64,000 nucleotides of DNA from Cellulosimicrobium protaetiae (lineage in GTDB: Bacteria > Actinomycetota > Actinomycetes > Actinomycetales > Cellulomonadaceae), in assembly GCF_009708005.2 (NCBI RefSeq), contig NZ_CP052757.1, positions 3,658,001-3,722,000 on the forward strand, given 5' to 3'. The notes below the pieces were generated by a model that saw only the letters and a program-made list of their open reading frames with translations, did not search any database and had not been told where the DNA came from. Shown here one piece after another: positions 1 through 64,000 of the stretch. The position numbers were made by a program, and so were the translations under genes. Numbering within the stretch: the stretch's first letter is position 1; the number at the start of each line of letters is the position of its first letter.

Positions 1-439
1 GCGCGGCGAGGACTTCGCCGAGCGCCCGCTCCTCGTACCGGAAGTGCGACTCCATGATCGCCCCCACCCCCTCGACGTGGCGCACGACGGCGTCCCGCGA
101 CGCCCCGGGGTCCGCCGCCCGGTCGAGCGCGTGCTCGAGGTCGGCGACGAGGTAGGCGATCATCCCGTGGTCCTGGCGCAGGCGTCGCAGCACGTCGGCC
201 AGGCCGGGGTGTCGCCGCTCCAGCTCGGGGAAGAGCACGGCGTCCTCGGCGGTGTGGTGCCGGGTGAGCGCGGTGCAGAACCCGCGGCACCACACGAGCA
301 GGTCCGCGGCCGGGCCGGGCGGGCCCGCGCCGTCGGCCGCCGTGTCCTGCACCAGCTCGAGCGCGCGCCGCAGCCGGCCGTGCACCGCGCGCATCTCGTC
401 GTACCAGGCCACGAGCCTGGTCTTCTCGCCCTCACTCAC
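1..439 (-). CDS. Hemerythrin/HHE-domain protein, 3' end cut by window edge
   Basis: A reverse-strand frame opens with GTG at 439 (first residues VSEGEKTRLVAWYDEM) and runs off the left edge with about 146 codons visible. The spacing of histidines and acids fits a hemerythrin-like four-helix bundle: a His near residue 20 (RAVHGRL), HHTAEDAVLFPELE in the second helix, QDHGMI in the third and MESHFRYEER in the fourth. Such proteins bind a di-iron centre and usually sense or bind O2 or NO; the role here is inferred from fold only. No clear Shine-Dalgarno is seen, so the start is less certain than the family. It lies downstream of the amino-acid importer operon and is separated from it by a stem-loop. 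Confidence 0.72.
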   Translation of the reverse strand, partial: MSEGEKTRLVAWYDEMRAVHGRLRRALELVQDTAADGAGPPGPAADLLVWCRGFCTALTRHHTAEDAVLFPELERRHPGLADVLRRLRQDHGMIAYLVADLEHALDRAADPGASRDAVVRHVEGVGAIMESHFRYEERALGEVLAA

Positions 440-614
440 CGGTGAGGAACGAGGAAAGGGTCCGTGTCGTCACGGTCACCCCTCTCCGGGTTCGGCGCCT
501 CCATGCCTGACGTGGTCCGTCACCGGCACGCGACGCTGGCGCGACCCTACCAGCCGATCGACGAGCCACCCCTGGGTCGCGACGCCGTCCGCCGAGAACG
601 ACACCACGCGCCGT

Positions 615-673
615 CGAGCACGACCTGAAGGGCGCGAAGGGGCTCAGAACGACCCTCACGTCGTGTTCGGCGG
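615..673 (-). terminator. Imperfect stem-loop carrying a repeated extragenic element
   Basis: Left arm 615-632 and right arm 653-669 pair with a few mismatches around a 20-base loop. It follows the stop codon of the ABC ATPase on the reverse strand and probably ends that operon. Bases 649-673 match, with two differences in 25, both arms of the perfect stem-loop at 62127-62189. Confidence 0.5.
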
Positions 674-684
674 GGTGGGGGTGC

Positions 685-1488
685 TCAGGCGTGGAGGCGG
701 CGGAGGAACGCGCGGGTGCGCTCGCGCTGCGGGTCGCCGAGCACCTGCTCGGGCGTGCCGCGCTCGTGGACGCGGCCCTCGTGGAGGAAGCAGACCTCGT
801 CGGCGACGCGGCGCGCGAAGCCCATCTCGTGCGTCGCGACGAGCATCGTGCGGCCCTCGGCACGCAGCTCGGCGAGCAGGTCGAGCACCTCGCCGACGAG
901 CTCGGGGTCGAGCGCGGACGTCACCTCGTCGAGCAGGAGGAGCTCCGGGCCGTTGACGAGGGCGCGCGCGATGGCCGCGCGCTGCTGCTCGCCGCCCGAG
1001 AGCTGGTCGGGGTACGCGGTCACCTTGTGCCCGAGCCCGACCCGGCCCAGCATCTCGACGGCCGCCGCCTCCGCCTCGGCGCGCGCCCGCCGGTGCACGA
1101 GGCGGGGCGCGAGCGTCACGTTGTCGAGCACCGTGAGGTGCGGGAAGAGGTTGTACGCCTGGAAGACCATGCCCATGCGGGCCCGGACGCGGTTCGCGTC
1201 GAGCCGCGGGTCCGCGACGTCCTCGCCGTCGAGCAGGATCTGCCCGTCGTCGACCTCGTCGAGCAGGTTGACGACGCGCAGCAGCGTCGACTTGCCCGAG
1301 CCGGACGACCCGACGAGCACGACGCACCGGTGCGCGTCGACGTCGAGGTCGATCCCGTCGAGCACGACGCGGCGCCCACCCGGGGCACCCGGGGCGGGGA
1401 AGGTCTTGCGGACACCGCGCAGCGACAGCAGGTGACCTGCTCCCGCGTCCTGCACGGCCGGGGCCGCCGGCCCGTACGGAGAGCTCAT
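685..1488 (-). CDS. Polar amino-acid ABC transporter, ATP-binding protein
   Basis: The 267-residue protein is a complete ABC ATPase of the GlnQ/HisP (PAAT) type that powers uptake of an amino acid across the membrane. Walker A is GSSGSGKST at residues 60-68, the Q-loop is in MVFQAYNLFPH, the signature is LSGGEQQR, and Walker B is LLLLDEVTSALDPE followed by the switch His in VATHEMGF. The ATG at 1488 overlaps the permease stop by four bases (ATGA), so the two are translationally coupled. It is the third gene of a binding protein-permease-ATPase operon. The substrate cannot be told from sequence; family and order fit a polar or charged amino acid. Confidence 0.95.
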   Translation of the reverse strand: MSSPYGPAAPAVQDAGAGHLLSLRGVRKTFPAPGAPGGRRVVLDGIDLDVDAHRCVVLVGSSGSGKSTLLRVVNLLDEVDDGQILLDGEDVADPRLDANRVRARMGMVFQAYNLFPHLTVLDNVTLAPRLVHRRARAEAEAAAVEMLGRVGLGHKVTAYPDQLSGGEQQRAAIARALVNGPELLLLDEVTSALDPELVGEVLDLLAELRAEGRTMLVATHEMGFARRVADEVCFLHEGRVHERGTPEQVLGDPQRERTRAFLRRLHA

Positions 1489-2414
1489 CGGATGTCCCCC
1501 GCCCCGCTCACGGTCGCGAGCGACCGGCCCCAGCCGCGGCGCGCCTGGTACGCGTCGACCGCGCGCGTCAGCGGGAACGACACGAGGAAGAACAGGATCC
1601 CCGCGACGACGTAGGGCGTGAAGTTGTAGCTGCCCGTCGTCGCGATCTGCGCCGCGCGGATCGCGTCGACCGCGCCGAGCACGGAGATGAGGCCCGAGTC
1701 CTTCTGGAGCGAGACGAGGTTGTTCGCGAGCGGGGCGGTGACGTTGCGCACGGCCTGCGGCAGGACGACGCGGCGCGTCGTCTGGGCACGCGTGAGCCCG
1801 AGCGAACGTGCGGCCGCGACCTGCGACGGGTGCACCGACTCGATGCCCGCGCGGAACACCTCGGCCAGGTAGGCGGTGTAGGTGAGGACGATCGCGAGCG
1901 CCCCGAGGAAGGCGCCCGACGTCGGCAGCCACTCCAGGCGCAGCGCCGGCAGCCCGAAGCCGACGAGCAGCAGGACGAGCAGGAGCGGCACCCCGCGGAA
2001 CAGGTCGACGTACGCGGTCGCGAACGCGCGCAGCGGGAAGAGCGCCGGGATGCGGCTCGTGCGCGCGATCGCCAGCCCGAGACCGAGCAGCGTCCCGACG
2101 ACTCCCGCCACGACCCACACGCGCAGGTTGAGCCACAGCCCCTCGAGGATCGCGGGCAGCGACTCCCACGCCATCGCGGGGTCGAAGAACGCGGTCCGCG
2201 CGCGCTCCCAGCCGGGCGCGTTGACGACGACGAGCACGACCGCCGCGACGACGAGCACCGTGCTCACGAGCGCCACGAGGAGCGAGCGGCGGCGCTGGGT
2301 GCGCCGGAACGCCGCCCGGTCGAGCGCGAGCGGCGACGGCGACCACGCGGTGGTCGGGGCTCCGCCGGGCACCTCGCTGCGCCCGGGCGGGCGCGCGTCG
2401 TCGGGCACGGTCAC
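1485..2414 (-). CDS. Polar amino-acid ABC transporter, permease
   Basis: A 309-residue membrane protein of the HisM/GlnP family. A 40-residue proline-rich cytoplasmic N-terminus precedes a first membrane span (about 45-64). The core shows the family EAA-type loop (AARSLGLTRAQTTRRVVLPQAVRN), which contacts the ATPase. It starts with GTG at 2414, three bases after the binding-protein stop, and ends in a four-base overlap with the ATPase. A single permease gene implies a homodimeric channel or a partner encoded elsewhere. Confidence 0.94.
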   Translation of the reverse strand: MTVPDDARPPGRSEVPGGAPTTAWSPSPLALDRAAFRRTQRRRSLLVALVSTVLVVAAVVLVVVNAPGWERARTAFFDPAMAWESLPAILEGLWLNLRVWVVAGVVGTLLGLGLAIARTSRIPALFPLRAFATAYVDLFRGVPLLLVLLLVGFGLPALRLEWLPTSGAFLGALAIVLTYTAYLAEVFRAGIESVHPSQVAAARSLGLTRAQTTRRVVLPQAVRNVTAPLANNLVSLQKDSGLISVLGAVDAIRAAQIATTGSYNFTPYVVAGILFFLVSFPLTRAVDAYQARRGWGRSLATVSGAGDIR

Positions 2415-2417
2415 GGG

Positions 2418-3296
2418 TCAGTCGAGGACGGGGATGTCGTCCGACTTGAGCCACGTCGTGCGCAGCTCGGCGAGCGTGCCGTCGGCCTCGAGCTCGTCCA
2501 CGGCCTGGGTCACGCAGTCGGTCAGCGCGGAGTCCAGGTCGAGCACGAGCCCGTACTGCTCGACGACGCCCTGGTCGGGCAGCGTCCCGATGACGACGGA
2601 GTCGGGGAAGTACTCGGTCGACGCGGCGACGCCCTGGTCGACGTCCATGACCATCGCGTCGATCGTCCCGGACTGGAGCGCCTGCATGCCGTCGCCCGCC
2701 GCGTTGTACGGCGAGATGTCCGCGTCCTCGCCCCACGCGCCCTCCGCGAGCGTGAGGCTCGTCTGCGCGGCCGTGACGCCGATGCGCGCGCCGTCGAGCT
2801 CGGCGAGCGTCGTCGCGCCAGCGTACGGGCCGTCCTCCATGACGATGACGCCCTGGCGCGTCGTGAGGTACGGGCTGGAGAAGTCGACGGCCTGCTCGCG
2901 CTCGTCGGTGATCGACGTCTGGTACGCGGCGACGTCGAACGGCTTCACCGCCGGGCTGATGATCTGCTCGAAGGTCACGGTCTCCCAGACGACGTCGTCG
3001 GCCGCATAGCCGAGGCGGTCCGCGACCGCGTAGATCAGCGCCGACTCGAAGCCCTCGCCCGAGTCGTGCTCGCCGATGTACCACGGCGCGTACGCCTCGC
3101 CCGCGCCGACGGTCAGCACGCCGTCGGTGAGCGTCGGGAGCGCGCCGGGCTCGCACTGCGCGGCGTCGCCCGACGCGCTGCCGCTCGGGCTCGCGGCGTC
3201 GTCACCGTCGCCTCCCGACGAGCAGGCCGTCAGCGTGAGCGCGGCGACCGCGGTGACGGCGGTCAGGACGGCGGGACGGGTACGCAGACGGCGCAT
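2418..3296 (-). CDS. Amino-acid ABC transporter, substrate-binding lipoprotein
   Basis: A 292-residue solute-binding protein of family 3 (SBP_bac_3). The N-terminus is a lipoprotein signal: basic MRRLRTR, hydrophobic core, then lipobox LTAC with Cys25 as the predicted lipidated residue, followed by a Gly/Ser/Asp linker. Characteristic parts follow: YAPWYIGE near the N-terminus, a membrane-loop-like DVAAYQTSITDEREQAVDFSSPY segment split here as DVAAYQTS and EREQAVDFSSPY, and VMDVDQGVAAS at the second domain. It is the first gene of the importer operon and is expected on the outer face of the membrane. Reverse-strand TATCGT around 3347-3352 may be its -10. Confidence 0.94.
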   Translation of the reverse strand: MRRLRTRPAVLTAVTAVAALTLTACSSGGDGDDAASPSGSASGDAAQCEPGALPTLTDGVLTVGAGEAYAPWYIGEHDSGEGFESALIYAVADRLGYAADDVVWETVTFEQIISPAVKPFDVAAYQTSITDEREQAVDFSSPYLTTRQGVIVMEDGPYAGATTLAELDGARIGVTAAQTSLTLAEGAWGEDADISPYNAAGDGMQALQSGTIDAMVMDVDQGVAASTEYFPDSVVIGTLPDQGVVEQYGLVLDLDSALTDCVTQAVDELEADGTLAELRTTWLKSDDIPVLD

Positions 3297-3467
3297 GGTG
3301 ACCTTCCGGGTGTCGGGCGCCCGCGGGAGTGGTGGGCGCCGGCCACTGACGATAACGCCGGGCCGTGGGCCGTGGCTTCCCCCGGGGCGCCCTCGGCCGG
3401 GTGGGCCGCGTCACAGGTGACGCCGCGTCGTCCCCGAGCGCGACGCAAGAGCCGGACCCCGGACACG

Positions 3468-3503
3468 ACGAAGGCCCTCGATCATCGGATCGAGGGCCTT
3501 CGT
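3468..3503. terminator. Perfect 16-bp stem, 4-base loop, after initiator tRNA
   Basis: Arms 3468-3483 and 3488-3503 are exactly complementary with loop ATCG. It lies directly 3' of the tRNA on the reverse strand and upstream of the importer operon, so it should end tRNA transcription. The region 3297-3467 shows no gene. Confidence 0.8.
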
Positions 3504-3511
3504 CTTCTGAG

Positions 3512-3585
3512 TAGCGGGGGCAGGATTTGAACCTGCGACCTCTGGGTTATGAGCCCAGCGAGCTACCGAGCTGCTCCACCCCGCG
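3512..3585 (-). tRNA. Initiator tRNA-Met (CAT anticodon)
   Basis: The cloverleaf folds fully. The anticodon loop is CTCATAA on a stem with three consecutive G-C pairs (GGG/CCC), and the T arm is GCAGG-TTCAAAT-CCTGC. Position 1 (C) and position 72 (T) do not pair. The unpaired 1-72 and the three G-C pairs are the known hallmarks of initiator tRNA. The 3' CCA is not encoded. Confidence 0.95.
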
Positions 3586-3647
3586 TCGGTGATCACTACT
3601 CTACGCGAGGTTCCGGACCAGGCCAAATCGGGTGGACGAGACGTGGG

Positions 3648-4688
3648 TCACGCCAGGATCTCCGCCCCGAACGCGAACTCGCGCACGGCCCCGGGCTCCA
3701 GCCGCACGTCCGCCGCGCAGTCGGGACGATTGAAGGCGTCGGTCAGCGTCTCGACGGGCTCGACGGCCAGCGCAGCCCGCTCGCGGCGCACGAGGCCGTC
3801 ACCCGTGTACACGTGCACGAGCCCGCGGTCCTGCCACACGGCGAGCCCCTGCCCCGTCGCGGGGTCGCGCACGAGCGTCCGGGCGCGCCCGTCGGCGTCG
3901 GCGCCCAGGTCGCCGAACGCGTGGTCGAGCCGCACGCCGGCGAGCGGTAGCGGCCCGACGCCGTCGATCGCCCCGAACGCCTCCGCCCCCGCGAGCGGGA
4001 GCAGCCCGGCGCCGGTCAGGACGGCGTGCCCGGCCGGGACGGTCAGCTCGAGCCGGTCGATCGTGTCGTGGCCCGGGACGCGCAGGTACGGGTGCCACCC
4101 CAGGGCGACGGGCGCGGCGGTCGCGCCGACGTTGCGAGCCCGCAGCGTGACGCCCAGCGAGCCCGCGTCGAGCACGTACTCGACCTCGAGGGCGAGCGCG
4201 AAGGGGTACCCCACGTGGGCGTCAGGGGCGACGGACGCGCGGAGCGTGACCGACTCCGGTCGCGCCGGGTCCACGTCCGTGAGGCGCGCGGGGTCCTCGT
4301 CCCGGTCGACGACCGTCCAGTCGAGCGTGCGGGCGAACCCGTGCATGGCGAGGGGCTCCCACGGCAGGACGGGCGGCACCAGGTGCCGGACGCCGTCGAA
4401 CACGTACTCCCCGCCGGCGAGCCGGTTGACGAACGGAGCCATCAACGCCGAGCGGGCGGCGTCGTGCGCCGCGACCTCCGCCTCGTCCGCGTACCCGTCG
4501 ACGAGGTCCTCCACGCGCTCGACGCCGTCAGGTCCGCGCCACGGCGCGCGCCACGCGAGGACGGCGGCGCCGCGCAGCGCCACGACGAGCTCCGCCCCGG
4601 ACGGGTGGCTCAGGCGCACGGCGGGGACGGTCGTGGTGCTGTCGCCCGCCGCGCTGAAAGCGTTGCTGCAAACCGTTGCAGTAGTCAC
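3648..4688 (-). CDS. Aldose 1-epimerase family protein
   Basis: A mutarotase-fold protein (346 residues from the GTG at 4688) that interconverts alpha and beta anomers of a hexose. Key parts are NRLAGGEYVFDG, MHGFART with His116, GWHPYLRVPGHD with His199, and a C-terminal VEPVET with the likely catalytic Glu. The start is doubtful. Two adjacent LacI-type operators (4655-4680) would fall inside the first 12 codons if 4688 is used. An in-frame GTG at 4619 (giving MRLSHPSGAELVV, 323 residues) matches the usual beginning of the family and puts the operators upstream. A reverse-strand GGGAGG lies 10 bases before 4688. Likely role is sugar uptake metabolism, possibly galactose; the GalT-GalK gene is 55 kb away. 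Confidence 0.88.
   Translation of the reverse strand: MTTATVCSNAFSAAGDSTTTVPAVRLSHPSGAELVVALRGAAVLAWRAPWRGPDGVERVEDLVDGYADEAEVAAHDAARSALMAPFVNRLAGGEYVFDGVRHLVPPVLPWEPLAMHGFARTLDWTVVDRDEDPARLTDVDPARPESVTLRASVAPDAHVGYPFALALEVEYVLDAGSLGVTLRARNVGATAAPVALGWHPYLRVPGHDTIDRLELTVPAGHAVLTGAGLLPLAGAEAFGAIDGVGPLPLAGVRLDHAFGDLGADADGRARTLVRDPATGQGLAVWQDRGLVHVYTGDGLVRRERAALAVEPVETLTDAFNRPDCAADVRLEPGAVREFAFGAEILA
4655..4680. promoter_or_regulatory. Pair of LacI-family-like operators
   Basis: Bases 4667-4680 read TGCAAACCGTTGCA, a TGCAA/TTGCA inverted repeat with central CG, typical of LacI/GalR operators. Bases 4655-4666 (TGAAAGCGTTGC) are a second, weaker match directly abutting it. They probably control the epimerase gene. 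No LacI-family regulator gene lies in the window. Confidence 0.6.
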
Positions 4689-4737
4689 GAGGAGCGATCC
4701 TCCCGCCCGGTGGGCGAAAAGACAACTCTGCCACGGG

Positions 4738-4784
4738 ACGACGGACGGGCGGGGACACCCGTGGTGTCCCCGCCCGTCCGTCGT
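4738..4784 (-). terminator. Perfect 22-bp stem-loop after the UPF0182 gene
   Basis: Arms 4738-4759 and 4763-4784 pair without mismatch around a three-base loop. On the reverse strand it follows the UPF0182 stop (4808) and is followed by TTGTCTTTT, so it is a convincing intrinsic terminator. Confidence 0.85.
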
Positions 4785-4807
4785 GCCTGTTCTGACCGAC
4801 CCGCGCG

Positions 4808-7800
4808 TCAGCCCTCGGTGTCGAGCGACTGCTCGGCCGCCAGCGCCGCCTCGAGCGCCTGCTGGAGCCGGTCCTGCGCCTCGCCGTAGGCCGCGAAGTC
4901 GCCCTCGGCGAGCGCCGCCTGGCCGTCCTCGATCGCTTGCTGCGCCTGGCGCAGCGCCTGGTCGAGCTCGGCACGGGCGCCGCCGTCGACCGTGCCGCCG
5001 TCGGCCGGCGGCGCCGGCTCCTCGGTGGCCGGGGGCTCGGTGCCCGGGTCCGTGGTCCCGGGGTCGGTCGTGCCCGGGTCCGCGGTCTCGCCGTCGGCCG
5101 GCTGGTCCGGGACCTCGGTCTCGACCCCGCCGTCCGCGTCGCCCGCGTTCGCGCCCGAGTCGCCGCCGAACACCTGGTCCAGCGCCTCGTCGAGCGTGTC
5201 GGCGAAGCCGATCTCGTCGCCGAAGGACACGAGCACCTTGCGCAGCAGCGGGAACCGCGTGCCCTCCGTCGACTGCACGTAGACCGGCTGGACGTAGAGC
5301 AGGCCGCCGCCCACGGGGAGGGTGAGGAGGTTGCCGTTGATGACCGTCGAGTCACCGCGCCGCAGCGCCAGCAGCCCGTCCGCGGCGGTCGGGTCGGTGT
5401 TGAAGTTGTTCTGCACCTGGCCCGGTCCGGGGACGGTCGCGTTGCGGGGCAGCTCGAGCAGCCGCAGCGTGCCGTAGTCCTCCGAGCGCACGCCCGCCTC
5501 GTTCCCCGGTTCCGCGTCGACCGCGAGGAAGCCGGTGAGGATGTTGCGGTCCGACCCACCACCGGGGATGTACGTCGACATCAGCGAGAACGTCGGGGCG
5601 TCCTGGCTCGGCATCTGCAGCGTGAGGTAGTACGGCGGCTGCAGCGGCTTGACCGTGCCGCTGGCCGTCGGGTCCTCCGGGCTGCGCCAGAAGTCCTGGC
5701 CCGAGAAGAACTCGTTCGCGTCGTCCACGTGGTAGCTCGCGAGCAGCGTGCGCTGGACCTTGAACAGGTCCTCCGGGTAGCGCAGGTGGCTCATGAGGTC
5801 GCCCGAGATCTCCGAGATCGGCTGGAGCGACGTCGGGAACACCTGCGACCAGGCCTGGAGCAGCGGGTCCTCCGCGTCCCACGCGTACAGGTCGACGGAG
5901 CCGTCGTACGCGTCGACCGTCGCCTTGACGGAGTTGCGGATGTAGTTCACCTGCTGCGGGGCGAGCGCCTCGACCGAGTTCGCCGCGACGAGCGAGTCCG
6001 CCGTCGACTCGTCGAGCGACTCCGACGTCGAGTACGGGTAGGCGTTCGACGTCGTGTAGCCGTCGACGATCCACTTCACCCGGCCGTCCACGACCGCGGG
6101 GTAGACCCGGCCGTCGAGCGTCAGGTACGGCGCGACCTTCGCGACGCGGTCGCGCGGGCTGCGGTCGTAGAGGATCTGGGAGTCCTCGGTCACGCGGTCG
6201 GAGAACAGGATCTGCTCGGAGCCGAACTTGAGCGCGTAGAGCACCTTGTTCATGAATGAGCCCACGCTGGGGCCGGCCGCGACGTCCTGGGTCGGGAACG
6301 TGTTGTTGACCTGACCGCCCTCGTCGTCGACCGGGTAGTCGAGCTCCCAGGGGTCACGGCCCTCCGGCGCGCCGACGATCGAGTACTGCGGCGCCTCCGG
6401 CGAGAAGTAGATGCGCGGCTCGTAGCCGCCCTGGTCCGCGTACATGTCGGTGAACGCGCCGGTGGACGGGATCGAGCCCTCGTAGAACGCGGGACGGCCG
6501 TCCGGGCCGATCTGGTTCCCGTACGCCGCCACGACGCCGAAGCCGTGCGTGTACACCGTGTGGTCGTTGACCCAGTTGCGCTGGTCGGCACCCAGGCCGT
6601 CCTGGTTGAGCTCGCGCACCGCGATCACGGTGTCACGGCTCTCGTCGTCGATCGTGTACCGGTCGACGGACAGCGACGGCGAGAACTGGTAGTACTGCTT
6701 GTTCTGCTGGAGCTGGCTGAACGACGGGCTGACGATCTCCGGGTCCAGCAGGCGGATCGACGCCGTGGTGTCGGCGTCCTCGCGCAGCGCGCCCGCCTCC
6801 GCCTCGGTCTTCGCGTTGTACTGCTCGGTCTCGACCGCGTCGATGCCGTAGGCGGCCTTCGTCGCGTCGATGTTGCGCTGGATGTACTCCTCCTCGAAGT
6901 CCTGCGCGTTCGGCGTGACCTGGAAGCGCTGCACGACGCTCGGGTAGATGCCGCCGATGGCGATGGCGGAGACGACCATGAGGCCGACGCCGATCGCCGG
7001 GAGCCGCCAGTTGCCGCGCACCGCGGTCACGACGAACAGGGCCGCGACGAACAGGGCGACGACCGTGAGGATCGCCTTCGAGGGGATCACGGCGTGCACG
7101 TCGGCGTAGGAGGCGCCGTCGAACTTCGCGCCGCCCGAGGTGAGGATCGAGTACCGGTCGAGCCAGTAGTTGGCCCCGATGAGGACCAGGAGCAGCGCGG
7201 CGGTCACCGAGAGCTGGACGCGCGCGGCCGTCGTCGTGCGCGGCCCCGCGTCGGAGCCGCCACCGATGCGCAGCCCGCCGTAGAGGTAGTGCGTCGCGAC
7301 CGCGGCGATGCCCGCGATGATGACGACCGCCATGAGGAAGCTCACGACGAACCGCAGCGCGGGCAGCGTGAAGACGTAGAACGAGAGGTCGATTCCCCAC
7401 TGCGGGTCCGTCGTGCCGAACGGCACGGAGTTGAGCGCCAGCAGCACGGTCTGCCACTGCGACGCCGCCGCCGCGCCGGCGAAGAAGCCGACCAGCGCGG
7501 GCGCCACGATCATGACGACCTTGCGCAGCGGCTCGATGGCCTCGCGGTACTGGTCGAGCGTGGCCTGCTCGGGCGTCGACGGCGCGTAGATCGGCCGTGA
7601 CCGGTACGCGAGCGAGAACGACAGGAAGACGAGCCCGCCCATGACGAGGAACCCGCCGACGAACAGGGCGATGCGCGCGCCCCACTGCGTCCACAGGACG
7701 TTCGCGAAGTCGAGCTGCCGGAACCACAGCACCTCGGTCCAGAACTGGGCGAGCAGGAGCAGGAGGACCACGAGGGCGCCGACGACGGCGATCGCGATCC

Positions 7801-7870
7801 CGATCGGGCTCCGGCGCCGGGACGGTCTCGCCCCGGAGGACGGCCGGCGGGGCGCTGCGGCGAATGACAC
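4808..7870 (-). CDS. UPF0182 family large membrane protein
   Basis: A 1020-residue protein matching the actinobacterial UPF0182 (DUF1648-unrelated) family, Rv3193c-like, of unknown function. The N-terminal 300 residues hold about seven membrane spans (IGIAIAVVGALVVLLLLLA, IALFVGGFLVMGGLVFLSF and others). A long extracytoplasmic region follows with family blocks such as NYIRNSVKATVDAYDG and SQVFPTSLQPISEIS. The C-terminus is an acidic Pro/Thr linker with three DPGTT/E units, then a predicted amphipathic helix rich in Ala/Gln/Glu. GTG at 7870 was chosen (VSFAAAPRRPSS) because the span begins about 30 residues later and AGAGG lies 10 bases upstream. A longer frame to 8071 would overlap the divergent gene. 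Gene order with the PDZ protease and DUF2342 is conserved in mycobacteria. Confidence 0.92.
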   Translation of the reverse strand: MSFAAAPRRPSSGARPSRRRSPIGIAIAVVGALVVLLLLLAQFWTEVLWFRQLDFANVLWTQWGARIALFVGGFLVMGGLVFLSFSLAYRSRPIYAPSTPEQATLDQYREAIEPLRKVVMIVAPALVGFFAGAAAASQWQTVLLALNSVPFGTTDPQWGIDLSFYVFTLPALRFVVSFLMAVVIIAGIAAVATHYLYGGLRIGGGSDAGPRTTTAARVQLSVTAALLLVLIGANYWLDRYSILTSGGAKFDGASYADVHAVIPSKAILTVVALFVAALFVVTAVRGNWRLPAIGVGLMVVSAIAIGGIYPSVVQRFQVTPNAQDFEEEYIQRNIDATKAAYGIDAVETEQYNAKTEAEAGALREDADTTASIRLLDPEIVSPSFSQLQQNKQYYQFSPSLSVDRYTIDDESRDTVIAVRELNQDGLGADQRNWVNDHTVYTHGFGVVAAYGNQIGPDGRPAFYEGSIPSTGAFTDMYADQGGYEPRIYFSPEAPQYSIVGAPEGRDPWELDYPVDDEGGQVNNTFPTQDVAAGPSVGSFMNKVLYALKFGSEQILFSDRVTEDSQILYDRSPRDRVAKVAPYLTLDGRVYPAVVDGRVKWIVDGYTTSNAYPYSTSESLDESTADSLVAANSVEALAPQQVNYIRNSVKATVDAYDGSVDLYAWDAEDPLLQAWSQVFPTSLQPISEISGDLMSHLRYPEDLFKVQRTLLASYHVDDANEFFSGQDFWRSPEDPTASGTVKPLQPPYYLTLQMPSQDAPTFSLMSTYIPGGGSDRNILTGFLAVDAEPGNEAGVRSEDYGTLRLLELPRNATVPGPGQVQNNFNTDPTAADGLLALRRGDSTVINGNLLTLPVGGGLLYVQPVYVQSTEGTRFPLLRKVLVSFGDEIGFADTLDEALDQVFGGDSGANAGDADGGVETEVPDQPADGETADPGTTDPGTTDPGTEPPATEEPAPPADGGTVDGGARAELDQALRQAQQAIEDGQAALAEGDFAAYGEAQDRLQQALEAALAAEQSLDTEG

Positions 7871-7898
7871 GGTGGGTATACCTCTTCGGTCGTGGCTC

Positions 7899-7923
7899 GG
7901 GCGTTGCACCGGGGTCAACGCCC
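7899..7923. promoter_or_regulatory. Inverted repeat in the divergent UPF0182 promoter region
   Basis: GGGCGTTG (7899-7906) and CAACGCCC (7916-7923) form a perfect 8-bp inverted repeat with a 9-base spacer. On the reverse strand it encloses TTGACC, a possible -35 for the UPF0182 gene about 45 bases upstream of its start. Operator or simple hairpin cannot be told apart. Confidence 0.35.
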
Positions 7924-8028
7924 GGTCCTCCCCCAAGGTTCCCACGGTCCGCGGTCCGGTGGGGAGACGACACCGGCCGGTCACCGCGGTCCGCGCCCGG
8001 TCGGCGCACGATGGGGGACGATGGGGGC

Positions 8029-8637
8029 ATGCCCCAGCCTGACGACGTCGCGCCCTCCCCCGTCCCCGCAACCGGTCCCGGCCCCGTCGCGCCCGGCGGC
8101 CCGACGCCGCAGCACGCGCTCGCGCTCGCCGTCCACGAGGTCGAGGCGCACGCGGCGGACGCGGGCTGGGACGCCCCGCCGCGGCTCTTCGCGCTCGTCG
8201 CGACGGCCGGGGCGCTCGCCGCGGACCCGACGCTCGCCGACCGCCTGCCGCCCGACGTCGTCGCGGCGGCCGCCGCCGACCCGCACCACCTGCTCTCGAT
8301 CGAGCAGGAGGGCTTCGCGGTGGACGGCGACCTCGAGGACGGGCTCGCGCGCGTCGCCTGGCCCGCGACGGTCGACGGCGCGGCGCTCGTCGTCGAACGC
8401 ATCGTGCTGCCCCCGGCCGCCGAGGAGGGTGTACCCGAGGACCCGGACGCCGCGCTCGACTACCTCACGTCGCACCCCGACCGCCAGGACGTGCGCCTCG
8501 CCGTCGGCGTGCTCCGCGACGGGCCCGCGTGGTGCGCCGTCCGGTCGCGCGCGCACGACTCCGCGACCGACGTCGCGGGCGGTCCGGACCTCGTCCCCGG
8601 ACTCGTCACGGCGCTCCGGGCGACGCTCGAGGACTGA
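8029..8637 (+). CDS. PPA1309-family conserved actinobacterial protein
   Basis: A 202-residue protein without signal peptide or membrane span, rich in Ala/Pro/Asp. The family (PPA1309-like, function unknown) is recognised by blocks HALALAVHEVEAHAADAGWD, APPRLFALVAT and the C-terminal RSRAHDSATDVAGG, and by its usual place between the UPF0182 and PDZ-protease genes. ATG at 8029 is preceded by GACGAT and six bases, the leaderless-type spacing seen throughout this window. An in-frame ATG at 8011 is an alternative. It converges with the PDZ protease, only 15 bases apart. Confidence 0.75.
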   Translation: MPQPDDVAPSPVPATGPGPVAPGGPTPQHALALAVHEVEAHAADAGWDAPPRLFALVATAGALAADPTLADRLPPDVVAAAAADPHHLLSIEQEGFAVDGDLEDGLARVAWPATVDGAALVVERIVLPPAAEEGVPEDPDAALDYLTSHPDRQDVRLAVGVLRDGPAWCAVRSRAHDSATDVAGGPDLVPGLVTALRATLED

Positions 8638-8652
8638 CGCGGGCGGCCCGCG

Positions 8653-9762
8653 TCAGCCGCGCGCCTCGCACGTCGGGAGGGAGTCGCCCTCGCCCGCGCC
8701 GATCGCCTCCATCGCGGCGCGGGCGTCGGCCAGCGTCGAGACCGCGGCGACGTGCAACCCCTCGGGGACGTTGCCCACGACCTCGGGGCAGTTCGCCTGC
8801 GGCGCGAGGAACCACGACGCGCCGTCGCGCAGGGCGCCGTACAGCTTCTGCTGGATGCCGCCGATCGGGCCGACGTCGCCCTCGACGCTCATCGTCCCCG
8901 TCCCGGCGATGACGACACCGTTCGCCTCGTCCTCGGGCGTGAGCTGGTCGACGATGCCGAGCGCGAACATCGTGCCCGCGCTCGGGCCGCCGATGTCCTC
9001 GATCTGGATCGTGACGTCGACCGGGAAGTCGAACGTCGGGTCGATGAAGACGCCGAGCAGCGCGGTGTCGCCGCCGTCGGTCGTCGTGACCGTGAGGTCG
9101 GTCGCCGTGCCGTCGCGCACGACGCCGAGGGTCACGTCGGCCCCCGGTTCGACCGTCGCGAGCCCGTCGATGAGGTCCTGGTACGTCGGGACCGGCGCGC
9201 CGTCGAGCGCGACGATGACGTCGCCCTGCTCCACCACGCCGTCCGACCCGCTGTCCGGGACCGCGGCCTCGACCGTGAGGGTCGCCGGGACCTCGTACCC
9301 GAGCTCGGTGAGCGCCGCGACGGTCGCGTTCTCCTGGGAGGAGATCATCTCGGCCTGGCCCTGCTGCTCGGTCTCCTCCTTGGTACGACCGGTCGGGAAG
9401 ACTTCCTCGACGGGTCGCACGCTGCGCGAGCGGTCGAACCAGCCCTGCACGACCTGGCCGAGGTTGACCGGGTACCCCGGTCCCCCCGCGACGGAGACGG
9501 TCGTCAGGCGCAGCTCGCCGGTCGAGTCGAACGTCTCGGCGCCCGTGATGGAGATGAGCGGTGTGCCGCCCTGCTCGCCGAGCGTGTCCTCCGTCGGCCC
9601 CGGCGACCGGACCGCGTACGGCGCGGGCAGGATCGCGAGGCCCGCGACGAGCAGCGTCGTCACCAGCAGGGAGATGCCGAACGTCACGGTCCGCCGGGTC
9701 ACGGGCGGCGGGGTGTGCTCGTCCTCGGTGAGGAGGGCGTCGAAGGAGGGGGCGTCGCTCAC
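8653..9762 (-). CDS. Membrane-anchored PDZ/Lon-like serine protease (YlbL type)
   Basis: A 369-residue protein with one membrane anchor (about 26-46), a PDZ domain (about 160-225: VVEQGDVIVALDGAPV) and a C-terminal S16 Lon-type proteolytic domain facing outward. The Ser-Lys dyad is visible: Ser261 in IGGPSAGTMFALGI and Lys306 in IGGIQQKLYGA. Family members (Bacillus YlbL, mycobacterial Rv3194c) process envelope proteins; the substrate here is unknown. GTG at 9762 is preceded by GATGAT plus six bases. The gene is convergent with the PPA1309-family gene. Confidence 0.93.
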   Translation of the reverse strand: MSDAPSFDALLTEDEHTPPPVTRRTVTFGISLLVTTLLVAGLAILPAPYAVRSPGPTEDTLGEQGGTPLISITGAETFDSTGELRLTTVSVAGGPGYPVNLGQVVQGWFDRSRSVRPVEEVFPTGRTKEETEQQGQAEMISSQENATVAALTELGYEVPATLTVEAAVPDSGSDGVVEQGDVIVALDGAPVPTYQDLIDGLATVEPGADVTLGVVRDGTATDLTVTTTDGGDTALLGVFIDPTFDFPVDVTIQIEDIGGPSAGTMFALGIVDQLTPEDEANGVVIAGTGTMSVEGDVGPIGGIQQKLYGALRDGASWFLAPQANCPEVVGNVPEGLHVAAVSTLADARAAMEAIGAGEGDSLPTCEARG

Positions 9763-9845
9763 CGGGACATCATCCCCGAGGTTGCTGGGTTCTCCCTGCC
9801 GACGCCGCCGCGAGCCCGGTGCGGCACGCGCGCGGCCCCGGGACG

Positions 9846-10940
9846 TCACGGCTTGCGCGCTCGGGCCTGCCGCCACACCGCCGCGGTGCCGAGGGCAGCG
9901 ACGGCCGCGCCCGCCGCGCCCAGGGCCGCCGCGTCGCGTCCCCCGAACCGGATCCCCGCGACCCCCACCCGGCCGCGCACCTCCGCGAGCAGCACCTCGA
10001 GCGCGGCCGCGCCCGTCCAGGTCGGCTCCCACCCGGCGCCGTGCAGACGCCCGGCGGAGACCGACCAGGGGTGCACGACGAACGCGAGGTCGTTCGCCGG
10101 CGACGGCAGCACCCCGACCCGGTGCAGGCGCTCCGCCGCGCCGAAGGCCGTCGCCGGCGGGAGCTGGACCGTGCGCAGCCCGGCCGCCGCCGCGACCGTC
10201 TCGGAGTCGAGCTCGTCGGGCAGCCCGTCCCGCAGCGGGCCCGCGGTCAGGCCGCCGACCAGGCCGCCGTCGAGCGCGACGCGGACCGCCGAGACGACGT
10301 CCTCGACGTGCACGAGCTGCCACGTGCGCTCCCCGCCGCGCACCGTGAGAAGCCGTGGGGCCTCGAAGTGCCGGGTGAGGAGGGTGTCGATCCCCGGCCC
10401 GACGACGACCGCCGGCCGCACCAGGCCGAGCGGCACCCCGCGGAGCGCCTCGCGCAGCGCGTCCTCGAACGCGGCCACGTCCCCCGCGAACCCGGGGGCG
10501 TCGTCGACGGCGACCGGGTCGTCGTCCTCGATCACCGCGCGACCCGGCGTCGCCCCGTGCACCGCCGCCGAGGTCACCGCGACGACGTGCTCGATCCCCG
10601 CGGCGACCGCGGCCTCGCCCGCGCGCCGGCCGAGGAGCGCGAGCCGGGCACGCTGCTCGGCGTCGGTCTTCGCCCGCGGCGCCCCGAACTCCCCCGCGGG
10701 GGCGACGACGACGAGCCGGCGTGCGTCGTCGGGCCACCCGTCGGGGTCCACGGGAGACACGTCGGCCGCGCCCAGCCCCCGGCGGACCGCGTCCGCGACC
10801 TGACCGACCCCGACGACCACGACGGGGTCACGAGGCGGCACGACAGGCCCGGGTACCCGGGACTCCCCCGTGCCTCCGGGGGGCTGCCCCCCGGCGGGGA
10901 CCGCGTCGCTGCGCCGTGAGCGAACCCGGCCCTCGGACAT
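9846..10940 (-). CDS. NAD(P)-binding Rossmann-fold epimerase/dehydratase-like protein
   Basis: Resembles NAD-dependent epimerase/dehydratases of the extended SDR class. A glycine motif VVVVGVGQVADAVRR appears at residue 39, VVAVTSAAVHG in mid protein, LVRPAVVVGPG and QLVHVEDVVSAV later, and a hydrophobic C-terminal helix (AAALGAAGAAVAALGTAAVW) that may anchor it. The usual YxxxK pair is not obvious, so enzymatic activity is uncertain. The first 33 residues are low complexity and contain a 14-bp DNA palindrome (10848-10861). A GTG at 10841 (VPPRDPVVVVGVG) is therefore a credible alternative start. It diverges from the DUF2342 gene. Confidence 0.8.
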   Translation of the reverse strand: MSEGRVRSRRSDAVPAGGQPPGGTGESRVPGPVVPPRDPVVVVGVGQVADAVRRGLGAADVSPVDPDGWPDDARRLVVVAPAGEFGAPRAKTDAEQRARLALLGRRAGEAAVAAGIEHVVAVTSAAVHGATPGRAVIEDDDPVAVDDAPGFAGDVAAFEDALREALRGVPLGLVRPAVVVGPGIDTLLTRHFEAPRLLTVRGGERTWQLVHVEDVVSAVRVALDGGLVGGLTAGPLRDGLPDELDSETVAAAAGLRTVQLPPATAFGAAERLHRVGVLPSPANDLAFVVHPWSVSAGRLHGAGWEPTWTGAAALEVLLAEVRGRVGVAGIRFGGRDAAALGAAGAAVAALGTAAVWRQARARKP

Positions 10941-10976
10941 GGCCCAGCCCCCGTTCTCGGCGCTCGATCGTGGTTA

Positions 10977-10988
10977 CGGTGATCACCG
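10977..10988. promoter_or_regulatory. 12-bp perfect palindrome in a divergent promoter region
   Basis: CGGTGATCACCG lies in the 69-base gap between the Rossmann-fold gene (reverse) and the DUF2342 gene (forward). It could be an operator for either; no regulator is known. Confidence 0.3.
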
Positions 10989-11009
10989 ACGCTACCGTGA
11001 GGAGTCGCC

Positions 11010-12536
11010 ATGAGCAGCCTTCCCCCCGACCGCACACCCGGACCGGACGACGACACGCCCTTCGACCCGCGGTTCGAGGAGCTGCTCCGCTCGATGCTCG
11101 GACCCGACGCGGACGAGGCGCTGCGCGAGCTGCGCGCCCGCGGCCTCGACCCCCAGGCGCTCGCCGCCGGGGGCGCGGCCGACCCGCAGCTGTTCCAGCA
11201 CGTCCTCGCGCAGGTCCAGCGGCTGCTGTCGACGCCGAGCGACGGCCCCGTGAACACCGACGTCTCGCACGACGTCGCGCGCCAGGTCGCCGTCGCCGAG
11301 GGCGACCCCTCCGTCACGACGGCGCAGCAGCGGGCCGTCACCGAGTCGCTGTCCGTCGCCGAGCTGTGGCTCGACGCCGTGACCGACCTCCCGCCGTCGG
11401 GCGGACGCGCCCAGGCCTGGAGCCGCTCCGAGTGGGTAGAGCACACGCTCCCGGCGTGGAACGAGCTCGTCGCTCCGGTCGCCGCGTCCGTCGCCGACGC
11501 GCTCGCGACCGTCCTGCGCGACCAGCTCCCGGAGGGCCTCGGGGACGACCCGTCCGCGCTCCCGGGCGTCGGCTTCACGCTCCCGGGCCAGGTCCCCGGT
11601 CTGCCCGCGGGCGCGCTCGGGATGCCGGGCGACCCCGCGGCGCTCATGCAGCGCCTCGGCTCGGCCGTCTTCGGCATGCAGGTCGGCCAGGCCGCCGGGA
11701 CGCTGTCGCGCGAGGTCTTCGGTGCCACCGACGTGGGGCTCCCCCTGCTCGACCAGCCCGGGACGGTCCTGCTGCCGACGAACGTCGAGGCGTTCGCCGA
11801 GGGACTCGACGCGCCGGCCGAGGAGGTACGGCTCTTCCTCGCGCTCCGCGAGGCCGCCCACGCGCGCCTCTTCACGCACGTGTCGTGGCTGCGCGGGCAC
11901 CTGCGCAGCCTCGTCGACGCGTACGCGCGCGGCATCACGATCGACCTGTCCGCACTCGAGTCGCAGCTCGCCGACGTCGACCTCACCGACACCGGTGCCC
12001 TGCAGCAGGCGCTCTCGGGCGGTGTGTTCGGGCTCCAGAACACGCCCGAGCAGCAGGCGACGCTGCTCCGGCTGGAGACGACGCTCGCGCTCGTCGAGGG
12101 CTGGGTCGACGAGGTGACGGCGGCCGCGGCGCTCCCCCACCTGCCGCACGCCGTCCCGCTGCGCGAGATGCTGCGACGACGACGCGCGGCGGGCGGCCCC
12201 GCCGAGCACACCTTCGCGACCCTGGTCGGGCTGGAGCTGCGTCCCCGTCGCTCGCGCGACGCGGCGGCGCTCTGGGCGCTCATCGCCGCGCAGTCCGGGT
12301 CGAGCGCGCGCGACGGCGTGTGGGACCACCCCGACCTCCTGCCCGACGCGACGGACCTCGACGACCCGACGGGCTACGAGAGCCGGCGGGCCGTGACCCG
12401 CATCGAGGAGGCCGACGTCGACCGCGCCCTCGAGGAGATCTTCCGAGCCGCGGCGAGCGGCGGGTCGGACGAGGACCCGTCGACGGACGAGCCGCACGAC
12501 GACGGCACCACGGACGGGGACGGCGCCGCGCGCTGA
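11010..12536 (+). CDS. DUF2342 zinc-dependent metalloprotease-like protein
   Basis: A 508-residue cytosolic protein of the DUF2342/TIGR03624 family (Rv3195-like). The diagnostic segment is LREAAHARLFTHVSWLRGHL around residues 285-305, where the zincin-type helix reads R-E-A-A-H, so the first His of a classic HExxH is Arg. This leaves catalytic activity open. Other family parts are VFGMQVGQAAGTLSREVFG and the C-terminal WDHPDLLPDATDLDDP. The last 40 residues are acidic and disordered. ATG at 11010 has a strong upstream GTGAGGAG. It converges with a YgjP-type metallopeptidase. Confidence 0.92.
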   Translation: MSSLPPDRTPGPDDDTPFDPRFEELLRSMLGPDADEALRELRARGLDPQALAAGGAADPQLFQHVLAQVQRLLSTPSDGPVNTDVSHDVARQVAVAEGDPSVTTAQQRAVTESLSVAELWLDAVTDLPPSGGRAQAWSRSEWVEHTLPAWNELVAPVAASVADALATVLRDQLPEGLGDDPSALPGVGFTLPGQVPGLPAGALGMPGDPAALMQRLGSAVFGMQVGQAAGTLSREVFGATDVGLPLLDQPGTVLLPTNVEAFAEGLDAPAEEVRLFLALREAAHARLFTHVSWLRGHLRSLVDAYARGITIDLSALESQLADVDLTDTGALQQALSGGVFGLQNTPEQQATLLRLETTLALVEGWVDEVTAAAALPHLPHAVPLREMLRRRRAAGGPAEHTFATLVGLELRPRRSRDAAALWALIAAQSGSSARDGVWDHPDLLPDATDLDDPTGYESRRAVTRIEEADVDRALEEIFRAAASGGSDEDPSTDEPHDDGTTDGDGAAR

Positions 12537-12564
12537 GCCGACGGCGTCGACCCGGGCGGGCACC

Positions 12565-12589
12565 CCGACCCGGTCGACGACCCGGTCGG
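12565..12589. terminator. Stem-loop between convergent DUF2342 and metallopeptidase genes
   Basis: An 11-bp stem with one C-C mismatch and a 3-base loop sits in the 58-base gap between two convergent stops. No T-run follows on either side. Confidence 0.45.
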
Positions 12590-12594
12590 CCAGG

Positions 12595-13200
12595 TCAGGT
12601 CAGGGCGCGCCCGTCGGGGACCGCGTCGTCGCCCGAGTCCTCCCCCTCGTGGTCCGGGTCCTCGTGTGCCGGGTCCTCGTGGTCCGGGTCCTCGTGCCCG
12701 GCGTCGCGGGCGAAGGACACGCCCTCCAGGAAGCCGCGCGCCCGGTCGGTCCTCGGGTAGGCCTCGAGCAGCTTCCAGAAGCCGGGGCCGTGCCCGGCGT
12801 GGAGCAGGTGGGCGAGCTCGTGCAGCAGCACGTAGTCGAGCACCCAGGGCGGCATCCCCCGCACCCGGGTCGAGATGCGGATCGTCCCGTCGATGAGGGT
12901 GCACGACCCCCACCGTCGGTCCTGGTTGCCGGACCAGCGCACGCTCGTGGGGTGCGCCCGGCCGTCGAGGTACTTCTCGGACAGCTCCGCCGCCCGCCGC
13001 TCGAGCTCGTCGTCCGAGGGCCGTCGGCGGCGCTCGGAGTCGGCGAGGCGGTCGAGCATGCGCTGGACCCACTCACGCTCCTGCGCGCGCGTGAAGCGCG
13101 CCGGGATCGCGACGACGGTGCGCTCGCCGTCACGGTAGGCGCTCACCGTGCTCTTGCGTCGGCGGCTCCGCCGAACCTCCACGATCGTCTCCCGGGCCAC
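12595..13200 (-). CDS. YgjP-like (DUF45/M48-type) metallopeptidase
   Basis: A 201-residue protein. The core has RWGSCTLIDGTIRISTR, then DYVLLHELAHLLHAGHGPGFWKLLEAYP, i.e. the HELAH zinc helix followed by HGPGFW, which is typical of the YgjP/DUF45 family. The substrate is unknown. GTG at 13200 is preceded by TACGGT and six bases (leaderless type), which settles the start against a longer frame to 13293. The C-terminal tail is unusual: three to four 15-base units encode HEDP(D/A), giving a His/Asp/Glu-rich stretch that could bind metal. Confidence 0.87.
   Translation of the reverse strand: MARETIVEVRRSRRRKSTVSAYRDGERTVVAIPARFTRAQEREWVQRMLDRLADSERRRRPSDDELERRAAELSEKYLDGRAHPTSVRWSGNQDRRWGSCTLIDGTIRISTRVRGMPPWVLDYVLLHELAHLLHAGHGPGFWKLLEAYPRTDRARGFLEGVSFARDAGHEDPDHEDPAHEDPDHEGEDSGDDAVPDGRALT
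12646..12705 (-). repeat. Tandem 15-bp repeat in the metallopeptidase tail
   Basis: Four 15-base units (12646, 12661, 12676 and a degenerate one at 12691). The first and third are identical. They encode DPDHE/DPAHE and are likely to vary in copy number between strains. Confidence 0.85.
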
Positions 13201-13429
13201 GCTCAGACCGTAGTGGTTCTCGCCACGAAAAGGCAGGGCCCCACGCCGCGCGCGGCGGATTCCTGCGCCCGCAGGTCGAGCGGACGGCCGCAATGCTTGT
13301 GCGTCCGGTCAAGGGATGGCCCACGAAGCGCCCTGATCACGCCCTGTGGACAACCGGGGTCGGGCCGCGGCGCCGTGCCAGTCTGGACCGGGCGCCCGCC
13401 GCGCCGCACCCGACGACCACGGAGGAACC

Positions 13430-14545
13430 GTGCCCCGACGACGAGTCCTGCGACCCGAGGCCCGCGTCCTGCGACGCGCCCCCGGAGAGGTGCAGGTCGG
13501 CACCGACCCCCGCTGGTCGGTGCGGATCGCGGGGCTCGAGCCGGACGACGAGGAGTGGCTGGGCGCGCTCGCGTCCCCCGCCGGGCAGCGTGGCGGCCCG
13601 GACCCGGTGCTCGCGGGGGCGACGGGCGCTTCCGGCCGGCGCAGCGCCCTCGTCACGCTGCTCGAGGAGGCGCACCTGCTCGTCCCGGCACGACCGCGAC
13701 GTGCGGCCTCGACCGCGCCGGCGAACGGCCATGCCGACCTCGGCGTGCTCTCGGCCCTGCGGCCCGACGGCGCCGGGCACCGCGTGCTCGCGGCCCGCGC
13801 TCGGTCGACGGTCGCCGTCGTCGGGCTCGGGCGGGTGGGGGCGGCGCTCGCGCTGCACCTCGCGACCGCGGGGGTGGGCACGATCGTCGTCGACGACCCG
13901 GGCACCGTCCTCTCGACCGACGTCGGGTCGGGTGCGTACCGGGTCAGGGACGTGGGTGCGTCGCGCGAGGCGGCGGTCAGGAGGCTCGTCGAGGAGGTCG
14001 CGCCCGCCGTCGTGGTCGCCGGGACGTCGTCGGAGCGCACGACGGCCCACGTCCCGGCTCCACCACCCGACGTCGTCGTCGTGGTCGAGCACGGCGCGGC
14101 GGACCCGGGACGGGTCCGGCGGCTCGTGGGTGAGGGGGTCGCGCACCTGTCCGTCGTGGTGCGGGAGGCCGACGTCGTCGTGGGACCGTTCGTCCGGCCG
14201 GGGCTCGACCCGTGCCTGACGTGCGTGGACCTGCGCCAGGCGGACGTCGACCCGTGCTGGCCGCAGCTCGCGCGGCAGCTCAGGGAACGACGGCCTGCGG
14301 GGTCGTGCGAGGAGACGCTCGTCGCGGCGTCGGCGGCCGCCGTCGCGCTCGGTCAGGTCCTGGCAGCCCTGGACGGGCTGGTGCCCCGCGCAGCCACGGC
14401 CTGCATCGAGATCCCTGCTCCCGATGCCGTGCCGCGGCTGCGCGAGACGAGCCGCCACCCGCTCTGCGGGTGCGGCGAGCTGGCGCGCACGCCCCCGGAC
14501 GGGGCGCCGCTGCCCATGTCAGGCCGCCGTCGAGGCGCCGACTGA
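13430..14545 (+). CDS. Stand-alone ThiF/E1-like protein with zinc-ribbon cysteines
   Basis: A 371-residue protein with a ThiF/MoeB/E1-type Rossmann core, often annotated as a cyclodehydratase-domain or TOMM leader-binding-like protein. The nucleotide loop is VAVVGLGRVGAALALHLATAGVG (split: VAVVGLGRVG, then AALALHLATAG) near residues 127-150, followed by IVVDDPG. The cysteines CLTC (with DPCW soon after) and a C-terminal CGCGEL could form the structural zinc site of the family. The expected adenylation Arg and Lys residues cannot be placed with confidence. No YcaO, MoaD-like or RiPP precursor partner is seen nearby. GTG at 13430 has a strong GGAGGAA upstream. It converges on whiB7; the stop codons overlap by 27 bases. 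Confidence 0.78.
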   Translation: MPRRRVLRPEARVLRRAPGEVQVGTDPRWSVRIAGLEPDDEEWLGALASPAGQRGGPDPVLAGATGASGRRSALVTLLEEAHLLVPARPRRAASTAPANGHADLGVLSALRPDGAGHRVLAARARSTVAVVGLGRVGAALALHLATAGVGTIVVDDPGTVLSTDVGSGAYRVRDVGASREAAVRRLVEEVAPAVVVAGTSSERTTAHVPAPPPDVVVVVEHGAADPGRVRRLVGEGVAHLSVVVREADVVVGPFVRPGLDPCLTCVDLRQADVDPCWPQLARQLRERRPAGSCEETLVAASAAAVALGQVLAALDGLVPRAATACIEIPAPDAVPRLRETSRHPLCGCGELARTPPDGAPLPMSGRRRGAD

Positions 14546-14956
14546 CGCCCCGGCGCCGGCACGTGCGGCCTCCTGCACCTGGCGCTCGGCCTCGCGGGCG
14601 AGCACCTCGGCCTTGCTCGGACGGCCGCGACCGCGCTTGCGCGCGACGACGACGCCGTCCACGAAGACCTCTCCGCCCCAGACGCCCCAGGGCTCCCGAC
14701 GCTCGATCGCGCCGGCGAGGCAGCCCTCGACGAGGGGGCACGTGCGGCACAGTGCCTTGGCCTCCTCGACCTCGGCGGACCGCTCGGCGAACCAGAGCTC
14801 CGGGTCGTTGGTGCGGCAGGGAAGCAGGCCCGCGAGGAGACGGTCGAACTCCGCGGAGTCCTGCTCGCCGAGCGGGGTGGCCAGCGGTTGGTGGGGGACC
14901 CAGGGGCCGGATCCGCCCTGGGCAGTGATGTTGTCGAGCAGCGCGGTGAGCCGCAC
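14519..14956 (-). CDS. whiB7: WhiB-family transcription factor WhiB7 (WblC)
   Basis: A 145-residue Fe-S transcription factor. The four cluster ligands are Cys47, Cys70, Cys73 and Cys79; GVWGG is at 91-95; and the AT-hook RGRGRP is at 108-113, the combination specific to WhiB7. In mycobacteria and Streptomyces WhiB7 binds the SigA sigma subunit and AT-rich DNA next to the -35 to induce intrinsic antibiotic resistance. Its position next to uvrD2 and mycoredoxin is also as in mycobacteria. GTG at 14956 was chosen because GGAGG lies five bases upstream. A longer frame from ATG at 15031 (170 residues) has no such site. The N-terminus is longer than in mycobacterial WhiB7. Expression is likely controlled by the 400-base leader upstream. 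The 3' end overlaps the convergent ThiF-like gene. Confidence 0.92.
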   Translation of the reverse strand: MRLTALLDNITAQGGSGPWVPHQPLATPLGEQDSAEFDRLLAGLLPCRTNDPELWFAERSAEVEEAKALCRTCPLVEGCLAGAIERREPWGVWGGEVFVDGVVVARKRGRGRPSKAEVLAREAERQVQEAARAGAGASVGASTAA

Positions 14957-15078
14957 GATGTCCTCCAGTGATGTCCTGTCGTGGGTGTGAACGTCGTCGT
15001 CACAGGACCCGAGGACAGCGGTCCCCGTCATGGGAGAGACGGGAGAGACCGGTGATCCTCATCGGCAGACGTGTCCGG

Positions 15079-15118
15079 AGAACACGAAGGCCACGGGTCC
15101 GAGACGGACTCCGCGGCC
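15079..15118 (-). terminator. Predicted attenuator terminator in the whiB7 leader
   Basis: On the reverse strand GGCC-CGG-GTCCG pairs with CGGAC-CCG-GGCC around a 3-base loop (15089-15118) with one mismatch and one bulge, followed by TTCGTGTTCT. It lies 18 bases after the uORF stop and about 120 bases before the whiB7 start. The 5' arm contains CGGAGTCC (15106-15113), complementary to GGACTCCG inside the uORF (15218-15225), so an antiterminator fold is possible. Confidence 0.75.
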
Positions 15119-15126
15119 TGGAAGGT

Positions 15127-15145
15127 TCTGGTCGGTCAGACCAGA
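15127..15145 (-). promoter_or_regulatory. Hairpin over the whiB7 uORF stop codon
   Basis: TCTGGTC and GACCAGA form a 7-bp stem with a 5-base loop, and the uORF stop TGA (15136-15138) lies within the hairpin. Ribosome position at the stop would open it, so it may take part in choosing between terminator and antiterminator. Confidence 0.5.
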
Positions 15146-15291
15146 CGCGTCCTGGAGGCGGAGTCGGGAGCGGGGCGGGTGACGAAGGTGCCGCCGCGGT
15201 GCGCGGTTGCACGCGGACGGAGTCCTCCTGGCGTGCCCGTGTAGACGGACGCGTTATCCAGCAGGTGCGCCATGGCGATCTGGTTCTTCAT
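15136..15291 (-). CDS. 51-codon upstream ORF (leader peptide) of whiB7
   Basis: Starts with ATG at 15291 (MKNQIAMAHLLDNASVYTGT...) and ends in TGA at 15136. It is preceded by a purine-rich stretch with AGAGGGGG about 12 bases upstream; an in-frame GTG four codons earlier is possible. The predicted start of transcription near 15355 leaves about 64 untranslated bases. It carries the segment able to pair with the attenuator stem. WhiB7 genes in mycobacteria and Streptomyces are known to have a uORF whose translation under antibiotic stress relieves termination. The product itself probably has no function. Confidence 0.7.
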   Translation of the reverse strand: MKNQIAMAHLLDNASVYTGTPGGLRPRATAHRGGTFVTRPAPDSASRTRLV

Positions 15292-15361
15292 CAGCTTTCC
15301 CACCCCCTCTCTCCGTTCGGGGCCCGCCTTCCGGCGCGCCCCTCTCCAACAGGACTCGTCG

Positions 15362-15408
15362 ACCATATGTCGCGCGTCGCAGGACGCACAACTTATTTAC
15401 GAGAATTT
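15362..15408 (-). promoter_or_regulatory. whiB7 promoter with AT-rich WhiB7-binding patch
   Basis: On the reverse strand -35 TTGTGC (15386-15391) and -10 TATGGT (15362-15367) are 18 bases apart. Immediately upstream of the -35 is AAATTCTCGTAAATAAG, a striking AT-rich run in GC-rich DNA. WhiB7-dependent promoters are known to need AT-rich bases just upstream of the -35, so this fits positive autoregulation. Confidence 0.8.
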
Positions 15409-15439
15409 CTCCGACGAGTTTGTCGAGCCCCCTGCGGAG

Positions 15440-15457
15440 CCCGAGAACGGCTCCCCC
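15440..15457 (-). terminator. Small hairpin after uvrD2
   Basis: GGAGCC and GGCTCC with a 7-base loop directly follow the uvrD2 stop. It may separate uvrD2 from the whiB7 leader. There is no T-run. Confidence 0.35.
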
Positions 15458-17512
15458 TCAACGATCCGCACGACCCACGATCTCCAGGATCTCCGCGCCG
15501 TACCGCTCGATCTTCGCGGGCCCGAGTCCGTTGATCCGAGCGAGCGCGGCCGTGCTGGTGGGCCGGGTCTCCGCGATCGCGGCGAGCGTCGTGTCCACGA
15601 CCACCGTGAAGGCCGGCTTGTCCGTCTCCTGCGCGACCTGACGCCGCCACTCGCGCAGGCTCTCGAACAGCTCGCGGTCGTACTCCCCCGTGAGCCGCAG
15701 CTTCGCCTGCCCGGCGCGCGGGCGGCGCGTGCCGTGCGCCCCCGGCTCGTCCGGCCACAGCCCGTCGAGGAAGCGGGTCCGACGCCGCGTCGCGCGGCCA
15801 CCCGGGTTGCGCGACCGGGCGAACGACAGCTCGAGGTGCTCGCGGGCACGCGTGATGCCCACGTAGAGCAGGCGCCGCTCCTCCGCGATCGCCTCGTCGG
15901 TCTCCGCGAGCGAGATCGGCATGAGCCCCTCGCTCGTGCCCGCGAGGAACACGGCGTCCCACTCGAGGCCCTTGGCCGCGTGCAGCGACGCGAGCGTGAC
16001 GCCCTCCACGGTCGGGGCGTGCTGCGCCGCGGCGCGCTCGTCGAGCTCGGCGACGAAGGTCGCGACCGTCGGCGCCGGTCCCTCGGCCGCCTGCGCGAGC
16101 GCCGCGACGTCGTCCGCGAGCGCGACGAGCGCCTGCGTGGACTCCCACCGCTCGCGTGCCGCGCCGCGCGCCGCGGGCGGCTCGGGCGCCCAGCCGGCCG
16201 CCGCGAGGACGTCGCGCACCGTCTCGGGCATCGCGACCTCGGGGTCGGCCGAGCGAGCCGCCCCGCGCAGGAGCACGATCGCGTCGCGCACCTCCTTGCG
16301 CTGGAAGAAGCGCTCGCCGCCCCGGACGAGGTAGCCGATGCCGGCGTCCGCGAGCGCCGACTCGAACGCCTCCGACTGCGCGTTGGTGCGGTAGAGGACC
16401 GCGATCTCGCTCGCGCGCGTCCCCGCCGCGAGCAGGCGCGAGATCCGCTGGGCGATGCCGGTCGCCTCGGCCTCGTCGTCGTCGTACGCCGTGAACGCGA
16501 CCGGCGGGCCCGCGGGCCGCTGGGCGACGAGCTCGAGCGCCTGGTGCGCCCCGCCCGCGCGCCCGGCGCGCGCGAGGAGCTGGTTCGCGAGGTTCACCAC
16601 CTGCGGCGTCGAGCGGTAGTCGCGCACGAGCCGGATGACCTGGGCGCCCGGGTGCGTGCGCGAGAACGTGAGGAGGTGGTGCGGCGTCGCGCCCGTGAAC
16701 GAGTAGATCGTCTGCGACGGGTCCCCGACGACGCACAGCTCCTCACGCCCCCCGAGCCACTGGTCGAGGACGAACTGCTGGAGCGGCGAGACGTCCTGGT
16801 ACTCGTCGACGACGAAGTGGCGGTACTGGCGCCGCACCTCGTCCGCGACCCCGCCCTGCGTCGCGAGCATGTCGCCGAGCATGAGGAGCACGTCCTCGAA
16901 GTCGATGACCGAGCGCTCGGTCTTCACGTCCTCGTACGCGGTGATGAGGCGCGCGACGGTCTGGTGGTCGTACCCGGCGGGCGGCTCGCGGTCGATCGCC
17001 TCGCACGCCCGGACGTAGTCGTCCGCGGTGACGAGGGAGACCTTGGCCCACTCGACCTCGGACGACAGGTCGCGCACCGCGACGCGGTCCACGCCGACCC
17101 CGAGCCGGCGGGCCGACTCGGCGATCACCGGGGCCTTGTGCTCGAGGATGCGCGGCGGCGCGCCCCCGACGACCTTGGGCCAGAAGTATCCGAGCTGTCG
17201 TAGCGCCGCCGCGTGGAACGTGCGCGCCTGGACGCCCGTCGCCCCGAGCTCGCGCAGGCGCGTGCGCATCTCGCCCGCGGCCCGCGCGGTGAAGGTCACG
17301 GCGAGCACGCTCGTCGGGGCGTACACCCCGGTGCGGACGCCGTAGGCGATGCGGTGCGTGATCGCGCGCGTCTTGCCCGTCCCGGCCCCGGCGAGCACGC
17401 ACACCGGACCGCGCAGCGCGACGGCGACGTCGCGCTGGTCGGGGTCGAGAGCTTCGAGGATCTCGTCGGCGGTACGCAGGGACGGCGGACGTGAGACCGG
17501 TGGCGTGGACAT
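15458..17512 (-). CDS. uvrD2: UvrD-family DNA helicase UvrD2
   Basis: A 684-residue superfamily 1A 3'-to-5' helicase. Walker A is GAGTGKTR at residues 42-49. Walker B is VVDEYQDVSPLQQ, motif III is VVGDPSQTIYSFTGA, motif IV-like is LVRDYRSTPQVVNLANQLL, motif V is TLASLHAAKGLEWDAVFL and motif VI is ERRLLYVGITRAREHLELS. The last 70 residues form an HRDC domain (GLGPAKIERYGAEILEI), as in mycobacterial UvrD2. Mycobacterial UvrD2 also has a tetracysteine segment before HRDC, but no cysteines occur there in this protein. ATG at 17512 gives the normal N-terminus. It is transcribed toward whiB7. Confidence 0.94.
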   Translation of the reverse strand: MSTPPVSRPPSLRTADEILEALDPDQRDVAVALRGPVCVLAGAGTGKTRAITHRIAYGVRTGVYAPTSVLAVTFTARAAGEMRTRLRELGATGVQARTFHAAALRQLGYFWPKVVGGAPPRILEHKAPVIAESARRLGVGVDRVAVRDLSSEVEWAKVSLVTADDYVRACEAIDREPPAGYDHQTVARLITAYEDVKTERSVIDFEDVLLMLGDMLATQGGVADEVRRQYRHFVVDEYQDVSPLQQFVLDQWLGGREELCVVGDPSQTIYSFTGATPHHLLTFSRTHPGAQVIRLVRDYRSTPQVVNLANQLLARAGRAGGAHQALELVAQRPAGPPVAFTAYDDDEAEATGIAQRISRLLAAGTRASEIAVLYRTNAQSEAFESALADAGIGYLVRGGERFFQRKEVRDAIVLLRGAARSADPEVAMPETVRDVLAAAGWAPEPPAARGAARERWESTQALVALADDVAALAQAAEGPAPTVATFVAELDERAAAQHAPTVEGVTLASLHAAKGLEWDAVFLAGTSEGLMPISLAETDEAIAEERRLLYVGITRAREHLELSFARSRNPGGRATRRRTRFLDGLWPDEPGAHGTRRPRAGQAKLRLTGEYDRELFESLREWRRQVAQETDKPAFTVVVDTTLAAIAETRPTSTAALARINGLGPAKIERYGAEILEIVGRADR

Positions 17513-17653
17513 CACCCGCGATTCTCGCAGGCGCCGGTGACACGCGCGCCGGTCCGCGCGCACGGTGGGAACAGCACGGAAGCCACCGGTGTTACCGTCA
17601 CGACCGATCGACCGCGGCACGCGCCGCCCGGACCAGCACCAGGAGAGCCCTCG

Positions 17654-17920
17654 ATGAGCACCGCCCCGACCCTTCCCGACGCCGGCTCGATCGTCATGTA
17701 CTCGACGAGCTGGTGCGGGTACTGCCGCCGCCTGAAGACGCAGCTCGACTCCGAGGGCATCGGCTACACCGAGGTGAACATCGAGGAGACCCCGGGGACC
17801 GCGGAGTTCGTGGAGTCGGTGAACGGCGGCAACCAGACGGTCCCGACCGTCGTCTTCCCCGACGGCTCCGCCGCGACCAACCCGTCGCTCGCCGAGGTCA
17901 AGCAGCGCCTCGCCGCCTGA
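17654..17920 (+). CDS. mrx1: Mycoredoxin (glutaredoxin-like, Mrx1 type)
   Basis: An 88-residue thioredoxin-fold protein with redox motif Cys21-Gly-Tyr-Cys24 (SWCGYCRRLK) and the cis-proline segment QTVPTVVFPDG. CGYC and the position between uvrD2 and nudC identify it as mycoredoxin-1, which removes mycothiol from S-mycothiolated proteins in actinobacteria. ATG at 17654 has AGGAGA upstream. It diverges from uvrD2 and converges with nudC. Confidence 0.92.
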   Translation: MSTAPTLPDAGSIVMYSTSWCGYCRRLKTQLDSEGIGYTEVNIEETPGTAEFVESVNGGNQTVPTVVFPDGSAATNPSLAEVKQRLAA

Positions 17921-17927
17921 CCCACCT

Positions 17928-17988
17928 GCTGAGTGCTGGGTATCTGTCGTCCACGGCTCGTCGGGACGACGAATACCCAGCACTCAGC
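17928..17988. terminator. Long bidirectional stem-loop between mrx1 and nudC
   Basis: Arms 17928-17952 and 17964-17988 pair over about 25 bp with a single two-base mismatch. It fills the gap between the convergent genes. Confidence 0.85.
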
Positions 17989-18010
17989 GGTCAGCGTCGG
18001 CACCCGGTGG

Positions 18011-19045
18011 TCAGGGGTCGGGGAGGCGGTCGCCGAACCAGTCCTCGACGAGCGAGCGCGCGATGGACGCGCGGCCCGGGAGCAGCACCTCCCCGGAGCC
18101 GACCGCGGCGGCGAGCCCGGGGCGCGTGAACCACCGCGCGTCGGTGAGCTCGACGCCGTCGACCCGCAGGTCCGTCGTCAGCGCCCGCGCGGCGAACCCC
18201 AGCATGAGCGACGCCGGGAACGGCCACGGCTGGCTCCCGCGGTAGGCGACCTCGCCGACGACGACCCCCGCCTCCTCCGCGACCTCGCGCCGGACCGCGC
18301 TCTCCAGCGACTCGCCGGGCTCGACGTACCCGGCGAGCGTGGAGAAGCGCCGCTCGGGCCAGTGTGCGGCGTGCCCGAGCAGCAGCCGCTCGTCGTCGCC
18401 CTCGCCGTGCACGACCGTCATGATGACCGCCGGGTCCGTGCGTGGGTACAGCTCCACGCCCTGCGCGACGCACCGCCGCGTCCACCCGCCGTTCTCGACC
18501 GTCGTCCGGCCGCCGCAGCGCGGGCACCGGGTGTGGTTCGCGTGCCACGCCGCGAGCGCGACGGCCTCGGTCGCGAGCCCGGCGAGGGGCGCGTCGAGCC
18601 CGCCGACGAGCTCGCGCAGCCCCGACCACGACCGCTCGCGCGCGAGGACCGCGAACGGGTCGGACGCGTCGACGCCCTCGATGTCGACCTCCTCCGCGTC
18701 CGCGTCGTCGGGCAGGACGAGCGCGACGTACGTCGTGCCGTCGCCCTCCCCGAGGAAGAGCCAGCGCGCCTGGTCCTCGTCGGCCGCGACGCCGACGTCG
18801 GAGAGGTCCGCCGGGTCGAGCAGCGCGACGCCGTCCGTCGGGCTCGCCCCGGCGAGCGCGAGCCGACCGCGGTGGACGAGCACGACGCGCGTCGCGGGAT
18901 CTGTCCGGAGCGTCCGCACGAGGTCGGGCTCGGCGCGCCGGTGGGCCGCGCGGTCGAGGACCGCACCGTCGAGCGGCAGCGGGAGGTCGCGGAGGGTGGT
19001 CCTGGGGAGCGTGCCCGACGACGGCCGGGCGGCGGGGATGGTCAC
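18011..19045 (-). CDS. nudC: NADH pyrophosphatase / deNADding Nudix hydrolase NudC
   Basis: A 344-residue Nudix enzyme that cleaves NAD(H), and in other bacteria NAD caps on RNA. The Nudix box GYVEPGESLESAVRREVAEE is at about 239-258, and the NudC signature SQPWPFPASLMLGF follows. The zinc ribbon has C-x2-C-x14-C-x2-Q: Cys174, Cys177 and Cys192 are present, but the fourth ligand position (195) is Gln, so zinc binding may be weakened or completed by another residue. GTG at 19045 is preceded by TACGGT plus six bases, supporting this start over longer frames. Neighbours are mycoredoxin (convergent) and a phosphotransferase (divergent). Confidence 0.92.
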   Translation of the reverse strand: MTIPAARPSSGTLPRTTLRDLPLPLDGAVLDRAAHRRAEPDLVRTLRTDPATRVVLVHRGRLALAGASPTDGVALLDPADLSDVGVAADEDQARWLFLGEGDGTTYVALVLPDDADAEEVDIEGVDASDPFAVLARERSWSGLRELVGGLDAPLAGLATEAVALAAWHANHTRCPRCGGRTTVENGGWTRRCVAQGVELYPRTDPAVIMTVVHGEGDDERLLLGHAAHWPERRFSTLAGYVEPGESLESAVRREVAEEAGVVVGEVAYRGSQPWPFPASLMLGFAARALTTDLRVDGVELTDARWFTRPGLAAAVGSGEVLLPGRASIARSLVEDWFGDRLPDP

Positions 19046-19116
19046 CCTCCGACCGTAGGCCACGCGGACGGCGTGGGTGCCCCGGGACCCGGGCGGGGAG
19101 CGACTACCGTGGTCGG

Positions 19117-20037
19117 GTGCCTCGCTCACCGCTGACCCTCGCCGCGCTCGCGACCGCCGCCGTGCCGGGGCTCGACGCACGCAGCGCTCGGCCCGTCGAG
19201 GACCCGGGCGACTACGACACGGCCGTCGTCACCGATGCCGACGGGGCCCGGTGGACCGTGCGCGCCCCGCGCAGCCTCCAGGCAGGTGCGGCGCTCGAGG
19301 CCGAGGCGGAGCTCCTCACCTCGCTCCAGCTCTACGCCGACTCCGGGGTGCTCTCCTTCGCGGTCCCGCGCATCAGCGGCACGGCGCTCCTGCCGGAGGG
19401 CGGGCGCGCGGTCGTGCACCCGGCGCTCGACGGCACGGCGCTCGACGTGGACGGCCTGCGCCCGGGGCCGGGGCTCGCCGCCGACCTGGGGCGGGTGCTC
19501 GCGTCGATCCACGAGCTGCCCCGCACGATCGTCGACGACGCGGGCCTGCCCGGGTACGACGTCGAGGAGTACCGCGCGCGCCGGATGGCCGAGCTCGACG
19601 AGGCCGCGGCGACCGGGAAGGTGCCGGCGGCCCTCCTGCGCCGCTGGGAGACCGCGCTCGAGGACGTGTCCCTGTGGCGGTACCAGCCCGTCGTCGTGCA
19701 CGGCGACCTCGGCCCCGAGCAGGTCCTCGTCGCGCGCGGCCGCGTCGTCGCCGTGACCGACTGGGCGAGCGCGCGCGTCGCCGACCCCGCGGACGACCTC
19801 GCGTGGCTGCTCGTGTCCGCCCCGCCCGAGGCGATCGACTCGATCATGGAGGCGTACCAGCTGCGCCGCACCGAGCTCACGGACAAGAACCTCGTGGACC
19901 GCGCGCTCCTCGTCGGCGAGCTCGCGCTCGCGCGCTGGCTCCTGCACGGCGTGCGGCACGGGCTCGACGACGTCGTCGCCGACGCGCTCGACATGCTCGC
20001 CGACCTGGACGAGGCGACGCAGGGCGCCGACGACTGA
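19117..20037 (+). CDS. Phosphotransferase of the aminoglycoside/macrolide kinase fold
   Basis: A 306-residue APH-fold protein. The catalytic loop is VVVHGDLGPEQVLV (HGD with the catalytic Asp), where the Asn usually found five residues after the Asp is replaced by Gln. The metal-binding equivalent of DFG is VTDWASARVADPADDLAWLL. The N-terminal lobe has WTVRAPRSLQAGAALEAEAELL in place of the usual Lys/Glu pair (split: WTVRAPRS, then AALEAEAELL). The substrate is unknown and could be an antibiotic or a metabolite. GTG at 19117 has TACCGT six bases upstream (leaderless type). Closeness to whiB7 makes a resistance role worth testing, but no WhiB7-type AT patch is seen before it. Confidence 0.85.
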   Translation: MPRSPLTLAALATAAVPGLDARSARPVEDPGDYDTAVVTDADGARWTVRAPRSLQAGAALEAEAELLTSLQLYADSGVLSFAVPRISGTALLPEGGRAVVHPALDGTALDVDGLRPGPGLAADLGRVLASIHELPRTIVDDAGLPGYDVEEYRARRMAELDEAAATGKVPAALLRRWETALEDVSLWRYQPVVVHGDLGPEQVLVARGRVVAVTDWASARVADPADDLAWLLVSAPPEAIDSIMEAYQLRRTELTDKNLVDRALLVGELALARWLLHGVRHGLDDVVADALDMLADLDEATQGADD

Positions 20038-20107
20038 CCGCGCGGCCGCCGTGCGACGTGCGCGGTCGCGGTCGCGGCTGTCGTCGGCCGCGCCCGGCGC
20101 GCAAGGG

Positions 20108-23100
20108 TCACCCCGCGATCAGCGCCTCGATCTCCGCCTCGCCCAGCAGCCGGCGCGGCCGCACGGTCTCGTCGGACGCGACGTAGTAGAACGCGGCGTT
20201 GACCTTCTCGAGCGGCAGTCCGGTCCATCGCGACCACGCGAGCCGGTAGACCGCGAGCTGCACCTCGCGCACGCTGCGCGCGGCGGCGTCGGTCGGCGCG
20301 CGGCCCGTCTTCCAGTCGACCACCACGACGGCGTCCCGGGCCCCGCCTGCGTGCTCCGGCAGCTCGGGGAACACCGCGTCGATGCGCGAGCGCAGGACCG
20401 TCGCCCCGACGGGGGTCTCGACGTCGACCTCGACGGCGAGAGGCGTGCGGCCGGCCCACCCGGAAGCGAGGAACGTGCGCTGGAGCGTGTCGAGGTCCGC
20501 GTCCGGGTCGAGGTCCTCGTCGTCCGCGCCGGGCAGGTCCTCGACGTCCAGGAGCGAGGACGTCGTGAAGTAGCGCTCGGCCCACAGGTGGAACCTCGTG
20601 CCCCGGCGCGCGTGCACCGTGGGCTCGACCGGGACCGGGCGCCGCAGGTGCAGCGCGTACTCGTCACGGTCGGCCGCGAGCCGCACGAGGCTCGACGCCG
20701 AGACGTGCGCCGGGAGCTCGACCTCCCGGCCCGACCGCTCGGCCCGCTCCGCGAGCAGGACCCGGGCGAGCGCGACGAGGTCACGACCCTCGCCGTCGAC
20801 CAGCACGCCGGTGGGCGCGGTGAGCCCGGCAGGTCCGCCCGCGGCATGGCCGGCCACCGGGTCGAGCGCCCCGCCGGGCTCGCTGCCGGGCTCGCTGCTC
20901 GGCTCGCTGCCGGAAGGTGTCGGGCTGGGGGCGCCGTGGTCGGGGACGGCACCACTACCCGCGCCGATGCCCGCCCCGCCGACGGCACGCCGGGCACGCG
21001 CCTCGCGGGCCCGCTCGACGGCCGCCGCGGTGCTGCGCAGGACCGCACGCGCCGACCCCTCGGGCGCGTCGTCGGACGCGGGCCACTCGCCGGTGACCTC
21101 GACGTCCTCGAGCGGGTTCGTGTCGTCGGGGCCTGGCGGCCGGGACCAGCCGTCCGCGCCGACGACCCCGGACTCGACGAGCTCCAGGAGGAACGGCGAG
21201 AGCACGCGCGGGCGCGAGCCCGTCTGCCACCACGACGCGGTGAGGTACAGCTCCCGGCGCGCCCGGGTGAACGCGACGTACGCGAGCCGGCGCTCCTCCC
21301 CGAGCTGGTGCTCGCCGCTCGCCGCGCGGAACTCGTCGCGCCGCGCCACGAGCTCCTTGGTGTCGGACGCGAGGTCGAAGCGGAACTCCGGCAGGTCGGC
21401 CGCGTCGCCGCGCAGCGGGTACGGGAGCTGGCTCACGTCGGTGAGCCACCCGCTGTCCGCGCGCACGCCCGAGGACGACTGCGCCGTCGTCGGGAACACG
21501 CCGTCGACGAGCCCGGGGACGACGACGACGTCCCACTCGAGGCCCTTCGCGGCGTGCGCGGTGATGACCTGCACGGCGTCCGGGTCGGGCTCGCGCACCG
21601 GGAGGTCCAGCCCGTTCTCCCTGCTCGAGGCGACGCCGAGCCAGGCGAGGAACGCGCCGAGCGTCACGACGTCGGCCGTCTGGGTGAACGTCGCGGCGAC
21701 GTCCCGGAACGCGTCGAGGTGCTCGCGTGCCCGGTCGCTCACGGCCTCCGGGTCGACGAGCCGGCGCGACGCGAGGAGGGCCTCGTTCGTGGCCGCCTCG
21801 ACGTCGAGCCCGAGCGCGCGCTCCGCCTCGACGACGAGCTCCGGCAGCGAGAGGTAGGTGAGCCCGCGCAGCGCGCGCAGGGTGCGCGCCAGCGCCGACA
21901 GGCGGGCGTGGCCCTGCGCCGTGAGCGTGCGCCCGTCCCCCGCGGGCTCGCCCGGCGCGGGCAGGTCGTCGAGAGCGTCGACGATCGAGCGGTGGTCGGC
22001 CACGTCGCCCTCGACGACCGCGGCACCGTCGTCGGGGCCCTGCCCGGCGCTCCGCCGCCGCGCGCCGAGCGCGCCCTCGATGCGCGCGAGGTCCGCGGCG
22101 CGGCTCCCCAGCGCGTGCAGGTCGGCCGCGCCGAGGTGGAGACGCGGCCCGGTCAGGAGCCGGACGAGCGCGTCGCCGCGCGAGGGGTCGTGCACGGCCT
22201 CGAGCAGCGCGACGACGTCGACGACCTCCGGCGTCGTCAGCAGACCGCCGAGCCCGACGACCTCCACGGGCAGTCCGCGACGGCGCAGCGCGACCTCGAC
22301 CGCCGCGAACTGGCTGCGCTTGCGGCACAGGACCGCGGCGGTGGCGCGCCCGCCCGGCGCGCCCGCCGGCCGCCAGCGCGCCGCGACGAGCTCCGCGACC
22401 GCAGCCGCCTCCTCCTCCGCGGTGGCCGCGACGTGCGCCGACACCCTGCCCGGCCCGGCGTCCGGGCGCAGCGCGAGCGGCGGCACCTCGACCCGGTCGC
22501 CGGAGCTCGGCCGGGCGCCGCCCCGCAGCGGGCCCGCGGTGACGTTCGCCGCGGCGAGCACCGCGGCGTCGTTGCGCCACGACGTCGACAGGAAGCGCAC
22601 GGCCGACCGGTCGCCCGCCGCGCGCGGGAACCGCTCGGGGAACCGGGCGAGGCCGCCCGCGCTCGCGCCGCGCCAGCCGTAGATCGACTGGTGCGGGTCG
22701 CCGACGGCCGTCACGGGGTGCCCGCCGCCGAACAGCCCCGCGAGGAGCTCGACCTGGGCGTGCGACGTGTCCTGGTACTCGTCGAGCAGGACGACCCGGA
22801 ACCGCGCCCGCTCCGTCTCCCCCACGACCGGGACCTCGCGCGCGAGGCGGGCCGCGAGCGCCACCTGGTCGCCGAAGTCGAGGGAGTCGGTCGCGCGCTT
22901 GCGGCGCCGGTACTCCGCGACGACGTCGAGCAGCCGGACGCGCTCCGCGACGTCGCCGACGAGCTTCTCGACCTCCTTGGTCCGGGCCTTCTGCCGCGGG
23001 CCGAGCGGCAGCGCGTCGAGCTGCTCGACGATGCCGGCGAGCCGGTCGCGGGCGTCGGCGGGCTCGAGCAGGTGCTCGCCGAGCGCGCCCGACAGCCCGA

Positions 23101-23719
23101 GCACCGCCGCGACGACGGTGCTCAGGGCACGGTCGGTGCCGAGGTCGTCGTCCCAGCCCTCGACGACCTCGGACGCGAGCTGCCACTGCTGCGCCTCGCC
23201 CAGGAGCCGCGCACCGGGCTCGACGCCGACGCGCAGGCCGTGGTCGCCGACGAGCGACGCGGCGTAGGCGTTGTAGGTCGCGACCGTCGGCCGGTCGAGC
23301 AGCGACAGGGCCGACGACGCCCCGCCGCGGGCGCGCGCGAGCTGCGCGAGCCGTACCTGGACGCGCTCGGCGAGCTCGCCGGCCGCCTTGCGCGTGAAGG
23401 TCAGGCCGAGCACGGCGTCCGGGGGGACGAGCTCGTTCGCGATGAGCCAGACGACGCGCGCCGCCATCGTCTCCGTCTTGCCGGATCCGGCTCCGGCGAC
23501 GACGAGCGTGGGCTCGAGCGGCGCCTCGATCACCTCGACCTGCTCCGGGGTCGGCCGGGGGCGACCGAGCAGGTCGGCGATCTGCGTCGCGGACAACGTC
23601 GGACGGGACGGCTCGACGGCCCCCGCGAGGCGGGCGGTGCTCTCGACCGGGACCCCGTCGGCCGCGACCAGCCGGACCGTGGGCTCCGGCTCCGGGAGCT
23701 CGAACAGCTCGCTGCTCAC
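20108..23719 (-). CDS. adnB: Helicase-nuclease subunit AdnB
   Basis: A 1203-residue UvrD-like motor joined to a C-terminal RecB-type nuclease; it partners AdnA in the actinobacterial end-resection machine that replaces RecBCD/AddAB. Q-motif TPEQVEVIE is at 57-65 and Walker A GAGSGKTE at 76-83. Walker B is VVLLDEYQDTSHAQ, then AVGDPHQSIYGWRGAS, VQVITAHAAKGLEWDVVVV and ERRLAYVAFTRARREL. The nuclease has VVVVDWKTGRAP and a downstream QLAVYRLAW. Between motor and nuclease is a Ser/Gly/Pro-rich linker (about 905-960). GTG at 23719 overlaps the adnA stop by four bases, as expected for coupled subunits. Confidence 0.94.
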   Translation of the reverse strand: MSSELFELPEPEPTVRLVAADGVPVESTARLAGAVEPSRPTLSATQIADLLGRPRPTPEQVEVIEAPLEPTLVVAGAGSGKTETMAARVVWLIANELVPPDAVLGLTFTRKAAGELAERVQVRLAQLARARGGASSALSLLDRPTVATYNAYAASLVGDHGLRVGVEPGARLLGEAQQWQLASEVVEGWDDDLGTDRALSTVVAAVLGLSGALGEHLLEPADARDRLAGIVEQLDALPLGPRQKARTKEVEKLVGDVAERVRLLDVVAEYRRRKRATDSLDFGDQVALAARLAREVPVVGETERARFRVVLLDEYQDTSHAQVELLAGLFGGGHPVTAVGDPHQSIYGWRGASAGGLARFPERFPRAAGDRSAVRFLSTSWRNDAAVLAAANVTAGPLRGGARPSSGDRVEVPPLALRPDAGPGRVSAHVAATAEEEAAAVAELVAARWRPAGAPGGRATAAVLCRKRSQFAAVEVALRRRGLPVEVVGLGGLLTTPEVVDVVALLEAVHDPSRGDALVRLLTGPRLHLGAADLHALGSRAADLARIEGALGARRRSAGQGPDDGAAVVEGDVADHRSIVDALDDLPAPGEPAGDGRTLTAQGHARLSALARTLRALRGLTYLSLPELVVEAERALGLDVEAATNEALLASRRLVDPEAVSDRAREHLDAFRDVAATFTQTADVVTLGAFLAWLGVASSRENGLDLPVREPDPDAVQVITAHAAKGLEWDVVVVPGLVDGVFPTTAQSSSGVRADSGWLTDVSQLPYPLRGDAADLPEFRFDLASDTKELVARRDEFRAASGEHQLGEERRLAYVAFTRARRELYLTASWWQTGSRPRVLSPFLLELVESGVVGADGWSRPPGPDDTNPLEDVEVTGEWPASDDAPEGSARAVLRSTAAAVERAREARARRAVGGAGIGAGSGAVPDHGAPSPTPSGSEPSSEPGSEPGGALDPVAGHAAGGPAGLTAPTGVLVDGEGRDLVALARVLLAERAERSGREVELPAHVSASSLVRLAADRDEYALHLRRPVPVEPTVHARRGTRFHLWAERYFTTSSLLDVEDLPGADDEDLDPDADLDTLQRTFLASGWAGRTPLAVEVDVETPVGATVLRSRIDAVFPELPEHAGGARDAVVVVDWKTGRAPTDAAARSVREVQLAVYRLAWSRWTGLPLEKVNAAFYYVASDETVRPRRLLGEAEIEALIAG

Positions 23720-26700
23720 GCCACGACCCTCCTGCCCTCGGGCTGCACCGGGCACGCGCGCCGCACCGGGCACATCTCGCACAGCCCGTTCTGGCGGGCC
23801 GTGAACGTCGCCGCCGACATCGTCCCGGCGGCCTCCTCGACGAGGTCGCGCGCCCAGCTCGACCCGTCGGGAGCGGGGTCGAGCGCGGGCTGCGGCACGA
23901 CGGCGGGGCCGACGTGCGTGCTCCCGACGTAGACGAGCTGCGCGCCCGCGCTCCGCGTCCCCTCGGGCACGTCGAGCGCGCCCGCCTCGACCGCGACCTG
24001 GTACGCGCCGAGCTGCGGGTGCTCGGCCCCCTCCGCCTTGGTCGCCGTGCGCCGCCCCGTCTTGAGGTCGACGACGCGGACCTTCCCCTCTCCCGCGGCC
24101 TCGACCCGGTCGATCGTCCCGCGCAGCCGCGCACGGCCCACGGTGACGTCGAACGTCGGCTCGACGAGGAGCGGCTCCCCCGCCTGCGCGACGTAGGCCG
24201 CGAGCTTCTCGATCATGCGGTCGGCGCGGCGACGGAGCTGGCGGGTCGGCCAGCCCTCGGGCAGAGCGAGCTCGGCCCAGCGACGGTCGAGCTCCGCGCG
24301 CAGCTCCGTGAGCGAGCCCGACGGGTGGCTCTCCGCGATCGAGTGCACCAGCGTCCCGAGGCTCTGGTGCGTCGCGTCCGGGGCCGTCCCGCCCGCGGCC
24401 TCGAGCGACCACCGCAGGGGGCACGTCGTGACGGTCTCGACCTTCGAGGGCGAGACCGTCACGGTCTCCGCCGGGGCCCGCAGGGACGCGGTGCTCGACA
24501 CGCCGGCGACGCCGTACCAGGTCTCGGTCCGGGCCTCCGGGACGCCGAGCGCGCCGAGGTCGGCGAGGAGCGTGGCCGCGGCGACCGCGCGCGCGTCCGG
24601 GACGTCGGACGCGTGCGACTCGCGCGCCGCGGTCTCGACGAGCACGCCGCGAGCGGCGGCGACGAGCCCGCGCAGGTCGAGCGGCGCGCCCACGCGCAGG
24701 TGACGGCGCCCGTCGGGTGCCGTCCCGGGCGCGGGTCCGACGACCGCCCCACCTGCCGCGGCCGGGCCGGGCGACCCGTCGTCCGGCCCGTCGGTGCCGC
24801 CCGGGCCCTCGTCCGGGCCGTCGGGGCCGGAGGGCGGGACGACGAGGTCGCAGAACACCGACGGCGCCTCCTCCGCGTCCTGGACCGCCGTCACGACCAG
24901 GCGTCGGGTCGCGCGCGAGGTCGCGACGACGAAGGCGCGCAGCTCGTCCGCGAGCACCTGCGCCCGGGCCTGCGCCCCCACCCCGTGCGCGTCGTGGGCG
25001 CGGCCCGCCAGGAGCTCGACGAGCGCCTGCGAGCCGAGCAGCGAGTCGCGCAGCCGCAGGTCGGGCCACACGCCGTCCTGCACGCCCGCGACCACGACGA
25101 CGTCCCACTCGCGCCCGGCGGCGCCCGCGGGCGTCAGGGCCGCCACCGCGTCCGCGCCGCTCGCGCTCGCCGCGAGCGAGTCGGCGGGGAGGTCCTGCGA
25201 GGCGAGGTACTCGACGAACGCTCCCGCCGGGGCTCCTGGCATGCGGTCGACGAACGTCTCCGCGGCGCGGAACAGCGCGAGGACCGCGTCGAGGTCGCGG
25301 TCCGCCCGGGCACCGGCCGGACCCCCGTCGAGCGCGGCCGAACGCCACCGGTCCGCCAGGCCCGTCGCTGCCCACGCCGCCCAGAGCACCGTCTGCGCCG
25401 TCGCGCCGGGCTCCGCCGCCGCCGTCCGGCCCGCCTCGAGCGCGCGCGCGACGGCGACCGGGCCGCGTCGCACGGTCGGGGCGAGGGTCGCCGCGCGTGC
25501 CGGGTCCTGCAGCAGCTCGACCAGCAGCGCGTCCGACGAGCGCCCGCCACCGCCCTCGATCTCCTCGGCGCGCAGCGCCCGCCGCAGCCGACGGAGCGCG
25601 ACGACGTCGAGCGCACCGACCGGGGACGTGAGCAGGGCCGCGGCGGTGAACGGGTCGAGGGCGTCCGGGTCGTCCGCGTCCGCCACGCACACCCGGACCG
25701 CCGCGAGCAGGGGCGCGACCGCCGGCTCGTCACGCAGCGGGACGTCCGAGCCGAGCAGGGTCACCGGCACCGACGCCGCGACGAGCTCTCGCCGCAGCGC
25801 CGCGAGCCGCGTCCCGGTGCGCGCGACGACCGCCATCCGGTGCCACGGCGTGCCGTGCAGCAGGTGCTCGGCCCGCAGCTCGCGCGCGACGTACGCCGCC
25901 TCCTGCGCCACGGCCGACAGCACGACGACCTGGACGGGCGCGGCGGCCCGGGGCTCGGCGCCCGTGCCGTGCCCCGGGGGCACGTCCACCGGACCGGACG
26001 CGTCGTCCGCGCCCGCGACGTCGGCGGGCACGCCCCGGGGGCCGGCACCGCGGTGCACCGCACCCGCGACGGTGCCGACCTGCGCCGCGACCCGGCGCGT
26101 CACGTCCCGCAGCGCGGCGTCCTGCCGCCACGCCGTGCCGAGCACGGCAACGCGCGCGCCGAGCTCGCCACGGCGGGCGCCGTCCCGACGGGCCGGGGCC
26201 GACGCGCGGCCCACGAGCCCCGGGCTCGCCCCGCGGAACGTCTGCACCGCGGAGTCGGGGTCGCCGAGCAGCACGAGCCGGGCGCCGTCGTCGTGCAGCA
26301 CGTGCAGGAGGCGCGCGGTCGCGACCGTCGCCTCCTGGTAGTCGTCGACGACGACGAGGTCCCAGCGTGGCCGGGCGGCGTCGGGCACCTCGTCGTCCCA
26401 CGCGAGCAGCGCCTCCGCCGCCTCGTCGACGACGATCGCCGGGTCGAACCGGGCGCCCGCGTCCGGGGTCCCCGACCGCAGCGCCGTGACGTCCAGGTAC
26501 TCCGCGAAGAGCTGGGCGCCGAGCGTCCACTCCGGGCGGTCGTAGCGCTCCCCGAGGGCCGCGAGGTCCGTGGGGGTCAGGCCACGCTCCGCCGCACGCA
26601 TGAGCAGGTCGCGCAGCTCCTGGCGCAGACCGCGCAGCCCGAGCGTCTCGGGGGGCAGGCCCGGCGGCAGGGCGAGCGGCGCCCCGAGGTGCGCGAGGTC

Positions 26701-27135
26701 GCCCTCGAGGTGGCCCTCGAGCAGCTCGGAGAGCACGAGGTCCTGCTCCGGGCCGGAGATGAGCGTGGGCGGCGGCTCGCCGAGCGCCGCGGCACGCTCG
26801 CGGAGGACGGCGAACGCCGCGGAGGCCGCGGTCCGCACCATCGGCGCGCCGACCGTCCGACGGGCGCGCGCGGACAGCCGGTCACGGAGCGCCGACGCGG
26901 CGCGGCGGGTCGAGGCGAGCAGGAGGACGCGCTCCGGGGCGGTCCCGGACGCGAGGGCGGCGAGCACGACCTCCTGGGCGACGAGGGTCTTCCCCGTCCC
27001 GGGAGCCCCGACGACGACCGTCGCGCCGGGACCGGACGCCGCCGCGACCGCCGCCCGTTGGGCGTCGTCGAGCTCGACGTCGGCCTCGTGGTCGCGCGAC
27101 CGCGCGACGAGGCGAGGGGCGGTCGTCCTGGGCAC
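23716..27135 (-). CDS. adnA: Helicase-nuclease subunit AdnA
   Basis: A 1139-residue partner of AdnB. The motor part has Walker A GAPGTGKT at 43-50, Walker B LVVVDDYQEATVA and LLGDPDSAVQTFRGAS. The nuclease domain ends the protein: VRVVDLKTGRR, and four cysteines arranged as in Fe-S nucleases, one in TTCPLRWSLEA and three at Cys1119, Cys1122 and Cys1128 (CEMCPVRRAC). The helicase core is more divergent than in AdnB; in mycobacteria AdnB is the main motor. A Gly/Pro/Asp-rich insert (around PDGPDEGPGGTDGPDDG) lies before the nuclease. GTG at 27135. First gene of the adnA-adnB operon. Confidence 0.93.
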   Translation of the reverse strand: MPRTTAPRLVARSRDHEADVELDDAQRAAVAAASGPGATVVVGAPGTGKTLVAQEVVLAALASGTAPERVLLLASTRRAASALRDRLSARARRTVGAPMVRTAASAAFAVLRERAAALGEPPPTLISGPEQDLVLSELLEGHLEGDLAHLGAPLALPPGLPPETLGLRGLRQELRDLLMRAAERGLTPTDLAALGERYDRPEWTLGAQLFAEYLDVTALRSGTPDAGARFDPAIVVDEAAEALLAWDDEVPDAARPRWDLVVVDDYQEATVATARLLHVLHDDGARLVLLGDPDSAVQTFRGASPGLVGRASAPARRDGARRGELGARVAVLGTAWRQDAALRDVTRRVAAQVGTVAGAVHRGAGPRGVPADVAGADDASGPVDVPPGHGTGAEPRAAAPVQVVVLSAVAQEAAYVARELRAEHLLHGTPWHRMAVVARTGTRLAALRRELVAASVPVTLLGSDVPLRDEPAVAPLLAAVRVCVADADDPDALDPFTAAALLTSPVGALDVVALRRLRRALRAEEIEGGGGRSSDALLVELLQDPARAATLAPTVRRGPVAVARALEAGRTAAAEPGATAQTVLWAAWAATGLADRWRSAALDGGPAGARADRDLDAVLALFRAAETFVDRMPGAPAGAFVEYLASQDLPADSLAASASGADAVAALTPAGAAGREWDVVVVAGVQDGVWPDLRLRDSLLGSQALVELLAGRAHDAHGVGAQARAQVLADELRAFVVATSRATRRLVVTAVQDAEEAPSVFCDLVVPPSGPDGPDEGPGGTDGPDDGSPGPAAAGGAVVGPAPGTAPDGRRHLRVGAPLDLRGLVAAARGVLVETAARESHASDVPDARAVAAATLLADLGALGVPEARTETWYGVAGVSSTASLRAPAETVTVSPSKVETVTTCPLRWSLEAAGGTAPDATHQSLGTLVHSIAESHPSGSLTELRAELDRRWAELALPEGWPTRQLRRRADRMIEKLAAYVAQAGEPLLVEPTFDVTVGRARLRGTIDRVEAAGEGKVRVVDLKTGRRTATKAEGAEHPQLGAYQVAVEAGALDVPEGTRSAGAQLVYVGSTHVGPAVVPQPALDPAPDGSSWARDLVEEAAGTMSAATFTARQNGLCEMCPVRRACPVQPEGRRVVA

Positions 27136-27212
27136 GGCCCGATCCCATCACGAACCACCCACACCGCCCGCACCGGGCGGCGTCGCGCGACCGGCGCGCG
27201 ACGAGCGGACGG

Positions 27213-28187
27213 CTACGGGACGGGCCACCCGTTGGGCACGCAGCCCTGCGCCGAGATGGACTGCTGGACCATCACGGGCGCGACCGCGCCCGGCGCCGGG
27301 CAGTCCTCGTGGCCGTGCCCGAGCACGTGCCCCACCTCGTGGTTGACGAGGTACTGCCGGTACGTCGCGACGTCGTCCCCGAAGTCGGGGGCGCCGACCA
27401 CCCAGCGCTCGAAGTTGAGCACGGCGACCCCGGACACGGAGTTGCCGCACGAGTACTTCCCCTCGGTCGCGAGCGGCGCGCACAGCCGGTCCGTCGTCGC
27501 GGGGCTCGCGAGCACGACGCGGATCGACGCGTCGTCCGCGGCGGTCCGGGAGAACGTCACGCCGTCGGGGCCCGACCACCCGCGCGGGTCGTTGAGCGTG
27601 GCCAGCACCGCGGTCGCGAGCACCTCTCCGTCGACGGGGAGCCCGGCCTCGACCTCGACGCGGACCGAGCGGACCGTCCCGCCGCCCGGCGCGGGCGCCT
27701 CGCCCGGGACCACGACGAGCGTGCCGCCGAGGTCGGGCTCGACGACGACCTCGCCCACGAGGCCCGAGCCCGGCTCCGCGACGGGGGGCTCGGGCGTCGG
27801 GACCGGCGCGGGCACCGGGACCGCGGCCGTCGCGTCGGGCTCGGGAGCCGGCGCCGGCGTCACCACGGCGTCCGGACGAGGTGCGAGGAGCCCGAGCGCG
27901 CCCGGACCGGTCGCCGTGCTCCCGGTGGTGGCGGCGCGCTCGGCCTGCGAGCGGCTCGCCGCATCCGTGTCGTCCCGGACAGGTGCGGGCGGGTCCGTGC
28001 GGTCCGCCGCCGCAGGGAGCTCGGCGCCCGGCGGCACCGGGACGTCCCACACCTCCGCCGTCGCCGCGCCGCCGCCGAACCCGACCACGAGGCACGCGGC
28101 GACCGCCGCCCCGTGCCGGAGCCCCCTCGACGAGCGCGTCTCGCGGGGTCTCGCGGGCCGGTTCGGGGTGGTATGTCTGTCGGGCAC
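27213..28187 (-). CDS. Secreted DUF3152 zinc metalloprotease-like protein
   Basis: A 324-residue protein: basic N-terminus, a membrane span or signal anchor at about 27-47 (HGAAVAACLVVGFGGGAA), a long Pro/Ala/Glu linker (about 55-150), then a DUF3152 domain. The domain holds NHEVGHVLGHGHEDCP, the metzincin-type HExxHxxGxxH zinc motif, plus DDASIRVVLASP and a paired-Cys context (CAP, CGN). It probably acts outside the membrane; the substrate is unknown. GTG at 28187 has GACGAT six bases upstream. It is divergent from the TetR gene, the same arrangement as Rv3207c-Rv3208. Confidence 0.9.
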   Translation of the reverse strand: MPDRHTTPNRPARPRETRSSRGLRHGAAVAACLVVGFGGGAATAEVWDVPVPPGAELPAAADRTDPPAPVRDDTDAASRSQAERAATTGSTATGPGALGLLAPRPDAVVTPAPAPEPDATAAVPVPAPVPTPEPPVAEPGSGLVGEVVVEPDLGGTLVVVPGEAPAPGGGTVRSVRVEVEAGLPVDGEVLATAVLATLNDPRGWSGPDGVTFSRTAADDASIRVVLASPATTDRLCAPLATEGKYSCGNSVSGVAVLNFERWVVGAPDFGDDVATYRQYLVNHEVGHVLGHGHEDCPAPGAVAPVMVQQSISAQGCVPNGWPVP

Positions 28188-28253
28188 GCGCCCATCGTCC
28201 CACCCCTCGCGACACGAGGTCGACACCGGGGGCGGTTTCCGTATCCTCCCCCC

Positions 28254-29000
28254 ATGACGGGAGCCAGCGAGGGACGCGCACGCGTCACGGCGGGGGCGCC
28301 CAGGGGCGCACGCACCCGGATGCCCCGGGACGAGCGTCGCGCCCAGCTCCTGACGATCGCCGAGGAGCTCTTCGCCTCGCACGGCTACCACCACATCTCG
28401 ATGGACGACATCGCGGACCGCGCCGGGGTCGGCAAGCCCGTGCTGTACCGGCACTTCCCCTCGAAGCTCGACCTCTACCTCGCGATCGTCGACGACCAGG
28501 GCGAACGCCTGGTCCGCGCCGTCCACCGCACGCTCGACCCGTTCCGCGAGCCGGCGCCGGGCGTCCCCGCGGGAGACCTCGACGCGCTCGCGGTCGACGG
28601 TCTCGCCGTGATCGAGGGCATCGTCCGGGCGTACGTCGCCTACGCGCGCTCGGCCGGGCGGTCCGCGGCGCTGCTGTTCGAGTCCGACGTCATGCGCGAC
28701 CCGGTCGTCCGGGCGCGCGTCCTCGCACCCGACGCCCGGATCGCGGGCGCGTTCGCCGACGTCCTCGTCCGGATCGCGGACCTCGACGCCGACGAGGCGC
28801 TCGTCGTCTCGCGGACGTGCACGGCCGTCGGCCGCGCCGCCGCGACCGAGGCGGTGCGCCCCGACGGGAGCGCGACGGCGGACGACGTCACGCGCCTCGT
28901 CCCGCGCCTCGTGTGGCGCGGGGTGCACGGCATGCTGCGCCGGCCGCGGACCGGGTCCGTCGAGGGCGGTGCGCCCGCCGGGTCGTCGGCGGGAATCTGA
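28254..29000 (+). CDS. TetR/AcrR-family transcriptional regulator
   Basis: A 248-residue regulator. The helix-turn-helix is clear: RRAQLLTIAEELFASHGYHH, then SMDDIADRAGVGKPVLYRHFPSK (residues about 35-75, written here in two parts). The ligand-binding domain is all-helical. The N-terminal 25 residues are basic and extended. ATG at 28254 follows TATCCT plus six C's, a leaderless-type start. Its position between DUF3152 and DUF3107 corresponds to mycobacterial Rv3208. The ligand and targets are unknown. Confidence 0.93.
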   Translation: MTGASEGRARVTAGAPRGARTRMPRDERRAQLLTIAEELFASHGYHHISMDDIADRAGVGKPVLYRHFPSKLDLYLAIVDDQGERLVRAVHRTLDPFREPAPGVPAGDLDALAVDGLAVIEGIVRAYVAYARSAGRSAALLFESDVMRDPVVRARVLAPDARIAGAFADVLVRIADLDADEALVVSRTCTAVGRAAATEAVRPDGSATADDVTRLVPRLVWRGVHGMLRRPRTGSVEGGAPAGSSAGI

Positions 29001-29001
29001 C

Positions 29002-29007
29002 TACTAT
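29002..29007 (+). promoter_or_regulatory. Probable -10 (TACTAT) for the DUF3107 gene
   Basis: TACTAT begins two bases after the TetR stop and would give an 80-base leader before the DUF3107 start. No convincing -35 is visible. Confidence 0.4.
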
Positions 29008-29092
29008 CGAACGCGTTGTCGCCGGTGGGCGCCCCCGGGCGTCCCGAGGCCCGTCGTCGCTGCGCCTGGCGCAGCCGCTGTGAGGAGAAGCT

Positions 29093-29317
29093 GTGGAAGT
29101 CACGATCGGTGTGCAGAACCTGGCCCGTGAGCTCGTCGTCGACACGGACCTGTCCGCCGAGGCCGTGGCGACCGCGGTCGCCGACGCGCTGGGCGGCGCC
29201 CCGGCGCTCGAGCTCACGGACTCGCGCGGTCGTCGCGTGATCATCCCGACGGCGTCGCTCGGCTACGTCGAGATCGGCACCGAGGAGCAGCGCAAGGTCG
29301 GCTTCGGCTCCCTCTGA
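29093..29317 (+). CDS. DUF3107 small conserved actinobacterial protein
   Basis: A 74-residue protein (Rv3208A/TB9.4-like) of unknown function: MEVTIGVQNLARELVVDTDL..., an Ala-rich helix AEAVATAVADALGG, and the conserved C-terminal strand region RRVIIPTASLGYVEIG followed by RKVGFG. Start GTG at 29093 has GAGGAGAAGC upstream. A hairpin follows the stop. Confidence 0.92.
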   Translation: MEVTIGVQNLARELVVDTDLSAEAVATAVADALGGAPALELTDSRGRRVIIPTASLGYVEIGTEEQRKVGFGSL

Positions 29318-29350
29318 CCGAGGCCGACCAGGTCGTACGAGCATGCGGTT

Positions 29351-29380
29351 GCCGCCCGTCACCAGCACGTGGCGGGCGGC
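29351..29380. terminator. Stem-loop between convergent DUF3107 and ferritin-like genes
   Basis: GCCGCCCG and CGGGCGGC (8 bp) enclose a 14-base loop that can form an inner CCA/TGG pair. Confidence 0.55.
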
Positions 29381-29430
29381 GACGGCGTCCTCGACGCTCC
29401 CGGGCCGGTGCGACCGGTGGAGCCAGAGGC

Positions 29431-30156
29431 TCAGGCGGCGAGGCCGAGGCGGTCCATGCGGCGGGAGTGCTCGGCGGTGAGGCGCGAGAAGACCCAGGAC
29501 TGGGTCGCGGGCGCGGGGCCGTTCCCTGGACCGTCCGGCGCGTCGGCGGCCACGGCGTCCACCCCCGCGGCGACCAGCCGCGCGAGCGCCGGGCGCCGGG
29601 ACAGGACGACGCCGACGACGCCGAGCGCCTCGCCGACGAGCCGCCGACCCCACAGCGCGAGGCGGGACGCGAGCACGGGGTCCGCGGCGGCGGCGTCCGC
29701 GATGACCGGCGCGTAGCGCTGAGCCGGCGTGTCCTGGGTGAGCGCGTCCACGACGACGGCGCGCGAACGCTCGTCGAGGCCCTGCGCGGCGAGCAGGCAG
29801 AAGTCGTCCGCGACGCCCTGGCCCACGTACCCCTTGAGGATCCCCTCCCACCACGTGCTGGGACGCGTGCGGGCGTCGAAGTCGTCGAAGAGGCCGTCGA
29901 AGGCCGTCATGCAGTCGGCTGAGTCTCCGCCCAGCTCGTCGACGCGCACGAGCACGCGCTCCTGCCGGTCGAGCATGGCCGCCGCGAGCCGCGAGAGCGC
30001 CTGTCGCTGGCGCAGCGTGGGCGCGTGCGCGGCGTCGCCCGCGAGGCGCCCGAAGCTCGCGAGCTCGGTGTACGCGACGAGGCCGAGCAGCTCGACCGCG
30101 TCCGCGTGGTCCACGGTGGACAGGGTCGTGGGGCTCACGTGCTCGGTGTCGCTCAT
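29431..30156 (-). CDS. Ferritin-like-fold protein (Rv3210c type)
   Basis: A 241-residue, mostly helical cytosolic protein resembling the ferritin_like_2/MiaE-like family. Candidate iron-binding residues are the Glu in LLGLVAYTELASFGRLA, Glu in MLDRQERVLVRVDELGG, and the later TWWEGILKGYVGQGVADDF. The reaction is unknown. It sits between DUF3107 and rhlE exactly as Rv3210c does in mycobacteria. ATG at 30156 is preceded by TATCCT plus six bases (hexamer at 30163-30168). Confidence 0.82.
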   Translation of the reverse strand: MSDTEHVSPTTLSTVDHADAVELLGLVAYTELASFGRLAGDAAHAPTLRQRQALSRLAAAMLDRQERVLVRVDELGGDSADCMTAFDGLFDDFDARTRPSTWWEGILKGYVGQGVADDFCLLAAQGLDERSRAVVVDALTQDTPAQRYAPVIADAAAADPVLASRLALWGRRLVGEALGVVGVVLSRRPALARLVAAGVDAVAADAPDGPGNGPAPATQSWVFSRLTAEHSRRMDRLGLAA

Positions 30157-30162
30157 CGGGCC

Positions 30163-30183
30163 AGGATAGTTCTCCGATATCAT
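30163..30183. promoter_or_regulatory. Overlapping divergent -10 elements
   Basis: Reverse-strand TATCCT (30163-30168) serves the ferritin-like gene. Forward TATCAT (30178-30183) is a candidate -10 for rhlE. The two face away from each other only nine bases apart, so the two promoters may compete. Confidence 0.45.
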
Positions 30184-30397
30184 GGCGGGCGTACATCGGT
30201 TGCCCGGTCGTCCAGACCTCACGCTCGTCACACGAACGACGACGGCACGGCACGGTCCGCAGCGCGGGCCGGGCCACGACATCCCACGATCGGCTGCCGG
30301 CCACGAGGTGCGTACGACCGCGACCGGGAGCCTCCCGGGACCGGGCCCCGCCGGGCCCGCCGACGGTCGCGCGTGCCCGAACGAGACAGAGGCACCA

Positions 30398-32047
30398 GTG
30401 ACCACCACAGACGCGACCCCTGACGTGAGCGCGGACGCGACGACCGTCGCAGCGAGCGTCCACGCGGACAACACCACCTTCGCCGACTTCGGCGTGCGCC
30501 AGGAGATCGTCGACGCGCTCTCCGACGCGGGGATCGTCCAGCCGTTCCCCATCCAGGCGATGACGCTCCCGGTCGCCATGTCCGGCCACGACATCATCGG
30601 CCAGGCCAAGACCGGTACCGGCAAGACCCTCGGCTTCGGCGTGCCGCTCCTGCACCGCGTCGTCGCCCCGGGTGAGCCCGGCTTCGACGAGCTGCCCTCC
30701 CCCGGCAAGCCGCAGGCGCTCGTCGTCGTCCCGACGCGCGAGCTCGCGGTCCAGGTCGCGAACGACCTCACCACGGCCTCGAAGCGCCGCTCGGTGCGCA
30801 TCGTCCAGCTCTACGGCGGGCGCGCCTACGAGCCCCAGGTCGAGGCTCTGACGCGCGGCGTCGAGGTCGTCGTCGGCACGCCGGGCCGCATGATCGACCT
30901 CATGAACCAGGGCCACCTCAACCTCACGCGCGCCGCGACCGTGGTCCTCGACGAGGCGGACGAGATGCTCGACCTCGGGTTCCTCCCGGACGTCGAGAAG
31001 ATCCTGGCGCGCACGCCCGCGCAGCGGCACACGATGCTCTTCTCGGCGACCATGCCGGGCGCCGTCGTCTCGATGGCGCGCCGGTACATGAAGCAGCCGA
31101 CGCACATCCGCGCGAACGACCCGGACGACGGCGGCCAGACGGTCAAGAACATCGAGCAGGTCGTCTACCGCGCGCACGCGCTGGACAAGGTCGAGATGCT
31201 CGCGCGCATCCTCCAGGCCGAGGGCCGCGGCCGCACGATCGTGTTCGCCCGGACCAAGCGGACCGCGGCGAAGGTCGCGGACGAGCTCGTCGACCGCGGC
31301 TTCGCCGCCGGCTCGATCCACGGCGACCTCGGGCAGGGCGCGCGCGAGCAGGCGCTGCGCGCGTTCCGCAACGGCAAGATCGACGTGCTCGTCGCGACGG
31401 ACGTCGCGGCGCGCGGCATCGACGTCGAGGACGTCACGCACGTCGTGAACTACCAGTGCCCCGAGGACGAGAAGACCTACCTGCACCGCACCGGCCGCAC
31501 CGGCCGCGCGGGCAACAAGGGCACCGCGGTGACGTTCGTCGACTGGGACGACATCCCCCGCTGGTCGCTCATCGACAAGGCCCTCGACCTCGGCATCCCG
31601 GAGCCGGTCGAGACGTACTCGAGCTCGCCGCACCTGTACACCGACCTGCACATCCCCGAGGGCACGAAGGGCCGCCTCCCGAAGGAGCGGCGCACGCTCG
31701 CGGGGCTCGAGGCGGAGGAGATCGAGGACCTCGGCGAGACCGGCAAGCGACACACGCCGGCCGGTGGTTCGCGGGGTCGCCAGGGCGGCAGGTCCGACGG
31801 CGGTCGCGGACGCTCCGAGGGCGAGCGCGGTCGGTCCGGCGGCCAGGGCCGTTCCGGCGGGCGTCGCGCGGAGGGTGAGCGCTCGGGCGGTCGTGCCGAG
31901 GGCGAGCAGGCCGACGCCACCGCCCAGGGCGCGCAGCCCGAGGGCGGCGAGCGTCGCCGTCGGTCCCGCAACCGCCGCCGCACGCGCGGTGGTCGCCCCG
32001 TCGAGCAGCAGGGCGGCGGCGCGCCGGCCGCCCAGCCCGCCGAGTAG
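30398..32047 (+). CDS. rhlE: DEAD-box RNA helicase RhlE
   Basis: A 549-residue ATP-dependent RNA helicase. The Q motif lies in PFPIQAMTLPVAMSG, motif I is AKTGTGKT, Ia PTRELAVQV, Ib TPGRMIDL, II DEAD in VVLDEADEMLDLGF, III SAT in LFSATMPG, V VATDVAARGIDVEDV and VI HRTGRTGRAG. The C-terminal 110 residues are a disordered Arg/Gly/Ser-rich tail (RGRQGGRSDGGRGRS...), which commonly binds RNA. GTG at 30398 with GAGG upstream is preferred. The open frame extends to 30182 but the added residues are not conserved in type. The 5' leader of over 200 bases is typical of cold-inducible DEAD-box genes. Synteny with Rv3211. Confidence 0.93.
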   Translation: MTTTDATPDVSADATTVAASVHADNTTFADFGVRQEIVDALSDAGIVQPFPIQAMTLPVAMSGHDIIGQAKTGTGKTLGFGVPLLHRVVAPGEPGFDELPSPGKPQALVVVPTRELAVQVANDLTTASKRRSVRIVQLYGGRAYEPQVEALTRGVEVVVGTPGRMIDLMNQGHLNLTRAATVVLDEADEMLDLGFLPDVEKILARTPAQRHTMLFSATMPGAVVSMARRYMKQPTHIRANDPDDGGQTVKNIEQVVYRAHALDKVEMLARILQAEGRGRTIVFARTKRTAAKVADELVDRGFAAGSIHGDLGQGAREQALRAFRNGKIDVLVATDVAARGIDVEDVTHVVNYQCPEDEKTYLHRTGRTGRAGNKGTAVTFVDWDDIPRWSLIDKALDLGIPEPVETYSSSPHLYTDLHIPEGTKGRLPKERRTLAGLEAEEIEDLGETGKRHTPAGGSRGRQGGRSDGGRGRSEGERGRSGGQGRSGGRRAEGERSGGRAEGEQADATAQGAQPEGGERRRRSRNRRRTRGGRPVEQQGGGAPAAQPAE

Positions 32048-32070
32048 TCCGGAGCGCCCCGCAGCCCGAC

Positions 32071-32130
32071 GACGAACCCCGGGTCGCTCCCCACGGTCAC
32101 CGCACCGTGGGGAGCGACCCGGGGTTCGTC
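32071..32130. terminator. Perfect 27-bp bidirectional stem-loop
   Basis: Arms 32071-32097 and 32104-32130 are fully complementary with a 6-base loop. It separates rhlE (forward) from the GH20 gene (reverse, stop at 32140). Confidence 0.9.
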
Positions 32131-32139
32131 GCGTCCGGC

Positions 32140-34830
32140 TCAGCCGCAGGCGGTCGCGGCCAGGTCGACGTCCACCACGGTGGGCGGCCCGTCGAGCGCA
32201 CCCGCCACCCTCGCCGTCACGGTCGCGGTCGACGCCGGGACGGACACCGACCGCGTCGAGAACGTCTGGTACGCCGAGGCGCCGGGCGCGACCGCGGCGA
32301 CCGTCCGCGTCCCCCACGGGGTCGCGAGCACCACGTCGAGCGTCGTGTCGTCCGTGTTGAGCGCGCGCACCGCGACAGCGGCACGACCGGCCAGGCAGCG
32401 CACCTGCGCCTCGACCTCGACGTGCGGCCCCTCCTCGGGCGAGACCTCGGAGTACAGGTCGGCGACCGCCTGCGCGTCGAGCGCGCCGGTGTACACCCTC
32501 AGGTCGTCGACCTCCATCGCCGCGGCGTCGGTCGCGCCCGGCCACCCGGGGGCGTCCCAGAGGCGGCCGAGCTGGTCGATCCCGAGCGTCGCCGTCGCCG
32601 GGACCTGGCCCACCTCGACACCGTCGGCGTAGACCCGTGTCGTGGCGCCGTCCGCGGTGAGGGCCAGGTGCACCCACTCGTCCAGCGGGGTCGCGTACCC
32701 GGAGACGTCGTCGGCGACCCCGAGGCGCGTGAGCCCGACCCGTCCGGTGTCCCGGTACTGCTCGAGCTTGACGGCGGTCCGGACGCCTGCCGTCGCGTCC
32801 GAGACGAGGACGGAGCTGCGTCGGGGGTCCGTGCGCTTCACCCAGACGGCCAGCGTCCAGGACCCCTCGACCGGGTCCGCGTCGAGCCGCACGCCGTCGT
32901 CGACGCCGTCGAGCGCGAGGCCGCCGCCCTGCGGCGCGGGGACCCAGCGCGCGCCGTCGACCGCTGCCTCGTCCCCCGTGACGGCGTCGCGTGCGCCGGT
33001 CCCGGTGCCCTCGTCGAACGCCCAGTGGTGGACGAGCTCCGGCTCGACGGGCTCGACCGGCTCCCAGGCGACGTCCGGTGCCCGGTACCAGCCGTAGCCG
33101 AGCTCGGTCCACCGCTCGCCGTGGGGCACGAGCCGCTGCACGAACTCGTCGTAGTCGCGCCCCGCGGGCGACCACGCGACCTCGGCGATGGCGGGCATCC
33201 GCGGGAAGGTCATGTGGTCGGTGTACACGGCGGGCGGGATGAACTGGTCGTGGCTCGTGGGCAGGCTGCTGCTGCCCCGGTAGGCGCGGTCGGCCCACAG
33301 CGACGCCTCGACCCCGGCCACCTGCTCCTCGGTCGCGAGGTGCACGCTGCCGTCCGTGCTCGACAGCTCGGTCAGGGGGTCCCAGTCGTAGGCCCGGCGG
33401 AGGTTGACGATCGCCGCCCACTGGAGCCCGTAGGGCGTCGACGCGTCGTACTTCATGTCCGTGTAGGCCCGGTCGGCGGGCGAGACCACGAGGCGCGCGC
33501 CCGCGGCGAGGGCCGTGCGGACCTCCCGCACGTCGACCGACTCGTTCGCGGTGCCGATCGTGGGCCGGTTGCGGGACGCGACGCCCCAGTACTGCATCAG
33601 GCTGCCGGCCGGGAGCGTGGAGCCCTGCGCCCACTGGTGCCAGCCGACGATCGTCTTGCCGTGCGCCGTCGCGATCTCGTTGGCCGTCGCGGTGTACGCC
33701 TCGTACCAGCCGGCGGGCGGGTCCGGCACCTCGTCGCCGCCGAGGTGGAGGTAGCGGCCGGGGTTCTGCGCCGCGACCGAGGCGATGACCTTCTCGAGGT
33801 AGACGCGCACGTTCGCGGCGTTCTCGGGCGTCGCGCAGACCATCGGGTTGCCGACGTCGAACCCGTAGTACGGCGCCTTCGGCTGCCCGTCGCAGTTGAG
33901 GGAGCCGATCGCGGCCTGCGCGGCGAGCGTGTGGCCGGGACCGTCGATCTCCGGCACGACCTCGATGTACCGCGACGCCGCGTAGTCGACGATCTCGGCG
34001 TAGTCGGCCTTCGAGTAGAACCAGGGGTCGCCCGTGTTGGTCCCCGGCGCCCAGCCGCTCTGCGTCTGCCCACCGATCTCCGTGAGGGCGGGGAGGTCGT
34101 CGACGACGATGCGCCAGCCCTGGTCGTCGGTGAGGTGCAGGTGCAGCGTGTTGAGCTTGTAGAGCGCCATCTGGTCGATGTACCGCTTGACGTCCTCCAC
34201 CGGGTAGAACCGGCGTGCGGTGTCGAGCATGGACGAGCGGTACGCGAAGCGCGGCTCGTCGGCGATCTCGACCGCCGGCAGGGACCAGGTCTCCGCCTGG
34301 ACTGTGCCGGCCTCGATCTGCGCGGGCAGGAGCTGACGCAGCGTCTGGACGCCGCGGAAGAGCCCCGCGGCGGTCGGCGACTCGAGGCGCACGCCGTCGT
34401 CCGTCACCGCGAGCGCGTACCGCTCGGACTCCGTCTCGTCGAGCCCGGGCTCGGGGGTGACGACGAGCTCGACCGCTCCGTCGCCGCTCCCGGCGCCGTC
34501 GACGGGCACCTCGAATCCGGTCGACGGCCGCAGGAGGTCGGCGAGGTACTCGCCGACGGGGGCGGCGTCGCCCGCGGCGACGACACGGGTCGTGGGGGCG
34601 ACGACGAAGCCGGGCCCCTCCTGGAGCGCGACCTCCGCGGGGCGCGGGACGAGCGCGAGGTCGGTCGCGTCGGCGGGCGGCGGGCCTGGCTCGGCGCCGG
34701 ACGCCGGGGCGAGCGCGGGGAGCGTCCCGAGCGCGAGCAGGACGGCGAGCCCGGCACCGAGGCGGCGCGTGCGCGCAGCTCGGGGCGGGTGGGCACGGTG
34801 GAGGTGGCGGGGCGTGGACGACGGTGTCAC
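32140..34830 (-). CDS. Secreted GH20 beta-N-acetylhexosaminidase with LamG-type domain
   Basis: An 896-residue secreted enzyme that removes GlcNAc/GalNAc from chitin oligomers or glycans. Signal peptide: RTRR, hydrophobic LGAGLAVLLALGTLPALAP, cleavage near ASGA. A GH20b-type N-terminal domain (about 50-180) precedes the catalytic barrel (about 185-560) with YPVEDVKRYIDQMALYKLNT, HLTDDQGWRI and the catalytic pair Asp366-Glu367 in LHLGGDEVPD. A LamG/concanavalin-like domain (about 600-790, HHWAFDEGTGTGARDAV) and an Ig-like C-terminal domain follow. GTG at 34830 has GAGGAG seven bases upstream. It has its own TTGACA-type promoter. Paralogue of the GH20 lipoprotein at 39194. Confidence 0.95.
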   Translation of the reverse strand: MTPSSTPRHLHRAHPPRAARTRRLGAGLAVLLALGTLPALAPASGAEPGPPPADATDLALVPRPAEVALQEGPGFVVAPTTRVVAAGDAAPVGEYLADLLRPSTGFEVPVDGAGSGDGAVELVVTPEPGLDETESERYALAVTDDGVRLESPTAAGLFRGVQTLRQLLPAQIEAGTVQAETWSLPAVEIADEPRFAYRSSMLDTARRFYPVEDVKRYIDQMALYKLNTLHLHLTDDQGWRIVVDDLPALTEIGGQTQSGWAPGTNTGDPWFYSKADYAEIVDYAASRYIEVVPEIDGPGHTLAAQAAIGSLNCDGQPKAPYYGFDVGNPMVCATPENAANVRVYLEKVIASVAAQNPGRYLHLGGDEVPDPPAGWYEAYTATANEIATAHGKTIVGWHQWAQGSTLPAGSLMQYWGVASRNRPTIGTANESVDVREVRTALAAGARLVVSPADRAYTDMKYDASTPYGLQWAAIVNLRRAYDWDPLTELSSTDGSVHLATEEQVAGVEASLWADRAYRGSSSLPTSHDQFIPPAVYTDHMTFPRMPAIAEVAWSPAGRDYDEFVQRLVPHGERWTELGYGWYRAPDVAWEPVEPVEPELVHHWAFDEGTGTGARDAVTGDEAAVDGARWVPAPQGGGLALDGVDDGVRLDADPVEGSWTLAVWVKRTDPRRSSVLVSDATAGVRTAVKLEQYRDTGRVGLTRLGVADDVSGYATPLDEWVHLALTADGATTRVYADGVEVGQVPATATLGIDQLGRLWDAPGWPGATDAAAMEVDDLRVYTGALDAQAVADLYSEVSPEEGPHVEVEAQVRCLAGRAAVAVRALNTDDTTLDVVLATPWGTRTVAAVAPGASAYQTFSTRSVSVPASTATVTARVAGALDGPPTVVDVDLAATACG

Positions 34831-34864
34831 GGGGCACTCCTCAATCGAGGCGACGTATCCCCGG

Positions 34865-34893
34865 ATCCTGCCGCCACCTCGGCAAACTGTCAA
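34865..34893 (-). promoter_or_regulatory. Promoter of the secreted GH20 gene
   Basis: On the reverse strand -35 TTGACA (34888-34893) and -10 CAGGAT (34865-34870) are separated by 17 bases, the best sigma-70-type -35 in the window. Confidence 0.7.
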
Positions 34894-34895
34894 TA

Positions 34896-34925
34896 TCTGA
34901 CTGAATGGAAGATCAAACAGTCAGA
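34896..34925. promoter_or_regulatory. Inverted-repeat operator upstream of the GH20 promoter
   Basis: TCTGACTG (34896-34903) and CAGTCAGA (34918-34925) are perfect 8-bp arms 14 bases apart in an AT-rich patch abutting the -35. They are a likely regulator site; the neighbouring GntR protein is one candidate. Confidence 0.5.
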
Positions 34926-34934
34926 ATCTCTCAC

Positions 34935-36119
34935 CTAGTGAACGTGTGCGTCGCGCCCCGCGAACCAGACGGCGGCACCCTGGACGGCGGCCGCCGCGAC
35001 GAGCAGCAGGAGCGGGAGGGTCCAGGCACCGGTCGCGTCGTGCGCGAGGCCGAGGCCGAGCGGCCCGGTCGCGGCGAGCAGGTACCCCGCGCTCTGCGCC
35101 ATGCCGGAGAGCTCGGACGTGTGCGCCGCGTCGCGCGCCCGCAGGGCCATGAGGGTGAGCGCGAGGCTGATGCCGCCGCCCTGACCGAGGCCGACCAGCA
35201 CGACCCAGAGCGCCGCCGCGCCGGGGGCGAGCGCCAACCCGAGCAAGCCCGTCCCGACGAGCACGACGAGCACGACGCCGATGCCCCGCTGCCGGCGCAT
35301 CCGCCCGGCGAGGACCGGGGTCACGAACGACCCGAGGATCCCCGCGAGGTTGCACAGTGCGAGGAGCCAGCCGCCCGCCTCCGGCGTCCACCCCTGCGCG
35401 ACCATGATCTCGGGCAGCCACGCGTTGACGGCGTAGAACGACAGCGACTGCATGCCCATGACGACGGTGACCGCCCAGGCGAGCGGGCTGCGCCACACCG
35501 CGGAACGAGCGGCGCCGGCCCCGGCGCCGAACGCCGTCGAGCCGGCCGGGTCGGGCCGCAGCGCGCGCGGCACCCACACGAGCACGCCGAGGACGGCGAG
35601 CACGCCCCACGTCGCGAGCGCACCGCGCCAGTCGAGCCCCGCCGCAGCCGCGACCGGGAGCGTGAGGCCCGCGGCGAGCGCCGCGCCACCCGAGAGCGCC
35701 ATCGAGTAGAGCCCCGTCATGAGGCCGATGCGGTCGGCGAAGTCGCGCTTGATGAGGGCGGGCAGCAGCACGTTCCCGAGGCCGATGGCGCACCCGGCGA
35801 CGACGGTCCCGGCGAAGAGCCCCCACGTCTCCGGGACGAGCCGCAGGGCGAACCCGACGCACAGCACGACGAGGCTCACGAAGAGCGCACGTTCGAGCCC
35901 CCACCGGCGCGCGAGCACGGGCGCGACCGGCGCCAGGAGGCCGAAGCACAGGACGGGCAGGGTCGTGAGCACGCCCGCCGCGGTCGCGCTCAGACCCTCG
36001 TCGAGCCGGATCTCCCCCAGGAGCGGGGAGATCGCGACGACGGCGGGCCGCAGGTTGAGCGCCGCGAGGACGATCGCGAGGACCGCGCCGAGCCCCAGCG
36101 GGCGGCGCAGCCCGCTCAC
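34935..36119 (-). CDS. MFS transporter, CynX/NimT family
   Basis: A 394-residue membrane protein with about 12 spans. Family traits are ALNLRPAVVAISPLLGEI at the first span, VLPALIKRDFADRIGLMTGLYS after span 4, and SLSFYAVNAWLPEIMV in span 7. Members are named after cyanate (CynX) or nitroimidazole (NimT) transporters, but substrates are mostly unproven. The start GTG (36119) overlaps the stop of the upstream GntR gene by four bases, so regulator and transporter form one operon. The stop lies at the edge of the AT-rich GH20 promoter. Confidence 0.92.
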   Translation of the reverse strand: MSGLRRPLGLGAVLAIVLAALNLRPAVVAISPLLGEIRLDEGLSATAAGVLTTLPVLCFGLLAPVAPVLARRWGLERALFVSLVVLCVGFALRLVPETWGLFAGTVVAGCAIGLGNVLLPALIKRDFADRIGLMTGLYSMALSGGAALAAGLTLPVAAAAGLDWRGALATWGVLAVLGVLVWVPRALRPDPAGSTAFGAGAGAARSAVWRSPLAWAVTVVMGMQSLSFYAVNAWLPEIMVAQGWTPEAGGWLLALCNLAGILGSFVTPVLAGRMRRQRGIGVVLVVLVGTGLLGLALAPGAAALWVVLVGLGQGGGISLALTLMALRARDAAHTSELSGMAQSAGYLLAATGPLGLGLAHDATGAWTLPLLLLVAAAAVQGAAVWFAGRDAHVH

Positions 36120-36841
36120 GCCCCGGCCCCCGCGCCCCGGTCGCGTCGCCCCGGCCCCTCGTCCGCGACCGCCTCGACGAGCTGGGCCCGCACGGCGTCG
36201 ATCGTCGCGGTCACCGCGCGCTCGGCCGCGGCGGCGTCACCCGCGCGGATCGCGGCCACGACCTCCTCGTGCCCGGGGACGTCGCGGTCGTGCCGCCGCC
36301 GGATCCCGGAGGGGTACGTACGCACGAGCGCGTGGTCGAGGCCGTCGTAGAGGTCGGCGAGCAGGGGGTTGCCCGCCGCGCGCACGACCTCGGCGTGGAA
36401 CGCGACGTCGGCGGCCTGGAACGCGTCCTCGTCGGCGTCGCGGGACTGCGTCTGGACCGCGAGCGCCGCGTCCAGCCGGGTGATCGCGTCGGGGTCCTGT
36501 CGCACGGCCGCGGCGCGCGCCGCCCCGCGTTCGAGGATCGCGCGCACGTCGAGCACGTGGAAGGCGTCCGCCGTCCGGGCGCGGCGGACCAGGGCGGCGT
36601 CGAGGCCGTCCGCCGCGCGGACGTACGTGCCGTCGCCGCGCCGGGGTTCGAGGACGCCGGCGTGCTCGAGGGCGCGCACGGCCTCGCGCACGGTGTTACG
36701 ACCCACGCCGAGCTCGGCGACGAGCTCGGGCTCGGGCGGGATGCGGGTGCCGACGGGCCACTCCCCGCACGCGATGCGCTCGCTGAGCCGTTCGACGACG
36801 AGCTCGGACACCTTGCGGGGAGGGACGATCGCGTGGTTCAC
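36116..36841 (-). CDS. GntR/FadR-family transcriptional regulator (FCD domain)
   Basis: A 241-residue regulator. The N-terminal winged helix has LSERIACGEWPVGTRIPPEPE and LGVGRNTVREAVRALEHAGV. The C-terminal FCD domain has DVRAILERGAARAAA, DVAFHAEVVRAAGNPLL and GHEEVVAAIRAGDAAAAER, with the usual metal-binding Asp/His. The ligand is probably a small organic acid or sugar acid. GTG at 36841. The AACA-N5-TGTT site just upstream fits autoregulation. It controls the coupled MFS gene and perhaps the divergent chitinase gene. Confidence 0.93.
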   Translation of the reverse strand: MNHAIVPPRKVSELVVERLSERIACGEWPVGTRIPPEPELVAELGVGRNTVREAVRALEHAGVLEPRRGDGTYVRAADGLDAALVRRARTADAFHVLDVRAILERGAARAAAVRQDPDAITRLDAALAVQTQSRDADEDAFQAADVAFHAEVVRAAGNPLLADLYDGLDHALVRTYPSGIRRRHDRDVPGHEEVVAAIRAGDAAAAERAVTATIDAVRAQLVEAVADEGPGRRDRGAGAGA

Positions 36842-36852
36842 CGAAAGAACCT

Positions 36853-36865
36853 AACATCCCCTGTT
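36853..36865. promoter_or_regulatory. Candidate GntR operator AACA-N5-TGTT
   Basis: Short symmetric site 12 bases upstream of the GntR start, in the divergent region to the chitinase. Flanking bases extend the symmetry only partly. Confidence 0.4.
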
Positions 36866-36886
36866 TACCTCGAGTGCGCCGCGCAC

Positions 36887-36909
36887 CGTACGGGGTCCCT
36901 CGTACGGGG
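36887..36909. repeat. Direct repeat CGTACGGGG x2 upstream of the chitinase
   Basis: CGTACGGGG at 36887-36895 and 36901-36909, 14 bases apart. It lies 70-90 bases before the chitinase start and could be an activator or repressor site. Confidence 0.4.
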
Positions 36910-36978
36910 ATTGACCATCGCGCGGCACCAGGAGGACGTTGCGCGAGACCGCTCCTCGACGACGAAAGCGAGATCACC

Positions 36979-39072
36979 ATGGACCCCACCACCCCACGAC
37001 GACGGCGGCTGCGGCTGCGACTGCGACCGCGTAGGATCCTCGCCCTGGTCGCCTCGGCGACGCTCGTCGGGACGCTGCTCACCGGGATCACGGCGGCCAC
37101 CGCCGCCGACACGGAGATCGCCCTCAACGGCGGGTTCGAGTCGGGGCTGTCCGGGTGGACCTGCTCCGGATCGACGGGGCAGCCGACCGCGAGCCCCGTG
37201 CGCTCCGGCACGGGCGCGCTCCGGGCGACGCCCGCCGGCGCCGACAACGCGCGGTGCTCGCAGACCGTGGCCGTGCAGCCCTCCTCGACGTACACGCTCA
37301 GCGCGTGGGTCCAGGGCTCGTACGTGTACCTCGGGGCGAGCGGGGCCACGGCGCAGCCCGTCTCGACGTGGACGCCGTCGGCCGCGACCTGGCAGCGCCT
37401 CAGCGTCACGTTCACCACGACGTCGACGGCGACGTCCGCGACGATCTACCTGCACGGCTGGTACGGCCAGCCCGCCTACGTGGCCGACGACGTCAGCCTT
37501 GTCGGTCCGGGCGGCGGCACGACCCAGCCGCCCGCCACGCCCACCGGCCTCGCCGCCGGGACGCCCACCGCCAGCAGCGTCCCCCTCACGTGGGGCGCCG
37601 TGGCCGGGGCCACCGGGTACGCCGTCTACCGCGACGGCACCAGGGTCGCCACCACCACGGCCCCGTCGACCACCGTCACCGGCCTCGCCGCCTCCACCTC
37701 CTACTCCTTCCAGGTCACCGCGACCAACGCCGTCGGCGAGTCCCCCCGCTCCCCCGCCGTCACCGTGAGGACGACGAGCGGCACGACGCAGCCGCCCGCG
37801 GCGCCCACGGGGCTCACGGCCGGGACACCCACGGCGAGCAGCGTCCCCCTCACCTGGGGCGCCGTGACCGGAGCCACCGGGTACGCCGTCTACCGCGACG
37901 GCGTCCGTGTCTCGACCACGACGAGCCCGACCGCGACCGTGACCGGCCTCGCGGCGTCCACCTCCTACTCCTTCCAGGTCACCGCGACCAACGCCGGCGG
38001 CGAGTCCCCCCGCTCCACCGCGGTCACGGCGACGACTGCCGGCAGGACCGGCGGCGGGCTCCCCGAGCACGCTCTCGTCGGGTACCTGCACGCGTCGTTC
38101 GCCAACGGCTCGGGCTACACGCGCATGGCGGACGTCCCGGACTCGTGGGACGTCATCAACCTCGCGTTCGGCGAGCCGACGACGGTCACGTCCGGAGACA
38201 TCCGGTTCAGCCTGTGCCCGCAGACCGAGTGCCCGAACGTCGAGTCGGTCGCGGAGTTCAAGGCCGCCATCGCCGCGAAGCGTGCGGCGGGCAAGAAGGT
38301 GCTCCTGTCGATCGGCGGCCAGAACGGCCAGGTGCAGCTCACGACGACCGCCGCGCGCGACGCGTTCGTCGCCTCGGTGAGCTCGATCATCGACACCTAC
38401 GGGCTGGACGGGGTCGACATCGACTTCGAGGGCCACTCGCTGTACCTGAACACGGGCGACACGGACTTCCGCAACCCGACCACCCCCGTGATCGTCAACC
38501 TCATCTCTGCGCTCAAGACCCTCACGGCGCGCTACGGGGACGACTTCGTGCTGACGATGGCACCGGAGACGTTCTTCGTCCAGAACGGCTACCAGTTCTA
38601 CGGCTCGGGGCCGTGGGGCGGCCAGGACCCGCGCTGCGGCGCGTACCTCCCGGTGATCCACGCGCTGCGCGACGAGCTGACGCTGCTCCACGTCCAGCAC
38701 TACAACTCGGGCCCGATCATGGGACTCGACGACCAGTACCACACGATGGGCGGTGCGGACTTCCACATCGCCATGACGGACATGCTGCTCACCGGCTTCC
38801 CCGTCGCGCGCGACGCGTCCAAGACGTTCCCCGCGCTGCGCCCGGACCAGGTCGCGATCGGCCTGCCGGCGAGCACGCACGCCGGCAACGGCCACACGTC
38901 GCCCGCCCAGGTCGACCAGGCCCTGGACTGCCTCACGAAGGGCACGGGCTGCGGGTCGTACCAGACCCACGGGCGCTGGCCCGCGCTCCGCGGGCTCATG
39001 ACGTGGTCGATCAACTGGGACCGCTTCAACGGGTGGGAGTTCTCCCGGAACTTCGACGAGTACTGGCCGTGA
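36979..39072 (+). CDS. Secreted GH18 chitinase with CBM and two FnIII domains
   Basis: A 697-residue secreted endochitinase. The signal peptide is very basic (RRRRLRLRLRPRR) with core ILALVASATLVGTLLTGI and cleavage near TAATAA. A carbohydrate-binding-like beta domain (about 40-175, ALNGGFESGLSGWTCSGS) is followed by two FnIII repeats (about 185-268 and 272-355) and the GH18 barrel (about 365-697). Catalytic DGVDIDFE is at 477-484, with Glu484 the acid; other barrel motifs are VLLSIGGQNGQ, LTMAPETFF and LLHVQHYNSG. ATG at 36979. It diverges from the GntR gene and should supply chitooligosaccharides to the two GH20 enzymes. Confidence 0.95.
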   Translation: MDPTTPRRRRLRLRLRPRRILALVASATLVGTLLTGITAATAADTEIALNGGFESGLSGWTCSGSTGQPTASPVRSGTGALRATPAGADNARCSQTVAVQPSSTYTLSAWVQGSYVYLGASGATAQPVSTWTPSAATWQRLSVTFTTTSTATSATIYLHGWYGQPAYVADDVSLVGPGGGTTQPPATPTGLAAGTPTASSVPLTWGAVAGATGYAVYRDGTRVATTTAPSTTVTGLAASTSYSFQVTATNAVGESPRSPAVTVRTTSGTTQPPAAPTGLTAGTPTASSVPLTWGAVTGATGYAVYRDGVRVSTTTSPTATVTGLAASTSYSFQVTATNAGGESPRSTAVTATTAGRTGGGLPEHALVGYLHASFANGSGYTRMADVPDSWDVINLAFGEPTTVTSGDIRFSLCPQTECPNVESVAEFKAAIAAKRAAGKKVLLSIGGQNGQVQLTTTAARDAFVASVSSIIDTYGLDGVDIDFEGHSLYLNTGDTDFRNPTTPVIVNLISALKTLTARYGDDFVLTMAPETFFVQNGYQFYGSGPWGGQDPRCGAYLPVIHALRDELTLLHVQHYNSGPIMGLDDQYHTMGGADFHIAMTDMLLTGFPVARDASKTFPALRPDQVAIGLPASTHAGNGHTSPAQVDQALDCLTKGTGCGSYQTHGRWPALRGLMTWSINWDRFNGWEFSRNFDEYWP
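37528..38040 (+). repeat. Tandem FnIII-coding duplication
   Basis: Two copies, about 84 percent identical in protein, with runs of over 40 identical bases (for example both copies of the STSYSFQVTATNA stretch). This points to recent duplication or gene conversion. Confidence 0.85.
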
Positions 39073-39145
39073 CCGGCACCAGCCACCCGCGAGTGCGCGG
39101 TGCCACCGGCCCACGCGGCTGACCCGCGGCGCTGACCCGTGGCGG

Positions 39146-39192
39146 CGGCACGACCGGCGTCGGGGCCCTCGGCCCGGACGCCGGTCGTGCCG
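39146..39192. terminator. 16-bp bidirectional stem-loop between GH18 and GH20
   Basis: Arms 39146-39161 and 39177-39192 are fully complementary and enclose a 15-base loop. It ends two bases before the GH20 lipoprotein stop. Confidence 0.85.
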
Positions 39193-39193
39193 C

Positions 39194-40999
39194 TCAGTCG
39201 TCCCAGCGCACGTCGTGCACGCGGTTCCAGCCGATCCCCGCGGCGTCCCACCGGGCCGCGTGCGGGACCAGGCGCGCCTCGAACGCCGCGTAGTCGCGGT
39301 CGGCCTGCGCCGTCCACGCGACCTCGGCGAGCGCGGGCAGCCGGGGGAACGTCATGTGGTCGAGGTAGACGACCGGCTCGACGAACTCGTCGGTGCTCGT
39401 CGGCAGGTGGGTGAGGCTGTCCGGGTACGACCGGTCCGACCAGAGCGGCGCCTCGACCCCCGCGACGCGCCCCGCGACGTCGACCTGCCGCTCCGGGTCG
39501 AGCGTCGACGTCAGCTCGGTCTCGGGGTCCCAGTCGTAGGCGCGCTCGAGGTCGATCCGGCCCGCCCACTCGAGGCCGTAGGGCGTCAGGTCGTCGTACT
39601 TCATGTCGAGGTACGTCCGGTCCGCCGGAGACATGACGAGGTCGGCCCCCGCGGCGAGCGCGGCCCGCACCTCCCGCACGTCCTCGGTCTCCCGCTCCGT
39701 CCCGACGAGCGGACGGTTGTGCTCGCCGACTCCCCAGTACTGGACGAGGCTGCCCGCGGGCAGGGTCGTGCCCTGCGCCCACTGGTGCCACCCGACGACC
39801 GTCCGGCCGTGCCCCGCGACGATCTCGTTCGCCGCCGCGGCGTAGTTCTCGTACCAGCCCTCCTCCGGGTCCGGCGCCTCGTCGCCGCCGACGTGGACGT
39901 ACGGCCCGGGGTTCTGCGCGACGACGGCCGCGAGCACGGTCTCGAGGTAGCCACGCACGGCCGGCATGTTCTCGTCGCTCGAGCAGACGATGGGGTTGTT
40001 CACCTCGGGGCCCCAGTACGGTTCGCCGGGCGTCCCGTCGCACCGCAGCGACCCGATCGCGGACTGGGCGGCGAGCGTGTGCCCCGGACCGTCGACCTCG
40101 GGGACGACGGTGACGTACCGCTCGGCGGCGTACGCGACGATCTCCGCGTACTCCTGCGGCGTGTACGACCACGGCCCCCCGGTCCCCGGCGGCCAGCCCT
40201 CCTGCGTCCGTCCGCCGACGTCGGTCAGCTCGGGCAGGCCGTCGACCGGGAACCGCCACCCCTGGTCGTCGGTGAGGTGCAGGTGCAGGACGTTGAGCCG
40301 GTAGTCCGCGAGGTGGTCGACGAACCGCTTGACGTCCTCGACGGGGAAGAAGCGCCGGGCCACGTCGAGCATCGCGCCCCGGTAGGCGTAGCGCGGCTCG
40401 TCCGCGATCTCGACCGCGGGCACCTCCCACGCGACGCCGTCCGCCGGTGCCGGGGACTCGACCTCGGGCGGGAGGAGCTGCAGCAGGGTGCGCGTCCCGC
40501 GGTAGAGGCCCGCGGGCGTCGTCCCCGAGACCACCACCGCGTCCTCGGTGACCTCGAGGATGTACGCCTCGTCCGCGGGGTCGTCGAGCAGCCCGTGCGG
40601 CTCCCACGACTCGCCTCCGGCGTCGATCCGCAGCACCACGGCATCGCCCTCCGTCGAGCCCTCCGTCCCACCGTCGTCCCGGGTCGTCTCCACGGCGAGA
40701 CCGAGCCCCGTGGGGGTCCGCAGCTCGTCGGCGAGCAGCTCGCCGACGCGGACCGCTCCGTCCTGCCCGACGGCGCTGCCCGCCGACACGTCGACGACGA
40801 CCCGGGTCCCGTCGTCGAGCACGAACGGCTCCCCGCCCGAGACCTCGACCGAGGCCGGGAGCGGGACGAGCCCGAGGCCCTGCCCGGACGGTGCGGCACC
40901 AGGGGTGGGCGTGCAGCCGGCGAGGACCGCGACCCCGCCCGCCACGACCACGGTGAGCACACCGAGCGTGCGTCGCACCGAACGCCTGCCTGCATTCAT
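39194..40999 (-). CDS. GH20 beta-N-acetylhexosaminidase lipoprotein
   Basis: A 601-residue membrane-anchored enzyme. Lipoprotein signal: MNAGRRSVRR, core LGVLTVVVAGGVAV, lipobox LAGC with Cys29. GH20b domain follows (about 40-190), then the barrel with FPVEDVKRFVDHLADYRLN, HLTDDQGWRF and catalytic Asp373-Glu374 in HVGGDEAPD. It lacks the LamG and Ig-like tail of its paralogue at 32140; the catalytic domains share long identical blocks, so a duplication is clear. ATG at 40999. A TAGGGT hexamer about 50 bases upstream may be its -10. Probably trims chitobiose at the cell surface. Confidence 0.94.
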   Translation of the reverse strand: MNAGRRSVRRTLGVLTVVVAGGVAVLAGCTPTPGAAPSGQGLGLVPLPASVEVSGGEPFVLDDGTRVVVDVSAGSAVGQDGAVRVGELLADELRTPTGLGLAVETTRDDGGTEGSTEGDAVVLRIDAGGESWEPHGLLDDPADEAYILEVTEDAVVVSGTTPAGLYRGTRTLLQLLPPEVESPAPADGVAWEVPAVEIADEPRYAYRGAMLDVARRFFPVEDVKRFVDHLADYRLNVLHLHLTDDQGWRFPVDGLPELTDVGGRTQEGWPPGTGGPWSYTPQEYAEIVAYAAERYVTVVPEVDGPGHTLAAQSAIGSLRCDGTPGEPYWGPEVNNPIVCSSDENMPAVRGYLETVLAAVVAQNPGPYVHVGGDEAPDPEEGWYENYAAAANEIVAGHGRTVVGWHQWAQGTTLPAGSLVQYWGVGEHNRPLVGTERETEDVREVRAALAAGADLVMSPADRTYLDMKYDDLTPYGLEWAGRIDLERAYDWDPETELTSTLDPERQVDVAGRVAGVEAPLWSDRSYPDSLTHLPTSTDEFVEPVVYLDHMTFPRLPALAEVAWTAQADRDYAAFEARLVPHAARWDAAGIGWNRVHDVRWDD

Positions 41000-41063
41000 G
41001 AGGACCCCTGCCGAACTCGCCGCGCGGACGGCCGTCGTCCGCGTCGGCCCGACCCTAGCGCTC

Positions 41064-41097
41064 CCGGACCGGCCACCGCGAGGGTGGGCCGGGCCGG
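41064..41097. terminator. GC-rich stem-loop after the MarC gene
   Basis: About 14 bp of near-perfect pairing (one mismatch, one bulge) with a 5-base loop, 14 bases beyond the marC-family stop on the reverse strand. Confidence 0.5.
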
Positions 41098-41110
41098 AGG
41101 AGAGCGACGG

Positions 41111-41743
41111 TCAGGCGGCCTGGACGAACTGCGTGACGGCGTCGGCGACGAGCTGGACCGCGATGGCAGCGAGCAGGAGCCCCGCGATGCGCGTCACGAG
41201 GATGGTCCCGGAGTCGCCGAGCACGCGGTTGATGACGTTCGCGAAGCGCATGGACAGCCACAGGCACACGTGCACCGCGACGACGCCCGCGACGATCGCC
41301 ACCCACTCCGCGACACCGCCCCCGCGCTCGCCCGCGCGCTGCACGAAGACCATGGTCGCGACGATCGCTCCCGGCCCGGCGAGGAGCGGCGTCCCGAGCG
41401 GCACGAGCGCGACGTTGACGCCCTTGTTGCCCGACGGCTGCGGCTCCTCCATCTTGCCCGTGAGGAGCTCCATCGCGACGAGCAGCAGCAGCAGACCGCC
41501 CGCGGTCTGCAGCGCGGGCAGCGAGATGTGCATGTAGCTGAGGATCTGCTGGCCGAACGCCGCGAACGCCACGATCACGCCGAACGCGACGAGGATCGCG
41601 GTGCGGGCCGCCTGGTTGCGCTGCTTGGCACCCATCGCGCTCGTCAGGCCCAGGAACACCGGCACCGTGCCGGGCGGGTCCATGATGACGAACAGGGTGA
41701 CGAAGACCTCCGTGAAGAGCCGGACGTCGAAGAACTCGTTCAT
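41111..41743 (-). CDS. MarC-family integral membrane protein
   Basis: A 210-residue protein with about six spans; family signature FVIMDPPGTVPVFLGLT in the first, then GGLLLLLVAMELLTGK and PLGTPLLAGPGAI. MarC/YchE-family proteins have no proven function despite the old multiple-antibiotic-resistance name. ATG at 41743 begins seven bases after the PHP stop, so they are one operon. Confidence 0.92.
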   Translation of the reverse strand: MNEFFDVRLFTEVFVTLFVIMDPPGTVPVFLGLTSAMGAKQRNQAARTAILVAFGVIVAFAAFGQQILSYMHISLPALQTAGGLLLLLVAMELLTGKMEEPQPSGNKGVNVALVPLGTPLLAGPGAIVATMVFVQRAGERGGGVAEWVAIVAGVVAVHVCLWLSMRFANVINRVLGDSGTILVTRIAGLLLAAIAVQLVADAVTQFVQAA

Positions 41744-41750
41744 CGTCCGA

Positions 41751-42590
41751 TCATCGGATCACGTCCAACTGTCCCAGCTCCTCGATCTGCTCCAGCACGG
41801 TCGGTGCTGTCGTGTTCTCCCCGAGCCGGTTCGGTTTGCCGGCCCCGTGGTAGTCGCTCGACCCGGTGACGAACAGGCCCAGGGTGCGGGCGAGGTCGTC
41901 GAGCCGTGCGCGCTGGCGGTCGTCGTGGTCGCGGTGGAACACCTCGAGCCCCGCGAGCCCCGCCGCGGCCATCTCCTCGATCACCGCGTCGGCGACGACG
42001 CGCCCGCGACCGTCCGCGCCCGGGTGGGCGAAGACGGGGACGCCGCCTGCCGCCCGGACGCCCCGCACGGCCGCGGCGGCGTCGGGCGCGTAGTGCGGCA
42101 CGTAGTACGGGGTGTCGGTGGCGAGGATCGTCGCGAACGCCGCCGAACGGTCGGGCGCGAGCCCGGCCGCGACGAGCGCGTCCGCGATGTGCGGGCGTCC
42201 GATCGTCGTGCCCTCGACGGTCTGCGCGAGCACATCATCCCATGTGATCGGGTAGTCCTCGCCGATGAGGTCGACCATCCGTCGCGCCCGGCTGGTGCGC
42301 GCGTCGCGCGTGCGGTCGAGCTCGGCGAGGAGCGCCGCGTGCGCGGGGTCGTGCAGGTAGGAGAGCAGGTGCACGCTGATGCCGCCCGAGCGAGCCGAGA
42401 TCTCCGCGCCGCGGACGAGCGCGACGCCGTGCCGGAGCGCGGCGTCCGTCGCCTGCGCCCAGCCGGCGGTCGTGTCGTGGTCCGTGAGCGCGACGACGTC
42501 GAGGCCCGCCGCGGCCGCGGCCTCGACGACCTCCCCCGGCGCGTCCGTGCCGTCCGACGCGGTCGAGTGGGTGTGGAGGTCGATGCGCAC
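41751..42590 (-). CDS. PHP-domain phosphoesterase (YciV/RNase AM type)
   Basis: A 279-residue metal-dependent phosphoesterase. The PHP metal motifs are DLHTHSTASDGT near the N-terminus, ALTDHDT, RGAEIS, VFAHPG and SSDYHG. Relatives hydrolyse 3',5'-nucleoside bisphosphates or trim short RNAs. GTG at 42590; a TATCCT hexamer lies seven bases upstream (42598-42603). It is followed directly by the MarC gene. Confidence 0.92.
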   Translation of the reverse strand: MRIDLHTHSTASDGTDAPGEVVEAAAAAGLDVVALTDHDTTAGWAQATDAALRHGVALVRGAEISARSGGISVHLLSYLHDPAHAALLAELDRTRDARTSRARRMVDLIGEDYPITWDDVLAQTVEGTTIGRPHIADALVAAGLAPDRSAAFATILATDTPYYVPHYAPDAAAAVRGVRAAGGVPVFAHPGADGRGRVVADAVIEEMAAAGLAGLEVFHRDHDDRQRARLDDLARTLGLFVTGSSDYHGAGKPNRLGENTTAPTVLEQIEELGQLDVIR

Positions 42591-42708
42591 GCGACCCAGG
42601 ATAGTGACCGGACCGCGGGGCGACGGCACCGGACCCGCACACGATGTGCACACGGGACCCGGCCCCTCACCACGGCCGTCCCAGGCTGGGGTGCCACAGT
42701 CGAGAGCG

Positions 42709-43611
42709 ATGACCCCCACGACGCTCGCCCCCGTCCCCTCCTCCGCAGCCCTCCTCACCCCGCCCGGCCACCGCACCGACGCGTCCGCCGCCGGCCCGGA
42801 CGTCCCGCCCGCCGTCGTCTTCGTCCACGGCATGCGGACGTCGAGCGCGATCTGGGACCGCCAGGTGGAGCACGTGCGGGGGCTCGGGCACGACGCCGTG
42901 GCCGTCGACCTGCCCGCGCACGGCACCCGCGCGCACGAGCGCTTCACGCTCGACAGGTCCTTCGAGGTGCTCGACGAGGCCGTCGCGTCCTTCGGCCCGG
43001 GCCGGAGGGTCGCGCTGGTCGGGCTCTCGCTCGGCGGGTACACGTCGCTCGCCTGGGCGGCCCGCCGCCCCGCGAACCTCGCGGGCGTCGTCGCCGCGGC
43101 GTGCACGTCGGACCCCAAGGGCAAGCCGGTCGCGCTCTACCGCGACGTCGCGCGCCTCGTCGTCGCCGGTGGGGGCGCGGTAGGCCGCGGCGCGCGCTGG
43201 GCCGCCCGCACGAGCGCTGCCGCGTGGGGCACGATCGCCCGCGGCGGCCGCTCGCTCCCGGCCGGCGCGGCGTCGTCGTACGCTCTCGCCGGACCCGGTG
43301 ACGCCACCGGGACGACCCCCGCCGCCCCCGGCTGGCACGTCGTGACCGACGCGCTCACCCAGCTCGCGGGGCGCTCGTGGCTCGCCCACGTCCGCGACGT
43401 CGACGTGCCGGTCTGGCTCGTCAACGGCGCCCGCGACCACCTGCGCCTCGACGAGCAGCGCTACCTCGCGGCGGCCCCGGACGCGGCGCTCGTCGTCGTG
43501 CCGCGCGCCGGCCACGACGTCAACAGCGAGGCCCCCGAAGCCTTCAACCGCGTGCTCGGGCGCGCGCTCGCGGACTTCGGTCGCGTGCGCGGTGCGAGAC
43601 TGGGGGCATGA
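42709..43611 (+). CDS. Alpha/beta-fold hydrolase
   Basis: A 300-residue serine hydrolase. Oxyanion segment VVFVHGMRTSSAIWD, nucleophile elbow GLSLGG with Ser108, acid likely in NGARDHLRLDE, His in PRAGHDVNSE. No signal peptide. The substrate is unknown. ATG at 42709 follows CACAGT with an 8-base gap. The stop overlaps the ATG of the aminopeptidase gene. Confidence 0.9.
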   Translation: MTPTTLAPVPSSAALLTPPGHRTDASAAGPDVPPAVVFVHGMRTSSAIWDRQVEHVRGLGHDAVAVDLPAHGTRAHERFTLDRSFEVLDEAVASFGPGRRVALVGLSLGGYTSLAWAARRPANLAGVVAAACTSDPKGKPVALYRDVARLVVAGGGAVGRGARWAARTSAAAWGTIARGGRSLPAGAASSYALAGPGDATGTTPAAPGWHVVTDALTQLAGRSWLAHVRDVDVPVWLVNGARDHLRLDEQRYLAAAPDAALVVVPRAGHDVNSEAPEAFNRVLGRALADFGRVRGARLGA

Positions 43612-45218
43612 CCGACGCCACCCCCGTCACGCCCGAGCAGACCCCCGACACCCAGGAGGCCCAGGACCTCGCCGCGCGCGGGAGCAACCGCTCGCAGCGC
43701 CCGGACTCCGACGCGTTCAAGGCCTTCATCACGAGCGGCTGGGCGCCGCGCGCGCAGCTCGACGTCGAGCCCCTCCCGGCCGCGCCCTTCACCGCCGCAC
43801 GGCGCGCCGCGCTGTCGGCCCGGTTCCCGGGATCGCGCCTCGTCGTCCCCGCCGGCCCGCTCAAGACGCGCTCGAACGACACCGACTACCGGTTCCGCCC
43901 GCACTCCGCGTTCGCGCACCTCACCGGCTACGGCACGGACCAGGAGCCCGACGCGGTGCTCGTCCTGCACCCGGTCGAGCCCGGCACCGGCGACGGCGGC
44001 TCCGCGCATCACGCCGTGCTCTACGTGCGCCCGCTCGCCGCGCGCGACACCGAGGAGTTCTACGCCGACTCGCGCTACGGCGAGTTCTGGGTGGGGGTGC
44101 GGACGTCGCTCGACGACGTCGCGACCGCCACGGGCGTCGAGGCCCGGCACGTCGACGAGCTGCGCGACGCGCTCGCCAAGGACGTCGGCCCGGGCGGCGT
44201 GACGCTGCTCGTCGTCGCGGGTGCCGACGAGGCCGTCGAGGCGCTCGTCGAGGCGATCCGCGCCGAGGCGGGGCTCGACGACGTCGCCGAGGAGACGCAG
44301 GAGCTCACCGAGGCCGAGTGGCTCGCGCGCGCGGAAGCCGCCTACCGGCGCACGGACGCCGCGCTCGTCGAGGCCGTCTCCGAGCTGCGCCTCGTCAAGG
44401 ACGCGCACGAGGTCGAGCAGATGCGCGAGGCCGTCGACGCGACCATCGCGGGCTTCGAGGAGGTCGTGCGGAACCTGCCGCGCGCCGTCGAGCACCGCCG
44501 CGGCGAGCGCGTCATCGAGACGACGTTCGACGCGCACGCGCGCCTCGAGGGCAACACGGTCGGCTACGAGACGATCGCCGCCGCGGGCGAGCACGCGACC
44601 ACGCTGCACTGGATCCGCAACGACGGCGTCGTGCGGACGGGCGAGCTCGTGCTGCTCGACGCGGGCGTCGAGGTCGACTCGCTCTACACCGCGGACGTCA
44701 CGCGCACGCTGCCCGTGGACGGCGAGTACACCGAGGTCCAGCGCCGCGTCTACCAGGCGGTGCTCGACGCCGCGGACGCCGCGTTCGCGGTCGCCGTCCC
44801 CGGCGCGCGCTTCCGCGACGTGCACGCCGCGGCGATGGAGGTCGTCGCCGCGCGGCTCGAGGAGTGGGGGCTGCTCCCGGTGAGCGCGGCCGAGTCGCTC
44901 TCGCCCGAGGGTCAGCAGCACCGCCGCTGGATGGTGCACGGCACGAGCCACCACCTCGGCCTCGACGTGCACGACTGCGCGCAGGCGCGCCGCGAGCTCT
45001 ACCTCGACGGGGTCCTGGAGCCGGGCATGGTCTTCACGATCGAGCCGGGCCTGTACTTCAAGGCGGACGACCTGACGGTCCCCGAGGAGTACCGCGGCAT
45101 CGGCGTCCGCATCGAGGACGACGTGCTCGTCACGGCCGACGGCAACGAGAACCTCTCTGCCGCGCTCCCCCGCCGAGCGGAGGACGTCGAGGCCTGGATG
45201 AGGCGCCTGCGCGACTGA
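43608..45218 (+). CDS. pepP: Xaa-Pro aminopeptidase (aminopeptidase P)
   Basis: A 536-residue M24B metallopeptidase that removes N-terminal residues before proline. The N-terminal AMP_N domain has DYRFRPHSAFAHLTGYG. Metal ligands are the two Asp in LLDAGVEVD...YTADVTRTLPV, His in HGTSHHLGLDVHD, Glu in FTIEPGLYF and Glu in GVRIEDDVLVT. The proline-binding HHLGLDVHD block is intact. ATG at 43608 overlaps the hydrolase stop and also has GAGACT six bases upstream, so it may be made both by coupling and from its own leaderless transcript. Confidence 0.94.
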   Translation: MTDATPVTPEQTPDTQEAQDLAARGSNRSQRPDSDAFKAFITSGWAPRAQLDVEPLPAAPFTAARRAALSARFPGSRLVVPAGPLKTRSNDTDYRFRPHSAFAHLTGYGTDQEPDAVLVLHPVEPGTGDGGSAHHAVLYVRPLAARDTEEFYADSRYGEFWVGVRTSLDDVATATGVEARHVDELRDALAKDVGPGGVTLLVVAGADEAVEALVEAIRAEAGLDDVAEETQELTEAEWLARAEAAYRRTDAALVEAVSELRLVKDAHEVEQMREAVDATIAGFEEVVRNLPRAVEHRRGERVIETTFDAHARLEGNTVGYETIAAAGEHATTLHWIRNDGVVRTGELVLLDAGVEVDSLYTADVTRTLPVDGEYTEVQRRVYQAVLDAADAAFAVAVPGARFRDVHAAAMEVVAARLEEWGLLPVSAAESLSPEGQQHRRWMVHGTSHHLGLDVHDCAQARRELYLDGVLEPGMVFTIEPGLYFKADDLTVPEEYRGIGVRIEDDVLVTADGNENLSAALPRRAEDVEAWMRRLRD

Positions 45219-45295
45219 TCGAGGGCCCGCCTCGCCGGCGGCGGAACTGGGCTATGGTGACCCGTTCATCCACCGGCGAGGGGAGGTGAACTCAC

Positions 45296-45400
45296 GTGGC
45301 GAAGAGCACCAAGAAGGAAGCATCGATGTCCCTCAAGGAGAAGCGCGCCCAGAAGCGCGAGAGGGCTGCCGAGACCTCCGTGAAGTCGCGGAAGCGCTAG
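45296..45400 (+). CDS. 34-residue highly basic protein
   Basis: GTG at 45296 to TAG at 45400 encodes VAKSTKKEASMSLKEKRAQK plus 14 further residues ending in SRKR. Nearly half of the residues are Lys/Arg/Glu. A strong GGGGAGG lies nine bases upstream, TATGGT at 45253-45258 may be the -10, and a stem-loop follows, so it looks like a complete transcription unit. Similar tiny basic proteins are common in related actinobacteria; the function is unknown. Confidence 0.75.
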   Translation: MAKSTKKEASMSLKEKRAQKRERAAETSVKSRKR

Positions 45401-45413
45401 CGAGCGCTTCCGG

Positions 45414-45458
45414 CGAGGGGCCGGCCGACGGACGACGACGTCCGGCGGCCGGCCCTCG
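45414..45458. terminator. Long stem-loop after the small basic gene
   Basis: About 18 bp of pairing with one bulge and one mismatch, 8-base loop, between the small gene and the convergent membrane-protein gene. Confidence 0.75.
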
Positions 45459-45466
45459 TCGTCGGG

Positions 45467-46276
45467 TCAGGCAGGGCGCTCGGGCTGGTCGGGCTGCTGC
45501 GAGCCGGGTGCCGACGGGGGGTCGGGCTGCGCTCCCGGTGTCGACGGGGGGTCGGACTGGGCACCGGGCTGCGGGTCGGTCGGCTGGTCCGACGTCGGGC
45601 GCATCGCGCCGTAGCGCGGCTCGCCGGTCGGGGTGGTCCAGCGCGGGTCCGGCGTCCGCGCGGGCGGCGTCACCGGGGGCACGGGCGCGCCCGACGGCGG
45701 CTCGGGAGCGGGGGCCGGCGGCGCGACCGGCGGCGTCGGTGCCCCGGGCGTCCCCCACGTCGGGTTCGCGGGAGGCGCGGCCGCGCGCACGCCGCCCGCG
45801 CCCTCCGGCATCCGGGACAGGAGCTGGCGCGCGTCGCCCGCGCGCTCGGGCGCGCAGAGGATCCCGTACGCCGACGCGACGATCTGGCTCTGCGACGTGA
45901 AGTCGCGCCTGCCTCGCGTGAGCGCGTAGGACAGCACCGAGAAGAGCAGGCCGAACCCGGCGCCGACCCCGATCGCGGTGAGCACGAACGAGCCGTCGCC
46001 GGAGAAGAGGAAGAGCAGGAGGCCGACGAAGAGCCCGAACCAGGCGCCCGACGCCGCGCCCGCGATCGCGACCCGGCCGTACGTCAGCCGGCCCGTCACG
46101 CGCTCGACCATCTTGAGGTCCGTGCCGACGATCGTCACGAGCTCGACGGCGAACTTGTTGTCCGAGAGGAAGTCGACGGCCTTCTGCGCCTCGAGGTAGG
46201 TCGCGTACGACGCGACCTGCTCACCGCGCGGCGGGGTGGGGACACGGGGGACGGCACCCGGGCGTGACATGCTCAT
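45467..46276 (-). CDS. General-stress-protein-type membrane protein with proline-rich tail
   Basis: A 269-residue protein. The N-terminal part (EQVASYATYLEAQKAVDFLSDNKFAVELVTIVG, given here as YATYLEAQKAVDFL and FAVELVTIVG) matches the general stress protein 17M-like domain. Two membrane spans (about 72-92 and 97-115) with a Gly-zipper-like AIAGAASGAWFG follow, then a 110-residue Pro/Ala/Asp/Gln tail with repeated DPPSTPGAQP/DPPSAPGSQQ. ATG at 46276 follows CAGACT plus six bases. No defined function. Confidence 0.8.
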   Translation of the reverse strand: MSMSRPGAVPRVPTPPRGEQVASYATYLEAQKAVDFLSDNKFAVELVTIVGTDLKMVERVTGRLTYGRVAIAGAASGAWFGLFVGLLLFLFSGDGSFVLTAIGVGAGFGLLFSVLSYALTRGRRDFTSQSQIVASAYGILCAPERAGDARQLLSRMPEGAGGVRAAAPPANPTWGTPGAPTPPVAPPAPAPEPPSGAPVPPVTPPARTPDPRWTTPTGEPRYGAMRPTSDQPTDPQPGAQSDPPSTPGAQPDPPSAPGSQQPDQPERPA

Positions 46277-46421
46277 TCGCCCAGTCTGTCCTACTCGTGC
46301 GGAGCGCGCGAGAGCCGGGCGGCGACGGGTGGGGGCAGCGTGCGGCGCGGGGGCGTCCGAGGGGCGCGCCACGTGCCGGGAGGAACGGGCGACGACCGGG
46401 GTGCGTGCGTAGGCTGGCCGC

Positions 46422-47762
46422 GTGAGCGCAGCCACCACCGTCTTCGTCGCGCGTCTGGCCGGGACCAGCGTGTTCGACCCCATCGGCGACCAGGTCGGTC
46501 GGGTGCGGGACGTCGTCGTGCTCATCCGGCCGAAGGGCGCGCCGCGCGCCGTCGGCCTCGTCGTCGAGGTGCCGGGGCGCCGCCGGGTCTTCCTCCCGCT
46601 CACCCGCGTCACGAGCATCGACGCCGGGCAGGTCATCTCGACGGGCCTGGTGAACATGCGGCGGTTCGAGCAGCGCGCGATGGAGACGCTCGCCGTGAGC
46701 GAGCTGCTGGAGCGCACGGTCGAGCTCGTCGACGGGTCCGGCTCGGCGACGATCGAGGACCTCGCGATCGAGCGCCAGCGGACGGGCGACTGGCTCGTGA
46801 CCAAGCTCTACGTGCGGCGCAGGTCCCAGCACAAGGGGACGCTCGGGCTGCGCCGCCGCGGCGACGCGATCGTCGTCGACGTCGGCGCGGTGACCGGCCT
46901 CGCGGGCGGCACCGAGGCGCAGGGCGCCGCGATGCTCCTCGCCGCCTACGACGACCTCAAGCCGGCCGACCTCGCCGACGTCATCCACGACCTGGGCGAC
47001 ACGCGCCGCCTCGAGGTCGCGGGCGCGCTCGACAACGAGCGCCTCGCCGACGTGCTGGAGGAGCTGCCCGAGGACGACCAGGTCGCGATCCTCTCGGGCC
47101 TCGACACCGACCGTGCCGCCGACGTCCTCGAGGCCATGCAGCCCGACGACGCGGCCGACCTGCTGCACGAGCTGCCCGAGGCCCAGGCCGCGCAGCTCCT
47201 CGAGCTCATGGAGCCCGAGGAGGCGCGCGACGTGCGTCGCCTGCTCGCCTACGCCGAGGACACGGCGGGCGGCCTCATGACGTCCGAACCCGTCGTGCTC
47301 GGCCCCGAGACGACGATCGCCACCGCACTGGCGCAGATCCGGCGCAAGGACCTCGCGCCCGCGCTCGCGTCGATGGTGTTCGTCGCGCGCCCCCCGCTCG
47401 AGACGCCGACGGGCCGGTTCCTCGGCGTCGCGCACTTCCAGCGGCTGCTGCGCGAGCCCCCGCACGCCGCGGTCGGCTCGGTGCTCGACTCCGACGTCGA
47501 GGGCGTCGCGCCCGACGCCCCGCTGGGCCGGGTCACGCGCATCCTCGCGACGTACGACCTCCTGTGCGTGCCGGTCCTCGACGCGGAGAAGCGCCTGCTC
47601 GGCGCGATCAGCGTCGACGACGTGCTCGACCACATGCTGCCCGACGACTGGCGCGAGACCGACGACGACGTGGACACCGAGCACGCCCGCGCCGCGCTCG
47701 CACCCGGGTCGCTGCCGCGGCCCGCGGCCCGCGGCGGCGCGGCGGGGGTGACCCGTGGCTGA
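46422..47762 (+). CDS. MgtE N-terminal/CBS-domain protein with PRC-barrel
   Basis: A 446-residue cytosolic protein. A PRC-barrel-like N-terminus (DPIGDQVGRVRDVVVLI), an MgtE_N helical superhelix (about 175-270, LADVLEELPEDDQVAIL, AADLLHELPEAQAAQLL) and two CBS domains (about 280-430) are present, but the MgtE transmembrane channel is missing. It may be a Mg2+/nucleotide sensor. Related to mycobacterial Rv1232c. GTG at 46422 has TAGGCT six bases upstream. The end overlaps the DUF1003 gene by eight bases. Confidence 0.9.
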   Translation: MSAATTVFVARLAGTSVFDPIGDQVGRVRDVVVLIRPKGAPRAVGLVVEVPGRRRVFLPLTRVTSIDAGQVISTGLVNMRRFEQRAMETLAVSELLERTVELVDGSGSATIEDLAIERQRTGDWLVTKLYVRRRSQHKGTLGLRRRGDAIVVDVGAVTGLAGGTEAQGAAMLLAAYDDLKPADLADVIHDLGDTRRLEVAGALDNERLADVLEELPEDDQVAILSGLDTDRAADVLEAMQPDDAADLLHELPEAQAAQLLELMEPEEARDVRRLLAYAEDTAGGLMTSEPVVLGPETTIATALAQIRRKDLAPALASMVFVARPPLETPTGRFLGVAHFQRLLREPPHAAVGSVLDSDVEGVAPDAPLGRVTRILATYDLLCVPVLDAEKRLLGAISVDDVLDHMLPDDWRETDDDVDTEHARAALAPGSLPRPAARGGAAGVTRG

Positions 47763-48264
47763 CCGCCTCGACACCCCGAAGACCGCGCGGCGCTCCCTCA
47801 TCCCGCGGGTCAAGGTCGACCAGGACGCGGTCGGGCGCGCGACCGAGGGCATCGCCCGCTTCCTGGGCACGCCCCGGTTCCTCGTCTACCTCACCGTGTT
47901 CTGCGCGGTGTGGATCATCTGGAACTCCTGGGGGCCGGAGGGGCTGCGGTTCGACTCGGCCGAGTTCGGGTTCACGGCGCTCACGCTCATGCTCTCGCTC
48001 CAGGCGTCGTACGCCGCGCCGCTCATCCTGCTCGCGCAGAACCGCCAGGACGACCGCGACCGCGTCACCGCCGAGCAGGACCGCCAGCGGGCCGAGCGCA
48101 ACCTCGCGGACACCGAGTACCTCGCGCGCGAGATGGCCGCGCTGCGCATCGCGCTGAGCGAGGTCGCGACGCGCGACTTCGTCCGCTCGGAGATCCGCAA
48201 CCTGCTCGAGGAGCTCGAGGAGAAGTCGGCGCGCGCGGCCGACGAGGAGACGCCCGACCGCTGA
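47755..48264 (+). CDS. DUF1003 membrane protein
   Basis: A 169-residue protein with two spans (FLVYLTVFCAVWIIWNSW and FTALTLMLSLQASYAAPLIL) and the family loop LILLAQNRQDDRDRVTAEQD, ending in a long charged coiled-coil-like helix. Function unknown. GTG at 47755 overlaps the MgtE-N/CBS gene, implying joint production. Confidence 0.92.
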   Translation: MADRLDTPKTARRSLIPRVKVDQDAVGRATEGIARFLGTPRFLVYLTVFCAVWIIWNSWGPEGLRFDSAEFGFTALTLMLSLQASYAAPLILLAQNRQDDRDRVTAEQDRQRAERNLADTEYLAREMAALRIALSEVATRDFVRSEIRNLLEELEEKSARAADEETPDR

Positions 48265-48280
48265 CGCGGGACCGACCGCG

Positions 48281-49078
48281 CTACTGCGTCCCTTCCGCCG
48301 CGACCCGCCGCAGACGCTCGACGAGCCCAGGGTCGCCCTCGACCGTCAGGCCGTCGGCCGGGCCACGGCCCCACAGCCACAGGTCCAGCGCCCAGGCGGG
48401 CCCGGCGACCTGCGTCGTGGTCGAGCCGGGCAGGTCGACGAGCTGGGCGACGTCCAGGTCGTAGGCGGTGCCCGACTCCGGACCCGTCCCGGTGAAGCGC
48501 CCGAACGCGAGCTCCCAGCTCCGGGGCCGCTCCCCGAACCCGTCGACGACGACCGACACGGTCGCGCCGTCGGGCGTGAAGACGCCCCAGCCGGGCACAC
48601 CGTCCACCATGACGGTCAGCACCTCGTCGACCCCGTCCGCCGCGACGTCGGGGTCCGCCGGGGTGACGTCGCGACCGGCGGTGAGCTCGGCGTCGGCGCG
48701 GTGGATCAGGGCCTCGTGGGCCTGCCGGCGGACGACCCAGCCCACGTGCCTCCCGTCGTCGTGCCACGACCAGCACGGCTCCCCGGGGTCGCGACCGGTG
48801 AGCGCGGCGACGAGTCGGCTCGTCGAGCGCTGCAGCAGCGCGGGCAGCTCGGCGTCCGAGGACGGGCGCGCGAGCGGCTCGACGTCGTCGCCGTCGAGGC
48901 CGCTGCCCGGACCCGGCCCGACCACGCGCGCCCAGAAGTCCTGCACCTCGGCGAGGTGGTAGATGAGGTCCGCGCCCGTCCACTCGGGGCACGACGGCAC
49001 GCGAGCGTCGGGCGGTGCGCTGCGGGCAGCGTCACCGAAGAGCTCGCTGTCGCGGGCGAGAGAGGCCAGGGCGTCCAT
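48281..49078 (-). CDS. DinB-like maleylpyruvate-isomerase-family protein (TIGR03086 type)
   Basis: A 265-residue protein of the mycothiol-dependent MDMPI_N fold. The N-terminal four-helix part has PSCPEWTGADLIYHLAEVQDFW with metal His41 (written: EWTGADLIYHLAEV) and RRQAHEALIHRADAEL with the other His residues; a C-terminal SCP-2-like part follows (WALDLWLWGRGPADGL). Members may act on mycothiol conjugates; the substrate is unknown. ATG at 49078 follows TACCGT plus six bases. Divergent from mrp. Confidence 0.87.
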   Translation of the reverse strand: MDALASLARDSELFGDAARSAPPDARVPSCPEWTGADLIYHLAEVQDFWARVVGPGPGSGLDGDDVEPLARPSSDAELPALLQRSTSRLVAALTGRDPGEPCWSWHDDGRHVGWVVRRQAHEALIHRADAELTAGRDVTPADPDVAADGVDEVLTVMVDGVPGWGVFTPDGATVSVVVDGFGERPRSWELAFGRFTGTGPESGTAYDLDVAQLVDLPGSTTTQVAGPAWALDLWLWGRGPADGLTVEGDPGLVERLRRVAAEGTQ

Positions 49079-49187
49079 CCGTGCACGGTAGCCCCGATCC
49101 GGGACGGCCGTCGTGCGACGGGGCTCACGTCCGGACCAGGACCAACGGCCCGGCGGACGCGGCACCCGCCGCGCCTACGATGGGTCC

Positions 49188-50336
49188 ATGCCCGACCCCG
49201 CCGCAGACCCGCTCGAGCTCGCCGTCCGGCAGGCGCTCACCACGGTCCTCGACCCCGAGATCCGCCGCCCCGTGACCGACCTCGGCATGATCCGCTCGGT
49301 CGTCGTCGAGCCCGGCGCGTCGGGCACGGTCGTCGCGGTGGGTGTCGACCTCACGGTCGCGACGTGCCCGATGCGCGACACCCTCACGCGCGACGTCGAC
49401 GCCGCCGTGCGCGCGGTCGACGGCGTGGCGGACGTGCGCGTGGACCTGGGGGTCATGTCGGCCGAGCAGCGCGCCGAGCTGCGCACGATGCTGCGCGGCG
49501 GCGTCGGCGAGCCCGAGATCCCGTTCGCCAAGCCGGAGTCCCTGACGAAGGTCTACGCGATCGCGTCCGGCAAGGGCGGGGTGGGCAAGTCGTCGGTCAC
49601 CGCGAACCTCGCGGTCGCGCTCGCCGCGCAGGGCCTCGAGGTCGGCGTCGTCGACGCGGACATCTACGGGTTCTCGATCCCCCGCATGCTCGGCGTCGAC
49701 CGCCAGCCCACGCGCGTCGACAACATGCTCCTGCCGCCGATCGCGCACGGCGTGAAGGTCGTCTCGATCGGCATGTTCGTCCCGCCCGGCCAGCCGGTCG
49801 TGTGGCGCGGGCCGATGCTGCACCGCGCGCTCCAGCAGTTCCTCGCGGACGTCTTCTGGGGCGACCTCGACGTGCTGCTCCTCGACCTCCCTCCCGGCAC
49901 GGGCGACATCGCGATCTCCGTGGCGCAGCTCCTGCCCGGCAGCGAGATCGTCGTCGTCACGACGCCGCAGGTCGCGGCCGCCGAAGTGGCCGAGCGGGCC
50001 GGCTCGGTCGCGACCCAGACGCAGCAGGGCCTCGTCGGCGTCGTCGAGAACATGTCGTGGCTCGAGCAGCCCGACGGCTCGCGCCTCGAGCTCTTCGGGT
50101 CCGGCGGGGGCGAGCGCGTGGCCGCGAACCTCTCGCGCGCGACGGGCACCGACGTCCCGCTCCTCGGCCAGGTCCCCCTCGACGTCTCGCTGCGCGAGGC
50201 GGGCGACGGCGGCACCCCGGTCGTCCTGGCCGACCCCGCCGCGCCCGCCGCGGTCGCGCTGCGCGACGTCGCGGCGGGGCTCGCGCGCCGGCCGCGCGGT
50301 CTCGCGGGACGGTCGCTCGGAGTCACCGTGGTCTGA
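49188..50336 (+). CDS. mrp: Mrp/ApbC-type iron-sulfur carrier ATPase
   Basis: A 382-residue P-loop NTPase that carries Fe-S clusters to target proteins. An N-terminal MIP18/DUF59 domain (about 8-100, DPEIRRPVTDLGMI and TCPMRD) is fused to the ATPase, with deviant Walker A GKGGVGKS at 128-135, VDADIYGFSIPRMLG, and LLLDLPPGTGDIAI. The C-terminal CxxC of many Mrp proteins is not seen; the segment reads VVENMSWLEQPDGSRLELFG, so this is the form lacking the cysteines. ATG at 49188 follows TACGAT plus six bases. Confidence 0.93.
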   Translation: MPDPAADPLELAVRQALTTVLDPEIRRPVTDLGMIRSVVVEPGASGTVVAVGVDLTVATCPMRDTLTRDVDAAVRAVDGVADVRVDLGVMSAEQRAELRTMLRGGVGEPEIPFAKPESLTKVYAIASGKGGVGKSSVTANLAVALAAQGLEVGVVDADIYGFSIPRMLGVDRQPTRVDNMLLPPIAHGVKVVSIGMFVPPGQPVVWRGPMLHRALQQFLADVFWGDLDVLLLDLPPGTGDIAISVAQLLPGSEIVVVTTPQVAAAEVAERAGSVATQTQQGLVGVVENMSWLEQPDGSRLELFGSGGGERVAANLSRATGTDVPLLGQVPLDVSLREAGDGGTPVVLADPAAPAAVALRDVAAGLARRPRGLAGRSLGVTVV

Positions 50337-50379
50337 CACACGTCCGGTCCCGCCCGAGGGCCCGGTGCGGTCCCACGGC

Positions 50380-50407
50380 GACCCTCTCGAAGGGTCCCTG
50401 TCTTTTC
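50380..50407 (+). terminator. Intrinsic terminator of mrp
   Basis: GACCCT/AGGGTC stem with a 5-base loop, followed by CCTGTCTTTTCC. Confidence 0.6.
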
Positions 50408-50419
50408 CTCGTGCCACGG

Positions 50420-50425
50420 TATAGT
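50420..50425 (+). promoter_or_regulatory. -10 element TATAGT for the export operon
   Basis: The only near-consensus -10 in the gap; the -35 is poor. It would give a leader of about 350 bases before the first adaptor gene. Confidence 0.5.
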
Positions 50426-50535
50426 CTCGCCCGCATCTCGTCAGGGGGACGGCCGTCAGGCCGGTGAGGGGGATCGTGTGACGTGGCGTCGTTGCCGCAC
50501 CGCCGTGCCCCCGTGCGCCCCCTCTCCCTGCCTGA

Positions 50536-50551
50536 CGTGCGACGTCGCACG
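50536..50551. promoter_or_regulatory. Perfect 16-bp palindrome CGTGCGACGTCGCACG
   Basis: Perfect two-fold symmetry with no spacer, between the -10 and the export operon. A likely dimeric-regulator site or a strong hairpin in the leader. Confidence 0.4.
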
Positions 50552-50779
50552 CAGCACCCGTCCCGCGACGCGCTCGGCCAGCGCCCCGCGCACCGCCGTC
50601 GCGACCTCCGGCGCGCCATACCCGGTGCCGACCTGCGGGTGGAGAAGTCTCGACGGAACTCCTCCCCAGGGATGACGCGGCCCTCCCCTCCGCCGCCCTA
50701 GCCTTCGGGCGGGGCGGCCCCGCCCCCCGTCAGCAGCGCCCGCCCCGCCGTCCGTCACCCTCGTCCCAGGAGCCCGCAC

Positions 50780-51799
50780 GTGGGTATCACCCGCCGGATC
50801 GTCTTCCCCGCCCTCCGCATCGTCATCTGGGCGGCCATCGCCGCCCTGCTAGCCGTGATCGCGTTCCGCTCGGCACCCGAGCCGCCGACCGACCCCGCGT
50901 TCCCGACGGCCGAGCTCGTCGAGCCGCGCGTGGCCGTGACGACGGGAGACGTGACCAACACAGTCACCGTGACCGGTCAGATCGTCGCCGACCCGGCGAC
51001 GTCCCAGAAGGTCACCCAGCGCGGTGTCGTGACGGCTGTCCACGCCAAGCCCGGCGACGTCGTGGAGGCCGGCGCCCCCCTGCTCGAGGTCACCCTCGAG
51101 GAGCCCCGCGAGCCCCTGACGGAGACCGACCCGGAGACCGGCGAGGTCACCGTCACCGAACGTCGCCCGAAGGTGACGAAGGAGACCGTCGAGGCGAGCA
51201 TCGGCGGCACCGTCGCGACGTTCACCGCCCTCAAGGACCAGGAGGTCGCCGTCGGGGAGGACTTCGCGTCGATCTCCCCCGGCACCCTCTCCGCCACGGG
51301 CAGCATGGTCGCCGAGCAGCAGTTCCGGCTGCTGCAGATCCCCGCCGAGGCGACGGTCACCGTCACCGGCGGCCCGGCCCCGTTCACGTGCACGAACCTG
51401 CGCATGGGTGCGGCCGCCGCCCCGGCCGGGACGCCCGAGGAGGGAGGCGCCGACCCCGCGGCGGGCGGGTCGTCCGCGAGCGTCACGTGCGCCGTGCCCG
51501 GGGACGTCACCGTGTTCGCCGGGCTCGCGGCCGAGCTCGAGATCACCGCGGGATCGGTCGAGGGCGCGCTCGTCGTCCCGGTCACCGCCGTCCTGGGCCG
51601 CGTCGAGCAGGGCAAGGTGTGGGTCGTCGGCGCCGACGGCGAGGCCGAGGAGCGAGCCGTCACGCTCGGGATCACCGACGGCGCCGTCGTGCAGGTCACC
51701 GAGGGGCTCGCCGAGGGCGACGAGGTCCTCGAGTTCGTGCCCGGCCAGGACGTCGTGCCCGTCGTCGACCCCATGACCGGCGAGGTGATCGGGGGATGA
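50780..51799 (+). CDS. Membrane-fusion (MacA/HlyD-like) adaptor, module 1
   Basis: A 339-residue protein with one N-terminal membrane anchor (VFPALRIVIWAAIAALLAVIAF, here as LRIVIWAAIAALLAVIAF) and an extracellular adaptor body. Biotinyl-lipoyl-like halves are visible in GVVTAVHAKPGDVVEAGAPLLEV and EASIGGTVATFTALKDQEVAVGE (each a lipoyl-type turn), with a C-terminal beta-barrel (VPVTAVLGRVEQGKVWVV). The long coiled hairpin typical of Gram-negative MacA is absent. GTG at 50780 with AGGAG upstream. It is gene 1 of a coupled adaptor-ATPase-permease set. Confidence 0.86.
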   Translation: MGITRRIVFPALRIVIWAAIAALLAVIAFRSAPEPPTDPAFPTAELVEPRVAVTTGDVTNTVTVTGQIVADPATSQKVTQRGVVTAVHAKPGDVVEAGAPLLEVTLEEPREPLTETDPETGEVTVTERRPKVTKETVEASIGGTVATFTALKDQEVAVGEDFASISPGTLSATGSMVAEQQFRLLQIPAEATVTVTGGPAPFTCTNLRMGAAAAPAGTPEEGGADPAAGGSSASVTCAVPGDVTVFAGLAAELEITAGSVEGALVVPVTAVLGRVEQGKVWVVGADGEAEERAVTLGITDGAVVQVTEGLAEGDEVLEFVPGQDVVPVVDPMTGEVIGG

Positions 51800-52686
51800 G
51801 CCTCCTGGAGCTGAACGGGGTCGCGCGCTCCGTCCTCCTCCCCGACGACCGCGAGCTGGAGATCCTGCGCGGCATCGACCTCACGGTCGACGCGGGCGAG
51901 CACGTCTCGATCGTCGGGCGCTCGGGGACCGGGAAGTCCACCCTCCTCAACATCCTCGGCCTCCTCGACACGCCCACGGGTGGCGAGTACCTGCTCGACG
52001 GCGTCCCGATCGGCCGACTCTCGGGCCGCGCCCGTGCGCGTCGCCGCGGGACCGACTTCGGGTTCGTGTTCCAGCAGTTCAACCTCCTGCAGGGCCGCAC
52101 GGCGCTCGAGAACGTCGTCGCGCCGCTGCTGTACGCGCGGGGGCGGCAGTTCTGGCAGCGGACGACGCTCGCGGCCGACATGCTCGACCGCGTCGGTCTC
52201 GGCGACCGTCTCGACACCCGTCCGGAGAAGCTGTCCGGGGGCGAGCAGCAGCGCGTCGCCATCGCGCGCGCGCTCGTGCGCACGCCCCGCGTGATCCTCG
52301 CCGACGAGCCGACCGGCGCCCTCGACGTCGACACCGGCAGCGAGGTGATGGACCTGCTCGACACCATCGCCCGCGAGAACGGGTCGGCGCTCATCGCCAT
52401 CACCCACGACCTCGCCGTCGCCTCGCGCGCCTCCCGGCAGTTCCGGCTCGCCGACGGCGTGCTCACCCCGATCGCGATCAGCGCGCGCAGCGCCGGGTCG
52501 CTCGCCGCGCTCGACGCGCGCCGTCCGGGCACCGGGGGCACGGTCGACGCCGAGCCGTACGGGCCCGGACCGGGTCACCCCGTCGGCGCGGCGCACGCGC
52601 TCGAGGCCGGCGACGACCAGGCCGAGCACGTCGCGCGCCCGCTCGTCGCGCCCGTCGGTGCCCCGCACGCGGGGGGCGCCGCGTGA
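51796..52686 (+). CDS. ABC export ATPase (MacB/LolD type), module 1
   Basis: A 296-residue ATPase. Walker A is GRSGTGKST at 41-49, Q-loop FVFQQFNLLQGRT, signature LSGGEQQRVAIARAL, Walker B VILADEPTGALD, switch His in AITHDLAV. This is the MacB/LolD subclass that drives mechanotransmission rather than import. A Gly/Pro/Ala-rich C-terminal extension of about 60 residues is unusual. Four-base overlaps at both ends couple it to the adaptor and the permease. Confidence 0.93.
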   Translation: MSLLELNGVARSVLLPDDRELEILRGIDLTVDAGEHVSIVGRSGTGKSTLLNILGLLDTPTGGEYLLDGVPIGRLSGRARARRRGTDFGFVFQQFNLLQGRTALENVVAPLLYARGRQFWQRTTLAADMLDRVGLGDRLDTRPEKLSGGEQQRVAIARALVRTPRVILADEPTGALDVDTGSEVMDLLDTIARENGSALIAITHDLAVASRASRQFRLADGVLTPIAISARSAGSLAALDARRPGTGGTVDAEPYGPGPGHPVGAAHALEAGDDQAEHVARPLVAPVGAPHAGGAA

Positions 52687-53894
52687 CCGGGGTCGTCGGC
52701 GCGCTCCTCGAGGCGTGGGACGAGCTCCGTGTCCACAAGGTGCGCGTCCTGCTCGCGCTCGTGGGCGTCGCGGTCGCGGTGTGCGCGATCACGGCGATCT
52801 CCGCGGCCGGCGAGATGCTGCGCCAGGTCTCCGCCGAGCAGAACGAGCGCTGGAACGGTCGCCCGGCCACGCTGCAGGTGTCGGCCTGGCCGACGGGCGA
52901 GGCGGGCAGCGTCATGCCCGCGCCCGAGGAGTACGAGCGCGTCTTCGACGAGGTCGTGGCGCGCTACTCCGTCGAGTACTCGTCGATGCTGCGCGACGCG
53001 CCCGCACCCGTGCGCTTCCCCGACGGGACCCGTGAGGTCACCACGACGGGCGTCGAGGCGGACTGGGCCACCATGCACCGCTTCGAGGTGACCTCGGGAC
53101 GCTGGTTCACGGACGCGGACGCGGACCGGCTCTCCCCCGCCCTCGTCGTCAACCAGGGGTTCCTCGACGCGCTCGGCGGCGTGAGCGTCGCCGACCACCC
53201 GACCGTGACGATCGGCGGGGAGAACCCCGTGGTCGCGACGGTCGTCGGGGCGTTCCCCGACGACTGGCCGGGCATGGACCCGGTCGCGTACGCCCTCGTG
53301 GACGCCCAGTCGACGTGGGTGACGCCCGAGACCATCGAGATGATGGGGCCGCCGCGGCTCGAGCTGTGGGTGCCCGAGGAGCTCTCCGACGGCCTCGTCG
53401 AGGCGATCCGGCGGGACGTCGCGGGCGCGCTCGAGGGCGTGCAGGCCGACGTCTACCGCTACGACTCGCCCGACTACGCGACCGTCGACGGCGCGATCCG
53501 GTGGACGGTGCTCGGCGTGAGCGTCGTCGCGCTGCTCCTGGGTGGCCTCGGGCTCGTCAACATCGCGCTCGTCACCGTGCGCTACCGCATCCGGGAGATC
53601 GGGATCCGGCGGAGCTTCGGCGCGAGCTCGGGACGCGTGTTCTTCTCCGTGATGATGGAGAGCGTCGTCGCCACGACCGTCGCGGGCCTGCTCGGCGTGA
53701 CCGTCGCCGTCGTCGCGCTGCACAACGTCCCGCTCGACGCGCTCATGGGCTCGACGGTCCAGGACCGGCCCGGCTTCCCGTTCTCCGCCGCCCTCACGGG
53801 CATGCTCGCCGCCGTCGGGATCGGCGCGCTCGCGGGCCTCCTCCCGGCGCTCGTCGCCGTCCGCGTCAAGGTGATCGACGCGATCCGCTACTGA
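52683..53894 (+). CDS. FtsX/MacB-type ABC permease, module 1
   Basis: A 403-residue permease with the four-span FtsX layout: one N-terminal span (VRVLLALVGVAVAVCAITAIS), a 230-residue extracellular MacB_PCD-like domain, then three C-terminal spans starting VVALLLGGLGLVNIALVTVRYR, with the coupling segment RIREIGIRRSFGASSGRVF. GTG at 52683 overlaps the ATPase stop. The transported substrate is unknown. Confidence 0.92.
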   Translation: MTGVVGALLEAWDELRVHKVRVLLALVGVAVAVCAITAISAAGEMLRQVSAEQNERWNGRPATLQVSAWPTGEAGSVMPAPEEYERVFDEVVARYSVEYSSMLRDAPAPVRFPDGTREVTTTGVEADWATMHRFEVTSGRWFTDADADRLSPALVVNQGFLDALGGVSVADHPTVTIGGENPVVATVVGAFPDDWPGMDPVAYALVDAQSTWVTPETIEMMGPPRLELWVPEELSDGLVEAIRRDVAGALEGVQADVYRYDSPDYATVDGAIRWTVLGVSVVALLLGGLGLVNIALVTVRYRIREIGIRRSFGASSGRVFFSVMMESVVATTVAGLLGVTVAVVALHNVPLDALMGSTVQDRPGFPFSAALTGMLAAVGIGALAGLLPALVAVRVKVIDAIRY

Positions 53895-53980
53895 GCCCGC
53901 CCGCCCCGTCACGACGCCTCCGACCCACGACTGCACATCGACAGCACGACGACAACTGCCACGAACAGGGGATGCACGAC

Positions 53981-54952
53981 ATGGCACGACGAGTCACCGC
54001 CCTTCGCACCACCTCGACCGCGCTGCTGCTGGTCAGCACGCTCGCCCTCGCGGCGTGCGGGGGTGACGACGCCGCGACGGACGCCTCGACCGACGGACCG
54101 CTCACCGAGTTCTTCGCCGACGTCTACGGGGACTGGGACGAGGAGACGGCCCAGGCCGAGCAGATGGAGATCGAGGAGGCCATGGCCCGCTGCATGGTCG
54201 AGCAGGGCTTCGAATACCAGCCGGTCGACCAGTCGGCCATGTCGTACACGACCTCCACCGACGAGCAGGACCCCGAGAAGTACGCGGCCGAGTACGGGTA
54301 CGGATTCTCCGTCTACCAGGAGCCCTCGGAGGAGGAGCAGGCCGCGATGGACGCCTGGGTGGACCCGAACCAGGAGTACGTCGAGGCCATGTCGGAGTCC
54401 GAGCAGACGGCGTACTACGAGGCGCTCTACGGGGAGCAGGCGTTCATGGAGTACGACGAGGACGCCGAGATGCCGGAGTACGACCCGGCGACCGCCGGGT
54501 GCCAGGGCGCCGCAGAGCTCGAGGTGCGCGGCGACCAGAACGCGCTCTACGAGAGCGCCGAGATGGTCTCGTTCAACGAGGCGACGACCCAGCTCTACGA
54601 GGACATCGCCGCCGACCCGCGCCTCAAGGAGGCGGACACCGCGTGGTCGGCGTGCATGGCCGACGCGGGCTTCGCCGGGTACACCACCCCGCAGGAGGCC
54701 ATGGACGACATGATGGAGCGCTCGAACGGTCTCTGGGAGGGCACCGACCCGGAGGGCCCGAGCGAGGAGACCATCCAGGAGGCGCAGGACCTCGAGCGCG
54801 ACACGGCCGTCGCCGACCTGGCGTGCAAGGAGGAGGTCGGCTACGAGAAGGTCCAGCTCGACGTCCAGCGCGAGCTCGAGGGGGCGTTCGTCGAGGAGCA
54901 CCGCGCGGAGATGGAGGTCGTCCGCGACCTCCTGACCGAGGCGCAGAAGTGA
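53981..54952 (+). CDS. Acidic lipoprotein of the export operon
   Basis: A 323-residue predicted lipoprotein: MARRVTALRTTSTALLLVST core, lipobox LAAC with Cys26, then a very acidic protein rich in Glu/Gln/Tyr/Met. Two pairs of cysteines (MARCMVEQGFEY; later ACMADAGFAGY and LACKEEVGYEK) precede similar Gly-Phe/Tyr contexts, suggesting repeated disulfide-bonded helical units. No family is recognised. ATG at 53981 has AGGGG nine bases upstream; ATG at 53972 is an alternative. It lies between the two exporter modules and its stop overlaps the next adaptor start (GTGA), so it probably works with them, perhaps as substrate receptor. Confidence 0.85.
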   Translation: MARRVTALRTTSTALLLVSTLALAACGGDDAATDASTDGPLTEFFADVYGDWDEETAQAEQMEIEEAMARCMVEQGFEYQPVDQSAMSYTTSTDEQDPEKYAAEYGYGFSVYQEPSEEEQAAMDAWVDPNQEYVEAMSESEQTAYYEALYGEQAFMEYDEDAEMPEYDPATAGCQGAAELEVRGDQNALYESAEMVSFNEATTQLYEDIAADPRLKEADTAWSACMADAGFAGYTTPQEAMDDMMERSNGLWEGTDPEGPSEETIQEAQDLERDTAVADLACKEEVGYEKVQLDVQRELEGAFVEEHRAEMEVVRDLLTEAQK

Positions 54953-56526
54953 CCGCCGACGACACGCTCCTGCGCACCCCGGAGCCCGGGACGGAGCCAC
55001 CCGGGGAGGACGGGCCGCGCGAGCGCCGCAGGCTCGCGCTCACCGGGCACCGCCTCGTGTGGTTCGTCGCGGGGGTCGCGGTCCTCAGCCTCGTCGCGGG
55101 GATCGTGGTGAGTCGCCTCGTCGTCTCCCCCGCCCAGGCGGCGGCCGACGCCGAGCCCCCGCAGGCCGGCCCCATCACGGTGCCGGTCGAGCGCCGGGCG
55201 CTCGACAACGACGTGACCCTGCGCGCGGACGCGACGTACGACGACGCCGTGTCGGTGAAGATCGAGACCGGCGACCTGGGCGGCCCCGCGGTCGTCACGG
55301 GTCAGGTCCCCGAGGTGGGTGCGGAGCTCGGCCCCGCGAACGTCGCCCTGGAGATCGCCGGGCGTCCCGTGATCGTGCTCCCCGGGGAGCTGCCCGCCTA
55401 CCGGTCGCTCCGCGTCGGCGTCTCCGGGCCCGACGTGCTGCAGCTGAAGGCGGCGCTGTCCGCCGTGGGCATCGACCCGGGCCGTGCCGACAGCGACCTG
55501 TACGACGCCGCGACCGCCACCGCCGTCGAGAAGCTCTACGCGCAGGTGGGCTACCCGGCCCCGTCGGCCGAGGAGGAGGCCGCGCTCGCGGTCTCGAGCG
55601 CGCGCGAGGGCGTCCGCGCGGCCGAGGACGCGCTCGACGGCGCGCGCGCCGCCCTGACCGCGGCGCAGTCGGGGGCGAGCGACGTGGAGAAGCTCCAGGC
55701 GGACAACGCGGTGCGCGCGGCCGAGCGTGCGGTCGCCGCGGCGCAGGCCGACGGTGGCGACGTCGCGGGGGCGCAGGACGAGCTCCGGCTCGCCCAGGCG
55801 CAGCGTGCGGAGCTCGACCGGCCGCGCGAGACGGCGGCGGAGAGCGCGGGCGTGGAGTCCGCTCGCCGCCAGCTCGGCGACGCGCAGCAGGCGCTCGAGG
55901 AGGCACGCACGCAGACGCTCACCGCGCTGCCCGTGAGCGAGGTGCTGTTCCTCGCCGGGCTGCCGCGCCGGGTCGACGAGGTGCTCGTCGAGCGCGGCGG
56001 CACGGTCGAGGGCCCGGTCCTCTCCGTGTCCGGGGCGACGCTGGTGCTCGAGGCGTCCGCGTCCGCGTCGGACGCGGAGCTGCTCGAGGTCGGCGCCACG
56101 GCGACGCTCACGCTGCCGGACGACACCGAGGCGACGGCAACGGTGACCGCCGTCGGGCCCGCGGCGGCGTCGAAGGACGGCGAGCAGGAGGGCCAGGGGG
56201 ACGAGCAGGGGGGCGCCGGACGGTACACGGTGACGCTCGCGCCCGACGCCCTCACGCCCGAGCAGGTCACGGCCCTGCAGGGACAGAACGTGCGCGTGCG
56301 CGTCCCGGTGAGCTCGACCGGGGGCGAGGTGCTCGCCGTCCCGCTCGCGGCCCTCACCGCGGGGCCGGGAGGCGAGTCGCGCGTGGAGGTGCGACGCGGG
56401 TCGGGGCAGGACGCGACGACGGAGCTCGTGGACGTCGAGACCGGCCTCGCGGCCGAGGGCTTCGTCGAGATCGTCTCGGCCGACGGCGAGCTCGACGAGG
56501 GCGACCTGGTGGTGGTCGGCGAGTGA
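54949..56526 (+). CDS. Peptidoglycan-binding/HlyD-like adaptor, module 2
   Basis: A 525-residue adaptor. Single membrane span (LVWFVAGVAVLSLVAGIVVS, residues about 36-55). A peptidoglycan-binding-1-like segment (GVSGPDVLQLKAALSAVGID ... DAATATAVEKLYAQVGY) lies at about 160-200, then a long Ala/Glu/Arg coiled coil (about 205-320) and a beta-barrel with C-terminal lipoyl-like turn. This form is frequent in Gram-positive exporters and may fix the complex to the wall. GTG at 54949 overlaps the lipoprotein stop. Confidence 0.88.
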   Translation: MTADDTLLRTPEPGTEPPGEDGPRERRRLALTGHRLVWFVAGVAVLSLVAGIVVSRLVVSPAQAAADAEPPQAGPITVPVERRALDNDVTLRADATYDDAVSVKIETGDLGGPAVVTGQVPEVGAELGPANVALEIAGRPVIVLPGELPAYRSLRVGVSGPDVLQLKAALSAVGIDPGRADSDLYDAATATAVEKLYAQVGYPAPSAEEEAALAVSSAREGVRAAEDALDGARAALTAAQSGASDVEKLQADNAVRAAERAVAAAQADGGDVAGAQDELRLAQAQRAELDRPRETAAESAGVESARRQLGDAQQALEEARTQTLTALPVSEVLFLAGLPRRVDEVLVERGGTVEGPVLSVSGATLVLEASASASDAELLEVGATATLTLPDDTEATATVTAVGPAAASKDGEQEGQGDEQGGAGRYTVTLAPDALTPEQVTALQGQNVRVRVPVSSTGGEVLAVPLAALTAGPGGESRVEVRRGSGQDATTELVDVETGLAAEGFVEIVSADGELDEGDLVVVGE

Positions 56527-57335
56527 CCTGGACCGAGCTGGGGCTCCCGGGGACCGACCCCGGCGGCGGCTCCGACGCGGTACCCGCGCGCACCGTCTCC
56601 GCCGCCCCGGGCAGCCATGGCCAGGCGTCGTCGGCCGGCCCGGGCCCCGTGGGCGTTCCCGCCGCGGTGGTCGACCTCGTCGACGTGTCGCGGAGCTTCC
56701 CGGGACCGCCACGGGTCGACGCGCTGCGGCAGGTGAGCCTGCGCGTGGACCCCGGGGAGTACGTCTCGATCATCGGCCCGTCCGGCTCGGGCAAGTCGAC
56801 GCTGCTCAACATCCTGGGGCTGCTCGACCGCCCGACGTCGGGCGAGTACCTGCTCGACGGCGTCCCCACGGGGAGCGCGTCGGAGTCGGTGCGCTCGGGC
56901 CTGCGCGGTGGCCGGATCGGCTTCGTCTTCCAGTCGTTCCACCTGCTCCCGCGCCGCACGGTGCTGGACAACGTGCTGCTCGCGACCCTGTACAGCGGGG
57001 TGCCGCGCGGCGAGCGGGAGGAGCGGGCACGGTCCGCGCTGGAGCGCGTGCACCTCACGCACCGGACGACGTTCCACCCCACGACCCTCTCGGGGGGCGA
57101 GCGGCAGCGGGTCGCGGTGGCCCGGGCGATCGTCGCCGCGCCGCACCTGCTGCTCGCGGACGAGCCCACGGGCAACCTCGACTCGACGAACTCGGCGGAG
57201 GTCATGGACCTCTTCGACGAGCTCCACGCCGACGGGCTCACGCTCGCCGTCATCACGCACGACCCGGTCGTCTCGGCGCGCGCCCAGCGTCGCGTGCGGA
57301 TCGCGGACGGCCGGCTCGAGGAGCTGGACCGGTGA
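56523..57335 (+). CDS. ABC export ATPase (MacB/LolD type), module 2
   Basis: A 270-residue ATPase with Walker A GPSGSGKST (about 85-93), FVFQSFHLLPRRT, LSGGERQRVAVARAI, LLLADEPTGNLDS and VITHDPVV. A 45-residue Gly/Ala/Pro-rich N-terminal extension precedes the domain. It is a paralogue of the module 1 ATPase but diverged. Overlaps adaptor 2 and permease 2 by four bases each. Confidence 0.93.
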   Translation: MTWTELGLPGTDPGGGSDAVPARTVSAAPGSHGQASSAGPGPVGVPAAVVDLVDVSRSFPGPPRVDALRQVSLRVDPGEYVSIIGPSGSGKSTLLNILGLLDRPTSGEYLLDGVPTGSASESVRSGLRGGRIGFVFQSFHLLPRRTVLDNVLLATLYSGVPRGEREERARSALERVHLTHRTTFHPTTLSGGERQRVAVARAIVAAPHLLLADEPTGNLDSTNSAEVMDLFDELHADGLTLAVITHDPVVSARAQRRVRIADGRLEELDR

Positions 57336-58636
57336 GGGCGCCGTGGGCGCGGGTCCGGCACGCCCGCCGACGCGGCGAGGGCGACCTCCGACGCGGCACG
57401 CGGCTGCGCGTGCGCGGCCGCGACCGCTTCGGCGCGCGCGACCTGTTCGCCGAGGCAGCGCACGGGATCGCCGCGCGGCCCGGCCGGCTCTTCCTCACCG
57501 TGCTCGGGACGGTCCTCGGGATCGCGTCGGTCGTCGTCACGGTCGGTCTCGCGCAGACGGCCGCCGGGCAGATCAGCAAGCAGTTCGACGCGGTGGCGGC
57601 GACGCAGGTGGTCGTCGAGCCCAAGACGTCGATGCTCATGTCGGGCGAGGAGCGCGCCGTCGCGCAGCTCCCGTGGGACGGCCCCGAGCGCGTGCTGCGG
57701 CTCGCGGGCGTCGAGCAGGCGGGCGCCGTCGCACCGGTCGACGTCGGTGGCGCCACGGTCACGGCGGTCCCGGTCAACGACCCGTCGGTCGCCGCCCAGG
57801 CGAGCCCGGACGTCGTCGCCGCCACGCCGGGGCTCCTGGGCGCCGTGCGGGGCGACGTCGTCACCGGTCGGTTCTTCGACGCCGGGCACGACGCGCGCGC
57901 GGTCCGGGTCGCCGTCCTCGGCGCGCGCGCGGCCGAGCGGCTCGGGATCAACCGGGTGGACCGTCAGCCGTCCGTGTTCGTCGGCGAGCGGTCGTACACG
58001 GTGATGGGCATCGTCGACGACGTGCAGCGGCGCACCGACCTGCTCGACGCCGTGATCCTCCCGGCGGGGACGGCGCGCGCGGACTTCGGCGTCGGCCCGC
58101 CCGAGGAGCTCCAGGTGCGGATCGCGACCGGCGCGGGGCGCGTCGTCGCCCGGCAGGCGCCGGTCGCGCTCGACCCGAACGCGCCCGAGGGGTTCGTCGT
58201 CAAGGCGCCGACGTCGGGCTCAGCGCTGCGGGAGAACGTCCAGGCCGACGTCAACGCGATCTTCCTCGCGCTGGGCGGCATCGCGCTCCTCGTCGGCGGG
58301 GTGGGGATCGCCAACATCACGCTGCTCTCGGTCATGGAACGGGTCGGCGAGATCGGGCTGCGACGCGCCCTGGGTGCGACGCGTCGCGACATCGGTGCGC
58401 AGTTCGTCGTGGAGTCGGTCGTCGTCGGGCTCCTCGGCGGGCTCGTGGGCTCCTCTCTCGGGGTGCTGGCGGTGGTGGTCGTCTCGGTCGTGCAGGAGTG
58501 GACGCCGATCCTCGACGTCCGCATGGCCGTCGGGGCGGCGCTCCTGGGGGGCGTCGTCGGGCTGCTCGCCGGGACGTACCCGGCCCTCAAGGCCGCCGCG
58601 ATCGAGCCGATCGCGGCGCTGCGCGGCGGGACCTGA
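57332..58636 (+). CDS. FtsX/MacB-type ABC permease, module 2
   Basis: A 434-residue permease with an Arg-rich cytoplasmic N-terminus (about 40 residues), first span LFLTVLGTVLGIASVVVTVG, an extracellular MacB_PCD domain (GGATVTAVPVNDPSVAAQ, VTGRFFDAGHDARAVRVAVLG split across this region), and three C-terminal spans with RVGEIGLRRALGATRRDIG as the coupling motif. It is the closest of the two permeases to classic MacB. GTG start overlaps the ATPase stop. Last gene of the operon, followed by a stem-loop. Confidence 0.93.
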   Translation: MRAPWARVRHARRRGEGDLRRGTRLRVRGRDRFGARDLFAEAAHGIAARPGRLFLTVLGTVLGIASVVVTVGLAQTAAGQISKQFDAVAATQVVVEPKTSMLMSGEERAVAQLPWDGPERVLRLAGVEQAGAVAPVDVGGATVTAVPVNDPSVAAQASPDVVAATPGLLGAVRGDVVTGRFFDAGHDARAVRVAVLGARAAERLGINRVDRQPSVFVGERSYTVMGIVDDVQRRTDLLDAVILPAGTARADFGVGPPEELQVRIATGAGRVVARQAPVALDPNAPEGFVVKAPTSGSALRENVQADVNAIFLALGGIALLVGGVGIANITLLSVMERVGEIGLRRALGATRRDIGAQFVVESVVVGLLGGLVGSSLGVLAVVVVSVVQEWTPILDVRMAVGAALLGGVVGLLAGTYPALKAAAIEPIAALRGGT

Positions 58637-58643
58637 CCGTCCG

Positions 58644-58679
58644 GTCGCCCGGCCGGGGACGCCGTCCCGGTCGGGCGAC
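58644..58679 (+). terminator. Stem-loop ending the export operon
   Basis: Arms 58644-58660 and 58664-58679 pair over 16 bp with one mismatch/bulge and a 3-base loop. Confidence 0.75.
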
Positions 58680-58705
58680 CCGCGGGGCGCCGGTGCCGCG
58701 GCGTT

Positions 58706-58757
58706 ATGTTGAGTCGTGTGCGATCATGTTGGATTTTTCGGCGACGTAGACAATACT
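58706..58757 (+). promoter_or_regulatory. Promoter and direct repeats of the DeoR gene
   Basis: -35 TTGGAT (58729-58734) and -10 AATACT (58752-58757) are 17 bases apart; the -10 ends six bases before the start codon. ATGTTG occurs at 58706 and 58726, exactly 20 bases apart, so both face the same side of the helix and the second overlaps the -35. This fits a repressor site, probably for DeoR itself. Confidence 0.65.
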
Positions 58758-58763
58758 GGTCAC

Positions 58764-59537
58764 ATGCTCGCCACCCAGCGCCAGGACCGCATCCTCGCCG
58801 AGATCCGCGACCACGGAGCGGTACGCATCGGCGACCTGACCCGAGAGCTCGGCGTCTCGGACATGACGATCCGTCGCGACCTCGTGGAGCTCGCCGACCA
58901 GGGTCTCGTGCGCAAGGTCCACGGGGGCGCCGTCGCTCCCCACACCACCGCCCACGAGCCCGGGTTCGCCGCCAAGAGCTCGCGCGAGGCCGCGGAGAAG
59001 GAGGCCATCGCGACGGCCGCGGCCCGCCTCGTCACGCCGAACGCGTCGATCGCGCTGAGCGCCGGGACGACGACGCACCTGCTCGCCGCCCGCATCGCCG
59101 CCGACACCGCGCTGCGACCGCTCACCGTGGTCACGAACTCCCTCCCCGTCGCGGAGGTCCTGCACCGCGCGAACGACCCCCGCCTCGAGACGATCCTCAC
59201 CGGCGGGAGCCGTACGCCGTCCGACGCGCTCGTGGGCCCGCTCGCCGAGGCGGCGATCTCCGGGCTGCGCGTCGACCTGGCGTTCGTCGGGGCGCACGGC
59301 GTCGACCCGGACATCGGGCTCACGACGCCGAACCTCGACGAGGCCGCGACCAACCGTGCCCTCATCGACTCCGCCGGCCGCACGGTCGTGCTCGCCGACC
59401 ACACGAAGTGGCACACGACCGGCCTGCGCGTGTTCGCGACGTTCGCCGACGTGGACGTCCTCGTCACCGACGCCGGCCTCCCCGACGACCAGCGCACCCG
59501 CGTCCAGGACCTCGTCGAGCGGCTCGTCGTCGCCTGA
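58764..59537 (+). CDS. DeoR/GlpR-family transcriptional regulator
   Basis: A 257-residue sugar-phosphate-responsive repressor. N-terminal HTH: RQDRILAEIRDHGAVRIGDL and VSDMTIRRDLVELADQGLVR, followed by HGGAV. The C-terminal DeoRC domain has ALSAGTTTHLLAARI, VVTNSLPVAEVL, LTGGSRTPSDALVGPLAE and VLADHTKW. ATG at 58764 uses the leaderless-type promoter. It lies 50 bases upstream of GalT-GalK, so galactose metabolism is the likely target. Confidence 0.93.
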   Translation: MLATQRQDRILAEIRDHGAVRIGDLTRELGVSDMTIRRDLVELADQGLVRKVHGGAVAPHTTAHEPGFAAKSSREAAEKEAIATAAARLVTPNASIALSAGTTTHLLAARIAADTALRPLTVVTNSLPVAEVLHRANDPRLETILTGGSRTPSDALVGPLAEAAISGLRVDLAFVGAHGVDPDIGLTTPNLDEAATNRALIDSAGRTVVLADHTKWHTTGLRVFATFADVDVLVTDAGLPDDQRTRVQDLVERLVVA

Positions 59538-59587
59538 CGGCCGCCCCGGACTCTTCACCCCAGCACCGCGATCGGAACCACGTACGC

Positions 59588-62107
<2,520 letters not shown>

Positions 62108-62126
62108 CCCGAGCAGACACCACACG

Positions 62127-62189
62127 CCGCCGAACACGACATGAGGGTCGTCATGCGGCATCTCACGACCCTCATGTCGTGCTCGGCGG
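62127..62189. terminator. 24-bp stem-loop, repeated-element copy
   Basis: Arms 62127-62151 and 62165-62189 pair with one mismatch around a 13-base loop, between galT-galK (forward) and the exonuclease gene (reverse). Each arm matches the element at 649-673. Confidence 0.85.
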
Positions 62190-62201
62190 GGGCGGAACGG
62201 C

Positions 62202-63005
62202 TCAGATGTCGTAGGTGATCACGAGGGGGGCGTGGTCGCTCCAGCGCTCGTCGTGCGACGGCGCGCGGTCGACCTCGACCTTGACCGCGCGCTCGGCGAG
62301 CGACGGCGTGGCGAGCTGGTAGTCGATGCGCCAGCCGGAGTCGTTGTCGAACGCGCGGCCCCGCCACGACCACCAGGTGAACGGGCCGGGGCCCTCGCCG
62401 CCGTGGACGCGGCCGAGGTCGACGAGACCGACCTGGTCGAGCCAGGTGTCGACGTAGGCGCGCTCCTCCGGGAGGAAGCCGGCGCTCTTGAGGTTGCCCT
62501 TCCAGTTCTTGATGTCGACGTTGCGGTGGGCGATGTTGAGGTCGCCCGCGAGCACGACCTTCTCCCCCGTGGCCGCGAGCTCGCGCAGCCGGGCGGTGAC
62601 CTTCTCGAGGTAGGCGTACTTCGCGACCATCGTCTCGGGCTGGCTCACGGTGCCGGAGTGGATGTACGCCGAGACCACCGTGACGCGGCCGCCGTCGGGC
62701 AGCTCGAGGTCTGCCTCGACCCAGCGGCCCGTGTCGACGGGCGGCTCCGGCTCGCCGGCACCCAGCCCGACGCGCACGGCGGAGACGGGGAGCCGCGACG
62801 CGACCGCGACGCCCGCCCGGCCCTTGACGTCGCACGCCTGGTGCGCGACGTGCCACCCGTCGAGGAGGTCGTTGACGACCGAGTCGGGCGCTCGGACCTC
62901 CTGGAGCAGCAGGACGTCGGGCGTCCGGGACGCGATCCAGGCGTCCATCCCGCGGCGGTACGCGGCGCGGATCCCGTTGACGTTGGCGGTGGCGATGGTG
63001 AGCAA
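62202..63005 (-). CDS. xthA: Exodeoxyribonuclease III / AP endonuclease
   Basis: A 267-residue EEP-superfamily nuclease acting in base-excision repair. Motifs: TIATANVNGIRAA, LLLQEVRAP (metal Glu), YIHSGTVS, VVLAGDLNIAHRNVDI (Asp/Asn pair), WSWRGRAFDNDSGWRIDYQL and the final SDHAPLVITYD (catalytic Asp-His). TTG at 63005 is proposed because GAGGGAGG lies 10 bases upstream and the conserved fold begins at once; longer frames add non-conserved residues. Confidence 0.93.
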   Translation of the reverse strand: MLTIATANVNGIRAAYRRGMDAWIASRTPDVLLLQEVRAPDSVVNDLLDGWHVAHQACDVKGRAGVAVASRLPVSAVRVGLGAGEPEPPVDTGRWVEADLELPDGGRVTVVSAYIHSGTVSQPETMVAKYAYLEKVTARLRELAATGEKVVLAGDLNIAHRNVDIKNWKGNLKSAGFLPEERAYVDTWLDQVGLVDLGRVHGGEGPGPFTWWSWRGRAFDNDSGWRIDYQLATPSLAERAVKVEVDRAPSHDERWSDHAPLVITYDI

Positions 63006-63107
63006 GTGGGCTCGTCCTCCCTCGGTGACGGTCGCGCGCGGCCGCCAGGACGGTCGCGGCACGCCGGCCATCCCATCACACGCCACCGACAGGACGGGTC
63101 CCCGGCG

Positions 63108-64000
63108 TCACGCAGGAGGCGTGGTCTCGCTCACGCTCAGGGGGGCGACGCGGGCGGGCCTGAACGCGCCGGCGAGGACCGCCGACACAGCGGCGAGCAC
63201 GGCGAGGACGACGAACCCGAGCCGGAGGTGGTGGGCGGTCGCGAACACGCCCGTGAGCACGCCGCCGAGCACAGCGCCCGCGTAGGTGAAGACGTTGAGG
63301 CGCGCGACCGCGCGGTCCGTGACCGTCGCGACGACCACGGCGGGAGGCTCGACCGGTGCCGCGCCCGTCTCCGCGTCGACGAGCACGTCCTCGACGACAC
63401 CGTCCCCGACCGCGTCCTCGACGCGCCCGCCCGAGGCCGCGGCCTCGGCGCCCACCGAGACCGCCGCGACCGCCTCGCGGGCGCGGTCCCCGATCGCCGA
63501 GAACGCGAGCGGCGCGACGACCCCGAGCCCGAGCCCGGTCGCCGCCAGCCCGAGCACGGCGACCGGCCAGGCGGGAGCCACGGCCACCGCGACGAACCCG
63601 AGGGCGCCGAGCGTGCCTCCCAGCCGCACGACCCGCACCCGGCCGAGTCGCTCGACGAGACCGTCCCCGACGAGCCGCGACACGATGAGCGCCGCCTGGT
63701 AGGCCGCGTACCCGAGGGGCGCGGCCACCGCGCTCGCCGCGAGGACGTCGCGCAGGAACGTCGCGCTCCAGCTCGAGACGGCCGAGTCCGCGACAGGGAA
63801 CGCGAGCATCCCCGCGCCGAGCAGCGCGATCGTCCCCCCGGCCACCCACGCGGTCCCGGGCAGGGCCAGGCGTCGGGCGTCATCCGTCGGCCCGGCCGGC
63901 TCCGGACCCGGCCGTTCCCCACTCGGCAGCTCTGCGGCCGACGCCGCCGCACCCGACGCCGCCGCGCCCGGGTGCGCGGCCGCGCGGGCCGCCGAGCCGC
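63108..64000 (-). CDS. MFS transporter, C-terminal half (5' end cut)
   Basis: The reverse frame is open to the right edge with about 297 codons visible. It shows a Ala/Pro-rich central loop at the edge (AAASGAAASAAELPSGERPG), then about six membrane spans from TIALLGAGMLAFPVADSAVS to LGFVVLAVLAAVSAVLAG, i.e. the C-terminal half of a 12-span MFS protein; the MFS motif LVGDGLVERLGRVRVV is visible. An acidic insert (GGRVEDAVGDGVVEDVLVD) interrupts the loop between spans 10 and 11. The first half lies outside the window. Substrate unknown. Confidence 0.85.
   Translation of the reverse strand, partial: GSAARAAAHPGAAASGAAASAAELPSGERPGPEPAGPTDDARRLALPGTAWVAGGTIALLGAGMLAFPVADSAVSSWSATFLRDVLAASAVAAPLGYAAYQAALIVSRLVGDGLVERLGRVRVVRLGGTLGALGFVAVAVAPAWPVAVLGLAATGLGLGVVAPLAFSAIGDRAREAVAAVSVGAEAAASGGRVEDAVGDGVVEDVLVDAETGAAPVEPPAVVVATVTDRAVARLNVFTYAGAVLGGVLTGVFATAHHLRLGFVVLAVLAAVSAVLAGAFRPARVAPLSVSETTPPA

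What the first reader, a model, noticed from the sequence alone, without database searches (positions are those of the whole stretch)
14957..15457. Complete attenuation-type leader upstream of whiB7
Seen: AT-rich patch abutting a TTGTGC -35, TATGGT -10, a 51-codon uORF, a hairpin over its stop, an intrinsic terminator 18 bases later, and 8 bases in the uORF (15218-15225) complementary to the terminator's 5' arm (15106-15113). Known: whiB7/wblC genes in mycobacteria and Streptomyces use a uORF and terminator to sense translation-blocking antibiotics, and WhiB7 binds AT-rich DNA by the -35. Inference: stalled or slow ribosomes on the uORF decide between terminator and antiterminator. The uORF sequence and pairing segment in this lineage may be undescribed.
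Basis: partly seen in the sequence, partly recalled or inferred. Interest (0 to 1): 0.75.

Follow-up and report, generated by a model that had tools for sequence, protein, structure and literature searches.

The report
Antibiotic-sensing RNA switch before whiB7
This is a new example of a known RNA switch that lets soil bacteria turn on a master antibiotic-resistance gene when protein synthesis is blocked; its tiny leader protein also carries a conserved pattern, known from other genes, at which macrolide antibiotics make ribosomes stall, which could explain how such a drug is sensed and can be tested directly.

Summary
This is the published whiB7/wblC attenuator in a Cellulosimicrobium-like actinobacterium; the system is not new. 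The 8-base match at 15218-15225 is at chance level (8 of 60 shuffles reach it) and occurs in 11 of 106 family leaders. The conserved antiterminator strand is GACUCCGC (15165-15158) at the uORF's 3' end: all eight pairs in 87 of 106 leaders, with a few compensatory changes, as in the competing terminator. New here: Arg-X-Arg in 95 of 106 uORFs against 23.9 expected; other spacings give at most about twice expectation. The motif lies mostly 33-45 nt upstream of the antiterminator strand. Arg/Lys-X-Arg/Lys is the known macrolide/ketolide arrest motif; a 2025 paper says stalling in the whiB7 uORF had not been tested, so this names codons to test. Against: uORF pN/pS is about 1 and Streptomyces-type uORFs lack the motif near the switch.

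The parts
15392..15398 (-). AT-rich box AAATAAG next to the -35, presumed WhiB7 contact (autoregulation)
   Evidence: Sequence; similar box next to the -35 in the rows shown (64 of 106 promoters found by a strict search); the WhiB7 role is from established knowledge.
15386..15391 (-). -35 TTGTGC
   Evidence: TTGTGC in 45 of the 64 promoters found, spacing 18 in 61 of 64
15362..15367 (-). -10 TATGGT
   Evidence: TATGGT 25, TAGGGT 13, TACGGT 6 of 64
15136..15291 (-). uORF, 51 codons plus TGA; SD-like AGGGGGTG upstream
   Evidence: relatives
15211..15219 (-). Arg-Pro-Arg (codons 25-27), candidate macrolide/ketolide arrest motif
   Evidence: R.R in 95 of 106 family uORFs vs 23.9 expected; 45 nt before the antiterminator strand
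15218..15225 (-).
   Evidence: 11 of 106 leaders; chance-level match
15158..15165 (-). Antiterminator 5' strand GACTCCGC (codons of APDSA)
   Evidence: 8 of 8 pairs in 87 of 106 leaders; compensatory changes; fold (its printed label is one base high; recounted)
15127..15145 (-). Stop-codon hairpin, TGA at the start of its loop; apex of the antiterminator
   Evidence: by eye the stem recurs with different sequences in the family alignment, not counted
15089..15118 (-). Intrinsic terminator hairpin; 15114-15107 (GCGGAGTC) is the strand shared with the antiterminator
   Evidence: homologous hairpin in 96 of 108 leaders from other families of the class
15079..15088 (-). Terminator tail TTCGTGTTCT
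   Evidence: T-rich tails in relatives
14519..14956 (-). whiB7 (GTG start; 145 aa)
   Evidence: Pfam Whib 57.4 bits; no NCBIfam family at E 0.001; in own genome 1.4e-93, next WhiB-like protein 6.8e-9

Best explanation
A ribosome-mediated transcription attenuator of the whiB7/wblC type. RNA polymerase starts near 15355 (inferred from the -10) at a promoter presumably fed back by WhiB7. A ribosome translates the 51-codon uORF. If it runs freely to the stop codon it opens the stop hairpin and sits between the two antiterminator strands, so the terminator (15118-15089) forms and whiB7 is not transcribed. Shown by sequence: both exclusive structures, their conservation and some compensatory changes. 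Inferred: the dynamics. Further inference, less sure: the conserved Arg-X-Arg motif of the uORF is a built-in stall site for macrolide/ketolide-bound ribosomes, placed so that the stalled ribosome leaves the antiterminator strand free.
For: Terminator in 106 of 110 family leaders, each with a candidate uORF ending near it. Antiterminator pairs: 810 of 848 cells standard, 87 of 106 leaders with all eight. On 40 of these leaders, antiterminator and terminator each have 3 pairs changed on both sides (0 of 500 shuffles each), and sliding the partner removes the pairing. Fold: antiterminator -33.3, terminator hairpin -24.2 kcal/mol; with the terminator's 3' arm not yet made, the antiterminator is the predicted fold. 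Promoter conserved. Homologous terminator in 96 of 108 class leaders. R.R motif 95 of 106 vs 23.9; one leader per genus 17 of 19 vs 4.4; in the 106-row alignment the two Arg are the only columns at 80% or more apart from the start M, one G and P, D, S of the tail. The published system has the same plan (passages).
Against: No transcript or ribosome data. With everything transcribed the predicted minimum-energy fold contains the terminator, so antitermination must be kinetic. The compensatory changes rest on 3 cells of 320 and 3 of 479, one sequence per pair, and related sequences can exceed such shuffles without structure. 19 of 106 leaders lack one or more of the eight pairs at the aligned place; five of them (L070, L089, L091, L097, L098) have GACTCC nearer the stop. 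In 23 one-per-family class leaders the near-stop helix is not better than the next segment upstream (p 0.31), only better than shuffles (p 1.5e-4). uORF pN/pS is about 1. 11 of 106 family uORFs lack R.R.
Confidence: 0.87

Rival explanations
1. One reading: the antiterminator uses GGACTCCG at 15218-15225.
For: Perfect 8-base complement; in this genome it is the best-scoring helix (22.5, where GACTCCGC scores 22 in other leaders).
Against: Score reached by 8 of 60 shuffles; present in 11 of 106 family leaders, all of one genus, and these also keep the other strand (none is among the 19 exceptions). No compensatory evidence.
Confidence: 0.07
2. General sensor only: any slow ribosome (amino-acid shortage, any inhibitor) on the uORF releases the antiterminator; the Arg-X-Arg motif is not a drug-specific stall site but a mild, drug-free slow point or a by-product.
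For: Published induction of whiB7/wblC by several kinds of inhibitor and by amino-acid starvation (passages). Streptomyces-type uORFs lack the motif near the switch. The tlrB leader with this motif is a 9-residue peptide with the motif at its end, unlike here.
Against: The excess is strongest at spacing one: R.R 95 of 106 vs 23.9, RR 23 vs 24.6, R..R 41 vs 23.8, R...R 31 vs 22.7, R....R 48 vs 22.6; also in other families with Lys allowed, 45 of 57 vs 21.7. 36-residue segments of gene-like ORFs of the window show no excess (56 of 279 vs 59.4).
Confidence: 0.35
3. The Arg-X-Arg codons are kept for an RNA reason (a pairing of CGN codons), not for the peptide.
For: pN/pS about 1. None of the 190 Arg codons of the last motifs is AGA/AGG, where gene-like ORFs of the window use 2.5%. 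CGT is over-used in R.R motifs (102 of 251 Arg codons; 10% in gene-like ORFs).
Against: Third bases vary (CGT, CGC, CGG, CGA) and X varies (A, L, P, V, T and others); in other families 18 of the 45 uORFs with the motif have one with Lys.
Confidence: 0.12

Closest known systems
whiB7/wblC uORF-terminator leader of Mycobacterium and Streptomyces (Morris 2005, Burian and Thompson 2018, Lee 2022: seen only as citations; Dinan 2014 PMC4128351, PMC10727445, PMC13236596, PMC11550727: passages read)
   Same: WhiB7-type promoter, long leader, uORF with SD, Rho-independent terminator, antiterminator that uses overlapping sequence of uORF and terminator, same downstream gene.
   Different: Different uORF peptide and pairing sequence (GACUCCGC/GCGGAGUC); the stop codon lies in the loop of the antiterminator's apex hairpin. 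Whether Lee 2022 already describes these for this family could not be read.
tlrB (yxjB) leader of Bacillus subtilis, RYR arrest motif (PMC6851288, passages)
   Same: Transcription attenuation with an Arg-X-Arg motif in the leader peptide, shown there to stall tylosin-bound ribosomes.
   Different: 9-residue peptide with the motif at its end; the stalled ribosome itself blocks the terminator; also translation attenuation. Here the motif is internal, upstream of a separate antiterminator strand.
ErmDL leader peptide, Arg-Leu-Arg (PMC8298421, abstract and outline)
   Same: Arg-X-Arg as drug-dependent arrest site used to control a resistance gene.
   Different: Stall mechanism known by structure, gene unrelated to whiB7; motif near the N-terminus (recalled).
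trp-type amino-acid attenuators, e.g. ilvB1 of M. tuberculosis (PMC13236596, passages)
   Same: Ribosome position on a uORF chooses between terminator and antiterminator.
   Different: Codons for the sensed amino acids are the sensor; no such run is evident here.

Membership tests
whiB7/wblC uORF attenuator | Controls a WhiB7 orthologue | tested here: met
   Pfam Whib; no NCBIfam hit; single strong WhiB7 in own genome; just upstream a UvrD/PcrA-like helicase (below curated cut-offs) with a RecQ-like C-terminus, the uvrD2-whiB7 order of mycobacteria as recalled
whiB7/wblC uORF attenuator | uORF in the leader, conserved among relatives | tested here: met
   but pN/pS about 1
whiB7/wblC uORF attenuator | Rho-independent terminator between uORF and whiB7 | tested here: met
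   106 of 110 family and 96 of 108 class leaders; termination itself not tested
whiB7/wblC uORF attenuator | Antiterminator exclusive with the terminator, part of it in the uORF | tested here: met
   by sequence:
whiB7/wblC uORF attenuator | AT-rich WhiB7 site at the -35 | tested here: met
   sequence and conservation only; binding not tested
whiB7/wblC uORF attenuator | Induction by translation inhibitors through read-through | not testable with these tools
   needs RNA data
Rfam family | Match to a described RNA family | tested here: not met
   window 10000-20000, E up to 5: two matches below their gathering scores, neither on the leader
Macrolide/ketolide arrest leader peptides (+x+) | Arg/Lys-X-Arg/Lys in the leader peptide | tested here: met
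   R-P-R at codons 25-27; R.R in 95 of 106 family uORFs
Macrolide/ketolide arrest leader peptides (+x+) | Drug-dependent ribosome arrest at the motif | not testable with these tools
   needs toeprinting

The most novel reading that the evidence does not exclude
In many actinomycete families the whiB7 uORF is a true macrolide/ketolide-sensing arrest peptide: a conserved Arg/Lys-X-Arg/Lys site stalls drug-bound ribosomes upstream of the antiterminator strand. WhiB7 induction by these drugs would then be a programmed stall, not merely general slowing of translation.
Probability: 0.5. Interest if true: 0.65.

Novelty: new member of a known kind. Interest (0 to 1): 0.48.

Why it matters
WhiB7 governs intrinsic antibiotic resistance in actinobacteria. 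It has been unclear where, or whether, drug-bound ribosomes stall on its uORF: a 2025 eLife paper states this had not been tested (PMC12121999, passage). A motif found in 17 of 19 genera (one leader each), mostly at a similar distance from a co-varying antiterminator strand, names the codons to test and predicts which drug class depends on them. The correction of the pairing strand matters to anyone who would dissect this leader.

Tried and rejected
Rfam gave nothing on the leader. The generic promoter/terminator scan gave nothing. The hypothesis that the uORF peptide as a whole is under purifying selection was tested and not supported: pN/pS 0.98 in 12 leaders of the window's genus and 0.92 in 11 of genus g7; in the last 30 to 12 codons of the latter, 1.83. 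Other frames as a control for R.R were little use because Arg is so common there that the expectation is near saturation (92 and 87 of 106 vs about 86). Copies of the switch upstream of other genes: the model R1 was searched in 39 genomes; 31 matched. The 24 matches at E 1e-12 or better are in 24 genomes, all next to the whiB7 places. Of 12 weaker ones, 7 are the best hit of their genome and 5 are second hits (E 2.9e-4 to 3.7e-3); the second hits were not followed. An alanine-spacing signal: no clear excess of A.A in the family (58 of 106 vs 51.2).

Limits of the counts: 110 of the 142 family genomes with a WhiB7 match were fetched, and 108 leaders of the 244 class genomes with a match. For the uORFs the frame and start were picked by SD score and stop position, with hand choices for L015, L027, L070, L083, L096, L101 and the window's genus; the frame is doubtful in L083. 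In the R.R counts the start residue and the last 14 codons (family) or 8 (class) were dropped; R.R in the dropped 14 is 14 of 106 vs 8.6 expected, the window's own RTR among them. The dropping also sets a floor of about 12-15 nt on the motif-antiterminator distance. The class count used 57 of 96 uORFs (SD score of 5 or more), which leaves out all 24 Streptomyces-type ones (44 of 51 named Streptomyces loci share their FRG..PWSDPA ending); in these 24 an Arg/Lys-X-Arg/Lys is in 17 within 60 codons of the stop, 16 times RER some 50 codons before the stop, perhaps before the true start. Class families f12, f19, f36 and f37 (8 uORFs) show none. One search printed the antiterminator coordinates one base too high; the report uses 15165-15158, recounted.

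Full report
What is there. On the minus strand, in order: an AT-rich box and a TTGTGC-N18-TATGGT promoter, a 51-codon uORF (15291-15136 with its stop), a hairpin at the uORF stop, an intrinsic terminator (15118-15089, tail to 15079) and whiB7 from GTG 14956. The protein is a Whib-family protein by Pfam, without an NCBIfam match, and the only strong WhiB7 in its genome. Upstream lies a UvrD/PcrA-like helicase with a RecQ-like end, matching the uvrD2-whiB7 neighbourhood of mycobacteria as I recall it.

Conservation. Of 150 genomes of the family 142 have a WhiB7 at E 1e-20 or better. I took 110 leaders. 106 have the terminator GGCCGCGGAGTCC or a close variant, each with a candidate uORF ending near it; two of the other four still show a CCGCGG hairpin (L112, L113). 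Among 108 leaders from other families of the class, 96 have a homologous hairpin. The promoter was found by a strict search in 64 of 106. A covariance model of the stretch finds one place in the own genome, and Rfam gave no match on it.

The switch. The segment GACUCCGC can pair with GCGGAGUC of the terminator's 5' arm: all eight pairs in 87 of 106 leaders, 810 of 848 cells. Its start lies 27 or 30 nt before the stop codon in 86 of the 95 leaders measured. On a genus-spread subset of 40 of the 106, 98.1% of cells are paired and three pairs show a change on both sides, one sequence each; 0 of 500 shuffles reach either value, 18 of 500 reach the number of pair types, and slid versions fall to 29-49% paired. 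The terminator behaves likewise: 97.7% paired (1 of 500), three pairs changed on both sides, one sequence each (0 of 500), pair types 8 of 500. Related sequences can exceed such shuffles, so this is support, not proof. Because one strand serves both helices, changes can come in threes: three g13 leaders (L061, L069, L083) have GACTCCAC / GTGGAGTC with a matching CCACGG 3' arm, and L088 has GACTCCGT / ACGGAGTC with CCGTGG. In other families the pairing sequence differs but a partner is again found, such as GTCCGTGG / CCACGGAC in family f10 (read by eye, e.g. L214; likely Mycobacteriaceae, not verified by name) and TTCCGTGG in the Streptomyces type. Over 96 class leaders the near-stop helix beats shuffles (p 4e-13) and the next segment upstream (p 7e-6); with one leader per family (23) only the first holds (p 1.5e-4 and 0.31). 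Folding the free RNA downstream of a ribosome stalled at the Arg-X-Arg motif, before the terminator's 3' arm exists, gives the antiterminator with the stop hairpin at its tip; with all of it made, the fold contains the terminator; downstream of a ribosome at the stop only the terminator is left.

GGACTCCG at 15225-15218 matches as described, but a match of that quality arises in 8 of 60 shuffles and it occurs in 11 of 106 leaders. I therefore move the antiterminator strand to 15165-15158.

The Arg-X-Arg motif. With the antiterminator-coding tail removed, R.R occurs in 95 of 106 family uORFs against 23.9 expected from shuffling each peptide; RR 23 vs 24.6, R..R 41 vs 23.8, R...R 31 vs 22.7, R....R 48 vs 22.6; with one leader per genus R.R 17 of 19 vs 4.4. 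In a 106-row alignment, columns at 80% or more are the start M, two R separated by one column (94 and 87 of 106), one G, and P, D and S of the tail. In the 15 Isoptericola-type uORFs (genus g21) both R are 15 of 15 while X is A, V, L or I. 77 of 136 R.R occurrences end 20-24 codons before the stop. The last motif ends 33-45 nt before the antiterminator strand in 65 of 95 leaders and never less than 18, though the count itself set a floor of about 12-15. In 57 class uORFs with a good SD, Arg/Lys-X-Arg/Lys is in 45 vs 21.7, while spacings 0, 2 and 3 give 28, 18 and 14 vs about 21. Segments of gene-like ORFs of the window show no such excess (56 of 279 vs 59.4). Arg/Lys-X-Arg/Lys is the motif at which ketolides predominantly stall ribosomes (abstract of PMC8298421) and which controls tlrB (passages of PMC6851288).

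Against that reading. Inside genera, replacement and silent differences in the uORF are about equally frequent, so the rest of the peptide is little constrained or the RNA constrains silent sites as well. 11 of 106 family uORFs lack R.R, Streptomyces-type uORFs lack the motif near the switch, and the 8 uORFs of class families f12, f19, f36 and f37 have none, although wblC is inducible in Streptomyces. The known leaders with this motif that I saw or recall are short. The drug effect is thus an inference.

Known or new. Reviews and papers state the uORF, terminator and antiterminator for whiB7/wblC (passages of PMC11550727, PMC10727445, PMC13236596, PMC13393426; PMC4128351 for uORF and terminator). 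Lee 2022 and Poulton 2024 were not held. PMC12121999 (2025) says stalling within the whiB7 uORF had not been tested (passage). My ten searches (one search listed 15 of 110 papers) listed no paper whose title or shown abstract start ties whiB7 to the +x+ motif; I read passages of a few only, and most subscription papers are not in the library, so this is not proof of absence.

Noticed in passing
   Followed up: no
class uORFs, e.g. L147, L152, L155, L183: Many end in WSPPV or GPPV before the stop; the CCACCGGTC codons form the 5' arm of the stop hairpin, so the Pro-Pro-Val ending may be an RNA constraint.
   Followed up: partly
GGCCGCGG / CCGCGGCC terminator stem, 15118-15089 and relatives: The stem is nearly invariant, perhaps more than pairing alone would need: 6 of 12 pairs never vary in 40 family leaders, and the outer stem recurs over the class.
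   Followed up: partly
window 17537-17920 (+) and 18011-19180 (-): Glutaredoxin-like and NUDIX/NudC-like ORFs beside the helicase; with whiB7 this resembles the mycobacterial nudC-mrx1-uvrD2-whiB7 order (recalled; domains not searched).
   Followed up: no
window 13346-14545 (+): ThiF-family ORF whose 3' end overlaps the 3' end of whiB7 by 27 bases on the other strand.
   Followed up: no
uORF Arg codons: CGT makes up 102 of 251 Arg codons in R.R motifs but 10% of Arg codons in gene-like ORFs of the window.
   Followed up: partly
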